Origin: Pseudomonas benzenivorans
GTDB taxonomy: Bacteria; Pseudomonadota; Gammaproteobacteria; Pseudomonadales; Pseudomonadaceae
Length of the DNA: 64,000 nt
Assembly: GCF_033547155.1 (NCBI RefSeq)
Contig: NZ_CP137892.1
Location: forward strand, 1,922,001-1,986,000
Reading direction: 5' to 3'
Shown here: one piece after another, positions 1-64,000 of the stretch
Numbering within the stretch: the first letter of the stretch is position 1
How the letters are laid out: each line of letters begins with the position of its first letter
The notes under the pieces: generated by a model
Seen by the model: only the letters and a program-made list of their open reading frames with translations
The model's database searches: none
What the model was told of the DNA's origin: nothing
Made by a program: the position numbers and the translations under genes

Positions 1-1209
1 GGCGCGTTGTTCTTCGAGGTCGATGTGGCGCAGGCGCGCCTCGATCAGCTCGCGGCGGGCTTCGAGCACTTGGTCCAGCTCGCCGCTGCCGGCGCGGTAG
101 CCGGCCAGGGACAGCGCCTGCTTCTGCGTGGCCAGCGGCAGCAGGCTGTCCTGGCTGCGCTGCACGGCGCGGTGCAGGCGCCGGTAGTCGGCCAGGTCCG
201 TGGCCAGCTGCGCGGCATGCTCGCGTTCCAGTGCTTCGCGTTCGGCCTGCACGCGGCTCAGTTCGGCGTGGCGGGCGGCGATCCTGGGGTTCTGCCGGGA
301 GCCCGGGAACAGCGGCAGGTCGACGCTCAGCTGCAGGCTGACCATGTCGCCGAACTCGCGGCCGCGGCGCTGATAGCCCAGCTCCCAGCTCCAGTCCGGG
401 CGCTTGTCGGCCACGGCCTCGCGTACCCTGGCCTCGGCCTCCTCGGTCATGGGCGCGAAGGCGCTCAGTTCCGGGTGGCGCTGCAGCCGGTCCTGGTAAT
501 GCCGGGCGTCGACCGCCCAGTGGGGCAGGCGCCCCTGGGGCGTGCGTTCGGCCGCCTCGCCGATCCAGCGGCGCAGGGTCGCCCGCTGCCGGGCCTGGGT
601 GCTGAGCAGCTGATCCTCCTGTTCGGCCAGCAGGGCCGCCTCCTGCTTCGGCGCCACGCTGTCGGCCGCCTGGCCGCGGCCGCCGGCGATGCGCGCCTGC
701 ACCGCCTTGGCCAGCAGGCGGTTCTCGGCGTAGAGGCTGGCGAACAGTGCGAGCTTCTGTTCGACGGCCAGGGCCGAGATCCAGGCCAGGGCGGTTTCCC
801 GCCTGACCCTGAGGCGCTCGACCTCCAGCTCGGCGTCGGCGCGCCGCAGGCCGGCTTGGGCGACATCGACCCGCGCCTGGCGCTTGGCCCGGTTGGGCAC
901 CTCCTGCATGAAGCCGACCATCTGCATGGTCATGGGCTCGCGATCCAGGCGGGCGCGGTCGTCGCCCTCGATGGGCACGTTCTGCAGGCCGAGCCGCAGC
1001 TTGGGGTCCGGCAGTTCGCCGGCGGGGATGGCGGCGTGGCGGGCGGCCTCGACGCCGGCCGCCTCGGCGGCCAGGGAGGGGGCCTGGCGTTCGGCCAGTT
1101 CGAGCGCTTCATCCAGGCTCAGGGCGACCGCCCAGGTCGGCAGGGCCAGCAGGCAGGCCACCAGCGCGGCCAGGCAGACGCGCCCGTTGGGGGAACGAGG
1201 TGATCTCAT
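1..1209 (-). CDS. TolC-family outer membrane efflux protein (CzcC/CusC type), C-terminus outside window
   Basis: The reading frame starts at an ATG at 1209 and stays open to the window edge, so about 403 residues are seen and the end is missing. The start reads MRSPRSPNGRVC followed by a hydrophobic stretch ending LPTWAVA, which looks like a Sec signal peptide. Two outer-membrane-efflux repeats follow, with long Ala/Glu/Arg-rich heptads typical of the coiled-coil barrel of this family. The segment SLDEALELAERQAPSL is the usual start of such a domain. In this family the protein is the outer membrane channel of a tripartite RND metal exporter. It is the last visible gene of the minus-strand run that starts with the bufferin genes, 100 bp after a Cys/Met-rich small protein, so copper or a similar metal is the likely cargo. 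That substrate is inferred from context only. Confidence 0.85.
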   Translation of the reverse strand, partial: MRSPRSPNGRVCLAALVACLLALPTWAVALSLDEALELAERQAPSLAAEAAGVEAARHAAIPAGELPDPKLRLGLQNVPIEGDDRARLDREPMTMQMVGFMQEVPNRAKRQARVDVAQAGLRRADAELEVERLRVRRETALAWISALAVEQKLALFASLYAENRLLAKAVQARIAGGRGQAADSVAPKQEAALLAEQEDQLLSTQARQRATLRRWIGEAAERTPQGRLPHWAVDARHYQDRLQRHPELSAFAPMTEEAEARVREAVADKRPDWSWELGYQRRGREFGDMVSLQLSVDLPLFPGSRQNPRIAARHAELSRVQAEREALEREHAAQLATDLADYRRLHRAVQRSQDSLLPLATQKQALSLAGYRAGSGELDQVLEARRELIEARLRHIDLEEQRA

Positions 1210-1309
1210 GTTTGCGACTTCCAGCGATGATCCAGCGCCGCCCGACGGGCAGGCGCACAGGCCGCTGCGCCTGTCAGGGCGTGCAGCGGCGTTCAGGACA
1301 TGACGGGAG

Positions 1310-1651
1310 TCAGGCGCGGGGAGGGCGCCAGAGGCCTTCGGGGGTCGGGGAAGGAATGAAGTCGCCGTAGCGCGCCAGCAACGGGGTGCCGGCCAGGCGC
1401 AGCAGCGGCTTGCCTATCGTCACCTGCAACAGGCTGCCGCCCTGGCACTGCTGGCCGCTCTTGCACAGCTTGCCGCCACTCCGTTCGCCCATCTGCGCAG
1501 CGCAGCAGTCTTCGGCCGAATCCATGGCCATCCCCTCGTGCTGGGCAGCCATGGGGCACGGCCCGGCCTGCACGGCCAGCGCCGCCAGCCCGTTGAGGGG
1601 CAGCGCGAGGCACAGCAGCAGGCAGAGGAGCAGGCGAACGGGGGCGGTCAT
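1310..1651 (-). CDS. Small secreted Cys/Met/His-rich protein, putative metal-binding
   Basis: A 113-residue protein with a clear N-terminal signal peptide (hydrophobic core LLLCLLLCLALPLNGLAAL). The mature part opens with CPMAAQHEGMAMDSAEDCC and has further Cys residues near GGKLCKSGQQCQGG, giving many soft-metal ligands in a short span. The tail PTPEGLWRPPRA resembles the short DUF2946-like proteins often found beside copper efflux genes; that family link is from memory and uncertain. It lies 21 bp downstream of the DoxX gene and 100 bp upstream of the efflux gene on the same strand, so it is probably co-transcribed. A periplasmic metal chaperone or sensor role is inference. Confidence 0.7.
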   Translation of the reverse strand: MTAPVRLLLCLLLCLALPLNGLAALAVQAGPCPMAAQHEGMAMDSAEDCCAAQMGERSGGKLCKSGQQCQGGSLLQVTIGKPLLRLAGTPLLARYGDFIPSPTPEGLWRPPRA

Positions 1652-1672
1652 TGCGGCTTCTGGCGTGAAGGG

Positions 1673-2182
1673 TCAGCGATTATAACCATAGTGCCGGGCA
1701 ATGAAGTGGTCGAGCGACAGCGCCCCGGGGCCCTTGGCCGCCAGCATCAGCAACACGGCCGCCCAGACCCCATGGGTCGGGTAGGCGCCCGGGTAGACGA
1801 ACAGCTGAATCACCAGGGTCATGCCGACCAGGGCCAGGGCGGAGAAGCGGGTGGCCAGGCCGAGCAGGATCAGCAGCGGAAACAGGTGCTCGGCGAAGGC
1901 CGCCATGGACGCGGCCAACTCCGGCGGCAGCAGCGGCACCTGGTACTCGTGTTCGAACAACGGCACGGCCGAGGCGGAGAGCTTGGGCAGGCCGAACTCG
2001 AAGCTGCCTTCGACCAGGTCGATGGCCAACCCCTCGATCTTGGTCTGCCCGGACTTCCAGAACACCGCGGCGATGGAGAAGCGGCCGAGGAAGGCCACCA
2101 GGCCGTAGGGAATCAGCTTGCACAGCTCGATTGCCCAGGCGATCAGGCGAACGGGAGCGGCGGCGTGGGCGGGATTGCTCAT
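1673..2182 (-). CDS. bufD: DoxX-family membrane protein of the bufferin operon
   Basis: About 169 residues with four predicted membrane segments; the core AFLGRFSIAAVFWKSGQTKI and the later AAFAEHLFPLLILLGLATRF are typical of DoxX/DoxD proteins. The ATG at 2182 (MSNPAHA) is chosen over the one at 2188 because AAGGA then sits about 8 nt upstream, and this start overlaps the stop of the bufC gene. DoxX proteins are regular members of bufferin operons (called BufD there), where their exact job is not settled; redox or membrane support of peptide maturation has been suggested. The order bufA-bufB-bufC-doxX on one strand supports the call. Confidence 0.8.
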   Translation of the reverse strand: MSNPAHAAAPVRLIAWAIELCKLIPYGLVAFLGRFSIAAVFWKSGQTKIEGLAIDLVEGSFEFGLPKLSASAVPLFEHEYQVPLLPPELAASMAAFAEHLFPLLILLGLATRFSALALVGMTLVIQLFVYPGAYPTHGVWAAVLLMLAAKGPGALSLDHFIARHYGYNR

Positions 2183-2958
2183 GGGCATTGTCCTTGGTTG
2201 TCGTAAGCAAACTGGATGATGGCGCCGCTGCCGAGCAGATGGCTCAGGCAGCGGGCGGGGTCGAATTCGGCGTCGCGGGCCAGGGCGCGCTCCGCGGCTT
2301 GCCCCAGGGGCTGTCCCTGCTGCAGGCTCTGGATGAACCGGGCGTCGCCCGGGCGGATGCCGAGTACCTCCACCTCCAGTCCTCGGCGCTGCACCAGGGC
2401 GCACTCGGCCTGGAGAGGGTCGAAGCCGGCGAGCGGCCGCTCGTCCTGATGGGCGGCCCAGAGCGAGACCACGGCGAAGGCCGAGTCGAGCACGCCGAGG
2501 GCCGGATGCAGCTGGAAGCACAGGGCGCCGACGCGCTCCGGCGTGGCCAGGGCGGTGGCCAGCGCGTCGCTGGCCACGGGGCCTGCGTCGGCGGCGTGGT
2601 AAGCCTCGATGCGCAGCAGCTCCAGGCGCGCCATGTCCGCCAGATAGGGCAGGCTGGCGGCGGGGGCGAAGCCTTCGATGAAGGCCGGGAAGCCGGCGCC
2701 GTAGTGAGCCAGCAGGCGCGAGCGCGGTGGCGAGTTGCGCACATGCACCGCGGCCATGGCGCGGAAGAAGTTCTCGCCCACCAGTTGCTGGACCACCGGG
2801 AAACTGGCGGCCAGGGCATCGATCAGGGAGCTGAGCACGTTGTTGCGATAGACGGCGAAACGTTTCGCCGGGTCGGAGCCGTTCCAGGCCCGCAGCTGCG
2901 CCGGGCATTCCAGCTCGGGGTCGAGCAGGGCGACGGCGAAGCGCTGTTGCAGGCTCAT
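2179..2958 (-). CDS. bufC: BufC/HvfC-type partner protein (DUF2063, 'putative DNA-binding domain')
   Basis: A 259-residue protein starting [15 protein letters not shown] at the ATG at 2958. The N-terminal part contains [23 protein letters not shown] and [13 protein letters not shown], the signature stretch of DUF2063 proteins. Although databases call this a DNA-binding domain, in the bufferin and related systems the protein partners the DUF692 enzyme and helps it act on the precursor peptide. The start overlaps the stop of the bufB gene by 4 bp and its own stop overlaps the doxX start, so translation is likely coupled through three genes. A longer in-frame upstream extension exists but would lie inside bufB and has no support. 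Confidence 0.88.
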
Positions 2959-3857
2959 GCGTGCACCTGCTGCCTGGCGGGCCGACAGGCATCGAGCAGC
3001 GCCTGCGCCCGCTGCGCCTCCTCCACCAGCACGGCCAGGGCGGGCACGGCATTGTCCCGTTCGAGCAGGGTCGGGCAGGGGCCGATCAGCTGCAGGGCAT
3101 CTTGGTAGAGTCGCCACACGGCATCGTCGACCGGCGCGCCGTGGTTGTCGATCAGCAGGCGGTCGCCTGCCGCGTCGCGGTCTTCGGCGAAACCGGCCAG
3201 ATGGATCTCGCCGACCGCGTCCAGCGGCAGGGCACGCAAGTAGGCCTGGGCATCCCAGTGATGGTTGATGCAGGACACATAGATGTTGTTGACGTCCAGC
3301 AACAGGCCGCAGCCGGTGCGGCGGACGACCTCGCCGATGAAGCTGGCTTCGTCCAGGGTCGAGCCGGCGAACTCCAGGTAGGTCGCCGGATTCTCCAGCA
3401 GCATCTGGCGCTGCAGACGGCTCTGCACCTGATCGACGTGGGCGCAGACCCGGTCGAGGGTCACGTCGTCGTAGCAGATGGGCAGCAGGTCGTTGAGGAA
3501 CACCTCGCCGTGGCTGGACCAGGCCAGGTGTTCGGAAAAGGCGTGGGGCTGGTAGCGCTCCAGCAAGGCGGCCAGGCGCTCGAGGTGCTCGCCGTCGAGT
3601 GGCTGCTCGCCGCCGATGGACAGGCCGACGCCATGGACCGACAGGGCATAGCGCTCGCGGATCTGGCTCAGGTAGTGATGGAAGGGGCCGCCGGCGACCA
3701 TGTAATTCTCGGCATGCACTTCGAAGAAGCCCACCGCCGGGTCACTGGCGAGGATGTCCTCGAAGTGCTGCGACTTGAGGCTGACCCCGGCCCGGCTGGG
3801 AAGCGCGGGCCGAAGCGCAGGAGCGCTGCTGACGAGGGGATGGGGGGTAGGGGTCAT
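2955..3857 (-). CDS. bufB: BufB, DUF692 multinuclear non-heme iron oxidase (MNIO) that modifies bufferin cysteines
   Basis: A 300-residue TIM-barrel protein of the DUF692/MNIO family. Visible metal-ligand motifs include [41 protein letters not shown] and DNHGAPV, all hallmarks of the family. MNIO enzymes use two or three iron ions to oxidise Cys residues of a partner peptide, in bufferins to thiooxazole groups. The ATG at 3857 is chosen because AGGAG lies 8 nt upstream; a TTG codon just before it is less likely. It follows the precursor peptide gene by 22 bp and overlaps bufC by 4 bp. The product is expected to act in the cytoplasm before export of the peptide. Confidence 0.9.
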
Positions 3858-3879
3858 CAACAGCGCTCCTGCTCGCGGG

Positions 3880-4188
3880 TCAGGATTTCACTTCTTCGAA
3901 GGCCTCGAGCTGGCCGAAGCCGGTCGGCGAAGTCGGCGAGGCGATTTCCTTGCAGGTACCCTCGGGCACGAACTTCCAGGCATTGCCCTGGTAGTCGCTC
4001 TTCGCGGTGCCGGCGCAGGTGGTGCCGGGGCCGGCGGCGCAGTCGTTCTTGCCTTTCATGGCTACGCCGTAGCACTTCTCGTTGTCCGCCGCCTGGGCGG
4101 TGAGCGGGGCGCTGGAGATCGCCAGGGCTGCCCCCAGGGCAAGGGCGAGACCGGCGGCCGAAACAGCATGGGAAGCAGTGGTTTTCAT
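3880..4188 (-). CDS. bufA: BufA1-type bufferin precursor peptide (DUF2282)
   Basis: A 102-residue precursor. The first about 38 residues ([19 protein letters not shown]... ending TAQAAD) form a long Sec-type signal. The core has the DUF2282 pattern [14 protein letters not shown], then GTTCAG, then [11 protein letters not shown], giving the four conserved cysteines of BufA1 bufferins. In characterised bufferins the inner cysteines are oxidised by BufB and the exported peptide binds copper in the periplasm. The ATG at 4188 is preferred to one at 4203 because GGAG lies 9 nt upstream, while the earlier one lacks a ribosome site. It is the first gene of the minus-strand operon and has an ECF-like promoter upstream. 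Confidence 0.9.
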
Positions 4189-4353
4189 CTTGGGTATCTC
4201 CATATGGTTGAGGGGTGAAGCACTCGGAAGCAGCATAGAACAGCAGCGGTGGCAGCCTGGCTCGTCTGCAGCAGGCACGGGGCCTGGCCGAGGCGGCGCA
4301 GAAACGGCAACTCACCTCTGGCATCGCGTGCTCCGCGTGCCGTTCTTACTCAA

Positions 4354-4382
4354 TCAGACGGACGGTATCGGCTTTTGTTACA
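4354..4382 (-). promoter_or_regulatory. ECF-sigma-like promoter of the bufferin operon
   Basis: On the minus strand the sequence reads TGTAACA (4382-4376), a 15-nt spacer, then CGTCTGA (4360-4354). An AAC-containing -35 with a CGTC -10 at this spacing is the classic ECF sigma layout. It would give a leader of roughly 160 nt before bufA. Bufferin-type operons in other bacteria are known to be under ECF sigma control. No sigma gene is visible in the window. Confidence 0.55.
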
Positions 4383-4453
4383 GGGCACCGGCAGAAATCT
4401 GTTCGAACCGGGCCAGGGAACGTGCGACCGCCCGGCAATCGCCCAGTCGAGCG

Positions 4454-5458
4454 CTATTGGGGGGCGGCGCACAGCGCCAGGGCGCTGTCGAGCATGCGGT
4501 TGGAGAAGCCCCACTCGTTGTCGTACCAGGCCATGACCTTGACCAGCTTGCCGCTGACCTTGGTGTGGTTGGCGTCGAAGATCGACGACAGTGGGTTGTG
4601 GTTGAAGTCGCAGGACACCAGCGGCAGGCTGTTGTAGCCGAGCACCGGCGATTGCCGGCTGGCGGCCTGGAGCAGGGCGTTGATCTCCTCGGCCGTGGTC
4701 TCGCGCTGGACCTGCAGGCACAGGTCGACCAGCGAGACGTTGACCACCGGTACCCGCACCGCCATGCCGGTGAGCTTGCCGGCCAACTCCGGCAGCACCA
4801 GGCCGACCGCCTCGGCGGCGCCGGTCTTGGTCGGGATCATCGACTGGGTCGCCGAGCGGGCGCGGTAGGGGTCGCCGTGGTAGACGTCGGTGAGGTGCTG
4901 GTCGTTGGTGTAGGCGTGGATGGTGGTCATCAGGCCCTGCTCGATGCCCAGTTCGCGGTGCAGCACCTGGGCCACCGGGGCCAGGCAGTTGGTGGTGCAG
5001 GAGGCATTGGAGACGATCCGCATGGACTGACGCAGCACGCTGTGGTTGACCCCGAACACCACGGTGGCGTCGGCGCCCTTGGCCGGTGCCGAGATCAGCA
5101 CCTTGCGCGCGCCGGCGCTCAGGTGGCCGGCGGCCTTGTCGCGCTCGGTGAACAGGCCGGTGCATTCCAATACCAGGTCGACCCGGTGGGCCTTCCACGG
5201 CAGCTCGGCGGGATCGCGGATGGCACTGACGGCGATACAGTCGCCATTGACCCTCAGGCTCTCGCCGTCAGCCTCGACCTCGCCGTCGAAGATGCCGTGC
5301 ACGCTGTCGTATTTGAACAGGTGCGCGTTGATCGCGCTGTCGCCCAGGTCGTTGATGGCCACGACCTGCAGTTGTTGACGGTAGCCCTGGCTGTACAGGG
5401 CGCGCAGCACGTTGCGGCCGATGCGGCCGAAACCATTGATGGCGATTCGTAGGGTCAT
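4454..5458 (-). CDS. gapA: Glyceraldehyde-3-phosphate dehydrogenase, phosphorylating
   Basis: A 334-residue enzyme. The N-terminal nucleotide fold shows [10 protein letters not shown] at residues 7-16, and the catalytic motif ASCTTNC places the active-site Cys at 154 with the paired His at 181 ([10 protein letters not shown]). The ATG at 5458 (MTLRIAING) is the family start; an in-frame upstream extension of 32 residues would read across the HexR box and is rejected. The gene is divergent from edd with 131 bp between them. The HexR box nearest its start (5479-5493) suggests repression relieved by KDPG, as for gap-1 of P. putida. Cofactor preference cannot be read with confidence. Confidence 0.95.
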
Positions 5459-5478
5459 GGTGGCTTCTCGTGATTTTG

Positions 5479-5493
5479 TTGTTGGAATTACAA
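5479..5493. promoter_or_regulatory. HexR box near gapA
   Basis: The sequence TTGTTGGAATTACAA fits the pseudomonad HexR consensus TTGT-N7-ACAA exactly. It lies 20 bp before the gapA start codon, in the gapA-edd divergent region. HexR, encoded at 36.5 kb, is the expected binder and releases DNA on binding KDPG. Confidence 0.75.
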
Positions 5494-5541
5494 GATTATA
5501 TTCGAAGCTATGGAAATCAAGCGATTTGGCTGGCAGTATTC

Positions 5542-5556
5542 TTGTATTAAGCACAA
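5542..5556. promoter_or_regulatory. HexR box near edd
   Basis: The sequence TTGTATTAAGCACAA is a second exact match to TTGT-N7-ACAA, 33 bp before the edd start. The two boxes are 48 bp apart and probably control the two divergent promoters separately. Confidence 0.72.
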
Positions 5557-5589
5557 GATATCGCTATCCGCCAGCTTGGAGTCGACAAC

Positions 5590-7416
5590 ATGCATCCCCG
5601 CGTCCTTGAGGTAACCGACCGTCTGATCGAGCGCAGTCGTGACACGCGCGCGCGCTACCTGGCAATGATCGATGCGGCCGCCAGCGAAGGCCCGCAGCGC
5701 GGCAAGCTGCAGTGCGCCAACTTCGCCCACGGCGTGGCCGGCTGCGGCGGCCAGGACAAGCAGACCCTGCGCCTGATGGATGCGGCCAACGTGGCGATTG
5801 TTTCTGCTTACAACGACATGCTCTCGGCCCACCAGCCGTATCAGGATTACCCGGAGCGGATCAAACAGGCCCTGCGCGAGGTCGGCTCGGTCGGCCAGTT
5901 CGCCGGTGGCGTGCCGGCGATGTGCGACGGGGTGACCCAGGGCGAGCCGGGCATGGAGCTGGGCATCGCCAGCCGCGAGGTGATCGCCATGGCCACCGCC
6001 GTGGCGCTGTCGCACAACATGTTCGACGCGGCGATCTACCTGGGCATCTGCGACAAGATCGTCCCGGGTCTGATGATGGGCGCGCTGCGCTTCGGCCACC
6101 TGCCGAGCCTGTTCGTGCCGGCCGGCCCCATGCCTTCGGGCCTGTCGAACAAGGAGAAGGCCGACGTGCGCCAGCGCTATGCCGAAGGCAAGGCGACCCG
6201 CGACGAGCTGCTGGAAGCGGAGATGGCCGCCTACCACAGCCCGGGCACCTGCACCTTCTATGGCACCGCCAACACCAACCAGCTGCTGATGGAGGTGATG
6301 GGCCTGCATTTGCCCGGCGCCTCCTTCGTCAATCCGGGCACCCCGCTGCGCGAGGCCCTGACCGTCGAGGCGGCCCGGCAGATCACCCGCCTGACCAAGC
6401 AGAGCGGCCAGTTCATGCCGCTGGGGCGGATCGTCGACGAGCGCTGCCTGGTCAACTCCATAGTCGCGCTGAATGCCACGGGCGGTTCGACCAACCACAC
6501 CCTGCACATGCCGGCCATCGCCCGCGCCGCGGGCATCCAGCTGACCTGGCAGGACATGGCCGACCTGTCCGCCGTGACCCCGACCCTGGCCCACGTCTAC
6601 CCCAACGGCAAATCCGACATCAATCATTTCCAGGCCGCCGGTGGCATGGCCTTCCTGATTCGCCAGCTGCTCGAGGCCGGCCTGCTGCACGAGGACGTCA
6701 ACACCGTGGCCGGACACGGCTTGTCCCGCTACACCCGCGAGCCCTTCCTCGAGGACGGCCAACTGGTGTGGCGCGATGGCCCGAGCAAGAGCCACGACGA
6801 AAGTGTGTTGCGCCCGGTGGCCAACCCGTTCTCCGCCGAGGGTGGCCTGCGCCTGATGCAGGGCAATCTGGGGCGCGGGGTGATGAAGGTCTCCGCCGTG
6901 GCGCCCGAGCACCAGGTGGTCGAGGCGCCGGCGCGGGTATTCGAGGACCAGCAGGAGCTGGCCGATGCCTTCAAGGCCGGCGAGCTGGAGCGCGACTTCG
7001 TCGCGGTGATGCGTTTCCAGGGGCCGCGCAGCAACGGCATGCCCGAGCTGCACAAGATGACCCCGTTCCTCGGCGTGCTGCAGGACCGCGGCTTCAAGGT
7101 GGCGCTGGTCACCGACGGGCGCATGTCCGGTGCCTCGGGCAAGATCCCGGCGGCCATCCATGTCTGCCCCGAAGCCTTCGACGGCGGCCCGCTGGCGCGG
7201 GTACGCGACGGCGACCTGATCCGCGTCGACGGCCAGACCGGCGAGTTGCGGGTGCTGGTCGAGGACGCCGAGCTGGCGGCGCGTGAGCCGGCGGTCGACA
7301 CCCTGAACAATGCCGTGGGCTGCGGCCGTGAGCTGTTCGCCTTCATGCGCCTGGCCTTCAGTTCGGCCGAGCAGGGCGCCAGCGCCTTCACCAGCAGCCT
7401 GGAGTCGCTGAAGTGA
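5590..7416 (+). CDS. edd: 6-phosphogluconate dehydratase
   Basis: A 608-residue IlvD/Edd-family enzyme that turns 6-phosphogluconate into KDPG, the first dedicated Entner-Doudoroff step. Both family signatures are present: [13 protein letters not shown] (Cys at 154, a probable Fe-S ligand) and [14 protein letters not shown] near residue 510. The length is normal for Edd. The start [10 protein letters not shown] follows the HexR box. Its stop overlaps the glk start by 4 bp, and the run edd-glk-gltR-gltS matches the standard Pseudomonas order, so co-transcription is expected. Confidence 0.97.
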
Positions 7417-8381
7417 AACTGGCGCTGGTCGGCGATATCGGCGGCACCAATGCGCGCTTCGCCCTGTGGCGCGACGAGCAGCTGGAGTCGGTGCGGGTGC
7501 TGGCCACCGCCGACTACCCGGGGCCTGAGGCGGCCATCGGCGCCTACCTGGCCGAACTGGAGCTGCCGCTCGGTGCAGTGGATTCGGTGTGCCTGGCCTG
7601 TGCCGGGCCGGTCGGCGGCGATGAGTTCCGTTTCACCAACAATCACTGGCGCCTCAGTCGCGCGGCCTTCTGCCGCGAGCTGCAGGTGCGTGAGCTGCTG
7701 CTGGTCAACGACTTCTGCGCCATGGCCCTGGGCATGACCCGCCTGGGTGAGGGCGAGCGCCTGCAGCTCTGCCCCGGCGAGCCCGAGGCGCACCGGCCCT
7801 GGGTGGTGATCGGTCCCGGCACCGGCCTGGGCGTCGGCACCCTGCTGCAGCTGGCCGACGGCAGCTGGCTGGCGCTGCCGGGGGAGGGCGGGCATGTCGA
7901 CCTGCCGATCGGCAGCCCGCGCGAGGCCCTGTTGTGGCAGCAGCTGCATGCCCAGCTCGGCCATGTGCGCGCCGAGGACGTGCTCAGCGGCGGCGGTCTG
8001 CTGACGCTGTACCGTGCGATCTGTGCCCTGGATGGCCATGCGCCGCGGCTGCACTCGCCCGCCGAGATCACGGCGGCGGCGCTGGCCGGCGATGCCGTCG
8101 CCTTGCAGGTGATCGAGCAGTTTTGCTGCTGGCTCGGCCGTGCGGCGGGCAACCTGGTGCTGAGCCTGGGCGGGCGCGGCGGCGTCTACATAGTCGGCGG
8201 CGTGGTGCCGCGCTTCGCCGAGCTGTTCCGGGCCAGCGGCTTCGCCCGCTGCCTGCGCGACAAGGGCGTGATGAGCGGTTACTTCGAGGGCATTCCGGCC
8301 TGGCTGGTGACGGCCGAGTACCCCGGGTTGATGGGCGCAGGCGTCGCTTTGCAGCAAGCATTCGCCACGGCGCGGGTGTAG
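7413..8381 (+). CDS. glk: Glucokinase
   Basis: A 322-residue bacterial glucokinase that makes glucose-6-phosphate from cytosolic glucose. The N-terminus [17 protein letters not shown] is the phosphate-binding motif, and [14 protein letters not shown] and GEGGHVDLP are the further family motifs (the latter with zinc or sugar ligands in relatives). Translation is coupled to edd by the ATGA overlap. It serves the gts importer as well as glucose released by the sucrose and maltose hydrolases encoded further along. Confidence 0.95.
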
Positions 8382-8444
8382 GCTGGGCCGCGCGCCGATT
8401 CGCATCTGGCGCAGCCGATGAGCCAAGGATAAGGATGGCGGACC

Positions 8445-9179
8445 ATGAGCCTGCCCGGAAAGTCGATACTGCTGGTCGATGACGACCAGGAAATTCGCGA
8501 GCTACTGCACACCTACCTGAGCCGCGCGGGCTTCCAGGTGCGCACCGTCGGCGATGGCACGGGCCTGCGCCAGGGCCTGTGCGCCGAGCCCGCGGACCTG
8601 CTGATCCTCGACGTGATGCTGCCCGACGAGGACGGCTTCAGCCTGTGCCGCTGGGTGCGCGAGCACCAGCGCTTCGCCCAGGTGCCGATCATCATGCTCA
8701 CCGCCAGCTCCGACGAGGCCGACCGGGTCATCGGCCTGGAGCTGGGCGCCGACGATTACCTGGGCAAGCCGTTCAGCCCCCGCGAACTGCTGGCGCGGAT
8801 CAAGGCCCTGCTGCGCCGCGCCCACTTCAGCCAGGAGCGCGGCAGCGAGGTGCTGGCCTTCGACGAGTGGCGCCTGGACATGGTCAGCCACCGGCTGTTC
8901 CACGCCGACGGCGAGGAGGTGATCCTCTCCGGCGCCGACTTCGCCCTGCTCAAGCTGTTCCTCGATCATCCGCAGCAGATCTTAGGCCGCGACACCATCG
9001 CCAACGCCACCCGCGGCCGCGAGGTGATGCCGCTGGAGCGCATCGTCGACATGGCGGTCAGTCGCCTGCGCCAGCGCCTGCGCGATACGGACAAGCCCTC
9101 GCGGCTCATCCGCACGGTACGCGGCAGTGGTTACCTGCTGGCGGCCAACGTCGCGCCGTACCTGGGCGATGGCCATTAA
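8445..9179 (+). CDS. gltR: Response regulator GltR, OmpR family
   Basis: A 244-residue two-component regulator with a receiver domain (acidic pocket DDD at 12-14, phospho-Asp at 56 in LILDVMLP, Lys in LGKPFSP) and a C-terminal winged helix ([10 protein letters not shown]). The family member in Pseudomonas controls the glucose importer and porin genes. A run of purines (GGATAAGGA) precedes the start. The stop overlaps the sensor kinase start by 11 bp, so the pair is translationally coupled. Confidence 0.92.
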
Positions 9180-10626
9180 CCCGCGCCGCTTGCTGCCGCT
9201 GCCGCGCTCGCTGCTGGCGCGCATGCTGCTGCTGACCCTGCTGGTGGTGTTGCTGGCCCAGGCCCTGTCGAGCTTCATCTGGGTTTCGCAGCTGCGCGCC
9301 AGCCAGATGGAGGGGCTGCTCACCAGCGCGCGCAGCCTGGCCCAGTCGATGGCCGCCAGCGTCGGCTACTTCCGCTCCCTGCCGCTGGGCTACCGGCCGC
9401 TGGTGCTCGACCAGCTGCGCAACATGGGCGGCACGCGCTTCTTCGTCTCGCTCAACGACAAGCCTTTGAGCATGCAGGTGCTGCCGCAGACGCCCCGCAA
9501 GCGCGCGGTGCTCGATGCGGTGGATGCGACCCTGCGCGAGCGCCTGGGCAAGGACCTGGACCTGTCCGTGCAGTTCGTCAGCCCGGACGACCTGCGCATC
9601 TTCAACAGCGCCCTGGCCCTCGACCAGCTGCCGCGCTCCTGGGCCCACTATGCCCTGAGCCTGGAGCCGCTGAACCCGCCGGTGCTGGTGACGCAGATCC
9701 AGATCGCGCCGAACGAGTGGCTGTACCTGGCCTCGCTGATGCCCGAGCCCTATGTCAGCCTGGAGCAGCAGGGGCTGCCGGCCCAGCAGCTGTGGTTCAT
9801 CGTCCTCACCAGCAGCTTCCTGCTGCTGTTCATCGGCCTGCTGGTGCACTGGCAGAGCCGCCCGCTCAAGCGCCTGGCGGTGGCGGCGCGGGAGATGTCC
9901 CTGGGCAGCGAGGTGGAGCCGCTGCCCGAGGCCGGCGGCAGCGAGGTGGTGGAGGTCAGTCGCGCCTTCAACGCCATGCGCGAGCGCATCGGCCGCTACC
10001 TGCGCGAACGCAGCCAGCTGTTCAGCGCCATCTCCCACGACCTGCGCACGCCCATCACCCGCCTGCGCCTGCGTGTCGAGCTGCTCGACGACGAGGAGCT
10101 GCAGGCCAAGTTCGGCCGCGACCTGGACGAGCTGGAGATGCTGGTCAAGGGCGCGCTGCAGTGCGTCAAGGACACCGACATCCACGAGAACATCGAGCCG
10201 GTCGACCTCAACCATCTGCTCAACTGCGTGATCGAACCCTACCTGGCGCCGGCCGGCAACGGCCGGGTGACCCTGGACGGCCTGGCCCTGGCCAGCTATC
10301 CGGGCAAGCCCCTGGCGCTCAAGCGCTGCATCGGCAACCTGGTGGACAACGCCCTGAAGTACGGCGAGCGGGCCCACCTGCATATCGAGGACGACGGCAA
10401 GGCCTTCGTCCTGCACGTCGATGACGAGGGCCCCGGGGTGCCGGAGCAGCGCCTGGAGCAGGTGTTCGAACCGCACTTTCGCCTGGCCGGGCAGCAGCAG
10501 GGCTATGGCCTGGGCTTGGGCATCGCGCGCAATATCGCCCACAGCCACGGCGGCGAGCTGAGCCTGCGCAACCTGCGCGAAGGCGGCCTGCGGGTGACCC
10601 TGATGCTGCCGCGCCAGGCCGAGTGA
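9169..10626 (+). CDS. gltS: Sensor histidine kinase GltS (GtrS)
   Basis: A 485-residue membrane kinase. The start at 9169 ([12 protein letters not shown]) is chosen over an upstream in-frame start because the extra 14 residues have no membrane or family character. A first membrane segment (MLLLTLLVVLLAQALSSFIW) is followed by a periplasmic sensor part of about 190 residues, a second segment (LWFIVLTSSFLLLFIGLLV), a HAMP region, the phospho-acceptor motif FSAISHDLRTPITR with His at 290, and the ATPase boxes NLVDNALKYG and DEGPGVPE. In P. aeruginosa the homologue senses 2-ketogluconate or 6-phosphogluconate. Here it should govern the gts operon downstream. Confidence 0.92.
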   Translation: MAINPRRLLPLPRSLLARMLLLTLLVVLLAQALSSFIWVSQLRASQMEGLLTSARSLAQSMAASVGYFRSLPLGYRPLVLDQLRNMGGTRFFVSLNDKPLSMQVLPQTPRKRAVLDAVDATLRERLGKDLDLSVQFVSPDDLRIFNSALALDQLPRSWAHYALSLEPLNPPVLVTQIQIAPNEWLYLASLMPEPYVSLEQQGLPAQQLWFIVLTSSFLLLFIGLLVHWQSRPLKRLAVAAREMSLGSEVEPLPEAGGSEVVEVSRAFNAMRERIGRYLRERSQLFSAISHDLRTPITRLRLRVELLDDEELQAKFGRDLDELEMLVKGALQCVKDTDIHENIEPVDLNHLLNCVIEPYLAPAGNGRVTLDGLALASYPGKPLALKRCIGNLVDNALKYGERAHLHIEDDGKAFVLHVDDEGPGVPEQRLEQVFEPHFRLAGQQQGYGLGLGIARNIAHSHGGELSLRNLREGGLRVTLMLPRQAE

Positions 10627-10635
10627 GGACGCGCA

Positions 10636-11148
10636 TCAGCCGTCCGCCGCCTCCAGCATCGCCAGCAGCCGCCTCAGGCCGGCGTCCAGTGCCGCCAGTT
10701 CGGCGGCGTCCAGCGGCGCCATGATCCGCTGCTCGTTCTCCACATGGGCCGTCACCGCGCGGTCGATCAGCGCCTTGCCGTCGTCGGTCAGGCGCACCAG
10801 CAGGCTGCGCGCGTCCGCCGGATTGGCCTCGCGGCGCACCCAGCCGCTGGCCTCCAGGCTCTTCAGGCGGTGGGTCATGGTGCCGGAGGTGACCATCAGG
10901 GTGGCGAACAGCTCGGTCGGCGCCAGGCAGTAGGGCGCGCCGGAGCGGCGCAGGGTCGCCAGTACGTCGAATTCCCAGGCGCTCAGGCCGAAGGCGGCGA
11001 AGGTTTCGTCCAGGCGCCGGCCGAGCAGGGTGGAGCAGCGCTTGAGCCGGCCGATGCTGCCCATGGGGCCGAGTTGCAGGTCCGGGCGCTCGCGGCGCCA
11101 CTGTTCGAGGATGGCGTCTACCGCATCCGGTCGTTGATCTGTGCTCAT
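10636..11148 (-). CDS. MarR-family transcriptional regulator
   Basis: A 170-residue winged-helix regulator: the centre reads LSAWEFDVLATLRRSGAPYCLAPTELF and then TMTHRLKSLEASGWVRRE and SLLVRLTDDGKALI, the standard MarR helices and wing. It is divergent from an EamA exporter gene, and the perfect palindrome at 11164-11179 just upstream of its start is a natural self-operator. It is convergent with gltS with only 9 bp between the stops. The ligand is unknown. This gene and the next two interrupt the usual order of the glucose genes. Confidence 0.88.
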   Translation of the reverse strand: MSTDQRPDAVDAILEQWRRERPDLQLGPMGSIGRLKRCSTLLGRRLDETFAAFGLSAWEFDVLATLRRSGAPYCLAPTELFATLMVTSGTMTHRLKSLEASGWVRREANPADARSLLVRLTDDGKALIDRAVTAHVENEQRIMAPLDAAELAALDAGLRRLLAMLEAADG

Positions 11149-11163
11149 CAGGTGGACCTTTTT

Positions 11164-11179
11164 ATCTTGATATCAAGAT
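11164..11179. promoter_or_regulatory. Perfect 16-bp palindrome, probable MarR operator
   Basis: ATCTTGATATCAAGAT is fully self-complementary and lies 15 bp from the MarR start, in the 77-bp divergent region with the exporter gene. A second, degenerate copy (ATCTTGAATTGAAGGT) is at about 11204-11219, just before the exporter ribosome site. Size and position fit MarR-type sites. Confidence 0.7.
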
Positions 11180-11225
11180 TATTATGTGGGAGGCTCTGAT
11201 TTTATCTTGAATTGAAGGTAATTGC

Positions 11226-12143
11226 ATGAACAGCAAGCAAATCTCCGTGTCCTGGGTCGATGTGCTGATCACCGCCCTGGCGCCGGCCATCTGGGGCTCG
11301 ACCTATATCGTCACCACCGAACTGCTGCCGCCGGACCGGCCCTTCACGGCCGCGCTGCTGCGCTGCCTGCCTGCCGGCCTGTTGCTGGTGCTGTACAGCC
11401 GGCACCTGCCCGGCCGCGCGACCTGGCCGCGCCTGGCCGTGCTCGCGGCACTGAACATCGGCTTCTTCCAGGCCTTGCTGTTCGTCGCCGCCTACCGCTT
11501 GCCCGGCGGCCTGGCGGCCGTGGTCGGTGCCTTGCAGCCGCTGCTGGTGATGGGCCTGGTGTGGGGGCTGGACAGCCGCCGGCCGGCCAACCTGGCCCTG
11601 GGCGCCGGTGCGCTGGGGGTGGCCGGCATGGCCGCGCTGCTGCTGGCGCCGGGGGCCGTGTGGGACCCCCTGGGCATTGCCGCGGCCTTCGTCGGCACCG
11701 CCTGCATGGCGGCCGGCACCTACCTGGCGCGGCGCTGGCGCCCGCAGGTGCCGCTGCTGGCTTTCACCGGCTGGCAGTTGCTGCTCGGCGGGCTGCTGTT
11801 GGCGCCGGTGGCCTGGCGTCTCGATCCGCCGTTGCCGCCCCTGAGCGCCACCCAGCTCGCGGCCTATGCCTACCTGTCGCTGTTCGGCGCGCTGCTGGCC
11901 TATGCCCTGTGGTTCCGCGGCATCGCCCGGCTGACGCCGGTCGCGGTGTCCTCGCTGGGCCTTCTCAGCCCCTTGACCGCGGTGGTCCTCGGCTGGGCGC
12001 TGCTCGGCCAGAGCCTGACCGGCCTGTCGCTGTTGGGCCTGGTGGCGGTGCTCGGCAGCATCCTGGCGGTGCAGTGGGCTTCAGCGACGCCGGCTCCGGC
12101 TCCAGTGCCGCCCGCGGCGCCCGCCGCACAACTGCAGCGCTGA
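11226..12143 (+). CDS. EamA/DMT-family transporter, probable exporter
   Basis: A 305-residue protein with ten predicted membrane segments in two EamA repeats; ALAPAIWGSTYIVTTELLP is the typical first-segment signature of the RhaT/EamA group, and PVAVSSLGLLSPLTAVVLGW is the equivalent motif in the second half. GAAGG about 8 nt before the ATG serves as ribosome site. Members export amino acids, small metabolites or drugs. Control by the divergent MarR protein is likely. The substrate is unknown. Confidence 0.88.
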   Translation: MNSKQISVSWVDVLITALAPAIWGSTYIVTTELLPPDRPFTAALLRCLPAGLLLVLYSRHLPGRATWPRLAVLAALNIGFFQALLFVAAYRLPGGLAAVVGALQPLLVMGLVWGLDSRRPANLALGAGALGVAGMAALLLAPGAVWDPLGIAAAFVGTACMAAGTYLARRWRPQVPLLAFTGWQLLLGGLLLAPVAWRLDPPLPPLSATQLAAYAYLSLFGALLAYALWFRGIARLTPVAVSSLGLLSPLTAVVLGWALLGQSLTGLSLLGLVAVLGSILAVQWASATPAPAPVPPAAPAAQLQR

Positions 12144-12208
12144 TCGGCAACCTGGCCGAGCGCAGCACGCGCTGCGGTCTTCATCATTCATCGTCAGAGG
12201 AGAATCCC

Positions 12209-12826
12209 ATGTCCGACTTCATCAAGCAGCTCATCGAGTCCCGCGTCTCTACCGGTCGCTACGACACCAGTCGCGACCTGTCGGACGAACAGGTCAGCGA
12301 GCTGGTGCGCCTGGCCGCCCGCGCGCCATCGGCCTACAACCTGCAGAACTGGAAGTTCATCGCCGTGCGCAGCGCCGCGGCCAAGGCGCGCCTGCACGGG
12401 GCGGCCTACGGCCAGCAGCAGGTGCTCGATGCTCCGGTCACCTACATCGTCTGCGGCACCCTGGAGGCCCATGAGGGGCTCGCGCGGGCGCTGCAGCCCT
12501 CGGTCGCGGCCGGCATCCTGGATCAGGCGCTGGTCGAGGGCTGGGTCGCCGCGGCCACCGGCTCGCACCGGGGCAACCCGCAGCTGCAGCGTGACGAGGC
12601 GTTGCGTTCGGCCTCCCTGGCGGCCATGACCCTGATGCTGGCCGCCGCGGGCATGGGCCTGGCAACCGGGCCCATGAGCGGCTTCGATGCCGCGGCGGTG
12701 GCGCGCGAGTTCGACCTGGCGGCCAATGAGGTTCCGGTGATCCTGGTCACCGCCGGCTACCCGGCCCGGGGCAACTGGCCGCAGAAGCCGCGCAAGCCGT
12801 TGCCCGAGGTCATGGCGTTCGCCTGA
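12209..12826 (+). CDS. Nitroreductase-family FMN oxidoreductase
   Basis: A 205-residue protein with the nitroreductase pattern: RVSTGRYD near the start (FMN phosphate contacts), RAPSAYNLQNWKFIAV, and ATGPMSGFD near the C-terminus. These homodimeric enzymes reduce nitro compounds or quinones with NAD(P)H. GAGGAGAA lies just upstream of the ATG at 12209. It follows the exporter gene by 65 bp and may share its MarR control; an exporter plus reductase under MarR suggests a response to a quinone-like or electrophilic compound, which is inference. Confidence 0.87.
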   Translation: MSDFIKQLIESRVSTGRYDTSRDLSDEQVSELVRLAARAPSAYNLQNWKFIAVRSAAAKARLHGAAYGQQQVLDAPVTYIVCGTLEAHEGLARALQPSVAAGILDQALVEGWVAAATGSHRGNPQLQRDEALRSASLAAMTLMLAAAGMGLATGPMSGFDAAAVAREFDLAANEVPVILVTAGYPARGNWPQKPRKPLPEVMAFA

Positions 12827-12875
12827 GCCCGCCGATGCGCCCAAACAGGCGCGCCCCGCCCGCGGCGCTCCGCTT

Positions 12876-12908
12876 GGCCCGGAACGATCCGAACAGGTCG
12901 TCCGGGCC
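12876..12908 (+). terminator. Strong hairpin after the nitroreductase gene
   Basis: GGCCCGGA (12876-12883) pairs perfectly with TCCGGGCC (12901-12908), and the inner CGA/TCG adds three pairs past a bulge. The run after it is only weakly T-rich (TTCCTG), so this may be an imperfect terminator separating the block from the gts operon. Confidence 0.42.
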
Positions 12909-13104
12909 TTCCTGCCTGTGCAGCCAGGCACTCGAATGGCCGGGGTGCTGCGGGGGCGCGCCTTTGTAACCAGCCTGTGACCTTTGCGCATCCCTTCGTT
13001 ACCCTCCACGCCGGAGACCCTGGATAGAATCCACTGCAGCGCAAGCACCAGACTTGCCCGTGGATCACATCAATCCCGTGGATAACAACAAGAAGGTACC
13101 GTTC

Positions 13105-14358
13105 ATGAATGCGTTCTCCCGCCTGACAACTGCCGTTTCCCTCGCCTACCTGCTGCCGCTGGTCGCCCATGCCGGCGAAGTCGAAGTGCTGCACTGGTGG
13201 ACCTCCGGTGGCGAGAAGCGCGCCGCCGACACCCTGCAGCAGTTGGTCGAAGAAAAGGGCCACAGCTGGAAGGACTTCGCCGTCGCCGGCGGCGGTGGCG
13301 AGGCGGCCATGACGGTACTCAAGACCCGCGCCGTTTCCGGCAAGCCGCCGGCCGCCGCCCAGATCAAGGGCCCGGACATCCAGGAGTGGGGCGAGCTGGG
13401 CCTGCTCACCGATCTCAATGGCGTCGCCGAGCAGCAGGGCTGGGACGAGCTGCTGCCCGAGCAGGTGGCCCGGGTGATGAAGTACGAGGGCGACTACGTC
13501 GCCGTGCCGGTCAACGTGCACCGGGTCAACTGGCTGTGGATCAACCCGCAGGTCTTCGCCGAGGCCGGCGCCACCGCGCCGACCACCCTCGACGAATTCT
13601 TCGCCGCCGCCGAGAAGCTCAAGGCCGCCGGCTTCATTCCCCTGGCTCACGGCGGCCAGCCCTGGCAGGACAGCACCGTGTTCGAGGACCTGGTGTTCAG
13701 CGTCCTCGGCGCGGAAGGCTTCCACAAGGCCTTCGTCGAGCAGGACGAGGCGACCCTCACCGGGCCGAAGATGGTCGAGGCCTTCGCCGCCCTGAAACGG
13801 CTGCGTGGCTACATCGACGCCAACGCCGCCGGTCGCGACTGGAACGCCGCCACCGGCCTGGTGATCAATGGCAAGGCCGGCATGCAGGTGATGGGCGACT
13901 GGGCCAAGAGCGAATGGAGCGCCGCCGGCAAGGTGGCGGGCAAGGATTACCAGTGCCTGCCGTTCCCCGGCACCCAGGGCAGCTTCGCCTACAACATCGA
14001 TTCGCTGGCCATGTTCAGGCTGAGCGACGAAGACAACCGCAAGGCCCAGGCGGACCTGGCCGAGACCGTCATGTCGCCGCAGTTCCAGGCGTTCTTCAAC
14101 CTCAACAAGGGCTCGATCCCGGTGCGCCTGGACCAGGACATGAGCGCCTTCGACGCCTGCGCCCAGTCCTCCATGGCCGACTTCAAGGAGGCGGCCGGCA
14201 ACGGCGGCCTGCAGCCGAGCCTGGCCCACGGCATGGCCGCTTCCAGCTACGTGCAGGGCGCGGTGTTCGATGTGGTGACCAACTTCTTCAACGACCCGCA
14301 AGGCGACCCGCAGCGCGCCGCGCAGCAACTGGCCGCCGCGATCAAGGCCGTGCAGTAG
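13105..14358 (+). CDS. gtsA: Glucose ABC transporter, periplasmic binding protein
   Basis: A 417-residue extracytoplasmic solute-binding protein of family 1. The ATG at 13105 gives a short signal peptide ([23 protein letters not shown]) with AAGAAGG about 9 nt upstream; a longer in-frame start lacks a signal. The mature part [20 protein letters not shown] and the stretches [14 protein letters not shown] and [13 protein letters not shown] match the Pseudomonas glucose or mannose-glucose binding proteins. It captures glucose in the periplasm for GtsBC. It heads the operon gtsABCD-porin and lies just past the gltRS pair that should regulate it. Confidence 0.93.
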
Positions 14359-14414
14359 GCCAATCCTGGTCGCCGGCCAGCCCGGCGGCTCTCTCCAGGT
14401 GACTCGAGTATCCC

Positions 14415-14434
14415 GGTGCGGTGCAAACCGCGCC
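14415..14434 (+). promoter_or_regulatory. Intercistronic hairpin with GCAA tetraloop between gtsA and gtsB
   Basis: GCGGT and ACCGC close a GCAA loop (14418-14431), and a GU plus two GC pairs extend the stem to eight. It lies in the 127-bp gap and has no T-tract. A role in stabilising the gtsA message relative to the permease genes is the likely reading. Confidence 0.4.
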
Positions 14435-14485
14435 GTGGATAGTTGCGCCCTGAATCCGCTCCTCTCGACGTGATGGACCTGTGTT

Positions 14486-15394
14486 ATGAGCTCAATCGCA
14501 GTCTTTACCAAGGCATCAAGGCTGGATGCATTGCAGCGCTGGCTGCCGAAGCTGGTGCTGTCGCCGAGCATGCTGATCATCACGGTCGGCTTCTACGGCT
14601 ACATCCTGTGGACCCTGCTGCTGTCGTTCACCAACTCGCGCTTCATGCCCAGCTACAAGTGGGTCGGCCTGGAGCAGTACCAGCGCCTGCTGGACAACGA
14701 CCGCTGGTGGGTGGCGAGCAAGAACCTGATGCTTTTCGGCGGCCTGTTCATCGCCATCAGCCTGGTGCTGGGCGTGCTGCTGGCGGTGCTGCTGGATCAG
14801 CGCATCCGCCGCGAAGGGTTCATCCGCACCATCTTCCTCTACCCCATGGCGCTGTCGATGATCGTCACCGGCACCGCCTGGAAGTGGCTGCTCAATCCCG
14901 GCCTGGGCCTGGACAAGCTGCTGCGCGACTGGGGTTGGGAAGGCGTTCGGTTCGACTGGCTGGTGGACCCGCAGTACGTGGTGTACTGCCTGGTGATGGC
15001 GGCGGTGTGGCAGGCCTCGGGCTTCGTCATGGCGCTGTTCCTCGCCGGCCTGCGCGGCGTCGACCAGTCGATCATCCGCGCCGCCCAGGTCGACGGCGCC
15101 AGCCTGCCGGCCATCTACCTGCGCATCGTCCTGCCGAGCCTCGGTCCGGTGTTCTTCAGCGCCCTGATGATCCTCGCCCACATCGCGATCAAGAGCTTCG
15201 ACCTGGTCGCCTCGATGACCGCGGGCGGTCCCGGCTACTCCTCCGACCTGCCGGCGATGTTCATGTACGCCCACACCTTCACCCGCGGCCAGATGGGCCT
15301 CGGCGCCGCCAGCGCGATCCTGATGCTCGGCGCGGTGCTGGCGATCCTGGTGCCGTACCTGTACTCCGAACTGAGGAACAAGCGCCATGATTAA
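14486..15394 (+). CDS. gtsB: Glucose ABC transporter, permease 1
   Basis: A 302-residue MalF-type inner membrane permease with six predicted segments. The EAA loop is seen as RAAQVDGASLPAIYLRIVLPSLGP near residues 195-217. It pairs with GtsC to form the sugar channel. The stop overlaps the gtsC start by 8 bp. Confidence 0.93.
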   Translation: MSSIAVFTKASRLDALQRWLPKLVLSPSMLIITVGFYGYILWTLLLSFTNSRFMPSYKWVGLEQYQRLLDNDRWWVASKNLMLFGGLFIAISLVLGVLLAVLLDQRIRREGFIRTIFLYPMALSMIVTGTAWKWLLNPGLGLDKLLRDWGWEGVRFDWLVDPQYVVYCLVMAAVWQASGFVMALFLAGLRGVDQSIIRAAQVDGASLPAIYLRIVLPSLGPVFFSALMILAHIAIKSFDLVASMTAGGPGYSSDLPAMFMYAHTFTRGQMGLGAASAILMLGAVLAILVPYLYSELRNKRHD

Positions 15395-16220
15395 GCGTGC
15401 CTTGACTCCGGGCCGTGTGGCCATCTACGCGACCCTGCTGGTGGCCTGCGCGGTCTACCTGATTCCGCTGCTGATCATGTTGCTCACCAGCTTCAAGACC
15501 CCGGACGACATCCGCACCGGCAACCTGCTGTCCTGGCCCGAGCTGTTCACCACGATCGGCTGGATCAAGGCCTGGGACAGCGTCGGCGGCTTCTTCTGGA
15601 ACTCGGTGAAGATCACCGTGCCGGCGGTGCTGATCTCGACTCTGCTCGGCGCCCTCAATGGCTATGTGCTGGCCATGTGGCGCTTCCGCGGTTCGCAGCT
15701 GTTCTTCGGCCTGCTGCTGTTCGGCTGCTTCCTGCCGTTCCAGGTGGTGCTGCTGCCGGCGTCCTTCACCCTCGGCCAGCTCGGCCTGGCCAACACCACC
15801 AGCGGCCTGGTGCTGATCCACGTGGTCTACGGCCTGGCCTTCACCACGCTGTTCTTCCGCAACTTCTACGTCAGCCTCCCCGATGCCCTGGTGCGGGCGG
15901 CGCGTCTGGACGGCGCGGGCTTCTTCACCATCTTCGGGCGGATCCTGCTGCCGATGTCGGTGCCGATCATCATGGTCTGCCTGATCTGGCAGTTCACCCA
16001 GATCTGGAACGACTTCCTCTTCGGTGTGGTGTTCGCCAGTGGCGACACCCAGCCCATCACCGTGGCCTTGAACAACCTGGTCAACACCAGCACCGGGGTC
16101 AAGGAATACAACGTCGACATGGCCGCGGCGATGATCGCCGGGCTGCCCACCCTGGTGGTCTATGTGCTGGCCGGTAAGTACTTCCTGCGCGGGCTGACTG
16201 CCGGCGCCGTCAAAGGTTGA
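15387..16220 (+). CDS. gtsC: Glucose ABC transporter, permease 2
   Basis: A 277-residue MalG-type permease. The EAA loop reads [24 protein letters not shown], and the C-terminus LRGLTAGAVKG is the usual end of carbohydrate permeases of this type. It overlaps gtsB by 8 bp, so the two subunits are made in step. The ATPase gene follows after 10 bp. Confidence 0.93.
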   Translation: MIKRALTPGRVAIYATLLVACAVYLIPLLIMLLTSFKTPDDIRTGNLLSWPELFTTIGWIKAWDSVGGFFWNSVKITVPAVLISTLLGALNGYVLAMWRFRGSQLFFGLLLFGCFLPFQVVLLPASFTLGQLGLANTTSGLVLIHVVYGLAFTTLFFRNFYVSLPDALVRAARLDGAGFFTIFGRILLPMSVPIIMVCLIWQFTQIWNDFLFGVVFASGDTQPITVALNNLVNTSTGVKEYNVDMAAAMIAGLPTLVVYVLAGKYFLRGLTAGAVKG

Positions 16221-16230
16221 GGACACAACA

Positions 16231-17397
16231 ATGGCAACCCTCGAACTACGCAACGTCAACAAGTCCTACGGCAGCGGCCTGGCGGACACCCTGAAGAACA
16301 TCGAGCTGTCCATCGACTCGGGCGAGTTCCTGATCCTGGTGGGGCCGTCCGGCTGCGGCAAGTCGACCCTGATGAACTGCATCGCCGGCCTGGAGGGCGT
16401 CAGCGGCGGGGCGATCCTGGTGGACGGCGACGACATCAGCGGCAAGAGCCCCAAGGATCGCGACATCGCCATGGTGTTCCAGTCCTACGCCCTGTACCCG
16501 ACCATGAGCGTGCGCGACAACATCGCCTTCGGCCTGAAGATCCGCAAGCTGGCGCAGGCACAGATCGACGAGGAGGTGGCGCGGGTGGCCAAGCTGCTGC
16601 AGATCGAGCACCTGTTGAGCCGCAAGCCCGGCCAGCTGTCCGGTGGCCAGCAGCAGCGCGTGGCCATGGGTCGGGCGCTGGCGCGGCGGCCGAAGATCTA
16701 CCTGTTCGACGAGCCGCTGTCCAACCTGGACGCCAAGCTGCGGGTGGAGATGCGCACCGAGATCAAGCTGATGCACCAGCGCCTGAAGACCACCACGGTC
16801 TACGTCACCCACGACCAGATCGAGGCCATGACCCTGGGCGACAAGGTGGCGGTGATGAAGGACGGCATCATCCAGCAGTTCGGCACCCCGCAGCAGATCT
16901 ACAACGACCCGGCGAACCTGTTCGTGGCGAGCTTTATCGGTTCGCCGCCGATGAACTTCATCCCGCTGCGGGTGCAGGTGCGCGACGGCCAGCGCTACGG
17001 CCTGCTGGAGTCCGCGGCCGGCGCTCCGGGTCAGGCGCGGTGCGAGCTGGCGCTGGGGGCGGCCGAGGGGCTGGAAGGGCGCGAGCTGATCCTCGGTATT
17101 CGCCCCGAACAGCTGCTGCTGGCCCAGGCCGGCGCTGTGCTGCCTGCGATCGTCGCCGAGGTCGAGGTCGTCGAGCCCACCGGCCCGGATACCCTGGCCT
17201 TTGTCGAGATCAACCAGACCAAGGTCTGCTGCCGCCTGGCGCCGGACGCGGCGCCGCGGGTGGGGCAGGGCCTGGAGTTGCAGTTCGACCCGGGCAGGGC
17301 GCTGCTGTTCGACGCGCGCACGGGCGAGCGCCTGCCGCTCGGCGTGCCGGTTGTCAGCGCGGCGCCGCGCAAGGTCGCGCAGCTGAAGGGCCGCTGA
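16231..17397 (+). CDS. gtsD: Glucose ABC transporter, ATPase subunit
   Basis: A 388-residue MalK-like ATPase. Walker A is GPSGCGKST near residue 37, the signature [15 protein letters not shown] near 135, Walker [11 protein letters not shown] and the switch His in [10 protein letters not shown] follow. The C-terminal regulatory OB domain holds LGIRPEQL. It powers GtsBC; such ATPases can serve more than one importer, but the sucrose and maltose operons here each carry their own. A LamB-type porin gene follows after 142 bp. Confidence 0.93.
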
Positions 17398-17539
17398 CGG
17401 CCGGCAGACCGTCCGCGCGCCGCCACGCGCGCAAGTCCATGCAATGAGCCGCAACAGGCTCGTCCGGCGCCGGCCCTGTCTGCGCGCCGCGACGGGCCGC
17501 ACCCATGATCTGACCATAACAACAAGAAGGAGTAGGTGA

Positions 17540-18769
<1,230 letters not shown>

Positions 18770-18859
18770 TCGGCGGTAGCGGCGCGATGAAGGCGGCGCT
18801 CGAAGGACGCCTGTCGGCGGTCGGGGCCTGGCCGGCGTCATACGGAGGAGGACGGGACG

Positions 18860-18994
18860 GTGGTGGCGGAGAACCGCGGCTGCGCCGATCACAACGCCCT
18901 GGGGATCCTCATCGAGGAGAACATGCTGGCCCAGCCCGATGGCCTGAACAGCCACCCCGCGCCGACCTCCGACGCTAAACGGACGAGCGGGTGA
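18860..18994 (+). CDS. Possible 44-residue protein or gene remnant of unknown function
   Basis: A GTG at 18860 with GGAGGAGG 8 nt upstream opens 44 codons ending 20 bp inside the convergent LacI gene. It begins VVAENRGCADHNALGILIEE. Nearly all third positions are G or C, as in real genes here. No family is recognised. It could be a small protein or the tail of a gene lost when the sucrose block joined this site. Confidence 0.35.
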   Translation: MVAENRGCADHNALGILIEENMLAQPDGLNSHPAPTSDAKRTSG

Positions 18995-19967
18995 CCAGCG
19001 GGCAGTCCACCAGCTGGGTGCCGCGCCGCTCGCGTCCCTCGATCAGGTGCTGGGCGGCCTGCTGGCCGATCTCGTAGTAGGGCAGCTGCACCGTGGTCAG
19101 CGGCGGCAGGAAGAGTTCGGCGATGCCGATCATGTTGTCATAGCCGAGCACGGCGACGTCGCCGGGGATCTTCAGGCCGCGCGCCAGCAGCAACTGGTAG
19201 GCGCAGAAGGCGATGCGGTCGTTGCCGCAGATCAGGATGTCGAATTCGGGCCGTCCCTGGACTATGTGCCGGTCGAGGATCGCCTGGGTTTCGCCGTAGC
19301 TGTCGTGGGCCGACAGGTCGTACTGCAGCACGACCTGCGCGGGCAGGCCGGCTGCCTCGAAGGCGCGTCGCAGGCCCTGCTGGCGCAGCCCCCAGGCCAG
19401 GCTCTGGCTCGGCAGGTTGATGCACAGCGGGCGCCGGTAGCCCTGGCTCAGGGCCTGCTGCACGGCGCGGTACTGGCCTTGCTCGTCATCCGGCACATAG
19501 CTGGGCAGGTCGCTGTCCTCGACCAGGCAGTTGGCCAGCACCAACGGCTTGCTCAGCAGGCGCTCGGGAATGCTCACCCGGCGCAGGCCCATGGCGGTGA
19601 AGATCAGGCCGTCGGGACGGTGGGCGAGCATCAGGTCGATGCTCTGCTCGCTGGGCGGGTCGCTCAGCAGGTTGAGGACGAACACGTTCCAGCCTGCCTG
19701 CTGGGCGGTGCGTTCGATGGACAGCAGCAGTTCGACCGCGAACGGCGTGGTCGCGGTGTCCAGGGCGAATACGCCGATGGTCCGCGCGGCCAGGTTGTCG
19801 CCACGGATCTTGCGCGCCGACATGCTCGGCACGAACTGCAGCTCGTCGATGGCGCGGCGTACCCGCTGATAGGTCTCGGGGCTGAGTTTCTCCGGCTGGT
19901 TGAGCGCCCGCGACACGGTCATCAGGGATACGCCCGCCAGCCGGGCTACGTCTTTCACTGTGGTCAT
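18975..19967 (-). CDS. LacI-family regulator of the sucrose genes
   Basis: A 330-residue repressor. The HTH is TTVKDVARLAGVSLMTVSRALNQ at the very start, followed by a hinge helix (SMSARKIRGDNL) and a periplasmic-binding-like sensor domain with NDRIAFCAYQLL and VLGYDNM. It lies next to the GH32 gene on the same strand with 76 bp between. The best operator candidate is at 25851-25862, between the importer and porin genes. The inducer could be sucrose, fructose or a phosphate of these; the sequence does not say which. Confidence 0.88.
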   Translation of the reverse strand: MTTVKDVARLAGVSLMTVSRALNQPEKLSPETYQRVRRAIDELQFVPSMSARKIRGDNLAARTIGVFALDTATTPFAVELLLSIERTAQQAGWNVFVLNLLSDPPSEQSIDLMLAHRPDGLIFTAMGLRRVSIPERLLSKPLVLANCLVEDSDLPSYVPDDEQGQYRAVQQALSQGYRRPLCINLPSQSLAWGLRQQGLRRAFEAAGLPAQVVLQYDLSAHDSYGETQAILDRHIVQGRPEFDILICGNDRIAFCAYQLLLARGLKIPGDVAVLGYDNMIGIAELFLPPLTTVQLPYYEIGQQAAQHLIEGRERRGTQLVDCPLVTRSSV

Positions 19968-20043
19968 GCGCTGTGCGGCCCGGCGGGATGAGCGGTCGAT
20001 AATGACACAGCCCGGCCGCAGGCGGCGACCGCGAGCAGGCGCC

Positions 20044-21546
20044 TCATGCGATCTGCGCCGCCAGGCGCCAGGCCCGGCGGATCGTCACGCGGCCGTCGTC
20101 GGCCTCGGCGAACAGGCGCACGCCGAGGCTGTCGGGACGTGGATAGAGGCGGCTGCTGAGGCTGAAGCGGCCGTCGGCGGCGAACACCTCGATGGATGAA
20201 CGATCGAGGAACAGGCGCAGCTCGAGCCACTGCTGCCCGGGGACCAGCGCGGCACTGCGCTGGCCGTCGACGCCGGCGCCGGAGCGGTCACGATCGAGCA
20301 CCAGGCGATGCAGGCGGGCGTCGTAGTACAGCAGGGTCTGCTCGGCGCCGTCCTCGCTGCAGCGCAGCGCGAGGCCCAGCCGGCCCTGGCTGCAGCCGGC
20401 CAGGTCCAGCCGCACCTCGAGTTCCAGGAGGTCACCGGCCAGCTCGGGGAGGCGCCGATGACCGTCGCTGCAGGTCGCAGTTTCGACCGGCAGGGCCTGC
20501 TGGCGCAGGGCCGTCAGCTCCCGCGCCGGAAAGCTGTGCAGCCGTTCGTCACGCAGCTCCAGCTCGCGCGGCAGGCCGAGCATGCCGCACCAGTGGTGGG
20601 CCTTGCTCGGCATGGGGCTCTCCCACATGTCCAGCCAGGCCCAGAGCAGGCGACGGCCATCGGCGGCCAGGAGGGTCTGCGCCGCGTAGAAGTCGTGGCC
20701 GTTGTCCAGCTCGATAAAGGGGCCGCCGCTGAAGTGCCGGGCGTCGTCGACCCGGCCGACCCGGTAGCCGGTGTGGAATCTGTTTAGCCGCGCGAAGCCG
20801 TCGGGCTGCATGCCTTGGGGGGAGTACAGCAGGACGTCCCGCCCGTTCAGGCGTAACAGGTCCGGGCATTCCCACATGTAGCCGTCACCCTCGTCACCGC
20901 TGCACAGGTAGTCGAGGAACTCCCAGTGGCGCAGGTCGCTGGAACGGTACAGCGGCACGCAAGGGCGATCGCTCAGGCGTGCGCCGACTATCAGGTACCA
21001 ATGGTCGTCTTCGCGCCATACCTTGGGGTCGCGGAAGTGGACGATCGCGGCATCCGGCGGGGCGTCGATGACAGCGCCCAGCTTGGCAAAGTGGATGCCG
21101 TCGGTGCTGGTGGCCAGGCACTGGACCTGGCGCATGGCGCTTTCGTCGCCTACCTCGCCGAGCCAGGTATGCCCGGTGTAGAGCAGCGCCAGGGTATCGC
21201 CGCAGACCACCGCGCTGCCGGAGAAGCAGCCGTGGCGGTCGAAGGCGTCGCCCGGCGCCAGGGCGATGGGCAGGTGCTGCCAGTTCACCAGGTCGCGGCT
21301 CTTGGCGTGCCCCCAGTACATAGGGCCCCAGTTCGGGTCGAAGGGGTGGTGCTGGTAGAACACATGGTATTCGCCGCGGAAGAACACCACGCCATTGGGG
21401 TCGTTCATCCAGCCCGCCTGGGGGGCCAGGTGATAGCCGGGACGGTAGTCTGGCACGAGGCGTGAAATCCCTTCGTGCACTGCGTGCTGGGCGTGTTCGA
21501 GGGCAGCGGGTATGGCCGGACTCGGTGGGTTCATGGACAGGCTCAT
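20044..21546 (-). CDS. GH32 sucrose hydrolase (beta-fructofuranosidase, CscA/ScrB type)
   Basis: A 500-residue glycoside hydrolase family 32 enzyme that splits sucrose into glucose and fructose. All three catalytic motifs are present: WMNDPNG with the nucleophile Asp49, FRDPK with Asp173, and WECPDL with the acid/base Glu226. A C-terminal beta-sandwich follows (LDRSSIEVFAADGRFSLSSRL). There is no signal peptide, so it acts in the cytosol on sucrose brought in by the ABC importer. As no sucrose PTS is encoded here, free sucrose rather than sucrose-6-phosphate is the likely substrate. Its start overlaps the ATPase stop by 4 bp. Confidence 0.92.
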   Translation of the reverse strand: MSLSMNPPSPAIPAALEHAQHAVHEGISRLVPDYRPGYHLAPQAGWMNDPNGVVFFRGEYHVFYQHHPFDPNWGPMYWGHAKSRDLVNWQHLPIALAPGDAFDRHGCFSGSAVVCGDTLALLYTGHTWLGEVGDESAMRQVQCLATSTDGIHFAKLGAVIDAPPDAAIVHFRDPKVWREDDHWYLIVGARLSDRPCVPLYRSSDLRHWEFLDYLCSGDEGDGYMWECPDLLRLNGRDVLLYSPQGMQPDGFARLNRFHTGYRVGRVDDARHFSGGPFIELDNGHDFYAAQTLLAADGRRLLWAWLDMWESPMPSKAHHWCGMLGLPRELELRDERLHSFPARELTALRQQALPVETATCSDGHRRLPELAGDLLELEVRLDLAGCSQGRLGLALRCSEDGAEQTLLYYDARLHRLVLDRDRSGAGVDGQRSAALVPGQQWLELRLFLDRSSIEVFAADGRFSLSSRLYPRPDSLGVRLFAEADDGRVTIRRAWRLAAQIA

Positions 21547-22694
21547 AGGGAACTCAGGAGGACTGGACGTGCGGCGGGGGCGGAGTTGGATTGCTCGGTG
21601 GTCGCCATGCTGGTGCGCGGCAGCGCGAGCCCCTGCGCATCGAACAGGTGCAGGTTGTCGATCTGTGGTTGCAGCTCGACGCGGTCGCCGGCGCGCCAGG
21701 CGGCGCTCGCGTCGCAGCGGCAGATCAGCGCTTCCTCCTGGCCGGCGTCCAGGTGTACGTACATCTCGCTGCCGAGGTACTCGACCCCCAGCACCTCGAT
21801 CCCGGCGTCGCCGATGGCGGCTTGCAGACCGATCTGTTCCGGGCGCATTCCCAGGGTCAGCGGGCTGTCGGCGGCCAGCGTCGAGCTGTCGAAGGGCAGG
21901 GCGCTCAGGCGGCCCAGAGCGGGCACTTCGACCTGGCTGGTGGCGCCCGGCACGAGCAGGCGCACCGGCAGGAAGTTCATCCGCGGCGAACCGAGGAAGC
22001 CGGCGACGAACTGGCTGTTCGGCCGCTCATAGAGCTCCCGCGGCGAGCCGACCTGCTCGACCCGGCCGGCGTTGAGCACGACGATCTTGTCGGCCAGGGT
22101 CATGGCCTCCACCTGGTCGTGGGTGACGTAGATCATGGTGGTGCCCAGGCGGCCGTGCAGCCGGGCGATCTCGTTGCGCATCTGCACGCGCAAGGCGGCA
22201 TCGAGGTTGGACAGCGGCTCGTCGAACAGCAGGATGTCCGGCTCACGGGCCATGGCCCGGCCCATGGCCACGCGCTGGCGCTGGCCGCCGGAAAGCTCCT
22301 TGGGCTTGCGCTGCAACAGCTTGTCCAGCTGCAGCATGCGTGCGGTGGCCAACACCCGCTCGCGCAGGCTGTGCTTGTCGGTCTTGGCCAGCTTCAGGCC
22401 GAAGCCGATGTTGTCGTAGACGCTCATGTGCGGGTACAGGGCGTAGGACTGGAAGACCATGCCGACGCCGCGCTCGCGGGGCTCCAGGTCATTGACCCGG
22501 CGGCCGTCGATCAGCAGCTCGCCGCTGCAGATCGACTCCAGCCCGGCGATCACCCGCAGCAGGGTCGACTTGCCGCAGCCCGAGGGGCCGACGAAGACGA
22601 CGAACTCGCCGCTGGCGATCTCCAGGCTGATGTCGCGCAGGATCTGGATGCCGCCCAGGTGTTTCTTCACATTGTCGAGTTTCAACTTGGTCAT
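21543..22694 (-). CDS. Sucrose ABC transporter, ATPase subunit
   Basis: A 383-residue MalK-type ATPase: Walker [10 protein letters not shown], signature [15 protein letters not shown], Walker [11 protein letters not shown], switch [10 protein letters not shown], and a C-terminal regulatory domain with LGMRPEQIG. It belongs to the minus-strand run binding protein - permease - permease - ATPase - hydrolase. It overlaps the hydrolase gene by 4 bp and follows the second permease gene by 28 bp. Confidence 0.92.
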   Translation of the reverse strand: MTKLKLDNVKKHLGGIQILRDISLEIASGEFVVFVGPSGCGKSTLLRVIAGLESICSGELLIDGRRVNDLEPRERGVGMVFQSYALYPHMSVYDNIGFGLKLAKTDKHSLRERVLATARMLQLDKLLQRKPKELSGGQRQRVAMGRAMAREPDILLFDEPLSNLDAALRVQMRNEIARLHGRLGTTMIYVTHDQVEAMTLADKIVVLNAGRVEQVGSPRELYERPNSQFVAGFLGSPRMNFLPVRLLVPGATSQVEVPALGRLSALPFDSSTLAADSPLTLGMRPEQIGLQAAIGDAGIEVLGVEYLGSEMYVHLDAGQEEALICRCDASAAWRAGDRVELQPQIDNLHLFDAQGLALPRTSMATTEQSNSAPAARPVLLSSL

Positions 22695-22722
22695 GAGGCT
22701 GTTCCTTGTTCTTGTCGGGGCA

Positions 22723-23565
22723 TCAACCCTTGAGCGCGCCGGCGGTGAGGCCGGAGACGATGCGGCGCTGGAACACCAGCACCAGAATCACCAGGGGCAC
22801 GGTGACCATCACCGAGGCCGCCATCAGCAGGCCCCAGGGCAGCTCGTGCTGGCTGCCCCCGGAGATCAGGGCGATGGCCACCGGCACCGTGCGCTGGGCG
22901 TCGGTCAGGGTGAAGGTCAGGGCGAAGAGGAATTCGTTCCAGGCGGCGATGAAGGCCAGCAGGCCGGTGGTCACCAGGGCCGGCCACAGCAGCGGCAGCA
23001 GCACCCGGGTCAGCGCCACCCAGGGCGAGGCGCCGTCCATGATGGCTGCCTCCTCCAGCTCGCCCGGCAGTTGGCCCATGAAGGTGGTGAGCACCCACAC
23101 GGTGAACGGCAGGGTGAAGATGGTGTAGCTGAGGATCAGCGCCCAGGCGGAGTTGTACAGGCCCAGGGCGCGGATCACCTCGAACAGCCCGGAGAGCACC
23201 GCCACCTGCGGGAACATCGACACCCCGAGCACCAGCATCAGCACCGTGCCGCGTCCGCGGAACCTGACCCGGCCCAGGGCATAGGCGGCGGTCAGGCTGA
23301 GAATCAGCGCCACCGCCACCACGCAGACCGAAACGATCAGCGAGTTGCCGATGGCCTGCAGGAAGGAGGGCTGCTCCAGCACCGCGGCGTAGTTGGCGAA
23401 GTCCAGCGTGTCGATCCAGTAGCTGACCTGGAACAGGCTGCTGGAGGGTTTCAGCGAGGTCAGCACGGCGTAGTAGAAGGGGAACACCGCATACACCAGC
23501 AGGACCCCGATCAGGCTCCAGAAGCCCAGGCGCCACAACGCCTTCTTGAGTAGACGGACGGGCAT
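22723..23565 (-). CDS. Sucrose ABC transporter, permease 2
   Basis: A 280-residue MalG-type permease starting MPVRLLKKALWRLGFW at 23565. The EAA loop reads EEAAIMDGASPWVALTRVLLPLLWP and the end is RRIVSGLTAGALKG. It shares one base with the stop of permease 1 (TGATG). A much longer in-frame upstream extension covers permease 1 in another frame and is not real. Confidence 0.92.
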   Translation of the reverse strand: MPVRLLKKALWRLGFWSLIGVLLVYAVFPFYYAVLTSLKPSSSLFQVSYWIDTLDFANYAAVLEQPSFLQAIGNSLIVSVCVVAVALILSLTAAYALGRVRFRGRGTVLMLVLGVSMFPQVAVLSGLFEVIRALGLYNSAWALILSYTIFTLPFTVWVLTTFMGQLPGELEEAAIMDGASPWVALTRVLLPLLWPALVTTGLLAFIAAWNEFLFALTFTLTDAQRTVPVAIALISGGSQHELPWGLLMAASVMVTVPLVILVLVFQRRIVSGLTAGALKG

Positions 23566-24530
23566 CAGCGCACCTCCAGTTGGCGGCGGCCAAGGTAGAG
23601 ATAGAGCGTGGCGATCGCCGCCACGATGAGGAACAGCAGGGTGGAGGCGGCGCTGCCGTAGCCGACGTCCTGGAATTCCACCAATTGCTGGCGGGCGAAC
23701 ACCGACATGCTCATGGTGCTGGAGGAGTTGGAGGTCAGCACGTAGATGACATCGAACACCCGCAGCGAGTCGAGCACGCGGAAGATGGTCGCTACCAGCA
23801 GCGCCGGCATCAGCAGCGGCAGGGTCACCCGCCAGAACACCTTCAGCGGGTGGATGCCGTCGACCCGCGCCGCCTCGTAGCAATCGGCCGGCAGCATCTG
23901 CAGGGCGGCGAGCATCAGCAGGGCGACGAACGGCAGGGTCTTCCACACGTCCACCACTATCACCGCCCACATCGACAGTTCGGCGTCGGCCGTCCAGGCC
24001 AAGGGGGCGTCGATCAGGCCGAGGCCCAGCATCAGGTGGTTGAGGATGCCGAACTGGTCGTTGAGCATCCACGACCAGATCTTCGCCGAGACGATGGTCG
24101 GAATCGCCCAGGGAATCAGGATCATGGCGCGCACCAGGGTGCGCCCGGCGAACCTGACGTTGAGCAGCAGCGCCACCGCCAGGCCGAGCACCACCTCCAG
24201 GCCGACCGACACCGCCGAGAAGTACAGGGTGTTGCGCACGGCATTCCACCACTGCGGGTCGACCAGGATGCCGGACCATTCGCTGCCATCGTGAAACAGG
24301 TAATTGCTCAGGCCGACGAAGTTGCCGGCGCCGGTGTTGCTGAGACTGGCATCGGTCAGGCTGAACCAGAAGGTGCGTAGCAACGGCCAGGCGGCCACCA
24401 GCAACAGGCACAGCAGCATGGGCGCGAGGAACAGCCAGGCGGCGCGCACGCGGCGGCGCTCGACCGGAGTCGGGCGGGGCGCGATGGCCGCGTCGGCGAT
24501 TTCCTGCGCTTGGGTGAGAGTGGTCGTCAT
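23565..24530 (-). CDS. Sucrose ABC transporter, permease 1
   Basis: A 321-residue MalF-type permease with a cytosolic N-terminus (MTTTLTQAQEIADAAI), a first segment AAWLFLAPMLLCLLLVAAWPLL and an EAA loop YEAARVDGIHPLKVFWRVTLPLLMP. It resembles the AglF/ThuF alpha-glucoside permeases of rhizobia. It lies 17 bp after the binding protein gene. Confidence 0.92.
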   Translation of the reverse strand: MTTTLTQAQEIADAAIAPRPTPVERRRVRAAWLFLAPMLLCLLLVAAWPLLRTFWFSLTDASLSNTGAGNFVGLSNYLFHDGSEWSGILVDPQWWNAVRNTLYFSAVSVGLEVVLGLAVALLLNVRFAGRTLVRAMILIPWAIPTIVSAKIWSWMLNDQFGILNHLMLGLGLIDAPLAWTADAELSMWAVIVVDVWKTLPFVALLMLAALQMLPADCYEAARVDGIHPLKVFWRVTLPLLMPALLVATIFRVLDSLRVFDVIYVLTSNSSSTMSMSVFARQQLVEFQDVGYGSAASTLLFLIVAAIATLYLYLGRRQLEVR

Positions 24531-24547
24531 GTCGAGTCCTCGGCGGT

Positions 24548-25822
<1,275 letters not shown>

Positions 25823-25850
25823 GGGGGCCTCGCTTGTTATTTTTGTTGAA

Positions 25851-25862
25851 GATAACGTTAAC
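25851..25862. promoter_or_regulatory. LacI-type operator between the sucrose importer and porin genes
   Basis: GATAACGTTAAC is centred on AACGTT, the common LacI-family centre, with an 8-bp perfect palindrome TAACGTTA and one mismatched pair within the 12-mer. It lies 29 bp before the binding protein start in the divergent region with the ScrY-type gene, so one site could control both directions. Confidence 0.6.
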
Positions 25863-25918
25863 ATCGCTAATATAGCAGTGCGTCACGAGAAGTACAGCCC
25901 ATTTTCCATTGGCCCTGA

Positions 25919-27568
<1,650 letters not shown>

Positions 27569-27637
27569 GCGGCGTCCGTGCACGCCTCGCCCGTCGAGGC
27601 GTGTCGATGCACCCTTATGTCTATCGCGGAGGCGTTT

Positions 27638-28579
27638 ATGTATCTGGTATGTGGCGAAGCCTTGTTCGATGTCTTTGGCCAGCATTGCAGCGGGCGCAGC
27701 AGCGAGCTGGAACTCAAGGCGATTGCCGGCGGATCGCCGTTCAACGTGGCCGTCGGCCTGCGCCGTCTGGCCGCCGAGTCGGCGCTGTTCGCCGGTTTTT
27801 CCACGGATTTTCTCGGCGACCGGCTGCGCCGGGTGTTGCACGATGAGGGGGTGAGCGGCGACTACCTGGTATTCAGCGACGCGCCCACCACCCTGGCGAT
27901 GGTCGCGGTCGACGCCCGGGGCGTACCGCACTACAGCTTCCGCGGCGAGGGCTGCGCCGACCGCATGCTGGGCCTCGAGCACCTGCCGCACCTCGATGCG
28001 CGGGTGCGCGGCATTCACCTCGGTTCCTACTCCCTGGTGGTGACGCCCATCGCCGATACCCTGTTCGAACTGGTGCGGCGCGAGGGCGATCAACGCCTGA
28101 TCAGCCTCGACCCCAATGTGCGTCTCGGGGTCGAGCCGCGGGTTGAGATCTGGCAGCAGCGCATCGAGGCCTTCGCCGCCCAGGCCCACCTGATCAAGGT
28201 CAGCGAGGAAGATCTGGCGCTGCTGTACCCGGGGCTCAAGCCCGAGGCGGTGATCGAGCGCTGGCTCGGCCAGCGCTGCCAGCTGCTGTTCCTCACCCAC
28301 GGCAGCGACGGCGCCAGCGTCTTCAGTCGCCGGCACGGCCATTGGTCGGTGCCTGCGCAAGCGGTGGTCACCCGCGACACCGTCGGCGCCGGCGACACCT
28401 TCCAGGCCGCTCTGCTGGCCTACCTGGCCCGCCACGGCCTGGACAGTCCCGCCGCTCTGGCCGCGCTGTCGCGCACGCATATCGAGGCGCTGCTCGACTA
28501 CGCCGTGCGCGCCGCCGCGGTGACCTGCTCGCGGGTCGGGCCGGATCTGCCCTACGCCCATGAGCTGCAAACACGCTGA
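27638..28579 (+). CDS. scrK: Fructokinase, PfkB family
   Basis: A 313-residue ribokinase-like enzyme that phosphorylates fructose released by the GH32 enzyme. The start [13 protein letters not shown] at 27638 has GGAGG 7 nt upstream; two earlier in-frame ATGs lack this. Family motifs are [15 protein letters not shown] near residue 30 and the ATP and catalytic site [17 protein letters not shown], with the base Asp in GAGD. The gene lies 69 bp after the porin gene, 50 bp before pgi. Confidence 0.92.
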
Positions 28580-28629
28580 AGCGCACGCAGACGTCGTGCA
28601 CTTTCCACCCCCTATTCGCAGGAGCCGTT

Positions 28630-30294
28630 ATGCCGCACCCTCAGCCATCCCACGATGTCACTCGGTTGCCCGCCTGGCAGGGCCTGGCCGCGCACCGCGA
28701 GTGCTTCGCCGAGTTCAGCCTGCGCGAGGCATTCGTCGAAGATCCTCGGCGTTTCGCCGAGTTTTCCCTGAGCAGCTGTGGGCTGTTCCTCGACTACTCG
28801 AAGAACCTGATCACCCGCGAAACCCGCGACCTGCTGGTGCGCCTGGCCGAAGAGTGCGGGCTGCGGCAGGCCATCGACGCGCTGTTCGATGGCGAACGGC
28901 TCAACGCCTCGGAGGGCCGCCCGGCCCTGCACACCGCCCTGCGCCGGCCGATCGGCGACCAGGTGCGGGTCGACGGCGTCGACGTGATGCCCGAGGTGCA
29001 CCGGGTGCTGCTGCAGATGACCGAGCTGGTCGGCAAGGTGCATGACGGCCTGTGGCGCGGCTACAGCGAGAAGCCGATCACCGACGTGGTCAACATCGGC
29101 ATCGGCGGCTCCTTCCTCGGCCCGCAGCTGGTCTCCGAGGCGCTGCTGCCCTTCGCCCAGCGCGGCGTGCGCTGCCACTACCTGGCCAATATCGACGGCA
29201 GCTCCTTCCATGAGCTGGCGGCCAGGCTGCGGGCCGAGACCACCCTGTTCATCATCTCCTCGAAGACCTTCAGCACCCTGGAGACCCTGAAGAACGCCCA
29301 GGCCGCGCGCGGCTGGTACCTGGCCCAGGGTGGCACCGAGGGAGAGCTGCATCGTCACTTCATCGCCGTGTCGAGCAATGTGCCGGCGGCGGTGGCCTTC
29401 GGCATCCGCGAGGAGAACATCCTGCCGATGTGGGACTGGGTCGGCGGGCGCTACTCGCTGTGGTCGGCCATCGGTCTGCCGATCGCCATGTCCATCGGCA
29501 TGTCCAACTTCAAGGAACTGCTGTCCGGCGCCTACAGCATGGACCAGCACTTCCGGGAAGCCCCCTTCGAGCAGAACATGCCGGTGCTGCTGGCCCTGCT
29601 GGGGATCTGGTACGGCAACTTCTGGGGCGCCCAGACCCAGGCGATCCTGCCCTACGACCACTACCTGCGCAACATCACCAAGCACCTGCAGCAGCTGGAC
29701 ATGGAGTCCAACGGCAAGCGCGTGCTGCAGGACGGCGCTCCGGCGCCCTGCGCCACCGGGCCGGTGATCTGGGGCGGGGTCGGCTGCAACGGCCAGCATG
29801 CCTATCACCAGCTGCTGCACCAGGGCGCCCTGTTGATCCCGGCCGACTTCATCGTGCCGGTGGTCAGCTACAACCCGGTGGCCGACCACCACCAGTGGCT
29901 CTATGCCAACTGCCTGTCGCAGAGCCAGGCGCTGATGCGCGGCAAGACCCTGGAGGAGGCCGAGGCGGAACTGCGCGCCCAGGGCCTGGACGAGGACGAG
30001 GTGCGGCGCCTGGCGCCGCACAAGGTGATTCCCGGCAACCGGCCGAGCAACACCCTGGTGCTGGAACGGGTCAGTCCACGGCGCCTCGGCGCCCTGGTCG
30101 CCCTGTACGAGCACAAGGTGTTCGCCCAGAGCGCGATCTGGGGCATCAACGCCTTCGATCAGTGGGGCGTGGAACTGGGCAAGGAGCTGGGCAGGAACGT
30201 CTACTCGCGCCTGGTCGGTAGCGAGCAGGGCGCAGCTGAGGACGCCTCGACCCAGGGTCTGATCGACTTCTTCCGTGGTCGTCATCGTGGCTGA
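28630..30294 (+). CDS. pgi: Glucose-6-phosphate isomerase
   Basis: A 554-residue PGI linking fructose-6-phosphate to glucose-6-phosphate; here it feeds the product of fructokinase into the Entner-Doudoroff route. The motifs [15 protein letters not shown] and [15 protein letters not shown] (with the catalytic Lys) are present, as is [13 protein letters not shown]. In the usual WGEPGTNGQHAF stretch the Glu that acts as base is replaced by Gly383 ([10 protein letters not shown]). I recall the same reading in other pseudomonads, so it may be a lineage variant rather than a defect. Co-transcription with the sucrose genes is likely from the 50-bp gap. Confidence 0.93.
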
Positions 30295-30471
30295 CAGGGC
30301 GCCGCTCGGACTGGCGCAAGGGGCGGCACCGTCCCTCTCAAGTCTTCATTGGGGCTCATCGCCGAGCTATTCCTCGCTCGGCAGGGGCGTGCGCTTGAAG
30401 GTTTCACAAGAGCCCGGTGCTGCGGTGGCTATCCGCAGTACTTCACACAATAAAAACAAACAGGAGCAACC

Positions 30472-30717
30472 ATGCAGAGCCGTCTCAACCCATTTTCCTT
30501 GCTAGTGCCCGGCGGCGCATACGGCGGCCCTTACCTGCCGGCCCTGACCCAGGCGTTACCCCGGGTTCAGGCACTGGAGTTGAGCAGCTACGCCAGTCGG
30601 AACCAGGTGGCGCAGGGCGCCGCCAGTCAGGTGGCCGCCGGCTCGGCGTTGTCCGACAGCGGCGCATTCGGCGTGGCGCAGCATGGCTCCAACTTCGGCG
30701 TACAGGTCGAGTTCTAG
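30472..30717 (+). pseudogene. Decayed LamB-type porin: signal region joined to the last 43 codons
   Basis: The 81-codon frame starts MQSRLNPFSLLVPGG after a good ribosome site (CAGGAG) and runs into ALELSSYASRNQ, then into a stretch that matches the C-terminus of the porin at 17.5 kb in 34 of 43 residues (for example [13 protein letters not shown] and [10 protein letters not shown]). The parent ends GTCGAGTACTGGTGGTGA; here the same place reads GTCGAGTTCTAGTGGTGA, so a TGG has become TAG and the final aromatic residues are lost. About 1 kb of barrel is missing, apparently by a deletion joining the ALEFSGY and TYASWNQ regions. The product could not form a porin. Confidence 0.8.
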
Positions 30718-30818
30718 TGGTGACGCCGACGTTGCCAGTTGGGCCCGCGAGCCGGCAGTCGAGGGTTTCGCTAGCGCAGCCAACGAGGGCGGCCGGGCAT
30801 CCCCTGGACGACTTGTTT

Positions 30819-31637
30819 ATGGCGGGTAAGGGCGAGCCGCAGCGCTGGGTGACCCATCAGGGCTACGAGCTGCTGCTGATCGAGCATCCCCGCTTCCAGG
30901 CAGCCTTCAGTCGCCAGGGTGGTCAGCTGCTGCACTTCCGGCCGCGCGGCCAGCGGCCCTGGCTCTGGTGTGCCAGCCACTGGCCCAGAGGCGGCGCGAT
31001 CCGCGGTGGCGTGCCGGTATGCTGGCCCTGGTTCGGCCGCCATCCGACCGAACCAGGCTGGCCGTCCCATGGCTGGGCACGCCTGAGCGACTGGCAGCTG
31101 CTCGCCAGCGAGGCGGACGAGCAGGGCATGCGCCTGACCTGGCAACTGGCGTTGTGCGACTGGCAGGTGACCCTGGAAGTCGAGCTGGGCACGGGCATGC
31201 GCCTGTGCCTGCGCACCCGCCATCAGGACACTCACACCTGCCAGCTCAGCCATGCCTTGCACGCCTACTGGCAGGTCAGCGACGTAACGCGGGTGGCCTT
31301 GCTCGGTCTGGAGGGGGCGTCCGGCCACGATTTGCTGGCACGTTCGGAGTGCCGGCAGCGGGGCGAGCTGCGGGTCGAGGAGGGCTGTCACCGAATCTTC
31401 CGCCGCGGCGGCCCACTGCAGCTGCAGGATCTCGCCTGGCAGCGGCGCCTGGCGATCGATACCAGCGGCGCCGCCAACAGCGTGGTCTGGCACCCGGGCA
31501 GTCGACCGCTGACCGATGTCGGCTGGCACGAGGCCCAGGGTTTCATCTGCGTCGAGGCCGCCAGCTGCGGTCCCGACAGCCTGTCCCTGGCGCCGGGTGA
31601 CGAGGCGCTGCTGAGCCTGCACGCCGAGCTGGTCTGA
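30819..31637 (+). CDS. D-hexose-6-phosphate mutarotase (YeaD-like epimerase)
   Basis: About 272 residues from the ATG at 30819. The motif AIRGGVPVCWPWFGRHP and the later SHALHAYWQVSDV are typical of the YeaD group of aldose-6-phosphate epimerases, which speed the alpha/beta exchange of glucose-6-phosphate. The frame is open further upstream, so a GTG start just after the porin remnant at about 30720 is possible. In P. putida the homologue follows oprB and precedes hexR, which fits the placement after the porin scar. Confidence 0.85.
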   Translation: MAGKGEPQRWVTHQGYELLLIEHPRFQAAFSRQGGQLLHFRPRGQRPWLWCASHWPRGGAIRGGVPVCWPWFGRHPTEPGWPSHGWARLSDWQLLASEADEQGMRLTWQLALCDWQVTLEVELGTGMRLCLRTRHQDTHTCQLSHALHAYWQVSDVTRVALLGLEGASGHDLLARSECRQRGELRVEEGCHRIFRRGGPLQLQDLAWQRRLAIDTSGAANSVVWHPGSRPLTDVGWHEAQGFICVEAASCGPDSLSLAPGDEALLSLHAELV

Positions 31638-31983
31638 GCCGACCTGGGAACATCGCGCCCCGCCGCCAGGGGTGCTGCCTCGCGGGCGTGTGCCGCTCAC
31701 ATTCCACTCCGTCGTCGCTGACCAACACGCTGCCGCTTCGGCTGCGCCGATCTCGCACCGCGCCATGAATCGAATGCCTTCGAAATAATGTAGTTATATA
31801 ACAACATTTATTCTTGATTGTTGCGTTTGCGTCGGCTAACAATAGCCTTGTTTTGTAATGCAACCACATATTCGCCGTCTGGCCCGTTCAGCAATGCCCC
31901 TTGTGCATTGCCTGTCGTACTCGCGGGGCGTCGCCGGTGCCGTTGCTGACCCCCGTCCTAACCATCGTTGAGGAGCCTGAACC
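31638..31983. promoter_or_regulatory. Intergenic region before pyk, holding a HexR-like palindrome
   Basis: The first 130 bp are GC-rich with no reading frame I would support. From about 31780 the sequence turns AT-rich, as expected of a promoter. TGTAGTTATATAACAACA at 31789-31806 is an 18-bp palindrome with one mismatched pair and resembles the zwf site at 37.5 kb read on the other strand (TGTTGTT...ACTACA). HexR control of pyk-eno-gapN is the likely reading. Confidence 0.6.
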
Positions 31984-33432
31984 ATGCGCCAAAGAACCAA
32001 GATCGTGGCTACCCTGGGCCCGGCCACCGAGAGCCCCGCGGCGATCGAGGCGCTGGTCCAGGCGGGGGTGGACGTGGTGCGCCTGAACTTCTCCCACGGC
32101 GCTGCCGGCGAGCACATCGCCCGGGCCGCGCTGGTGCGCGAGATGGCGCGCAAGCACGGCCGCTTCGTCGCCGTGCTGGCCGACCTGCAGGGGCCGAAGA
32201 TCCGCATCGCTCGCTTCGCCGCCGGCAAGGTGCAGCTGGAGCGCGGCCAGACCTTCATCCTCGATGCCGGCCTGGACAAGAATGCCGGCGACGAGAATGC
32301 CGTCGGCATCGACTACGAGGCGCTGATCAGCGACAGCCGCCCGGACGACATCCTGTTGCTGGACGACGGGCGCATAGAACTCAAGGTCCTGAGGGTCGAG
32401 GGCAGCAAGCTGATCTGCCAGGTGCTGGTCGGTGGCCCGCTGTCCAACAACAAGGGCATCAACCGCAAGGGTGGCGGCCTGTCGGCGGCGGCCCTGACCG
32501 ACAAGGATCGCCTCGATATCCGTACCGCGGCCGAGATGCAGGTCGACTACCTGGCGGTGTCCTTCCCCCGCGATGCCGCCGACATTCAGCTGGCGCGCCG
32601 GCTGCTGCGCGAAGCCGGCGGCGAGGCCGGGCTGATCGCCAAGATCGAGCGCGCCGAAACGGTCAATGACCTGGGTGTGCTCGACGCCATCATCGAGACC
32701 TCCGATGGGGTGATGGTGGCCCGCGGCGACCTCGGCGTGGAGATCGGCGACGCCGAACTGGTGGCGGTGCAGAAGATGATCATCGAGCGCGCGCGCACCC
32801 TCAACCGGGTGGTGATCACCGCGACCCAGATGATGGAGTCGATGATCAGCCAGTCCATGCCGACCCGTGCCGAGGTGTTCGACGTGGCCAATGCCGTGCT
32901 CGACGGCACCGACGCGGTGATGCTCTCGGCCGAGACCGCGGCCGGCGCCTACCCGGTGGAGACCGTCGAGGCCATGCGCCGGGTCATAGTCGGGGCGGAG
33001 AAGCACCCGCTGGCGCATCGCTCCAAGCACCGCATGGACGAGCAGTTCCACAAGATCGACGAGTCGATTGCCATGGCCGCCATGTACGCGGCCAACCACC
33101 TGCACGGGGTCAAGGCGATCATCTGCATGACCGAGAGCGGCGACACGCCGCGGCTGATGTCGCGTATCCGCTCGCACCTGCCGATCTACGCCTTTTCCCG
33201 CAACCCGCGGACCCAGAGCCGGGTCGCCCTGTTTCGCGGGGTGCAGACCATCCCGTTCGACAGCGACAGCTACCCGATCGCCGAGGTCAACGGCCGGGCG
33301 GTCGACGAGCTGCTGCGCCGCGGGGTGGTGGCCGAGGGCGATCACGTGCTGATTTCCCGCGGCGACCACGCCAATGCCCAGGGCGGCACCAACTGCCTGC
33401 GGGTGATCCGCGTGGGCGACCGCATCTGCTAA
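31984..33432 (+). CDS. pyk: Pyruvate kinase
   Basis: A 482-residue enzyme converting phosphoenolpyruvate to pyruvate. The start [16 protein letters not shown] and the signature [10 protein letters not shown] with the catalytic Lys at 220 are clear, followed by [14 protein letters not shown] and [10 protein letters not shown]. The length and the segment [14 protein letters not shown] fit the PykA-like class. It heads a run with a 58-codon ORF, eno and gapN; the next ORF starts 14 bp after its stop. Confidence 0.95.
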
Positions 33433-33446
33433 TCGAGGAGCTGACT

Positions 33447-34917
<1,471 letters not shown>

Positions 34918-34921
34918 CGCC

Positions 34922-36547
34922 ATGACCATCGCCAACCGTCTCGACAGCCTGTTTCCGACGCTGGCTGAGATTCCCGAGGCCTATCGCCCGGGTGAACCCA
35001 TCGAGCAGCGCGACTACCTGGTCGACGGCCAGTTGCGTACCTGGGAAGGGGCGCTGGCACCGGTGCGCAGTCCGGTGTTCCTCAAGGTCGAGGAGGGCGA
35101 GCGACAGGTGATCCTCGGCAGCACCCCGGAGCTCGACGCCGAGGCGGCGCTGCAGGCCCTCGATGCGGCGGTGCGCGCCTACGCCAACGGCCAGGGCGCC
35201 TGGCCGACCATGCGTGTGGCCGAGCGCATCCAGCATGTCGAGGCCTTCCTGGGGCGCATGCGCGCGCAGCGCGAGGCGGTGATCCGGCTGCTGATGTGGG
35301 AGATCGGCAAGAACCTCAAGGACTCGGAGAAGGAGTTCGACCGCACCTGCGACTACATAGTCGACACCATAGCCGCGCTCAAGGAGCTGGATCGTCGCTC
35401 CAGCCGCTTCGAGCTGGAGCAGGACTGCCTCGGCCAGATCCGTCGCGTGCCGCTGGGCGTGACCCTGTGCATGGGACCCTACAACTACCCGCTGAACGAG
35501 ACCTTCACCACCCTGATCCCGGCGCTGATCATGGGCAACACCGTGGTGTTCAAACCGGCCAAGTTTGGCGTACTACTGATCCGCCCGCTGCTCGAGGCGT
35601 TTCGCGACAGCTTCCCGGCCGGGGTGATCAACGTCATCTACAGCGGCGGCCGCGAGGCGGTCAGCGCGCTGATGGCCAGCGGCAAGATCGACGTATTCGC
35701 CTTCATCGGCACCCACAAGGGCGCCAGCGCGCTGAAGAAACTGCACCCGCGGCCCCACCGCCTGCGCGCGGCCCTGGGTCTGGACGCGAAGAATCCGGGC
35801 ATCGTGTTGCCCGAGGTCGACCTGGACAACGCGGTGAGCGAGGCGCTGACCGGTGCGCTGTCGTTCAACGGCCAGCGTTGCACCGCACTGAAGATCCTCT
35901 TCGTCCACGAGGATGTGGTCGGCAGCTTTCTCGACAAGTTCAACAGCAAGCTCGCCGCGCTCAAGCCGGGCATGCCCTGGGAGCCGGGCGTGGCCCTGAC
36001 GCCGTTGCCGGAGGAGGGCAAGGTCGAGTACCTCGACGCCCTGGTGGCCGACGCCCTGGCCAAGGGCGCGCGGGTGGTCAATCCCGGTGGTGGCGAGTCG
36101 CGCGGCTCGTTCTTCTACCCGGCCGTGCTCTACCCGGTCGGCGCGGACATGCGGGTCTACCAGGAGGAGCAGTTCGGCCCGCTGGTGCCGGTGGTGCCCT
36201 ATCGCGACCTGCAGACGGTGATCGACTACGTGCTGGAGTCGGACTTCGGCCAGCAGCTGAGCATCTTCGGCAGCGACTCGGCCCAGGTCGGCCGCCTGAT
36301 CGATGCCTTCGCCAACCAGGTCGGGCGCATCAATCTCAATGCCCAGTGCCAGCGCGGCCCAGACAGCTACCCGTTCAACGGGCGCAAGAACTCGGCCGAG
36401 GGGACCCTGTCGGTGCATGACGCGTTGCGCGTGTTCTCCATCCGCACCCTGGTGGCGACCAAGTTCCAGGAGAGCAACAAGGCGCTGGTCAGCGAGATCA
36501 TCCGCAAGCGCGAGTCGAGCTTCCTGACCACCGACTACATCTTCTGA
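34922..36547 (+). CDS. gapN: Aldehyde dehydrogenase, probable non-phosphorylating NADP glyceraldehyde-3-phosphate dehydrogenase (GapN)
   Basis: A 541-residue ALDH-superfamily enzyme. The NAD(P) region shows MGPYNYPLNETFTTLIPALIMGNTVVFKPAKFG, and the nucleophile is Cys320 in FNGQRCTALK. GPYNYPLNE and the EEQFGPLVPVVPY and RINLNAQCQRGPD stretches are GapN-like. The expected reaction is glyceraldehyde-3-phosphate to 3-phosphoglycerate with NADPH and no ATP. At the place of the usual ELGGK motif the sequence is GLDAKNPG, so the standard general-base Glu aligns with Gly286; a related GLEAKN form probably exists in this subfamily. The gene is 4 bp after eno and convergent with hexR at 2 bp. Confidence 0.85.
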   Translation: MTIANRLDSLFPTLAEIPEAYRPGEPIEQRDYLVDGQLRTWEGALAPVRSPVFLKVEEGERQVILGSTPELDAEAALQALDAAVRAYANGQGAWPTMRVAERIQHVEAFLGRMRAQREAVIRLLMWEIGKNLKDSEKEFDRTCDYIVDTIAALKELDRRSSRFELEQDCLGQIRRVPLGVTLCMGPYNYPLNETFTTLIPALIMGNTVVFKPAKFGVLLIRPLLEAFRDSFPAGVINVIYSGGREAVSALMASGKIDVFAFIGTHKGASALKKLHPRPHRLRAALGLDAKNPGIVLPEVDLDNAVSEALTGALSFNGQRCTALKILFVHEDVVGSFLDKFNSKLAALKPGMPWEPGVALTPLPEEGKVEYLDALVADALAKGARVVNPGGGESRGSFFYPAVLYPVGADMRVYQEEQFGPLVPVVPYRDLQTVIDYVLESDFGQQLSIFGSDSAQVGRLIDAFANQVGRINLNAQCQRGPDSYPFNGRKNSAEGTLSVHDALRVFSIRTLVATKFQESNKALVSEIIRKRESSFLTTDYIF

Positions 36548-36549
36548 AC

Positions 36550-37419
36550 CTAGCTGGGCTCCTCGTCGCTGGGGTAGCGGCTGGCGTTGAGGCTCTCCTT
36601 GATCTTGCGCAGGTGCGGCTGGAAGTCCACGCCGCGGCGCAGGGTCATGCCGGTGGCCAGCACGTCGAGCACGGTCAGCTGGATGATCCGCGAGGTCATC
36701 GGCATGTAGATGTCGGTGTCCTCCGGCAGGGGGATGTCCAGGCTCAGGGTGCTGGCCTTGGCCAGCGGCGAGCCGGCGGCGGTCAGGCCGAGTACCGAGG
36801 CGCCGTTCTCCCGGGCCAGGCGTGCCACCTCCACCAGCTCGCGGGTGCGCCCGGTGTAGGAGATGATCACGAACAGGTCGCCGGTGTGGGCTACCGAGGC
36901 CAGCATGCGCTGCATCAGCACGTCGGCATGGGCCGACACGGCCAGGTTGAAGCGGAAGAACTTGTGCTGGGCGTCCAGGGCCACCGGAGCCGAGGCGCCG
37001 AGGCCGAAGAAGTGGATCTGCCGGGCCTGGATCAGCAGGTCGACGGCGCGGCTGATCATCTGCGGGTCGAGCGCCTGGCAGGCGGCATCCAGCGAGGTGA
37101 TGGCGCTGCCGAAGATCTTGCGGGTGTAGGCCTCGGGGCCGTCGTCGGCCTCCACGGCGCGGCTGACGTAGGCGGCGCCGCTGGCCAGGCTCTGGGCCAG
37201 CTGCATCTTCAGCTCCGGGTAGCCGTTGACGTCGAAGGAGCGGCAGAAGCGGTTGACCGTGGGCTCGCTGACCTGGGCCGCCTGGGCCAGGGCGGCGATG
37301 CTGAAGCGGGTGGCCTGCTGCGGGTTGTGCAGTATCACCTCGGCCACCTTGCGCTCGGCCTTGTTCAGGCTGTCGAGGCGGCTCTGGATCTGCTCCAGGA
37401 GATTTCGCACGCGATCCAT
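36550..37419 (-). CDS. hexR: HexR, RpiR-family repressor of sugar catabolism
   Basis: A 289-residue regulator with an N-terminal RpiR helix-turn-helix ([33 protein letters not shown], about residues 38-70) and a C-terminal SIS sugar-phosphate domain ([20 protein letters not shown] and [14 protein letters not shown]). In Pseudomonas it represses zwf, edd and gap operons until KDPG binds. It is divergent from zwf with an imperfect HexR box between them, and three more boxes occur at gapA, edd and pyk in this window. Confidence 0.95.
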
Positions 37420-37509
37420 TTCTTTTCCTCAGGCGGGCGATGAAAGTGCCGGCCTATCGTACTGATGGGGTCGACTCGCGACCATAGGAATGTGTCTTTA
37501 CGAAAAATG

Positions 37510-37524
37510 TTGTTTTTATTACTA
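37510..37524. promoter_or_regulatory. HexR box upstream of zwf
   Basis: TTGTTTTTATTACTA matches TTGT-N7-ACAA with one mismatch, within the longer symmetric stretch TGTTGTTTTTATTACTACA (37508-37526). It lies 68 bp before zwf in the hexR-zwf divergent region, an established HexR target in P. putida. Confidence 0.62.
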
Positions 37525-37591
37525 CATTTAGCCTTGTAAAAATGCCGGATACCGGGTATTTCTAGTGCATCTTGATAGAAGAACAAACATT

Positions 37592-39047
<1,456 letters not shown>

Positions 39048-39061
<14 letters not shown>

Positions 39062-39761
39062 GTTGGATCTGCCGGTTGGCGTAGTGGCGCGCAGCCTGAA
39101 CGATGCCCAGCAGCTCGCCGAGACCCTGGCCGGCGACGTGGCGGCCGCCTTGCGCGCGGCCATCGCCAGCCAGGGACGGGCGACCCTGGTGGTGTCCGGC
39201 GGTCGCAGCCCCATCGCCTTCTTCGAGCAGCTGGCCCGGCACGAGCTGCCCTGGGCGCAGGTGCTGATCAGCCTGGCGGACGAGCGCTGGGTGCCGGTCA
39301 ACCACGCCACCAGTAACGAGGGCCTGGTGCGCCGTCACCTGCTCCGCGGGCCGGCCGCCGAGGCGCGTTTGCTCGGCCTCTATCAGGTCGCCGGCAGCCT
39401 CGAGCAGGCCGCCCTCAAGGCCGAGCAGGCGCTGGCCGAGCTGCCGCCGATCGACGTGCTGGTGCTGGGCATGGGCGACGACGGCCATACCGCCTCGCTG
39501 TTCCCGGGCAGCCCGAACCTGGACCTGGCCCTGCAAACCGATTGTCCGCGCCGTTGCCTGCCGATGCAGGCGCCGAGCGAGCCGCGCCAGCGCTTGAGCC
39601 TGACCCTGCCGCTGCTGGCCGCGGCGCGCCGCCCGCTGCTGGCGATCCAGGGGCCGGCCAAGCTGGCCACCCTGAGCGCGGCCCTGAGCCATGCCGATGC
39701 GAGCAGCATGCCGATCCGCGCCTTCCTCCGTTCCCCTCTTGAAATCTACTGGTGCCCTTAG
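39048..39761 (+). CDS. pgl: 6-phosphogluconolactonase
   Basis: A 237-residue DevB-type lactonase hydrolysing 6-phosphogluconolactone. Motifs are [35 protein letters not shown] and [18 protein letters not shown]. The start lies inside the end of zwf (14-bp overlap), so expression is coupled, and eda follows 19 bp later. Confidence 0.95.
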
Positions 39762-39780
39762 GGCCGAAGGACCAGCCGAC

Positions 39781-40452
39781 ATGACCAACAACGACACCCG
39801 CCAGGCCGCGCGCATGGCCGACAAGATCGCCCAGCTCGACAGCATCTGCGCCCGTGCGCGGATCATGCCGGTGATCACCATCGCCCGCGAAGAAGATATC
39901 CTGCCCCTGGCCGATGCCTTGGCCGCCGGCGGCCTCACGGTGCTGGAGATCACCCTGCGCTCGGCCCACGGCCTGACCGCCATCCGCCGCCTGCGCGAGC
40001 AGCGCCCCGAACTGTGCGTCGGCGCCGGCACCGTGCTCGACCGGCCGATGCTCGCCGCGGCCGAGCAGGCCGGCGCCCAGTTCATCGTCACCCCGGGCTC
40101 CACCGCCGAGCTGCTGCAGGCCGGCCTGGAGAGCGCCGTGCCCATGCTGCCGGGCACCAGCAGCGCCTCGGACATCATGCTCGGCTACGGCCTCGGCTAC
40201 CGGCGCTTCAAGCTGTTCCCGGCCGAGGTATGCGGCGGCACCGCGGCGCTCAAGGCTCTCGGCGGGCCGTTCGGCGGCGTGCGGTTCTGCCCGACCGGCG
40301 GCATCAACCCGGACAATCTGCAGGGCTACATGGCGCTGCCCAATGTGATGTGCGTCGGCGGCAGCTGGATGTTCGACAGCGAGTGGGTGAACAACGGCGA
40401 CTGGGCGCGCATCCAGCAAGCCAGCGCCGAGGCCCTGCAACTGCTGGACTGA
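39781..40452 (+). CDS. eda: KDPG aldolase
   Basis: A 223-residue class I aldolase that splits 2-keto-3-deoxy-6-phosphogluconate into pyruvate and glyceraldehyde-3-phosphate. The proton-transfer Glu56 is in VLEITLRS and the Schiff-base Lys144 in RFKLFPAEVCGG. The ATG at 39781 (MTNNDTRQ) is used; the longer open frame overlaps pgl and lacks family similarity. It closes the hexR-controlled zwf-pgl-eda run. Confidence 0.96.
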   Translation: MTNNDTRQAARMADKIAQLDSICARARIMPVITIAREEDILPLADALAAGGLTVLEITLRSAHGLTAIRRLREQRPELCVGAGTVLDRPMLAAAEQAGAQFIVTPGSTAELLQAGLESAVPMLPGTSSASDIMLGYGLGYRRFKLFPAEVCGGTAALKALGGPFGGVRFCPTGGINPDNLQGYMALPNVMCVGGSWMFDSEWVNNGDWARIQQASAEALQLLD

Positions 40453-40521
40453 GCCCGCCACGCCGGCGATGACCAACCCGGGCGCGCGGCCGCCGCCCCA
40501 GCCTTCTCTGGAAACCCGACC

Positions 40522-41385
40522 ATGAATCAGCTCCCGGTCGAGCAGCCCCTGCTGCTCGGCATGATGCGCCTGCTCGTCTATCCCGAACTGGCCGATCCGC
40601 AAGCCCTCTTGGGCTTCGTCGAGCGCTGCGTGGAACGGGGCCTGAACGGCTTCGACCACGCCGATATCTACGGCCTGGGCCAGTGCGAGGCGCACTTTGG
40701 CGCGGCCCTGCGCCTGCGTCCCGAACTGCGTCAGCAACTGCAGTTGATCGGCAAGGCCGGCATCGTGCTGGCGGCACAGGACAGTTCGCGCTGGCGGGTC
40801 AAGCACTACAACAGCGCGGCCGGTTACCTGACCGAGGCGGTAGAGACCTCCCTGAAGCGCCTGGGCGTCGAACGCCTGGATGGCTTCCTGCTGCACCGCC
40901 CCGATCCGCTGCTGCAGACCGATGAAGTGGTGCGCGCCCTGCAGGCGCTGGTCGAGGGCGGCAAGGTCGGCTGGCTCGGCCTGTCCAACGCCGAGCCGCT
41001 GCACTGGCAGGTGCTCGGCCGCGTACTGCCGCTGCGCTGCAACCAGATCGAGCTGTCCTTGCTGGCCCAGCAGCCGGCCTGGGACGGCCGGTTGCAGGCG
41101 CTGCAGGCCGATGGCCTGCAGGTCCAGGCCTGGTCTCCGCTGGCCGGAGGGGCCTTCGGGCCTGCCTTGCAGCAGGCCCTGGAGGAGGTGGCCGAAGCGC
41201 TGCAGGCGACGCCCAACCAGGTCGCCCTGGCCTGGGTGCGGCGCCTGCCAGGCCGCCCCGTGCCGATCCTCGGCAGCCTGCGCTGGGCGCGGGTCGAGGA
41301 GGCCCTGGCCGGCGCGGCGCTGCAACTGGATGCGCCAACCTGGTTTCACCTGGCCGCGACGGCGCGCGGCATCAGCGCGCCCTGA
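40522..41385 (+). CDS. Aldo/keto reductase, YdhF-like
   Basis: A 287-residue TIM-barrel oxidoreductase. The catalytic tetrad is visible as Asp and Tyr in FDHADIYGLG, Lys in LIGKAGIVL and His in FLLHRPDPLL; the NADP-binding end shows PILGSLRWARVEEAL. It lies 69 bp after eda on the same strand and may be read through from it. The substrate is unknown; reduction of a sugar-derived aldehyde or ketone is a guess from position. Confidence 0.88.
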   Translation: MNQLPVEQPLLLGMMRLLVYPELADPQALLGFVERCVERGLNGFDHADIYGLGQCEAHFGAALRLRPELRQQLQLIGKAGIVLAAQDSSRWRVKHYNSAAGYLTEAVETSLKRLGVERLDGFLLHRPDPLLQTDEVVRALQALVEGGKVGWLGLSNAEPLHWQVLGRVLPLRCNQIELSLLAQQPAWDGRLQALQADGLQVQAWSPLAGGAFGPALQQALEEVAEALQATPNQVALAWVRRLPGRPVPILGSLRWARVEEALAGAALQLDAPTWFHLAATARGISAP

Positions 41386-41713
41386 CGCGTTGAGCTGGGC
41401 GATTGGTCGTCCGAGCGATGAGAACTCGCCCGCGTTGGACAGGTGAGGGGCATCAGAGGCTCGGCGGCGCGGCTTTCAGGGTATTGAGCACCTGGATGTC
41501 GTAATAGGATTTCGTGCGAGATTTTCAGTACTCAGCCGAAGTAGAGGTCAGGCCACGAGGGCCACCTCCTGTCTGGCGGTGTGGTGACTGTCTGGCAACT
41601 TTGTGTTCGGCGCTGTCGGCAGGCGTTACGCGTCGCGGCTGATGCAGGGAGGGCGCGGCAGCGACAGGCGAGTTGGTGCAGGGCGAGAGTTCGGTGACCG
41701 TTAGATCGCGCTG
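41386..41713. other. Gene-free stretch between the aldo/keto reductase and malM genes
   Basis: No frame with a plausible ribosome site or coding-like third positions was found on either strand. The part 41500-41640 has lower GC and words unlike the neighbours (for example GTCTGGCAACTTTGTGTTCGG), which could be a worn mobile-element end. I could not match it to a known element. The malM terminator follows at 41714. Confidence 0.4.
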
Positions 41714-41741
41714 AAAAAAGAGGGCGGCTCGCGGCCGCCCT
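41714..41741 (-). terminator. Rho-independent terminator of malM
   Basis: On the minus strand A-GGGCGGC pairs with GCCGCCC-T around a five-base loop (eight pairs, 41721-41741) and is followed by C then TTTTTT (41719-41714). It begins 23 bp after the malM stop. Confidence 0.85.
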
Positions 41742-41764
41742 AAAACATCCCTGGAGGGAATGGA

Positions 41765-42688
41765 TCATTTGATCTGGATGCGCTCGAGCAGGTAGGCCTT
41801 GACGCTGGCATCGCCAACCCGGGCGGCCTCGTCGGCCAGGCGCAGGGCGCGCTCCAGATCCTGGCTGGCCAGGGCGGCATCGATGGCCTGGCGATAGTAG
41901 GCCTGGGTTTCCGGGAGCACGACCGGGGCCGGCACGCTGGGCAGGCTGTTGCCCATCTCCTTGCCGATGCTGCGCGGCGGCACATAGCTGTTGGCCAACT
42001 GGCCGCCGGCCTGATCCTCGATCAGCACCAGCTTGATGATGCCTTCCGGCGCGTGCTGGGCCACCGGGTCGGGAATGTTCGGCGTCTGGTTGCCGCGAGC
42101 CTTGGCATAGGCCTTGGCCGGGTGCTGCATGACGGTCGCGCCGGCCATCTGGGCGTCGCTGGTGTAGAGGATCAGGTAGCTCTCGTTGCCGGGGTTATCC
42201 AGGTACAGGCGATCGACGCGCAGACGGGCATCCAGGCTGTCGCCCTTCAGACCCTGGGCCGCTACGTAGTCGAAGTCGTCGGCGCCGAGCAGGCGGGTGA
42301 CGCGGAACTGGCTGTCGAGCAGCATGACGTTGGGCGCCAGGACGGTATCGCCGGCCTGGCTGTATAGGCGAATCTCGAAGGAGCGGCTGTTCAGCGGCAG
42401 GGCGAAGGCACGGAAGAAGCTCTTGCCGCTGGCGAACGCGAAGGCGGGGGCGTGGCGATCGATCTGCACGCTGGCGGAAAAGTCGGGGCCTATCGGGGTG
42501 TAGGGCAGTTCGCCGAGGCTGTTGCAACATAGCGGGGCGGCGGCCAGTGCGGCCAGGGCCGAGCTCTGGCTGGTGGCGATGGGGGCGGGCGTCCGGGCCA
42601 GGGCGTCGACCCGGCGCAGGGCATCGTGGCTGCAGCCTGCCAGCAGTAAGCCGAGCAGGGCGAAACCGGTGGTCTTGATGTACGGCAT
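41765..42688 (-). CDS. malM: Maltose-operon lipoprotein MalM
   Basis: A 307-residue exported protein. The N-terminus MPYIKTTGFALLGLLLAGCSHD has a lipobox (LLAG-C), so it should be a lipid-anchored periplasmic protein, unlike soluble E. coli MalM. The segment SFEIRLYSQ and the paired terms VLAPNVMLLDSQFRVTR resemble the MalM family; its molecular role is not established but it travels with lamB. AGAGGAA precedes the ATG at 42688. A lamB terminator lies upstream, so full-length transcripts need readthrough or a separate promoter. Confidence 0.85.
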   Translation of the reverse strand: MPYIKTTGFALLGLLLAGCSHDALRRVDALARTPAPIATSQSSALAALAAAPLCCNSLGELPYTPIGPDFSASVQIDRHAPAFAFASGKSFFRAFALPLNSRSFEIRLYSQAGDTVLAPNVMLLDSQFRVTRLLGADDFDYVAAQGLKGDSLDARLRVDRLYLDNPGNESYLILYTSDAQMAGATVMQHPAKAYAKARGNQTPNIPDPVAQHAPEGIIKLVLIEDQAGGQLANSYVPPRSIGKEMGNSLPSVPAPVVLPETQAYYRQAIDAALASQDLERALRLADEAARVGDASVKAYLLERIQIK

Positions 42689-42775
42689 GGTTGTTCCTCT
42701 TATTGTGTGCATGCCTGCGAGTCCTGTTTACGAGGGGGCCGCGCTCGATGGCGCGCGTGGCGCGGCGCGGACTCA

Positions 42776-42810
42776 GGAAAAAGGGCCCCGGCCTGTTGCA
42801 GGTCCGGGGC
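42776..42810 (-). terminator. Rho-independent terminator between lamB and malM
   Basis: Minus-strand RNA would read GCCCCGGACCTG-CAA-CAGGCCGGGGC, a long stem with one mismatch (42810-42785), then CC and TTTTT (42782-42778). It sits 64 bp past the lamB stop and 88 bp before malM. Confidence 0.85.
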
Positions 42811-42873
42811 AAAACCATTGGAGCGGCGTCGTTGCGTCTGCAGCCTGCCCGGATGCAACGGGCAGTCAGGCAG

Positions 42874-44632
<1,759 letters not shown>

Positions 44633-44776
44633 ATGAATCGATTCCTGCGCGGCGCCGGGCTGGTCCTGGCCTTGACACCGCTGGCGTACCCGTGCGGCAA
44701 CCTGCTCAAGGCCGCCGATACCGCTCCGCTATGGACGCTCGCGATGCCGCTTCCCCCCGCGGTAGCCGGCCGCTGA
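44633..44776 (+). CDS. Possible 47-residue exported peptide or gene remnant
   Basis: The ATG at 44633 has TGGAG 7 nt upstream. The product starts MNRFLRGAGLVLALTPLAYPCGN, which looks like a signal peptide, and ends after a Pro-rich tail (AMPLPPAVAGR). It lies 57 bp before the broken chemoreceptor gene on the same strand. It may be the start of a lost periplasmic protein gene. No family is recognised. Confidence 0.35.
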   Translation: MNRFLRGAGLVLALTPLAYPCGNLLKAADTAPLWTLAMPLPPAVAGR

Positions 44777-45608
44777 GTGCCCGGGACGCGGCTGATGCTC
44801 CCCTTATCCCGCTACCCACGACTGGAGAAATCCATGCCGTTCTCCACCAGGCTTGCCGCCCTGAGTTGCGGCTTTCTGCCGCGGCTGTACCTGCTGATCG
44901 CCGCCCTGTCCCTATTGCTGGCGCTGCTCGGTGGCAGCAGCCTGGACGCCATCGTCGACCTGCAGGGCAACACCGAGCGCCTCGCGCAGAGCTCCGCACG
45001 ATTGCAGACCAGCCAGGGGTTCTTCAGCGAGCTGCAGGGCCTGACCCAGAATTTGGCCGATGCCCTGGCCGCCGAACAGGCTGTCAGCCTGGACGAATTC
45101 GGCGCCGAGCATGGCCGCCGCGTCACGCAGGCGGCCGGCTTGCTCGCCGAGCTGCGTGGATCGGGTGCGTTTGCCGATACCCCGACGCTTGCGGTGCTGG
45201 GGCAGTTTTTGAGCGTACTGGACGACCAGGCTCGGGCCTTGCTGCAGGCCCAGCGAGTGCTGCTGGACCGGGTCGATACGACTGCCGTGGCGCTGCGTGA
45301 CCTGCAACTGCAAATGTCGCGCTTCAAGCAGGATCTGCTCAGGGTCCAGTTCACCACCAAGGACGACTATGTGGCCTACTCGGTCAAGCAGTTCATCATT
45401 CCCCTGGAACAGGTCGAGGCACTGATCTTCGATGCGGTCGGTAGCGGGTCGTTGCTGCGCCTGCAGCAAGCCGAGGCCAAGGTCAGGGAGCGCCTACCGG
45501 CGCTGCGCAAGAAACTCGGCAACGTCCTCGACGATCTCAGGCCGCATCAGGACAGCCGCACCGACTATGCCCATACCTACCTCGGCGAATTCGCCGAGAT
45601 CAAGGCTA

Positions 45609-45625
45609 GGTTCTGTACGAAAAGT
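45609..45625 (+). repeat. Left terminal inverted repeat of the IS
   Basis: GGTTCTGTACGAAAAGT, identical to the complement of the right end at 46502-46518. The preceding TA is one copy of the target duplication. Confidence 0.92.
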
Positions 45626-45667
45626 CGGTGCAGGTAGAATCATCGCCATGATTGGCTGGAGGCCCAC

Positions 45668-46521
45668 ATGGCAAGGCGCTACGAACTCCCGGATGCGGCC
45701 TGGGAGTTGATCAAGGATCTGGTTTCCCCGGAACAGAAGATGGGCCGGCCTCGCAGTGATGATCGGCTGGTGCTCAACGGCATCTTCTGGATCCTCTGCT
45801 CGGGAGCCGCCTGGCGTGATCTGCCGGAACGTTTCGGCCCGTGGTCAACGGTGTATCAACGGTTCCGTGACTGGCGAGACGATGGCACGTTTGAGCGAGT
45901 ACTTGAGCGATTGCACGTCCGGTTGAATCAGGAAGGCCTGATTGATTTGGATACGTGGATGATCGACTCCACCGCGGTGCGCGCAACCCGAGCCTCTTCT
46001 GGCGCCGGGAAAAAGGGGGGCCAGAAGAACCGGTAGACCATGCCTTGGGACGTAGCCGAGGCGGCCTGACTACCAAGATTCACCTGATCTGCGATGCCAA
46101 TGGGATACCTCTTCGCTTCATGCTGACACCGGGGCAGGCCAGCGACATTGCACATGCTCAGCCGCTCTTGGAGCAGGTGCGTATCCCCGGAAAGTCGGGA
46201 CGGCCTCGCAAGCGTTGTCGTTGGTTACTGGCCGACAAAGGTTACGACGCCGAGCATCTGCGCCAGTACTGCGACCGCTACCGCATGCAGCCAGTGATTC
46301 CGCAGCGCACCATGAAGCGCAAACCCAAGCCAGGACTACCTCGGCTGTTTGATCGCCCGAAATACCGGCAACGGAACATCATCGAGCGGATGTTTGGCTG
46401 GCTGAAAGAGAGCCGGAGAATCGGCACCCGCTACGACAAGCTCGCCAGAAGTTTTGGCGCGATGGTCACGCTGGCTTGCACGCTGCGATGCCTACGGCAG
46501 TACTTTTCGTACAGAACCTAA
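45668..46521 (+). CDS. IS5/IS427 transposase made by -1 frameshifting
   Basis: The first frame (45668-46036, 122 codons) starts MARRYELPDAAWELIKDLVSPEQ and holds the first catalytic Asp (MIDSTAVRA). At A5G6 (46010-46020) a -1 shift enters a second frame that continues GGPEEPVDHALGRSRGG, with the second Asp in LADKGYDAEHL and the Glu in IIERMFGWLKESRRIGTRYDK. All three DDE residues are present, so the element may still move. The stop codon TAA uses the TA duplication plus the next host base, so it lies outside the element itself. Confidence 0.88.
46502..46518 (-). repeat. Right terminal inverted repeat of the IS
   Basis: ACTTTTCGTACAGAACC, the exact complement of the left end; followed by the second TA of the target duplication. 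Confidence 0.92.
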
Positions 46522-47098
46522 TATTCTGCTCGACGGCAAGGGCACCCTGGCGCGCTATGCCGGCTGGCTGGCCGAGAAGCAGCGCAAGCGTCGGCTGCAG
46601 GAGGTGCAGGAACAGCTGCGCGGGCAGGTCGGCCAGCTGATCCAGGCGGCCGAGCAGGATGCTCGGGCGCAGCTGATCCAGGCCCGTGCCACCTACCAGG
46701 GGGGCTTCCAGCGTCTGCTGTTGCTTGCCGCGCTGTCGCTGGGCATCGCCCTGAGCATGGACTTCTGGCTTAGCCGCACCATGCGCCAGGCGCTGAGCGC
46801 GGTGTCTGGCGCGCTGAACCGGCTGGTCGAGGGCGACCTGCGCGTCCAATGCGATTACCGTCGTAACGACGAGTTCGGCCGGGTCGCCCAGGATGTCAAC
46901 CGGGTCGCCAGCAACCTGCGCGATGCTCTGGCCCAGCTCGGCCGGACCTCCGCCGAACAGGGCCGGATCGCCCACTGCAACGCCGGTTCCTGCGCCGAGG
47001 TGCGCCAGGCCGAGATGGTCGGTGAACAGCAGGCGCTGTGCGGCCGCTACCTGACCTGAGGGCTTGTGAAAAAATCCCGCCTACTGTATGCACCAGGC

Positions 47099-48175
47099 TC
47101 ACTCGCCGACTTGCCAGGCCGTGGCTTGTGCTTGGGCCTGGCGTAGCTGGGTCCGCCAGTGTTTCAGCCCCCGCCCCGCCAGCAGGCCCAGGCGCTGCAG
47201 ATCCCGCGGGCGCGCGTCCAGGCAGGCATGCAGCCAGTCGATGCGCGCCAGGGTCAGCGGCGTGCAGGTCTGGCCGCCGAGGTCGTCGTGCAGGTCGAGC
47301 CAGTGCGAGCGCCAGGCCTCCCTCAGGTAGAGAGCGTCCAGGCCATCGCCCAGGGCCCGGCGCCAGCCCTGGATGATCGCCTGCAGCCAGTCCAGCACAG
47401 CCGTGCTGGCGCCGCGTTCGGCCAGCTCGCTGCGCAGCTGGCGGTAGGCGTCCAGGGCGATGCCTTTCTCCAGAGCGAAGGCGGCCAGCGCCCGCTGCTC
47501 CGACTGTCTTTCCAGCCCCAGCAGGTAGGCGAAGTACTGGCGCGTCTCGAAGCGCTCGACGGCATGGAACTCCGGGGTCGCGGTGCCATTGCTGTTGAAC
47601 CCGCGCAGCGGGTCGAAGCGGTACATGTAGCCGAAGTCGAACAGGCGGATGCGGCCGTCGTCGAGGAGGTTGCCGGGGCACAGGTCCCACTCGAACAGGC
47701 CTTCGAGCAGCAGCTCATGCAGGCAGGCAAACAGTTGCAGCAGGCGTCGCTCGTCCCACTCGCGCACCGCCTGGCCGTCGATCCAGGGTGACAGCAGCAG
47801 GCCCTGGCGGTAGCTGGCGTAGTGGGTGTCGACCAGCGCGGCGTAGCGCTCGGCGCCGCCCGGACGCGCTTTCAGGCGCTGGATGTCGGCGCGGCGCTGG
47901 ATCTCGTTGAGAAAGGAGGTCTGGCCGTCGACGTTGGCCACCTTGCAGCGTGGGCGGGCGCGTTTCAGCGTCCAGGGGCGGCCGCCGGCCTCGATCCGGT
48001 ACACCTCGGCGGTCAGGCCGCCGGCGAAGTGCTGGCGTACCCAGGGGCTGGCCGCCGTGGTGGCCAGCAGCCGGTCGAGGGGCAGCGGGCAGTCTTCGGC
48101 CCGGCCGACGCGCAGTTCCGCGCCGCTGGCGACGAAGGCCAGCTGTTGCCGGTGACGCTCACGCTCGAGGCTCAT
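47099..48175 (-). CDS. Kinase-fold protein translationally coupled to a periplasmic alpha-amylase
   Basis: A 358-residue cytosolic protein with protein-kinase-like motifs in order: a candidate Lys71 (WTLKRARP), the catalytic loop FEWDLCPGNLL with Asp164 and Asn169, and the metal motif FDFGY at Asp180. The usual His before the catalytic loop Asp is Trp. It resembles the small bacterial Kdo/lipopolysaccharide or aminoglycoside kinase group, but I cannot assign a substrate. Its start overlaps the amylase stop by 4 bp, so it is made together with a starch-degrading enzyme inside the maltose cluster. A sugar or protein substrate linked to maltodextrin use is possible. There is no signal peptide or membrane segment. 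Confidence 0.75.
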   Translation of the reverse strand: MSLERERHRQQLAFVASGAELRVGRAEDCPLPLDRLLATTAASPWVRQHFAGGLTAEVYRIEAGGRPWTLKRARPRCKVANVDGQTSFLNEIQRRADIQRLKARPGGAERYAALVDTHYASYRQGLLLSPWIDGQAVREWDERRLLQLFACLHELLLEGLFEWDLCPGNLLDDGRIRLFDFGYMYRFDPLRGFNSNGTATPEFHAVERFETRQYFAYLLGLERQSEQRALAAFALEKGIALDAYRQLRSELAERGASTAVLDWLQAIIQGWRRALGDGLDALYLREAWRSHWLDLHDDLGGQTCTPLTLARIDWLHACLDARPRDLQRLGLLAGRGLKHWRTQLRQAQAQATAWQVGE

Positions 48176-50256
48176 GGCTGCCGCTCCGGCTGGCCGCCCT
48201 GGACGATCACCACCCGATCCTCGCCCAGGCTACGGGCAAAGGCATAGGGCCGGGTCGACAGGCGCTGATGCTGGCCGGCGCCTATGGCCGGGTGGCGGGC
48301 GCGGAACTGGCCGAGGATCTGCCAGTGACGGATCAACGCGGCGATCTCGGGCCGATCATGTTCGGCCCAGTTCATCGGCGAGCGGGTGCCCTGTTGCGGG
48401 TCCGAGCCGCTCGGGCCGAGGGGCCGGGCGCTTTCGTCGCCGTAATACAGCTGCACCGCGCCGGGGCTGAGCAGCAGGGCGGCGCCCAGGCCGCGCTGGG
48501 CGCTCAGGCGCTTGCCCCGCTCGGCGAAGAACAGCGAGGTGTCATGGGAGGAGGCGTAGCTCATGAAGTTGTGTCCGGGGTTGTTCGCCAGCAGTTCGGC
48601 ATAGTCCTGATAGGTCTTTTCCGCCTGGTCCAGGCAGTCGCTGGCCCGGCCTGCGAGCTCGCGCTGGAGGTCGAAGTTGATCAGGGCGTCGAAACCGTTG
48701 GCCTGGTAGGCGCTGGTCTGTGGGCCCTGGCCGAACACCTCGCCGACCATCCAGAACGGCGAGCCGCTCATGGGGTCGTCCGGGTTGGCCCGCGACCAGT
48801 CGGCCCGGGCCTGGTCGGCGGCCTGGCGCAGCGCCGCCCAGCTGGCCATCTCCACGTGCTTGACGGTGTCGGCGCGAAAGCCGTCGACGCCGAATTCGCG
48901 GACCCAGAACGTCAGCCATTCGATCAGGTAGTCGCGCACCCGGTAGCCCTCGCGTTCGACCGCCTGGGTCGGCTGCTTGTGCTTGAGGAAGGCGGGCAGG
49001 GCGACCGCCTGCTCGCTCTCGGTCCTGAAGTCGGGGAGGAAGGCCAGCGAGCCCTTGAGCGGATCGACCAGCACGCTGGGCGGCTGCGGGTAGTCGGCAA
49101 TGCCGGCGCGCACCCAGTCCTTGCCCCACCAGGTGGCCCAGGCCGGGTGCTGGTAGTCGATCAGGTTGTGGTAGGCGTGCTGGTTCTCGAACGGCTCGGG
49201 CGTCCAGTCGGCCCAGTTCGCCGGCAGGTACTGGGCCATGCCGTCGCGCAGGGCGCCGAAGCCGTGGGCCTGCATGTCGGCCAGGGTCGGGTAGCCGGGG
49301 TGGTTGAGGACCACGTCGAACAGCACGTGGATGCCGCGGGCGTGGGCCTGTTCGATCAGGGCGCGCAGCTCGTTCTCGCGGCCCATGTTGGCGTCCAGCT
49401 GGGTGTAGTCCAGGGCGTAATAACCGTGGTAGCCGTAGTGGCGAAAGTCGCCCGCATCGCCGCCGCCGACCCAGCCGTGGATCTGTTCATAGGGTGCGCT
49501 GATCCACAGGGCGTTGACCCCCAGTTGCTCCAGGTAGTCGAGCTTGCCGGTCAGGCCCTTGAGGTCGCCGCCGTGGAAGGTGCCGATCTCCTGCTCGCCG
49601 TCTGCCTGGCGGCCGTAGCTGTGGTCGTTGTCCGGGTCGCCGTTGGCGAAGCGGTCGGTGAGGACGAAATACACAGTGGCGTTGCGCCAGTCGTGGCCGC
49701 TCTGGGCCGGCGCCTCGGCCGCCTCGAGCAGCAGCAGGCCTTCGCTGTCGGGCGCCGGGGTCAGGCGCACGCGACCGCCCTCGACCCGGGTCAGCTGCCC
49801 GCTGTAGGCATCCCGCACGGCCTGGCCTTCGGCGAACACCTGGCTGACATCGATGTCCAGGGCCTCGCCCTGCCAGCGCGGGCAACCCTGGCTGGACGCC
49901 GGCGCCTTGATCGGCAGCAGCCGCAGGTGCGCCTGGTCGCCCTCCTGGTACAGCAGGCGGTAGCGGCCGGGCGCCTGGACCTGCAGGCTCAGGCGACTGT
50001 CGGCCTGCCAGTCCTGGCGCTGGTAGAGCCGCAGTGGTTGGTCGTTGCCGGCCGGGGCCGGAGCCTGCAGGCGCAGCAGGCCGGGCTGCAGGTCCAGTTC
50101 GATGCTGTAGCGCCCGGGGCCGTCGGCGGACCAGGACAGCGGCAGCGGCCGCTGGTCCAGCCGGGCCTGCAGCGGCGGTTCGGCGCAGGCGCTTCGGGCG
50201 AGCAGGCCCAGGATCAGGGCGGTGAGTCCGAGGGTTGGGCGCGAAAGGCGGTGCAT
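48172..50256 (-). CDS. malS: Exported alpha-amylase, MalS-like (GH13)
   Basis: A 694-residue GH13 amylase. The start at 50256 (MHRLSRPTLGLTALILGLLARSACA) is a signal peptide with GGGAGAA upstream; a 15-codon longer frame is rejected. An N-terminal beta domain of about 190 residues precedes the barrel, which starts ATVYFVLTDRFANGDPDNDHSYGR. Catalytic motifs are GFRADTVKH (nucleophile Asp), FWMVGEVFGQG (acid/base Glu) and YASSHDTSLF. The layout matches E. coli MalS, which cuts maltodextrins in the periplasm. It is divergent from malE across a motif-rich region. Confidence 0.9.
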   Translation of the reverse strand: MHRLSRPTLGLTALILGLLARSACAEPPLQARLDQRPLPLSWSADGPGRYSIELDLQPGLLRLQAPAPAGNDQPLRLYQRQDWQADSRLSLQVQAPGRYRLLYQEGDQAHLRLLPIKAPASSQGCPRWQGEALDIDVSQVFAEGQAVRDAYSGQLTRVEGGRVRLTPAPDSEGLLLLEAAEAPAQSGHDWRNATVYFVLTDRFANGDPDNDHSYGRQADGEQEIGTFHGGDLKGLTGKLDYLEQLGVNALWISAPYEQIHGWVGGGDAGDFRHYGYHGYYALDYTQLDANMGRENELRALIEQAHARGIHVLFDVVLNHPGYPTLADMQAHGFGALRDGMAQYLPANWADWTPEPFENQHAYHNLIDYQHPAWATWWGKDWVRAGIADYPQPPSVLVDPLKGSLAFLPDFRTESEQAVALPAFLKHKQPTQAVEREGYRVRDYLIEWLTFWVREFGVDGFRADTVKHVEMASWAALRQAADQARADWSRANPDDPMSGSPFWMVGEVFGQGPQTSAYQANGFDALINFDLQRELAGRASDCLDQAEKTYQDYAELLANNPGHNFMSYASSHDTSLFFAERGKRLSAQRGLGAALLLSPGAVQLYYGDESARPLGPSGSDPQQGTRSPMNWAEHDRPEIAALIRHWQILGQFRARHPAIGAGQHQRLSTRPYAFARSLGEDRVVIVQGGQPERQP

Positions 50257-50510
50257 AAGGTTCTCCCTGAACAGTCGAGCGCCCAGTAGAGCCAAGCGCA
50301 AGCGTCTTGGGCAGGCGCAGAAGGGGCAGGGGCAGGCGATTTTTTTGTCGCTCCTCCGGCCGACTACGCCCCGCTCCTACGCCCCGGGCGGATGAGTCGG
50401 GGAGGATGTGCCGGCTCGACCTTGTGGTTGAGGATGCAGGGGCTGCGCGACCAACCATTGGCAGGCAGCGGTTGTGGATCAACAATAAGAAGCCACGAGG
50501 ACAACTCACC
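50257..50510. promoter_or_regulatory. malS-malE divergent regulatory region with MalT-type boxes
   Basis: The E. coli MalT consensus is GGGGAKGAGG. Here GGGGAGGATG (50399-50408) matches with one mismatch, GGATGA is at 50390-50395 and a minus-strand GGAGGA at 50352-50357. Two copies of CTACGCCCC (50364-50372 and 50377-50385) lie 13 bp apart among them. The cluster fits cooperative MalT binding serving both directions. A T7 run at 50340-50346 has no hairpin and is not read as a terminator. Confidence 0.6.
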
Positions 50511-51698
<1,188 letters not shown>

Positions 51699-51707
51699 TG
51701 ACCCCCG

Positions 51708-51734
51708 CCGCCGGTGACCTTTGGTCACCGGCGG
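51708..51734 (+). promoter_or_regulatory. Strong intercistronic hairpin between malE and malF
   Basis: CCGCCGGTGACC (51708-51719) pairs perfectly with GGTCACCGGCGG (51723-51734) around a TTT loop: twelve pairs with no T-tract after it. It begins 9 bp past the malE stop. The E. coli malE-malF gap also has stable hairpins that protect malE mRNA, so the same function is likely. Confidence 0.7.
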
Positions 51735-51756
51735 TGCGCCGCGAGGCTATAACAAG

Positions 51757-53322
51757 ATGACCGCCATGAACCTTTCTGCCGATCTGGCCCGCCCAGCCAT
51801 GCCCAAGTTCTTCTCCCTGCCGGTGCTGCGCAAGACCCTGCACTGGTCCGTCTGGGGCCTGTTCAATGCCCTGGCGCTGTACCTGGTGGTGGCGCTCTAT
51901 GCCCAGCAGCAGATCGCCTTCGCCCTGCTCGGGTTGGTGGTGACCGGTCTCGCCAGTTTCATCTTCATCAGCAAGCGGACCTATGCCCACCGCTACATCT
52001 ACCCGGCGCTGGCCGGCATGCTGGTGTTCGTGATCTTTCCGCTGCTGTACACGGTGGGCATCGGTTTCACCAACTACAGCGGCAGCAACCTGCTGAGTTT
52101 CGAGCAGGCGCAGCGTTACCACCTGAACCAGACCTATTTGGCCGGCGAACGCCATGCCTTCGGCCTGCACCGCGATGTCCAGGGCCAGCTGCGCCTGCGC
52201 GTCGAGGCGGGCGAGCAGGGTGCGCTGGTCTCGCCACCGCTGGTCGGCGATCCGGCTGCCAGCGAGCCGCTGGATCTGGCGCCGGCGAGCGCCGTCGAGC
52301 TGGGCGAGGCCTTGCCCCTGCGCGAGGTGATCCAGCACCGCGCCGAGCTGGAACGCTGGGTGCTGCGCAGCTCGCAGGGCGAGCTGCTGCGCCTCTACGG
52401 CCTGCGCGAGGTGGCGGCGGTCAAGCCGCTGTACCGCCTGCTGGACGGTGGCGACCTGCAGAACACCCGCAGTGGCGAGGTGCTCAGCGCCAATTGGGAC
52501 AGCGGCTTCTATGTCGACAGCCATGGCAATCAGGTGGCGCCCGGTTTCACCGTGTACGCCGGCTGGAGCAATTTCGCCAAGGTGCTGAGCGATCCGAGCA
52601 TCCGCGCGCCCTTCCTGGAGATCTTCGTCTGGACGGTGGCCTTCGCCGGGCTGACCGTGCTCTTCACCCTGGCCGTCGGCCTGCTCCTGGCCAGCCTGCT
52701 GCAGTGGGAGATGGTCGGCGGCAAGGCGTTCTACCGGGTCATGCTGATCCTGCCCTACGCGGTGCCGGCTTTCATCTCGATTCTGGTGTTCCGCGGCCTG
52801 TTCAACCAGAACTTCGGCGAGATCAACCTGATGCTCGACAGCCTGTTCGGCGTGCGCCCGGACTGGTTCAGTGACCCGACCCTGGCCCGCGGCATGATCC
52901 TGCTGGTCAACACCTGGCTCGGCTACCCCTACATGCTGCTGCTGTGCATGGGCCTGCTGCAGGCGATCCCGCGCGACCTCTACGAGGCCTCGGCGATGGA
53001 TGGCGCCACGCCCCTGGACAACCTGCTGAAGATCACCCTGCCGCTGCTGATCAAGCCGCTGGCGCCGCTGCTGATCGCCAGCTTCGCCTTCAACTTCAAC
53101 AACTTCGTCCTGATCACCCTGCTGACCCGCGGCGGCCCGGACATCATCGGCGCCACCACCCCGGCCGGCACCACCGACCTGCTGGTGAGTTACACCTACC
53201 GCATCGCCTTCCAGGACTCCGGGCAGAACTTCGCCCTGGCGGCGGCCATCGCCACCCTGATCTTCCTGGTGGTCGGCGGCATGGCCTGGCTCAACCTGAA
53301 ACTGTCGAAAGTGAAAGTCTGA
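51757..53322 (+). CDS. malF: Maltose ABC transporter permease MalF
   Basis: A 521-residue permease with the large periplasmic P2 loop that marks MalF (about residues 95-280, between [21 protein letters not shown] and [15 protein letters not shown]). The EAA loop is [23 protein letters not shown]. The ATG at 51757 is used with GAGG about 10 nt upstream; 51766 is an alternative. malG follows after 11 bp. Confidence 0.95.
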
Positions 53323-53333
53323 GGAATACGTCC

Positions 53334-54224
53334 ATGGCAATGGTGCAACCCAAATCCGTGAAATACCGCCTGTGGCTGACCCACCTCGGCCTGCTCGGCT
53401 TCATCGCCCTGATCGTCTTCCCGCTGCTGATGGTGGTGTCGATCTCCTTCCGCGAGGGCAACTTCGCCAGCGGCAGCCTGCTGCCGGACCAGCCGACCCT
53501 GGAGCACTGGTCGCTGGCCCTGGGCATTCCCTACACCCAAGCCGACGGCACGGTGGTCAACCCACCGTTCCCGGTGCTGACCTGGCTGTGGAACTCGCTG
53601 AAGATCGCCTTGATCAGCTCGGCGCTGATCCTGATGCTCTCGACCACCGGCGCCTACGCCTTCGCCCGCCTGCGCTTCGCCGGCAAGGGGCCGATCCTCA
53701 AGGGCATGCTGATCTTCCAGATGTTTCCGCCGGTGCTGTCGCTGGTGGCCATCTACGCCCTGTTCGACCAGCTCGGCCAGTACGCCGGCTGGCTCGGGGT
53801 CAACAGCCATGGCGCGGTCATAGTCGCCTCGCTGGGCGGCATGGCTCTGCATATCTGGACCATCAAGGGCTATTTCGAGAGCATCGACGCCTCCCTGGAG
53901 GAGGCCGCGATCGTCGACGGCGCCACCACCTGGCAGGCCTTCGTGCACATCCTGCTGCCGATGAGCGTGCCGATCCTGGCGGTGGTGTTCATCCTCGCCT
54001 TCATCACCAGCATCACCGAATACCCGATCGCCTCGGTGCTGCTGATGGACGTCGACAAGCTGACCCTGTCGGTCGGCGCCCAGCAGTATCTGTACGAGCA
54101 GAACTACCTGTGGGGCGACTTCGCCGCCGCCGCGGTGCTCTCCGGCCTGCCGATCACCGCGGTGTTCCTCTACTGCCAGAAGTGGATAGTCGGCGGCCTG
54201 ACCGCCGGCGGGGTCAAGGGCTAG
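53334..54224 (+). CDS. malG: Maltose ABC transporter permease MalG
   Basis: A 296-residue permease beginning [21 protein letters not shown]. The EAA loop reads [25 protein letters not shown] and the end [13 protein letters not shown] matches E. coli MalG, whose C-terminal tail enters the translocation path. A ribosome site GAGGAA lies about 6 nt before the start. The ATPase gene is not adjacent but at 59.0 kb, past malT and the GH13 gene. Confidence 0.95.
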
Positions 54225-54376
54225 GGGGGGCGTTGTCATCCAACTTTGCCGCGCCCATCGGTGGATCGATGAAACCTCAGCTACGCGCCCCTATCCACCC
54301 GACGTATTATCCGCGCGCAGCGCTTGACGTAAGATCCGACGCTACCCGAGACAACGACAATTAACGGGAGTGGTTT

Positions 54377-57121
54377 ATGACTGTTGCGGCGCCTGCGCCC
54401 CTGCCCCTGATTCCGGCCAAGCTCACCGCGCCGGCGCTGCATCCAGGTCTGCTCGCCCGGCCGCGTTTCGACGAGTGGCTGCCGCGCCTGGCAAAGGTGC
54501 GCCTGGCGGTGCTGCAGGCGCCCAGCGGCTACGGCAAGACGGTGCTGGCCGGCCAATGGGCGGCCGCCTTCGACGGCCCGGTGGCCTGGCTCAACCTGGA
54601 CGCCAACGACAACGGCCCGCGGCAGTTCGGTCGCTACCTGGTCAATGCCCTGGATGCCCGGCTGGAGGCCGGCTGCCCGCTGGGCGTGGCGCGCGCCGAG
54701 CAGGGCGATGAGGGCCTGGACGGCCTGCTGACCCGCTTGCTGGCCGAACTGCCGGCCAGCCATCCGCCCCTGCTGCTGGTGCTCGACGAGTTCGAGGTGC
54801 TGGACAACCGCGAGGTGATCCAGGCGCTGCGTTTCTTCCTGCGTAACATGCCCGAGTGGCTGACCCTGCTGGTGTGCAGTCGCGGCCTGCCGGACCTGGG
54901 CGTCGCCGAGTTGCGCATCCGCCAGCAGCTGCTGGCGCTGGACGCCGCGCAACTGGCATTCGAGCACGACGAGGTGCAGGAGTTGCTCGAGCTGGGCTTG
55001 CCGTTCGGCATCAACCGCGAGCAGGTCGAGCGCCTCAATCGGCGCATCGGCGGCTGGCCCTGCGCCCTGCAACTGGCCCTGCAGGAGGTGCAGACCGGCC
55101 GCGGTATGGACCTGTTCCTGGAGAGCCTGCAGCTGGGCCATCCCTATATTCGCGACTACCTGCGCGAACAGGTGCTCGCCGGCCTGAGCGAGCAGACCCT
55201 GGACTTCCTCCAGTCCACCTGCCTGCTCGAGCGCTTCAGCGCCGCCCTGGCCGACCGCTTGACCGCCAGCTGCAACGGCCGCGAGATGCTCGAACAGCTC
55301 GAGCGCAACGGCCTGTTCATCCAGCCCGTCGACAGCCTGCGCCAGTGGTTCGCCTATCACCCGCTGTTCGCCTGTTTCCTGCGCGGCGAGCTGAGCATCC
55401 ACCAGCCGCAGCGCATCGCCGAGATGCACCTGCGCGCCGCCGAGGCGCTGTTCGAGGAGCAGATGCCGGAAGAGGCCGCCCGTCATGCGGTGCTAGCCGG
55501 CAGCGCCGAGCGGGTCGCCCAGGTGCTGGACAAGCACGGCCGGCAGTTCTACCGCCAGGGTTTGCTGAGCCTGCTGCAGCGTTGTCTGGCGGTGCTGCCG
55601 GAAAACCAGGTGGCCGAGTCGCCGCTGTTCACCCTGCTGCAGGCCTGGGTGTCGCAGAACCAGTACCAGTTCGACCAGGCCGAACGCTGGCTGCAGGCCG
55701 GCGAGCAGGTGCAGCGCGGCACCATGCCGCCGGAGCAATGGCCGCGCATCGAGGCGGACTTCAAGGCGGTGCGCGCGCAGATGGCGATGAACCAGGGCAA
55801 CGAGCACAAGGCCATCGAACTGGCCCGCGAGTCCCTGGCCCGCGAGCCGTCGATCATGCGCACCTCCAGGGTCGCGGCGCTTTCGGCCCTGGCCGAGGCG
55901 CATTTCGTCCAGGGCGCGCTGCTGCCGGCGCAGCAGCAGTACGAGGAGGCCGAGCGCCGCGGCCGCGAGATCCGCGCCTCGCACCAGGTGCTCTGGAGCC
56001 TCGGCCAGCTGTCGGAGATCGCCATCGCCCAGGGCTACCTGCAGAAGGCCTACAACCTGCAGGAGCGGGCGCTGCAGTACATCGAGCAGGAGCAATTGCA
56101 GGCCACGCCGATCATGGAGTTCATCTACCGGGTGCGCGGCCAGGTGCTGTGGGAATGGCATCACCTCGATGCCGCCGAGCAGACCGCGCTGCAGGGCCTG
56201 GAAATCCTCGACGCGCTGGGCGACCACTGGTTCCTGCAGTGCTACGTGCTGCTCGCCCGGGTCGCCCATGCCCGCGGCCAGCAGGCGGTCTGCGCCGACT
56301 ACATCGGCAAGCTCAAGAGCATGCTGGCCGACGACAATTACCACATCGACTGGCGGGCCAACGCCCACGCGGTGATGCTCGGCTACTGGGAGTCGACCCA
56401 GGACAAGGAAGCCATCCAGCAGTGGCTGGGCACAGCGCCTGCGCTGGCGCCGGCGGTCAACCACTTCACCCAGTGCAACGCGCGCAACCATGTGCGCGCC
56501 TACCTGGCGCTGAACCAGAGCGACAAGGCCCTGCCGATCCTGCGCCAGCTGCAGAGCTCGGCCGAGCGCCACCAGCTGGTGATGGACCAGAACCGCAACC
56601 ACATCCTCCAGGCCCAGCTGCACTGGCAACGCGAGGAGCGCCAGGCGGCCCTCGACCACCTGCAGCAGGCCCTGACCCTGGCCAGCCGCACCGGCGCCAT
56701 CGGCAGCTTCCTGCGCGTCGGCAAGCCGCTGATCGTCATGCTCAAGGCCCTGCAGCACGAGCGCCAGCTCGACGAACTGGAGCACCAGCGCGCGGAGCGC
56801 CTGATCCAGCTGGCCCAGCAGCAGCGCGACTTCGGCCGGGCGATCCGCATCAGTCTGGACGAGGCGGTGATCCAGGACATCATCAACCGCCCGGACGTGC
56901 CCGAGCTGATCCGCCACTCGCCGCTGACCCGGCGCGAATGGCAGGTACTCAGCCTGATCCATGCCGGCCTGTCCAACGAGCAGATCTCCGAGCACCTCAA
57001 CGTGGCGCCGACCACCATCAAGACCCATATCCGCAGCCTCTACCAGAAGCTCGCCATCACCCAGCGCAGCGAGGCGGTGCAGCTGGCGCGCAGCCTGCTG
57101 AGCAAGATTCAGGGCGAGTAG
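54377..57121 (+). CDS. malT: MalT, maltotriose-responsive LuxR-type activator
   Basis: A 914-residue STAND regulator (E. coli MalT is 901). The N-terminal LIPAKLTAPALHPGLLARPR and Walker A LQAPSGYGKT (residues 46-55) bind ATP; LLLVLDEFEVLDN is the Walker B region. A long helical-repeat sensor part spans about 430-800, and the LuxR helix-turn-helix is at the end (PLTRREWQVLSLIHAGLSNEQISEHLNVAPTTIKTHI). CGGGAG precedes the ATG at 54377. The 152 bp before it contain CTACGCGCCCC, close to the element at other mal promoters, so autoregulation is possible. It should activate lamB, malE, malS and the GH13-malK genes. Confidence 0.95.
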   Translation: MTVAAPAPLPLIPAKLTAPALHPGLLARPRFDEWLPRLAKVRLAVLQAPSGYGKTVLAGQWAAAFDGPVAWLNLDANDNGPRQFGRYLVNALDARLEAGCPLGVARAEQGDEGLDGLLTRLLAELPASHPPLLLVLDEFEVLDNREVIQALRFFLRNMPEWLTLLVCSRGLPDLGVAELRIRQQLLALDAAQLAFEHDEVQELLELGLPFGINREQVERLNRRIGGWPCALQLALQEVQTGRGMDLFLESLQLGHPYIRDYLREQVLAGLSEQTLDFLQSTCLLERFSAALADRLTASCNGREMLEQLERNGLFIQPVDSLRQWFAYHPLFACFLRGELSIHQPQRIAEMHLRAAEALFEEQMPEEAARHAVLAGSAERVAQVLDKHGRQFYRQGLLSLLQRCLAVLPENQVAESPLFTLLQAWVSQNQYQFDQAERWLQAGEQVQRGTMPPEQWPRIEADFKAVRAQMAMNQGNEHKAIELARESLAREPSIMRTSRVAALSALAEAHFVQGALLPAQQQYEEAERRGREIRASHQVLWSLGQLSEIAIAQGYLQKAYNLQERALQYIEQEQLQATPIMEFIYRVRGQVLWEWHHLDAAEQTALQGLEILDALGDHWFLQCYVLLARVAHARGQQAVCADYIGKLKSMLADDNYHIDWRANAHAVMLGYWESTQDKEAIQQWLGTAPALAPAVNHFTQCNARNHVRAYLALNQSDKALPILRQLQSSAERHQLVMDQNRNHILQAQLHWQREERQAALDHLQQALTLASRTGAIGSFLRVGKPLIVMLKALQHERQLDELEHQRAERLIQLAQQQRDFGRAIRISLDEAVIQDIINRPDVPELIRHSPLTRREWQVLSLIHAGLSNEQISEHLNVAPTTIKTHIRSLYQKLAITQRSEAVQLARSLLSKIQGE

Positions 57122-57163
57122 GGGGCGGCGCGTTGCCGCGTCTTGCGTTGCACTCGTCGCTTT

Positions 57164-57186
57164 GCGCGCGCCCTCGTGGCGCGCGC
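57164..57186 (+). terminator. GC-rich hairpin after malT
   Basis: GCGCGCGCC pairs perfectly with GGCGCGCGC around a five-base loop, 43 bp past the malT stop. The tail TACGCTTCTT is only partly T-rich, so termination may be incomplete. Confidence 0.45.
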
Positions 57187-57229
57187 TACGCTTCTTCCGC
57201 CAGGGGCCGCGTCCCGACTGCGCGCGGCA

Positions 57230-57321
57230 CTACGCCCCCTGCGCTCATCCGCCGGCAGGGGCGCGACTCCTCCCCCCTACGCCCTCGCCATACGCCTGGC
57301 AAAACCCGTGCGGGGAGGATG
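57230..57321. promoter_or_regulatory. Regulatory region of the GH13-malK genes with MalT-type boxes
   Basis: GGGGAGGATG at 57312-57321 is the same 10-mer as before malE. Minus-strand cores are at 57245-57250 (GGATGA) and 57268-57273 (GGAGGA). CTACGCCCC is at 57230-57238 and a one-mismatch copy (CTACGCCCT) at 57277-57285. The GH13 start is 62 bp after the last box. Confidence 0.58.
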
Positions 57322-57382
57322 TGAGCGCCATGCCGCTGGCCTAGAGTGGCCGGCGTCATAACCAATAAGAAGGCTGTGCCGT

Positions 57383-59011
57383 ATGGCTGTTTCCCGCAAG
57401 GACTGGTGGCGCGGTGGCGTCATCTACCAGGTGTATCCACGCAGTTTCTTCGACAGCAACGACGATGGCGTGGGCGATCTGCCGGGCGTGCTGAGCAAGC
57501 TGGACTACATCGCCAGCCTCAACGTCGACGCCATCTGGCTGTCGCCGTTCTTCACCTCGCCGATGAAGGACTTCGGCTACGACGTCTCCGACTACCGCGG
57601 CGTCGATCCGCTGTTCGGCACCCTGGAGGACTTCCAGGCCCTGGTCGGTGCGGCCCATGAGCGCGGCCTGCGGATCTTCATCGACCAGGTGCTCAACCAC
57701 TGCTCCGACCAGCATCCCTGGTTCGCCGAGAGCCGCTCCAGCCGTCACAACGCCAAGGCCGACTGGTTCGTCTGGGCCGAGGCCAACCCGGACGGCACCC
57801 CGCCGAACAACTGGCTGTCGGTGTTCGGCGGCTCGGCCTGGAGCTGGGACAGCCGGCGCAAGCAGTACTACCTGCACAACTTCCTGGCCAGCCAGCCGGA
57901 CCTGAACTTCCACTGCGAGGCCTTGCAGCAGCAGTTGCTCGACGACATGCAGTTCTGGCTCGAACTGGGCGTCGACGGCTTCCGCCTGGACGCGGCGAAT
58001 TTCTATTTCCACGACCAGCAGCTGCGCGACAATCCGCCTAACCCGGATATTCGCGAGGGCGGCATCGGCGTGCGCGCCGACAACCCCTACGCCTACCAGC
58101 GCCATGTCTACGACAAGAGCCAGCCGCAGAACCTCGATTTTCTGCGCCGCCTGCGCGCGCTGATGGAGCGCTACCCGGGTACCTCCAGCGTCGCCGAGAT
58201 CGGCTGCGACAACTCGCTGCGCACCATGGCCGCCTACACCAGTGGCGGCAACACCCTGCACATGGCCTATTCCTTCGACCTGCTCACCGCCCAGTGCAGC
58301 CCGGCCTTCATCCGCCACACGGTGGAGGCCATCGAGAGCGAGCTGGCCGACGGCTGGCCCTGCTGGTCGGTGGGCAACCACGACGTGGTGCGGGTGATGA
58401 GCCGCTGGGCCCTGCAGGGCAAGCCGGAGGCCGCCCGCGGACGCCTGCTGATGGCCTTGCTGTTGTCGCTGCGCGGCAGCGTGTGCCTGTACCAGGGCGA
58501 GGAACTGGGCCTGGAGGAGGCCGAACTGGCCTACGAGGACCTGGTCGATCCCTACGGCATACGCTTCTGGCCGGAGTTCAAGGGCCGCGACGGCTGCCGC
58601 ACGCCTATGCCCTGGCAGCACGACGCGGCCCATGCCGGCTTCAGCGCGCACCAGCCCTGGCTGCCCCTGGCCGAGAGCCACCGGGCGTTGGCGGTGGACG
58701 TCCAGGAGCAGGATGCGGATTCGATGCTCAACAGCTACCGGCGCTTCCTAGGCTGGCGCCAGGCGCAGCCGGTGCTGATCGAAGGCACGATCCGCATGCG
58801 TCATCACGACGAGGCGCTACTGGTGTTCGAGCGCCGGCTGGGCGATGAGGCCTGGTTGTGCCTGTTCAACATGAGCGCGAGCGAGCGCCGCTACGACCTG
58901 CCGTTGATGGTCGAGCCGCTCGAAGCGGTTCCCGCCAGCACTGCCGAGTTCCTCGGCAGCTGGGTACACTTGCCGGCCCACGGCTTCGGTTTTGCCCGCC
59001 TGCTGGGCTGA
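57383..59011 (+). CDS. Alpha-glucosidase, GH13 (Halomonas HaG / oligo-1,4-1,6-glucosidase type)
   Basis: A 542-residue cytosolic enzyme without signal peptide, starting SRKDWWRGGVIYQVYPRSFFDSNDDGVGDL. The catalytic residues are Asp203 (GFRLDAANF), Glu272 (VAEIGCDN) and Asp334 (VGNHDVVR). The well-studied alpha-glucosidase HaG of Halomonas has these residues at 202, 271 and 333, an almost exact fit. It should release glucose from maltose and short maltodextrins imported by MalEFGK. No malP or malQ is seen in the window, so hydrolysis rather than phosphorolysis is the visible route. malK begins 15 bp after its stop. Confidence 0.92.
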   Translation: MAVSRKDWWRGGVIYQVYPRSFFDSNDDGVGDLPGVLSKLDYIASLNVDAIWLSPFFTSPMKDFGYDVSDYRGVDPLFGTLEDFQALVGAAHERGLRIFIDQVLNHCSDQHPWFAESRSSRHNAKADWFVWAEANPDGTPPNNWLSVFGGSAWSWDSRRKQYYLHNFLASQPDLNFHCEALQQQLLDDMQFWLELGVDGFRLDAANFYFHDQQLRDNPPNPDIREGGIGVRADNPYAYQRHVYDKSQPQNLDFLRRLRALMERYPGTSSVAEIGCDNSLRTMAAYTSGGNTLHMAYSFDLLTAQCSPAFIRHTVEAIESELADGWPCWSVGNHDVVRVMSRWALQGKPEAARGRLLMALLLSLRGSVCLYQGEELGLEEAELAYEDLVDPYGIRFWPEFKGRDGCRTPMPWQHDAAHAGFSAHQPWLPLAESHRALAVDVQEQDADSMLNSYRRFLGWRQAQPVLIEGTIRMRHHDEALLVFERRLGDEAWLCLFNMSASERRYDLPLMVEPLEAVPASTAEFLGSWVHLPAHGFGFARLLG

Positions 59012-59026
59012 GTGGAGAATAAGAAA

Positions 59027-60137
<1,111 letters not shown>

Positions 60138-60142
<5 letters not shown>

Positions 60143-60157
60143 GCCCGGACGCTCAGC
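60138..60157. terminator. Hairpin between the convergent malK and HAD genes
   Basis: GCTGAGC and GCTCAGC form a seven-pair stem with a six-base loop. It includes the stop codons of both genes and could work in either direction, but no T-tract follows on either strand. Confidence 0.35.
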
Positions 60158-60902
60158 AGTAGCGCCGCACCGCCTCGGCCAGGTCTTGGGCCAGTAGGGC
60201 GTTGGGGGCCCTGGCCTCGTCGCCGGGGCGGTATTTGCCGGTTTGCACCAGGCAGCCCTGCAACCCGGCCTTCTGGGCACCCAGTACATCGCCTTCGACG
60301 TCGTCACCGATCATCAGCGCCTGGGGCGCTTGCACGCCGAGTTCCTCCAGGGCGCCCTGGAAGAAGGCCGCCGAGGGCTTGCCGAGCACCAGGGCCTCGA
60401 CCCCCGCGGCGTATTCCAGGGCGCGGACGAAGGGGCCTGCGTCCAGGCGCAGGGCACCCTGGTAGCGGAAGTAGCGATTGATGCCCATGGCCAGCAACGG
60501 CGCGCCCTCCAGAAGCAGGTGGAAGGCGCGCTCCAGATGCAGGTAGTCGAAGCGCTCGGCGGCGTCGCCGATGACCACCGCATTGGGTGACGGTTCTTCG
60601 AGGAGGTCGGCGAACTCGGCCTCCAGGTTGCGGTGGATCAGGCAGTAGGGGCGCAGGCCCCGGGCCTCGAGGTAATGGCGCATGGCTCGGGGGGCGCTGT
60701 AGATCTGCTCGGGTTCGATGACGTAGCCCATACCGCTGAGTTGGCGATGGATCTCGGCGGCGGTCAGGCGCGAGGTATTGGTCACCAGGCGCAACGGGTA
60801 GCCCTTGGCCTGCAGTTGGGCAACCGCGTCCACTGAGCCGGGCAGGGGGACGCTGTCCTGGTAGAGCACCCCGCTGACGTCCAGCAGCACCGCCTGTGTC
60901 AT
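60153..60902 (-). CDS. HAD-superfamily phosphatase, IIA subfamily (HDHD2/LHPP-like)
   Basis: A 249-residue protein. Motif I is VLLDVSGVLYQD (the nucleophile Asp followed by Val-Ser rather than the common Asp-x-Asp-Gly, as also seen in LHPP/HDHD2), motif II VTNTSRLT, and motif III/IV LGKPSAAFF and MIGDDVEGDVLGAQKAG. The ATG at 60902 (MTQAVLLD) is used; a 47-codon extension lacks similarity. The substrate is unknown; sugar phosphates or phosphoamino acids are possible. Confidence 0.85.
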   Translation of the reverse strand: MTQAVLLDVSGVLYQDSVPLPGSVDAVAQLQAKGYPLRLVTNTSRLTAAEIHRQLSGMGYVIEPEQIYSAPRAMRHYLEARGLRPYCLIHRNLEAEFADLLEEPSPNAVVIGDAAERFDYLHLERAFHLLLEGAPLLAMGINRYFRYQGALRLDAGPFVRALEYAAGVEALVLGKPSAAFFQGALEELGVQAPQALMIGDDVEGDVLGAQKAGLQGCLVQTGKYRPGDEARAPNALLAQDLAEAVRRYC

Positions 60903-61060
60903 CGCCTGCCTCCTCACGCCGAAGCGCGCTCTGCACTGCACCCTAACAGCGATAGCACAGCTTGACGCCCCATGCCCCTGCATTGCAGCGTGTGGCCCTG
61001 CGGTACCGAAGGCGCGGGGTGGTCCCGGCCGTTGTTCGAACATCAGCGAAAGGATTCCAG

Positions 61061-61825
61061 ATGCTTGCCTCTACCCCCATCGTCTTGATCCACGGGCTTA
61101 TCGGCTCGTTGCAGCTTCCCGACTTGAGTGGATTGCTCGCCCCGCACCGGGTCTTGGCGCCCGATCTGCTCGGCTATGGCGCGCAGCGACAGCGGGTGGC
61201 CGCCGAGTTGAGCCTCGATGCCCAGGTCGAGTACCTGCGTGGGACTGTCGAGCAGCATTTCGGCGATGAGCCGGTGCACCTGGTGGGGCATTCGGTCGGT
61301 GGCGTGGTGGCGGCGCTGTTCGCGTGCCGATACGGGGCACGGGTGCGCAGCCTGGTCAGCGTGGAGGGCAACTTCAGTCTGAAGGATGCCTTCTGGTCGG
61401 CCCGGGTGGCGGCCATGACGCCGGCAGAGGTGGAGGCGTTGCTCGCGGGTTATCGGCGAGACCCGGCCGGTTGGCTGGCCGGGGCGGGGGTTGTCCCGAC
61501 GGCTGAAACCCTACGGGTGGCCGAGTGCTGGCTGGCCCAGCAGCCTGCCTCGACGGTGCAGGCCATGGCGCAGGTGGTGGTGGCCGAAACCGCTCCGGCG
61601 GCGTATCGGGACAGGCTGCGCGCGCTTTTCGCCCGTCTACCGGTGCATTTGATCGCTGGTGAGCATTCGCGCGCGGGCTGGGACGTGCCGGCCTGGGCCG
61701 AGTCGGCCGCGGCCAGCCAGACCCTGATCCCGGGCTGCGGGCACTTGCCGATGCTGGAGCGTCCCGCCGCCTTCACCCAGGCTGTGGCGACCGCCCTGGA
61801 CGGCCCGCGGGATTCACCCCACTAA
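61061..61825 (+). CDS. Alpha/beta hydrolase
   Basis: A 254-residue hydrolase starting MLASTPIVLIHGLIGSLQ, with AAGGA about 7 nt before the ATG. The oxyanion region is LIHGLIG, the nucleophile is Ser78 in VGHSVGGV and the His is in PGCGHLPMLERP. There is no signal peptide. It is convergent with the ggpS gene and shares 4 bp with it. The substrate is unknown. Confidence 0.88.
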   Translation: MLASTPIVLIHGLIGSLQLPDLSGLLAPHRVLAPDLLGYGAQRQRVAAELSLDAQVEYLRGTVEQHFGDEPVHLVGHSVGGVVAALFACRYGARVRSLVSVEGNFSLKDAFWSARVAAMTPAEVEALLAGYRRDPAGWLAGAGVVPTAETLRVAECWLAQQPASTVQAMAQVVVAETAPAAYRDRLRALFARLPVHLIAGEHSRAGWDVPAWAESAAASQTLIPGCGHLPMLERPAAFTQAVATALDGPRDSPH

Positions 61826-64000
61826 GAGACCAGTCCCAGGGGCTCTTGGGGCTCGTCCGTCTCTTCGGCCACCCCGGCGAGGAATTCGTCGCCCCAGCGG
61901 TGGATGTCGTTGTAGCTGACGATATCGAACAGCTGGCGCAGGCGCGCCTGGGCCTCGGCCTTGGGTAGGTTCAGCGCCAGGTAGCAGGTCTGCGCCAGGT
62001 CCGCCGGGTCGTGGGGGTTGGTCAGCAGGGCGCCCTTGAGTTCGGCGGCGGCGCCGGCGAACTCGGAGAGCACCAGCACGCCGCTGCCGCCGAGCAGGCC
62101 TTGCGCGGCGACGAATTCCTTGGCCACCAGGTTGAGGCCGTCGCGCAGCGGGGTGATCCACATGACGTCGGCCATGGCGTACCAGGCGCTGACCTCCTCG
62201 AACGGCAGGCTGCGGAAGAAGAACTGCAGCGGCGTCCAGCCGATCCGCGCGAAGCGGCCGTTGATGCGGCCGACCGCCTGCTCTATTTGGGTCTGCAGTT
62301 CGTCGTAGATGGTCATTTCCTTGGCCGCCGGCACGCAGACGGTGACCAGGGTGACCTTGCCGAGCAGCTCGGGGTTGTCGGCCAGCAGGCGCTCGTAGGC
62401 GTTGAGCTTCTCCAGGATGCCCTTGGTGTAGTCGAGGCGCTCGACCGAGAGCAGCAGCTTGACGCCGGACAGCTCCTCGCGCAGGCGCGCCATCATCTCG
62501 CGGATCTTCGGGTTGTCCAGGGCGCTGCGCACCCGGCCGATATCCAGGCCGACCGGGTGGGCGCCGAGCTTGACCACTCGGGTGCCGGTGTCCACGGCCG
62601 TGGTCATGCGCTCCAGGCCCACGGCGCAGCCGTAGGTGATAAAGCGCGGCGCGCAGTTCTGCCGCTCCAGGGTCTTGAGCGGGAACACCCCGCGGGCCAC
62701 ATCGACGAAGTTCTCCACCTGGCGCGGAATGTGGAAGCCGACGTAGTCGCACTGCAGCAGGCTGCCGACGATCTGTCGGCGCCAGGGCAGCACGTTGAAC
62801 ACGTCCGCCGAGGGGAAGTAGGTGTGGTGGAAGAAGGCGATGCGCAGGTCCGGGCGCAGTTCGCGCAGGTAGGCCGGGACCATCCACAGGTTGTAGTCGT
62901 GCAGCCAGACGGTGGCGCCTTCGGCGGCTTCCAGGGCGGTGCGTTCGGCGAAGGCGCGGTTGACCTTGCAGAACACCTGCCAGTCGTCCTCGTTGAAGGT
63001 GGCCCGTTCCCAGAAGGTGTGCAGGGTCGGCCAGAAGGCCTCCTTGGAGAAACGCTTGTAGAAGATGTCGACTTCTTGCTTGCTGAGCTTGACCCGTGCG
63101 GCGGTGAGCTTGGGGTAGCGTTCGGCATCCACCGTGGTGTGGCTGTCGAAGGGTTCATGCTCGTCCTCGTGCACCGCCCAGGCGACCCAGGAGCCGGGCC
63201 GGCCGTCGCCGAAGAAGCTCAGCAGGGTGGGGATGATGCCGTTCGGCGAGGTCGGGCGGCGGCGCTGCAGCTTGCCGTCGGCACCGCGGTATTCCTCATA
63301 GGGCAGGCGATGGTAGACCATCACCAGTTCGGCCTTGCCGGGCTGGGCGGCCTGGCGCTTCTCCGCGGCGATGCCGTGCTCGCCGAGGAAACCGAAGTGG
63401 GCGAAGGCTTCGAGGATGCCGCCGCAACCGGGACGCTTGGCGTGCAGGGTGCGCGAGTGCTGGGCGGTGGCTTCCAGCAGGCCCGTCTCGGACTGGCCGA
63501 CGCAGACGCCCTTGAACGGGCCGCTGAGCATCGACAGGTCGTTGAGGGTGTCACCGGCGGCCAGCACCTGGTCGGCGTCCAGCTCCAGCCAGTCGGCCAG
63601 GGCCTGGAGGCTGCTGCCCTTGTTCACCCCCTGGGGCAGGAAGTCGAGGTAGCGTTCGGCCGAGTAGAGCAGGTCGCAACCCAGGGCGCGGGCGGCGTCC
63701 AGCAGGGCCGGGTTGGCCGCCTCTTCGGGCGTGCAGAAGTAGGAGCAGCGACGGGCCTGGGGCACGTCCTGGCGCTCCAGGTCGAAGCCCTCGATGGCGC
63801 TGGCGACCTGGCTCTCGCCGGGCCACAGGGCGTCCACCGCGCTCTGCAGCGGCTGGATGGGCTGCAGCGTGTCGCCGTGCACCAGGCTGGCGCCGACGTC
63901 GGCGATGATGTAGTCCGGCTGCGGCAGGGTCGGGTCGGCCAAGAGCGGCAGCACCGCCTCCAGGCTGCGGCCGGTGACGTAGGCCAGGCGGATTTCGGGG
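61822..64000 (-). CDS. ggpS: Fused glucosylglycerol-3-phosphate phosphatase/synthase (GgpPS), N-terminus outside window
   Basis: About 726 residues are visible and the frame is open to the window edge. The N-terminal part is a HAD phosphatase of the sucrose-phosphatase type (YVTGRSLEAVLPLLADP, PDYIIADVGASLVHG, Lys in GVNKGSSLQAL and AAGDTLNDLSML). The C-terminal part is a GT20 synthase with WLHDYNLWMVPAYLRELRP and HTYFPSADVFNVLPWRRQIVGSLLQCDYVGFHIPRQVENFVDV, which is the GgpS form rather than OtsA. It makes the compatible solute glucosylglycerol from ADP-glucose and glycerol-3-phosphate. Such fusions are known in halotolerant pseudomonads and Azotobacter. Salt induction is expected but no site is visible. 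Confidence 0.9.
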   Translation of the reverse strand, partial: PEIRLAYVTGRSLEAVLPLLADPTLPQPDYIIADVGASLVHGDTLQPIQPLQSAVDALWPGESQVASAIEGFDLERQDVPQARRCSYFCTPEEAANPALLDAARALGCDLLYSAERYLDFLPQGVNKGSSLQALADWLELDADQVLAAGDTLNDLSMLSGPFKGVCVGQSETGLLEATAQHSRTLHAKRPGCGGILEAFAHFGFLGEHGIAAEKRQAAQPGKAELVMVYHRLPYEEYRGADGKLQRRRPTSPNGIIPTLLSFFGDGRPGSWVAWAVHEDEHEPFDSHTTVDAERYPKLTAARVKLSKQEVDIFYKRFSKEAFWPTLHTFWERATFNEDDWQVFCKVNRAFAERTALEAAEGATVWLHDYNLWMVPAYLRELRPDLRIAFFHHTYFPSADVFNVLPWRRQIVGSLLQCDYVGFHIPRQVENFVDVARGVFPLKTLERQNCAPRFITYGCAVGLERMTTAVDTGTRVVKLGAHPVGLDIGRVRSALDNPKIREMMARLREELSGVKLLLSVERLDYTKGILEKLNAYERLLADNPELLGKVTLVTVCVPAAKEMTIYDELQTQIEQAVGRINGRFARIGWTPLQFFFRSLPFEEVSAWYAMADVMWITPLRDGLNLVAKEFVAAQGLLGGSGVLVLSEFAGAAAELKGALLTNPHDPADLAQTCYLALNLPKAEAQARLRQLFDIVSYNDIHRWGDEFLAGVAEETDEPQEPLGLVS

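Follow-up and report, generated by a model that had tools for sequence, protein, structure and literature searches.

A putative bufferin-Cus operon in Pseudomonas benzenivorans, with a CutF-like leader between buffer and pump

We have examined a gene run on the minus strand of P. benzenivorans in which a bufferin operon leads into a copper pump, and we consider it rather likely that bufA1-bufB-bufC-doxX-cutF-like-cusC-cusB(F)-cusA forms an eight-gene operon that would buffer and then export periplasmic Cu(I) (Table 1). The term window refers here to the whole stretch of DNA analysed, 64,000 nucleotides long. Every component of the run is of a known kind. Bufferins are periplasmic copper binders. 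With buf and cus joined in one gene run, nature supplies a system in which copper transfer from buffer to pump can be probed, and a buffer-then-export pathway becomes directly testable. In the open-licence literature searched, we found no single bufferin-Cus operon with the pump under the bufferin promoter, nor a bufferin with CusA, nor an MNIO enzyme with RND efflux, copper and a RiPP.

Table 1. Features of the gene run (window positions unless stated otherwise)
Feature	Position	Strand	Length	Basis
ECF-type promoter upstream of bufA1, TGTAAC-N16-CGTCT	4356..4382	-		PWM score 15.4; exact match
bufA1, bufferin-1 precursor	3880..4188	-		PF10048/DUF2282 E 5e-25
bufB, MNIO maturase	2955..3857	-		NF050167 385.7 bits; PF05114; alignment to 3BWW
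bufC, DUF2063/RRE partner of maturase	2179..2958	-		PF09836 E 1e-27
doxX	1673..2182	-		PF07681 E 7e-16
CutF-like exported leader (cutF/cusD-like)	1310..1651	-		C-terminal end WRPPRA-stop
Predicted regulatory RNA, leader stop codon to cusC start	1195..1312	-		36-sequence covariation test and folding
cusC-like outer membrane channel, 5' part	1..1209	-		PF02321 E 6e-33; gene continues to C1:1921956
cusB	outside window, L003:12481-13956		491 aa	CusF domain fused at C-terminus
cusA	outside window, L003:9320-12484		1054 aa	TIGR00914 1381 bits

The bufferin genes and the pump behind them

The initial annotation had read bufA1-bufB-bufC-doxX followed by a secreted protein and an outer membrane channel, and all six genes do lie in that order on the minus strand, with a family match for each buf gene and for doxX. 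The bufferin-1 set is complete, comprising a DUF2282 precursor, a BufB-family MNIO enzyme, a DUF2063 partner and DoxX. BufA1 carries a Sec signal peptide (judged by eye), and the four cysteines annotated for it are present in its mature part; we infer that it would bind copper. Using a start codon one codon 5' of the call in Table 1, BufB exceeds the cut-off of the NCBIfam bufferin maturase model (385.7 vs 310 bits), and its MNIO motifs, with the metal ligands claimed for it, align with the solved MNIO structure 3BWW. Regarding spacing, 22 nt separate bufA from bufB, 4-nt overlaps join bufB to bufC and bufC to doxX, doxX and the small gene after it lie 21 nt apart, 100 nt follow before cusC, cusC and cusB overlap by 1 nt, and 4 nt lie between cusB and cusA.

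Read past the window edge, the minus-strand run proceeds via the small exported protein to a full set of genes for an RND pump of the Cu(I)/Ag(I) type. RND and membrane-fusion genes, expected further left, are found there as cusA and cusB(F), and the proposed extension of the bufferin operon into copper efflux stands as a complete cusC-cusB-cusA set on the same strand. The closest solved structure to CusA is E. coli CusA (1609 bits), and the alignment shows conservation of the three methionines that form the Cu(I) site of the E. coli protein. CusB combines PF16576, PF16572 and PF11604 within one protein and scores 332.8 against the NCBIfam CusB subfamily model, short of its cut-off of 390. The channel gene runs across the window edge, and its product has 417 aa at full length in the genome. 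Its earlier description as CzcC/CusC-type is borne out as far as the outer membrane channel is concerned (PF02321, with cusB and cusA next), but it scores far below the cut-off of both NCBIfam models that it touches and exceeds no named channel model, and the name CusC rests on context.

The first half matches the bufferin-1 operon (bufA1BC-doxX; gigPABT of Cupriavidus metallidurans) in its four genes, in their order and in a BufB above the family cut-off. In the parts of the published descriptions compared, the bufferin-1 core stops at doxX (gig at gigT), with further conserved genes only in extremely low proportions, whereas here a pump module adjoins on the same strand.

The leader gene and the RNA fold before cusC

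The small gene between doxX and cusC is part of the pump module rather than of the bufferin one, since within the genus at least 159 of 398 genomes have a homologue and cusC is the next gene in 47 of 49 mapped loci (several of them from one genome, and one of the two exceptions stopping at a contig end). Its annotation as a Cys/Met/His-rich secreted protein holds for export and for cysteine and methionine, with a Sec signal (judged by eye) and a mature part containing five Cys and four Met, but not for histidine, of which there is a single one. No Pfam or NCBIfam family scored above its cut-off, and no match to Pfam DUF2946 was listed up to E 1 in a search where HMMER filters drop most weak matches. 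By the features used for CutF-like genes in the parts of PMC9973294 compared, it is short, has a putative signal peptide and a PP motif at most 15 residues from its end, and is followed by a gene on the same strand. Because it carries CC and CxxxxxC instead of the CxxxC of CutF-like leaders, and because the CutF authors, in the same parts, accept variant Cys motifs, we label it CutF-like rather than CutF. All 44 distinct homologues end in WRPPR plus one or two residues; they were drawn from 55 loci picked as good matches to the window leader or to CusA, so the constancy is possibly overstated. In the open-licence literature, WRPPR gave matches only on antimicrobial peptides or milk proteins, judged by titles.

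A small exported Cys/Met protein likewise lies directly 5' of cusC in C. metallidurans cusDCBAF and in CutF-like leaders before CusC, CzcC or SilC, although the C. metallidurans cus genes form a separate determinant and here cus sits behind doxX. In the parts of PMC9973294 compared, CutF-like genes have OEP channels as their most frequent neighbours, and the network there labels a CusD. As far as the published account of cutFOG from Rhodobacter capsulatus was compared, both systems have an exported leader that ends in a Pro-rich stretch (PEPEGPPPRL in cutFOG, PTPEGLWRPPRA in P. benzenivorans), followed by a fold, predicted in the present case, that conceals the next gene's ribosome site, but cutFOG governs a multicopper oxidase, not a pump, and comes without a bufferin.

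Between the leader stop codon and the cusC start, the predicted RNA has an outer helix, in which bases near the stop codon pair with the ribosome site of cusC, and two hairpins inside it. The window's own sequence folds at -52.6 kcal/mol (z -2.2), with 6 of 200 shuffles equally good. For the covariation test we aligned 36 of 42 distinct gap sequences, all from loci picked as good matches to the window leader or to CusA (L094, L095, L096, L097, L098 and L124 were omitted as shorter or too different). In this alignment 93.9% of cells are paired and two-sided changes occur in 33 cells and in 10 of 24 pairs, compared to 37-57% of cells paired and 4-13 cells with such changes in slid controls, where 4-8 pairs still show them. 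The outer helix presents no two-sided covariation in the 36 sequences, is imperfect in the linked clade, is missing from plain folds of genomes G138 and G241, and is also unformed in those of some unlinked loci (e.g. L091 and L108). At the family level, the cusC ribosome site is usually concealed by the covarying gap fold, although the lowest-energy folds of G138 and G241 differ from it. An Rfam scan of the operon returned no matches up to E 1, and the main-text sections of PMC9973294 compared do not describe a covarying RNA fold before cusC.

The leader most likely acts as a CutF-like peptide that would gate cusC translation, not as a copper carrier. One could argue that it is a periplasmic chaperone that collects Cu(I) at BufA1 and delivers it to the pump, given its Sec signal, its Cys and Met residues and the older proposals for CusD and CutF (in the parts compared of PMC8456105 and PMC10304878). 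We regard this as improbable: the most constant part of the protein is its last residues before the stop codon, a covarying RNA follows, and CutF, in the parts of PMC9973294 compared, acts via its own translation and export, is rapidly degraded in the periplasm and has no action in trans. The unvarying WRPPR end and the covarying RNA make the leader a clean and widespread test case for translational copper sensing, well beyond bufferin-linked genomes.

Promoters and the ECF sigma factor

The motif upstream of bufA1 lies well above the score of 10.5 under which 99.9% of shuffles fall, using a PWM whose training set contained the other loci scored but not the window, G138, G241 or G041; the G241 motif scores below that line. 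TGTAAC-N16-CGTCT has nine exact matches in the genome, one of them before bufA1, and the same motif precedes two bufA2 genes, msrA, msrB-msrA (msrA2) and arsS. It was detected in 33 of 106 bufA1 upstream regions, against 0.08 in shuffles (9 of 106 with an earlier, stricter pattern, before the spacing was corrected), and in none of 41 regions upstream of the leader (40 without the window's own locus, L002, which that set includes). Six other genomes were compared, and four of them had the motif no more often than its reversed control. Raw dyad counts were dominated by GC-rich and coding words.

Ahead of the leader, a sigma70-like promoter was found directly in 16 of 40 unlinked pump loci (0.02 in shuffles) and in none of five linked loci, a pattern chosen after inspection of some unlinked leaders and also lacking in the other 24 unlinked ones. 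Separate promoters for the last two genes, which the initial annotation had named as evidence against its reading, were not seen between the two halves: the scan of the window's operon, from the cusC start to beyond bufA1, gave neither a sigma70-type promoter nor a minus-strand terminator. Since the last doxX codons contain TATAAT, a weak internal promoter might lie at the doxX end. The whole run is probably one transcription unit.

As for the sigma factor, the genome encodes two related ECF candidates. Of the 28 genomes that have a buf operon of this type, 27 also carry L211, vs 6 of 31 others, while L208, not L211, is closest (72%) to the sigma inside an Azotobacter bufferin operon, before which no TGTAAC-N16-CGTCT-type motif was found. 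A firm assignment to one sigma was dropped, L211 fitting by co-occurrence and L208 by likeness to the Azotobacter operon. An NrsF-type anti-sigma was rejected as partner, with no PF06532 match in the genome.

In the parts of PMC3240639 and PMC7907618 compared, buf-type genes and msrAB are paired under one ECF sigma in Neisseria and Haemophilus. The Neisseria sigmaE, Haemophilus RpoE2 and Caulobacter sigmaF regulons, in the text compared, all place an ECF sigma over buf-type operons, with msrAB in the first two and no RND copper pump in any; the Caulobacter motif is GTAACC-N16-CGAA, not CGTCT as here. Because the sigma regulon includes methionine sulfoxide reductases, the operon could answer mainly to oxidative or hypochlorite stress, with copper secondary. 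The motif shared with msrA and msrB-msrA2 is consistent with this, as is the control of the hypochlorite response by Haemophilus RpoE2 (PMC7907618, parts compared). We find the idea doubtful, though with some claim to attention, as the pump and a Cu-type leader are within the same gene run and copper raises the expression of buf/gig operons in Cupriavidus and Legionella (PMC10304878 and PMC5413113, parts compared).

Linkage across Pseudomonas and the predicted mechanism

The bufferin-Cus linkage occurs in at least five genomes of the genus, being 5 of the 49 compared for leader and bufA1 places, among the matches listed. In all five, only 17-28 nt separate the doxX stop from the leader start. 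Five related species carry the buf operon alone, the pump module being absent at the same spot between doxX and arfB, and the two linked groups occupy different chromosomal places. The host tree (clade support 34/0) is compatible both with cus gain in the window's clade and with loss in relatives. On the buf tree the linked state needs two changes, and the join may thus have been made on two occasions.

Rare linkage, a buf operon standing alone in relatives, differing chromosomal places and the TATAAT in doxX are what one would expect if the cus module had landed behind doxX by chance, with its own promoter in doxX or the gap and no functional link. Against this stand the short spacing in every linked locus, the absence from 5 of 5 of the promoter pattern of unlinked leaders, the lack of a gene-strand terminator in the window's operon and the possible double origin of the join, and we consider such chance neighbourhood unlikely. 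In the linked loci the pump appears to have moved under the bufferin promoter, placing bufferin and Cus in a single operon.

In the buffer-then-export operon that we favour, an ECF sigma of the Neisseria sigmaE/Haemophilus RpoE2 type would, from motif and regulon, transcribe the genes from TGTAAC-N16-CGTCT and would likewise serve bufA2 and the genes for methionine sulfoxide reductases. As in their family, BufBC would convert two BufA1 cysteines to thiooxazoles, and the exported peptide would chelate copper. Leader sequence and RNA covariation lead us to predict that ribosomes finishing the leader would ordinarily leave the cusC ribosome site paired, while copper bound in the periplasm by the exported nascent chain would let the WRPPR end slow the ribosome, freeing the outer helix to open and allowing pump synthesis. 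By analogy with its family, CusCBA, in which CusF is a built-in domain, would then export Cu(I). Buffer and pump would thus share one transcript, the pump alone having a second, copper-dependent translational gate.

Metal induction of the operon and a hand-over from peptide to pump are what we infer from this scheme. A tighter version, in which all parts work as one machine, seems rather unlikely to us: matured BufA1 would donate copper to CusCBA via the CusB-fused CusF, the leader would read the free Cu(I) left once BufA1 is saturated, with pump synthesis only when the buffer is full, and operon joining with loss of the pump's own promoter would have occurred at least twice, or have been inherited and lost. 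In C. metallidurans, according to the parts of PMC10304878 compared, the bufferin-type Gig supports Cus genetically, though the two are separate determinants.

Gene content of the joined operon

The window starts within a minus-strand operon whose order runs leftward from the GAPDH gene. The initial annotation had named a bufA1-bufB-bufC-doxX-channel series, and family searches bore out each of these genes (see table). The RND and membrane-fusion genes that it suggested seeking further left are also present, in the P. benzenivorans genome (G000) outside the window: the channel gene is followed by that of a CusB-type adaptor with a C-terminal CusF domain, the two overlapping at their ends, and a 1054-aa CusA-type permease closes the cusC-cusB-cusA series. 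Hence, the operon holds an entire copper pump and not a channel alone. The closest solved structure to the permease is E. coli CusA, and the three methionines that we take to be the Cu(I) site of the latter (Met 573, 623 and 672) are all conserved in the permease alignment. The convergent gene at the end of the operon is presumably arfB. BufA1 would undergo thiooxazole formation, and copper may pass from it to the pump.

Features of the operon within the window
Feature	Position	Strand	Basis
bufA1	3880-4188	-	DUF2282 family search
bufB	2955-3857	-	MNIO, score above bufferin maturase model cut-off
bufC	2179-2958	-	DUF2063 family search
doxX	1673-2182	-	DoxX family search
Small exported protein, 113 aa	1310-1651	-	Gene adjoining outer membrane channel gene
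Outer membrane channel	Extends past window edge; full length 417 aa in G000	-	OEP family search

Predicted promoters and candidate sigma factors

Upstream of bufA1 in the window we located TGTAAC-N16-CGTCT. Of 106 bufA1 upstream regions, 33 contain the pattern TGTAAC-N17-[CG]TCT, versus 0.08 expected from shuffles. The pattern is missing from all 41 regions before small genes taken as unlinked to bufferin genes, a set that included the window's own locus. With a weight matrix trained without G000 and three other genomes carrying the joined operon (G138, G241 and G041), the sites of G000, G138 and G041 exceeded the 99.9% shuffle line, while that of G241 fell below it, though similar in sequence and distance. 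Genome-wide, G000 gave nine matches versus two for the reversed control; six precede bufA1, two bufA2 genes, msrA, msrB-msrA2 and arsS, and three lie within or between unrelated genes. Six other genomes gave 48 matches; in four of these genomes the reversed control gave at least as many. Of the 30 matches with a locus, 14 lay at most 500 nt upstream of a bufferin, msr or arsS gene like those six. The ArsS-type radical SAM gene (L206:495-1463) shares the bufferin/msr motif, as do those of G041 and G093. In the second MNIO locus of G000 (L004:1-3513, G000:C1:1-3513), with genes named by similarity, a separate TGTAAC motif accompanies each of two bufA2-type precursors, and MNIO and DUF2063-type genes follow them.

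Joint control of a buf-type cluster and msrAB is described for meningococcal sigmaE and Haemophilus RpoE2 (PMC3240639, PMC7907618), and Caulobacter sigmaF reportedly controls two buf clusters via GTAACC-N16-CGAA. The latter site is resembled by sequences upstream of other kinds of bufA1 in seven loci (L037, L039, L046, L065, L174, L180 and L182), where TGTAAC is followed at about equal distance by CGAA, without CGTCT/CTCTA; perhaps two bufferin groups have two promoter classes. At least two sigma genes of G000 have a small zf-HC2 anti-sigma partner. One ECF sigma (L211) is encoded by 27 of the 28 genomes that have a buf operon of this type, versus 6 of 31 without (Fisher 8e-10, uncorrected for relatedness), which would fit sigma control of the window's operon. 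A related sigma, L208, is less common and 72% identical to that of Azotobacter chroococcum plasmid pAcX50e (L254:9600-14054), where bufA1-bufB-bufC-doxX-sigma-zf-HC2 anti-sigma-msrP form one run, which brings methionine sulfoxide repair together with a bufferin and an ECF sigma; a pattern scan found no TGTAAC-type promoter ahead of this run.

Some unlinked pump modules appear to have a promoter of their own: 16 of 40 loci carry, 36–37 nt ahead of the small gene, a sigma70-like TTGTA-N16-19-TA[CGA][AT][CA]T, a pattern drawn up after viewing part of the sequences, versus 0.02 in shuffles. This site precedes the small gene in none of the five linked loci, where 17–28 nt, counted on the sequence, separate the doxX stop from the small-gene start (window, 21; G138, 20; G241, 28; G041, 20; P. 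marincola, 17). From the cusC start to beyond bufA1, the window's operon showed no sigma70-type promoter and no gene-strand terminator. Given the missing pattern, the short spacing and the lack of a terminator, we infer a single transcript driven from bufA1, although a weak internal promoter may use a TATAAT at the end of doxX.

A probable CutF-like leader and the RNA ahead of cusC

cusC comes next after the small gene in 47 of 49 mapped loci, and the small protein is therefore part of the pump module and not of the bufferin module. It matched no Pfam or NCBIfam model above cut-off. Its alignment shows a signal-like N-terminus, a CC pair and, mostly, PCPM and CKxGQxC; all 44 homologues end in WRPPR plus one or two residues. 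These features match the appearance of CutF-like leaders such as R. capsulatus CutF, which ends in PEPEGPPPRL, is exported during synthesis and, with a downstream stem-loop, makes cutO translation copper-dependent (PMC8456105, PMC9973294). CutF-like genes most often neighbour OEP channels of RND pumps, and the same authors' network carries a CusD label (PMC9973294). In C. metallidurans cusDCBAF, only cusD is expressed without added metal (PMC10304878), the behaviour expected of a leader. Translation of the pump genes would be copper-dependent.

The gap between small gene and cusC measures 95–109 nt in most loci and 75–89 in six. From 36 distinct sequences, RNAalifold proposed, unprompted, an outer helix pairing the stop-codon side with ACAGGAATC, which contains the cusC ribosome site, and enclosing two hairpins. 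In the 24-pair version used for counting, 93.9% of cells were paired versus 37–57% in slid controls and 88.5% with partners shuffled. Two-sided changes occupied 33 cells in 10 pairs, all within the two hairpins (slid controls, 4–13 cells in 4–8 pairs); the outer helix lacks covariation because it is near-constant in sequence. The window's own sequence forms it with one extra base. Plain folding yielded no outer helix in G138, G241 or some unlinked loci (e.g. L091 and L108), so the linked clade may have a looser translational gate, a result that counts against the simplest leader-gate reading.

Distribution and origin of the linkage

The components are each of known kinds; their joining in one operon appears to be new, judging from the papers searched. 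A survey of bufferin clusters reports additional conserved genes at extremely low proportions, and the terms efflux, RND and TolC are absent from its main text (PMC12452194). Among 59 genomes of the genus, 38 carry a DUF2282 bufferin gene and CusA with at least 75% identity occurs at 30 places, the two being adjacent in only three genomes. Searching 398 genomes for the small protein gave homologues in 159 and added two linked genomes, G138 and G241. Among the matches listed, 5 of 49 genomes with both places compared are linked (at least five overall). Only one of 63 named loci recovered with BufB, from Pseudomonas marincola JCM 14761, has the same order.

Five relatives (Pseudomonas sp. CC6-YY-74, P. 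tumuqii, P. borbori, sp1636 and P. aestuarii) lack the pump at this locus: the GAPDH gene and bufA1BC-doxX are followed by arfB, and in three of the five a convergent LysR gene separates doxX from arfB. In G000, G138 and G241, the small gene and cusCBA lie in order between doxX and arfB, with a LysR gene between cusA and arfB in the latter two. The chromosomal place differs in G041 and P. marincola. All five linked CusA proteins and one unlinked CusA form a six-member group (support 97/97), whereas the bufBC-doxX tree splits the linked loci into two separate, well-supported groups. The linked state may have been gained separately in each group, or be a single old join followed by losses, between which host tree support is too weak to choose.

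Outside the genus, Microbulbifer halophilus (L150) has bufB-bufC-doxX flanked by two RND-type cusA-like genes, with a DUF2282 gene after doxX, an order unlike that of P. benzenivorans. bufA1BC-doxX operons also reside on conjugative plasmids, E. coli IncFIA and Salmonella IncC (L256:7595-10099 and L257:8592-11079), and BufB matches occur in 73 Escherichia plasmid records.
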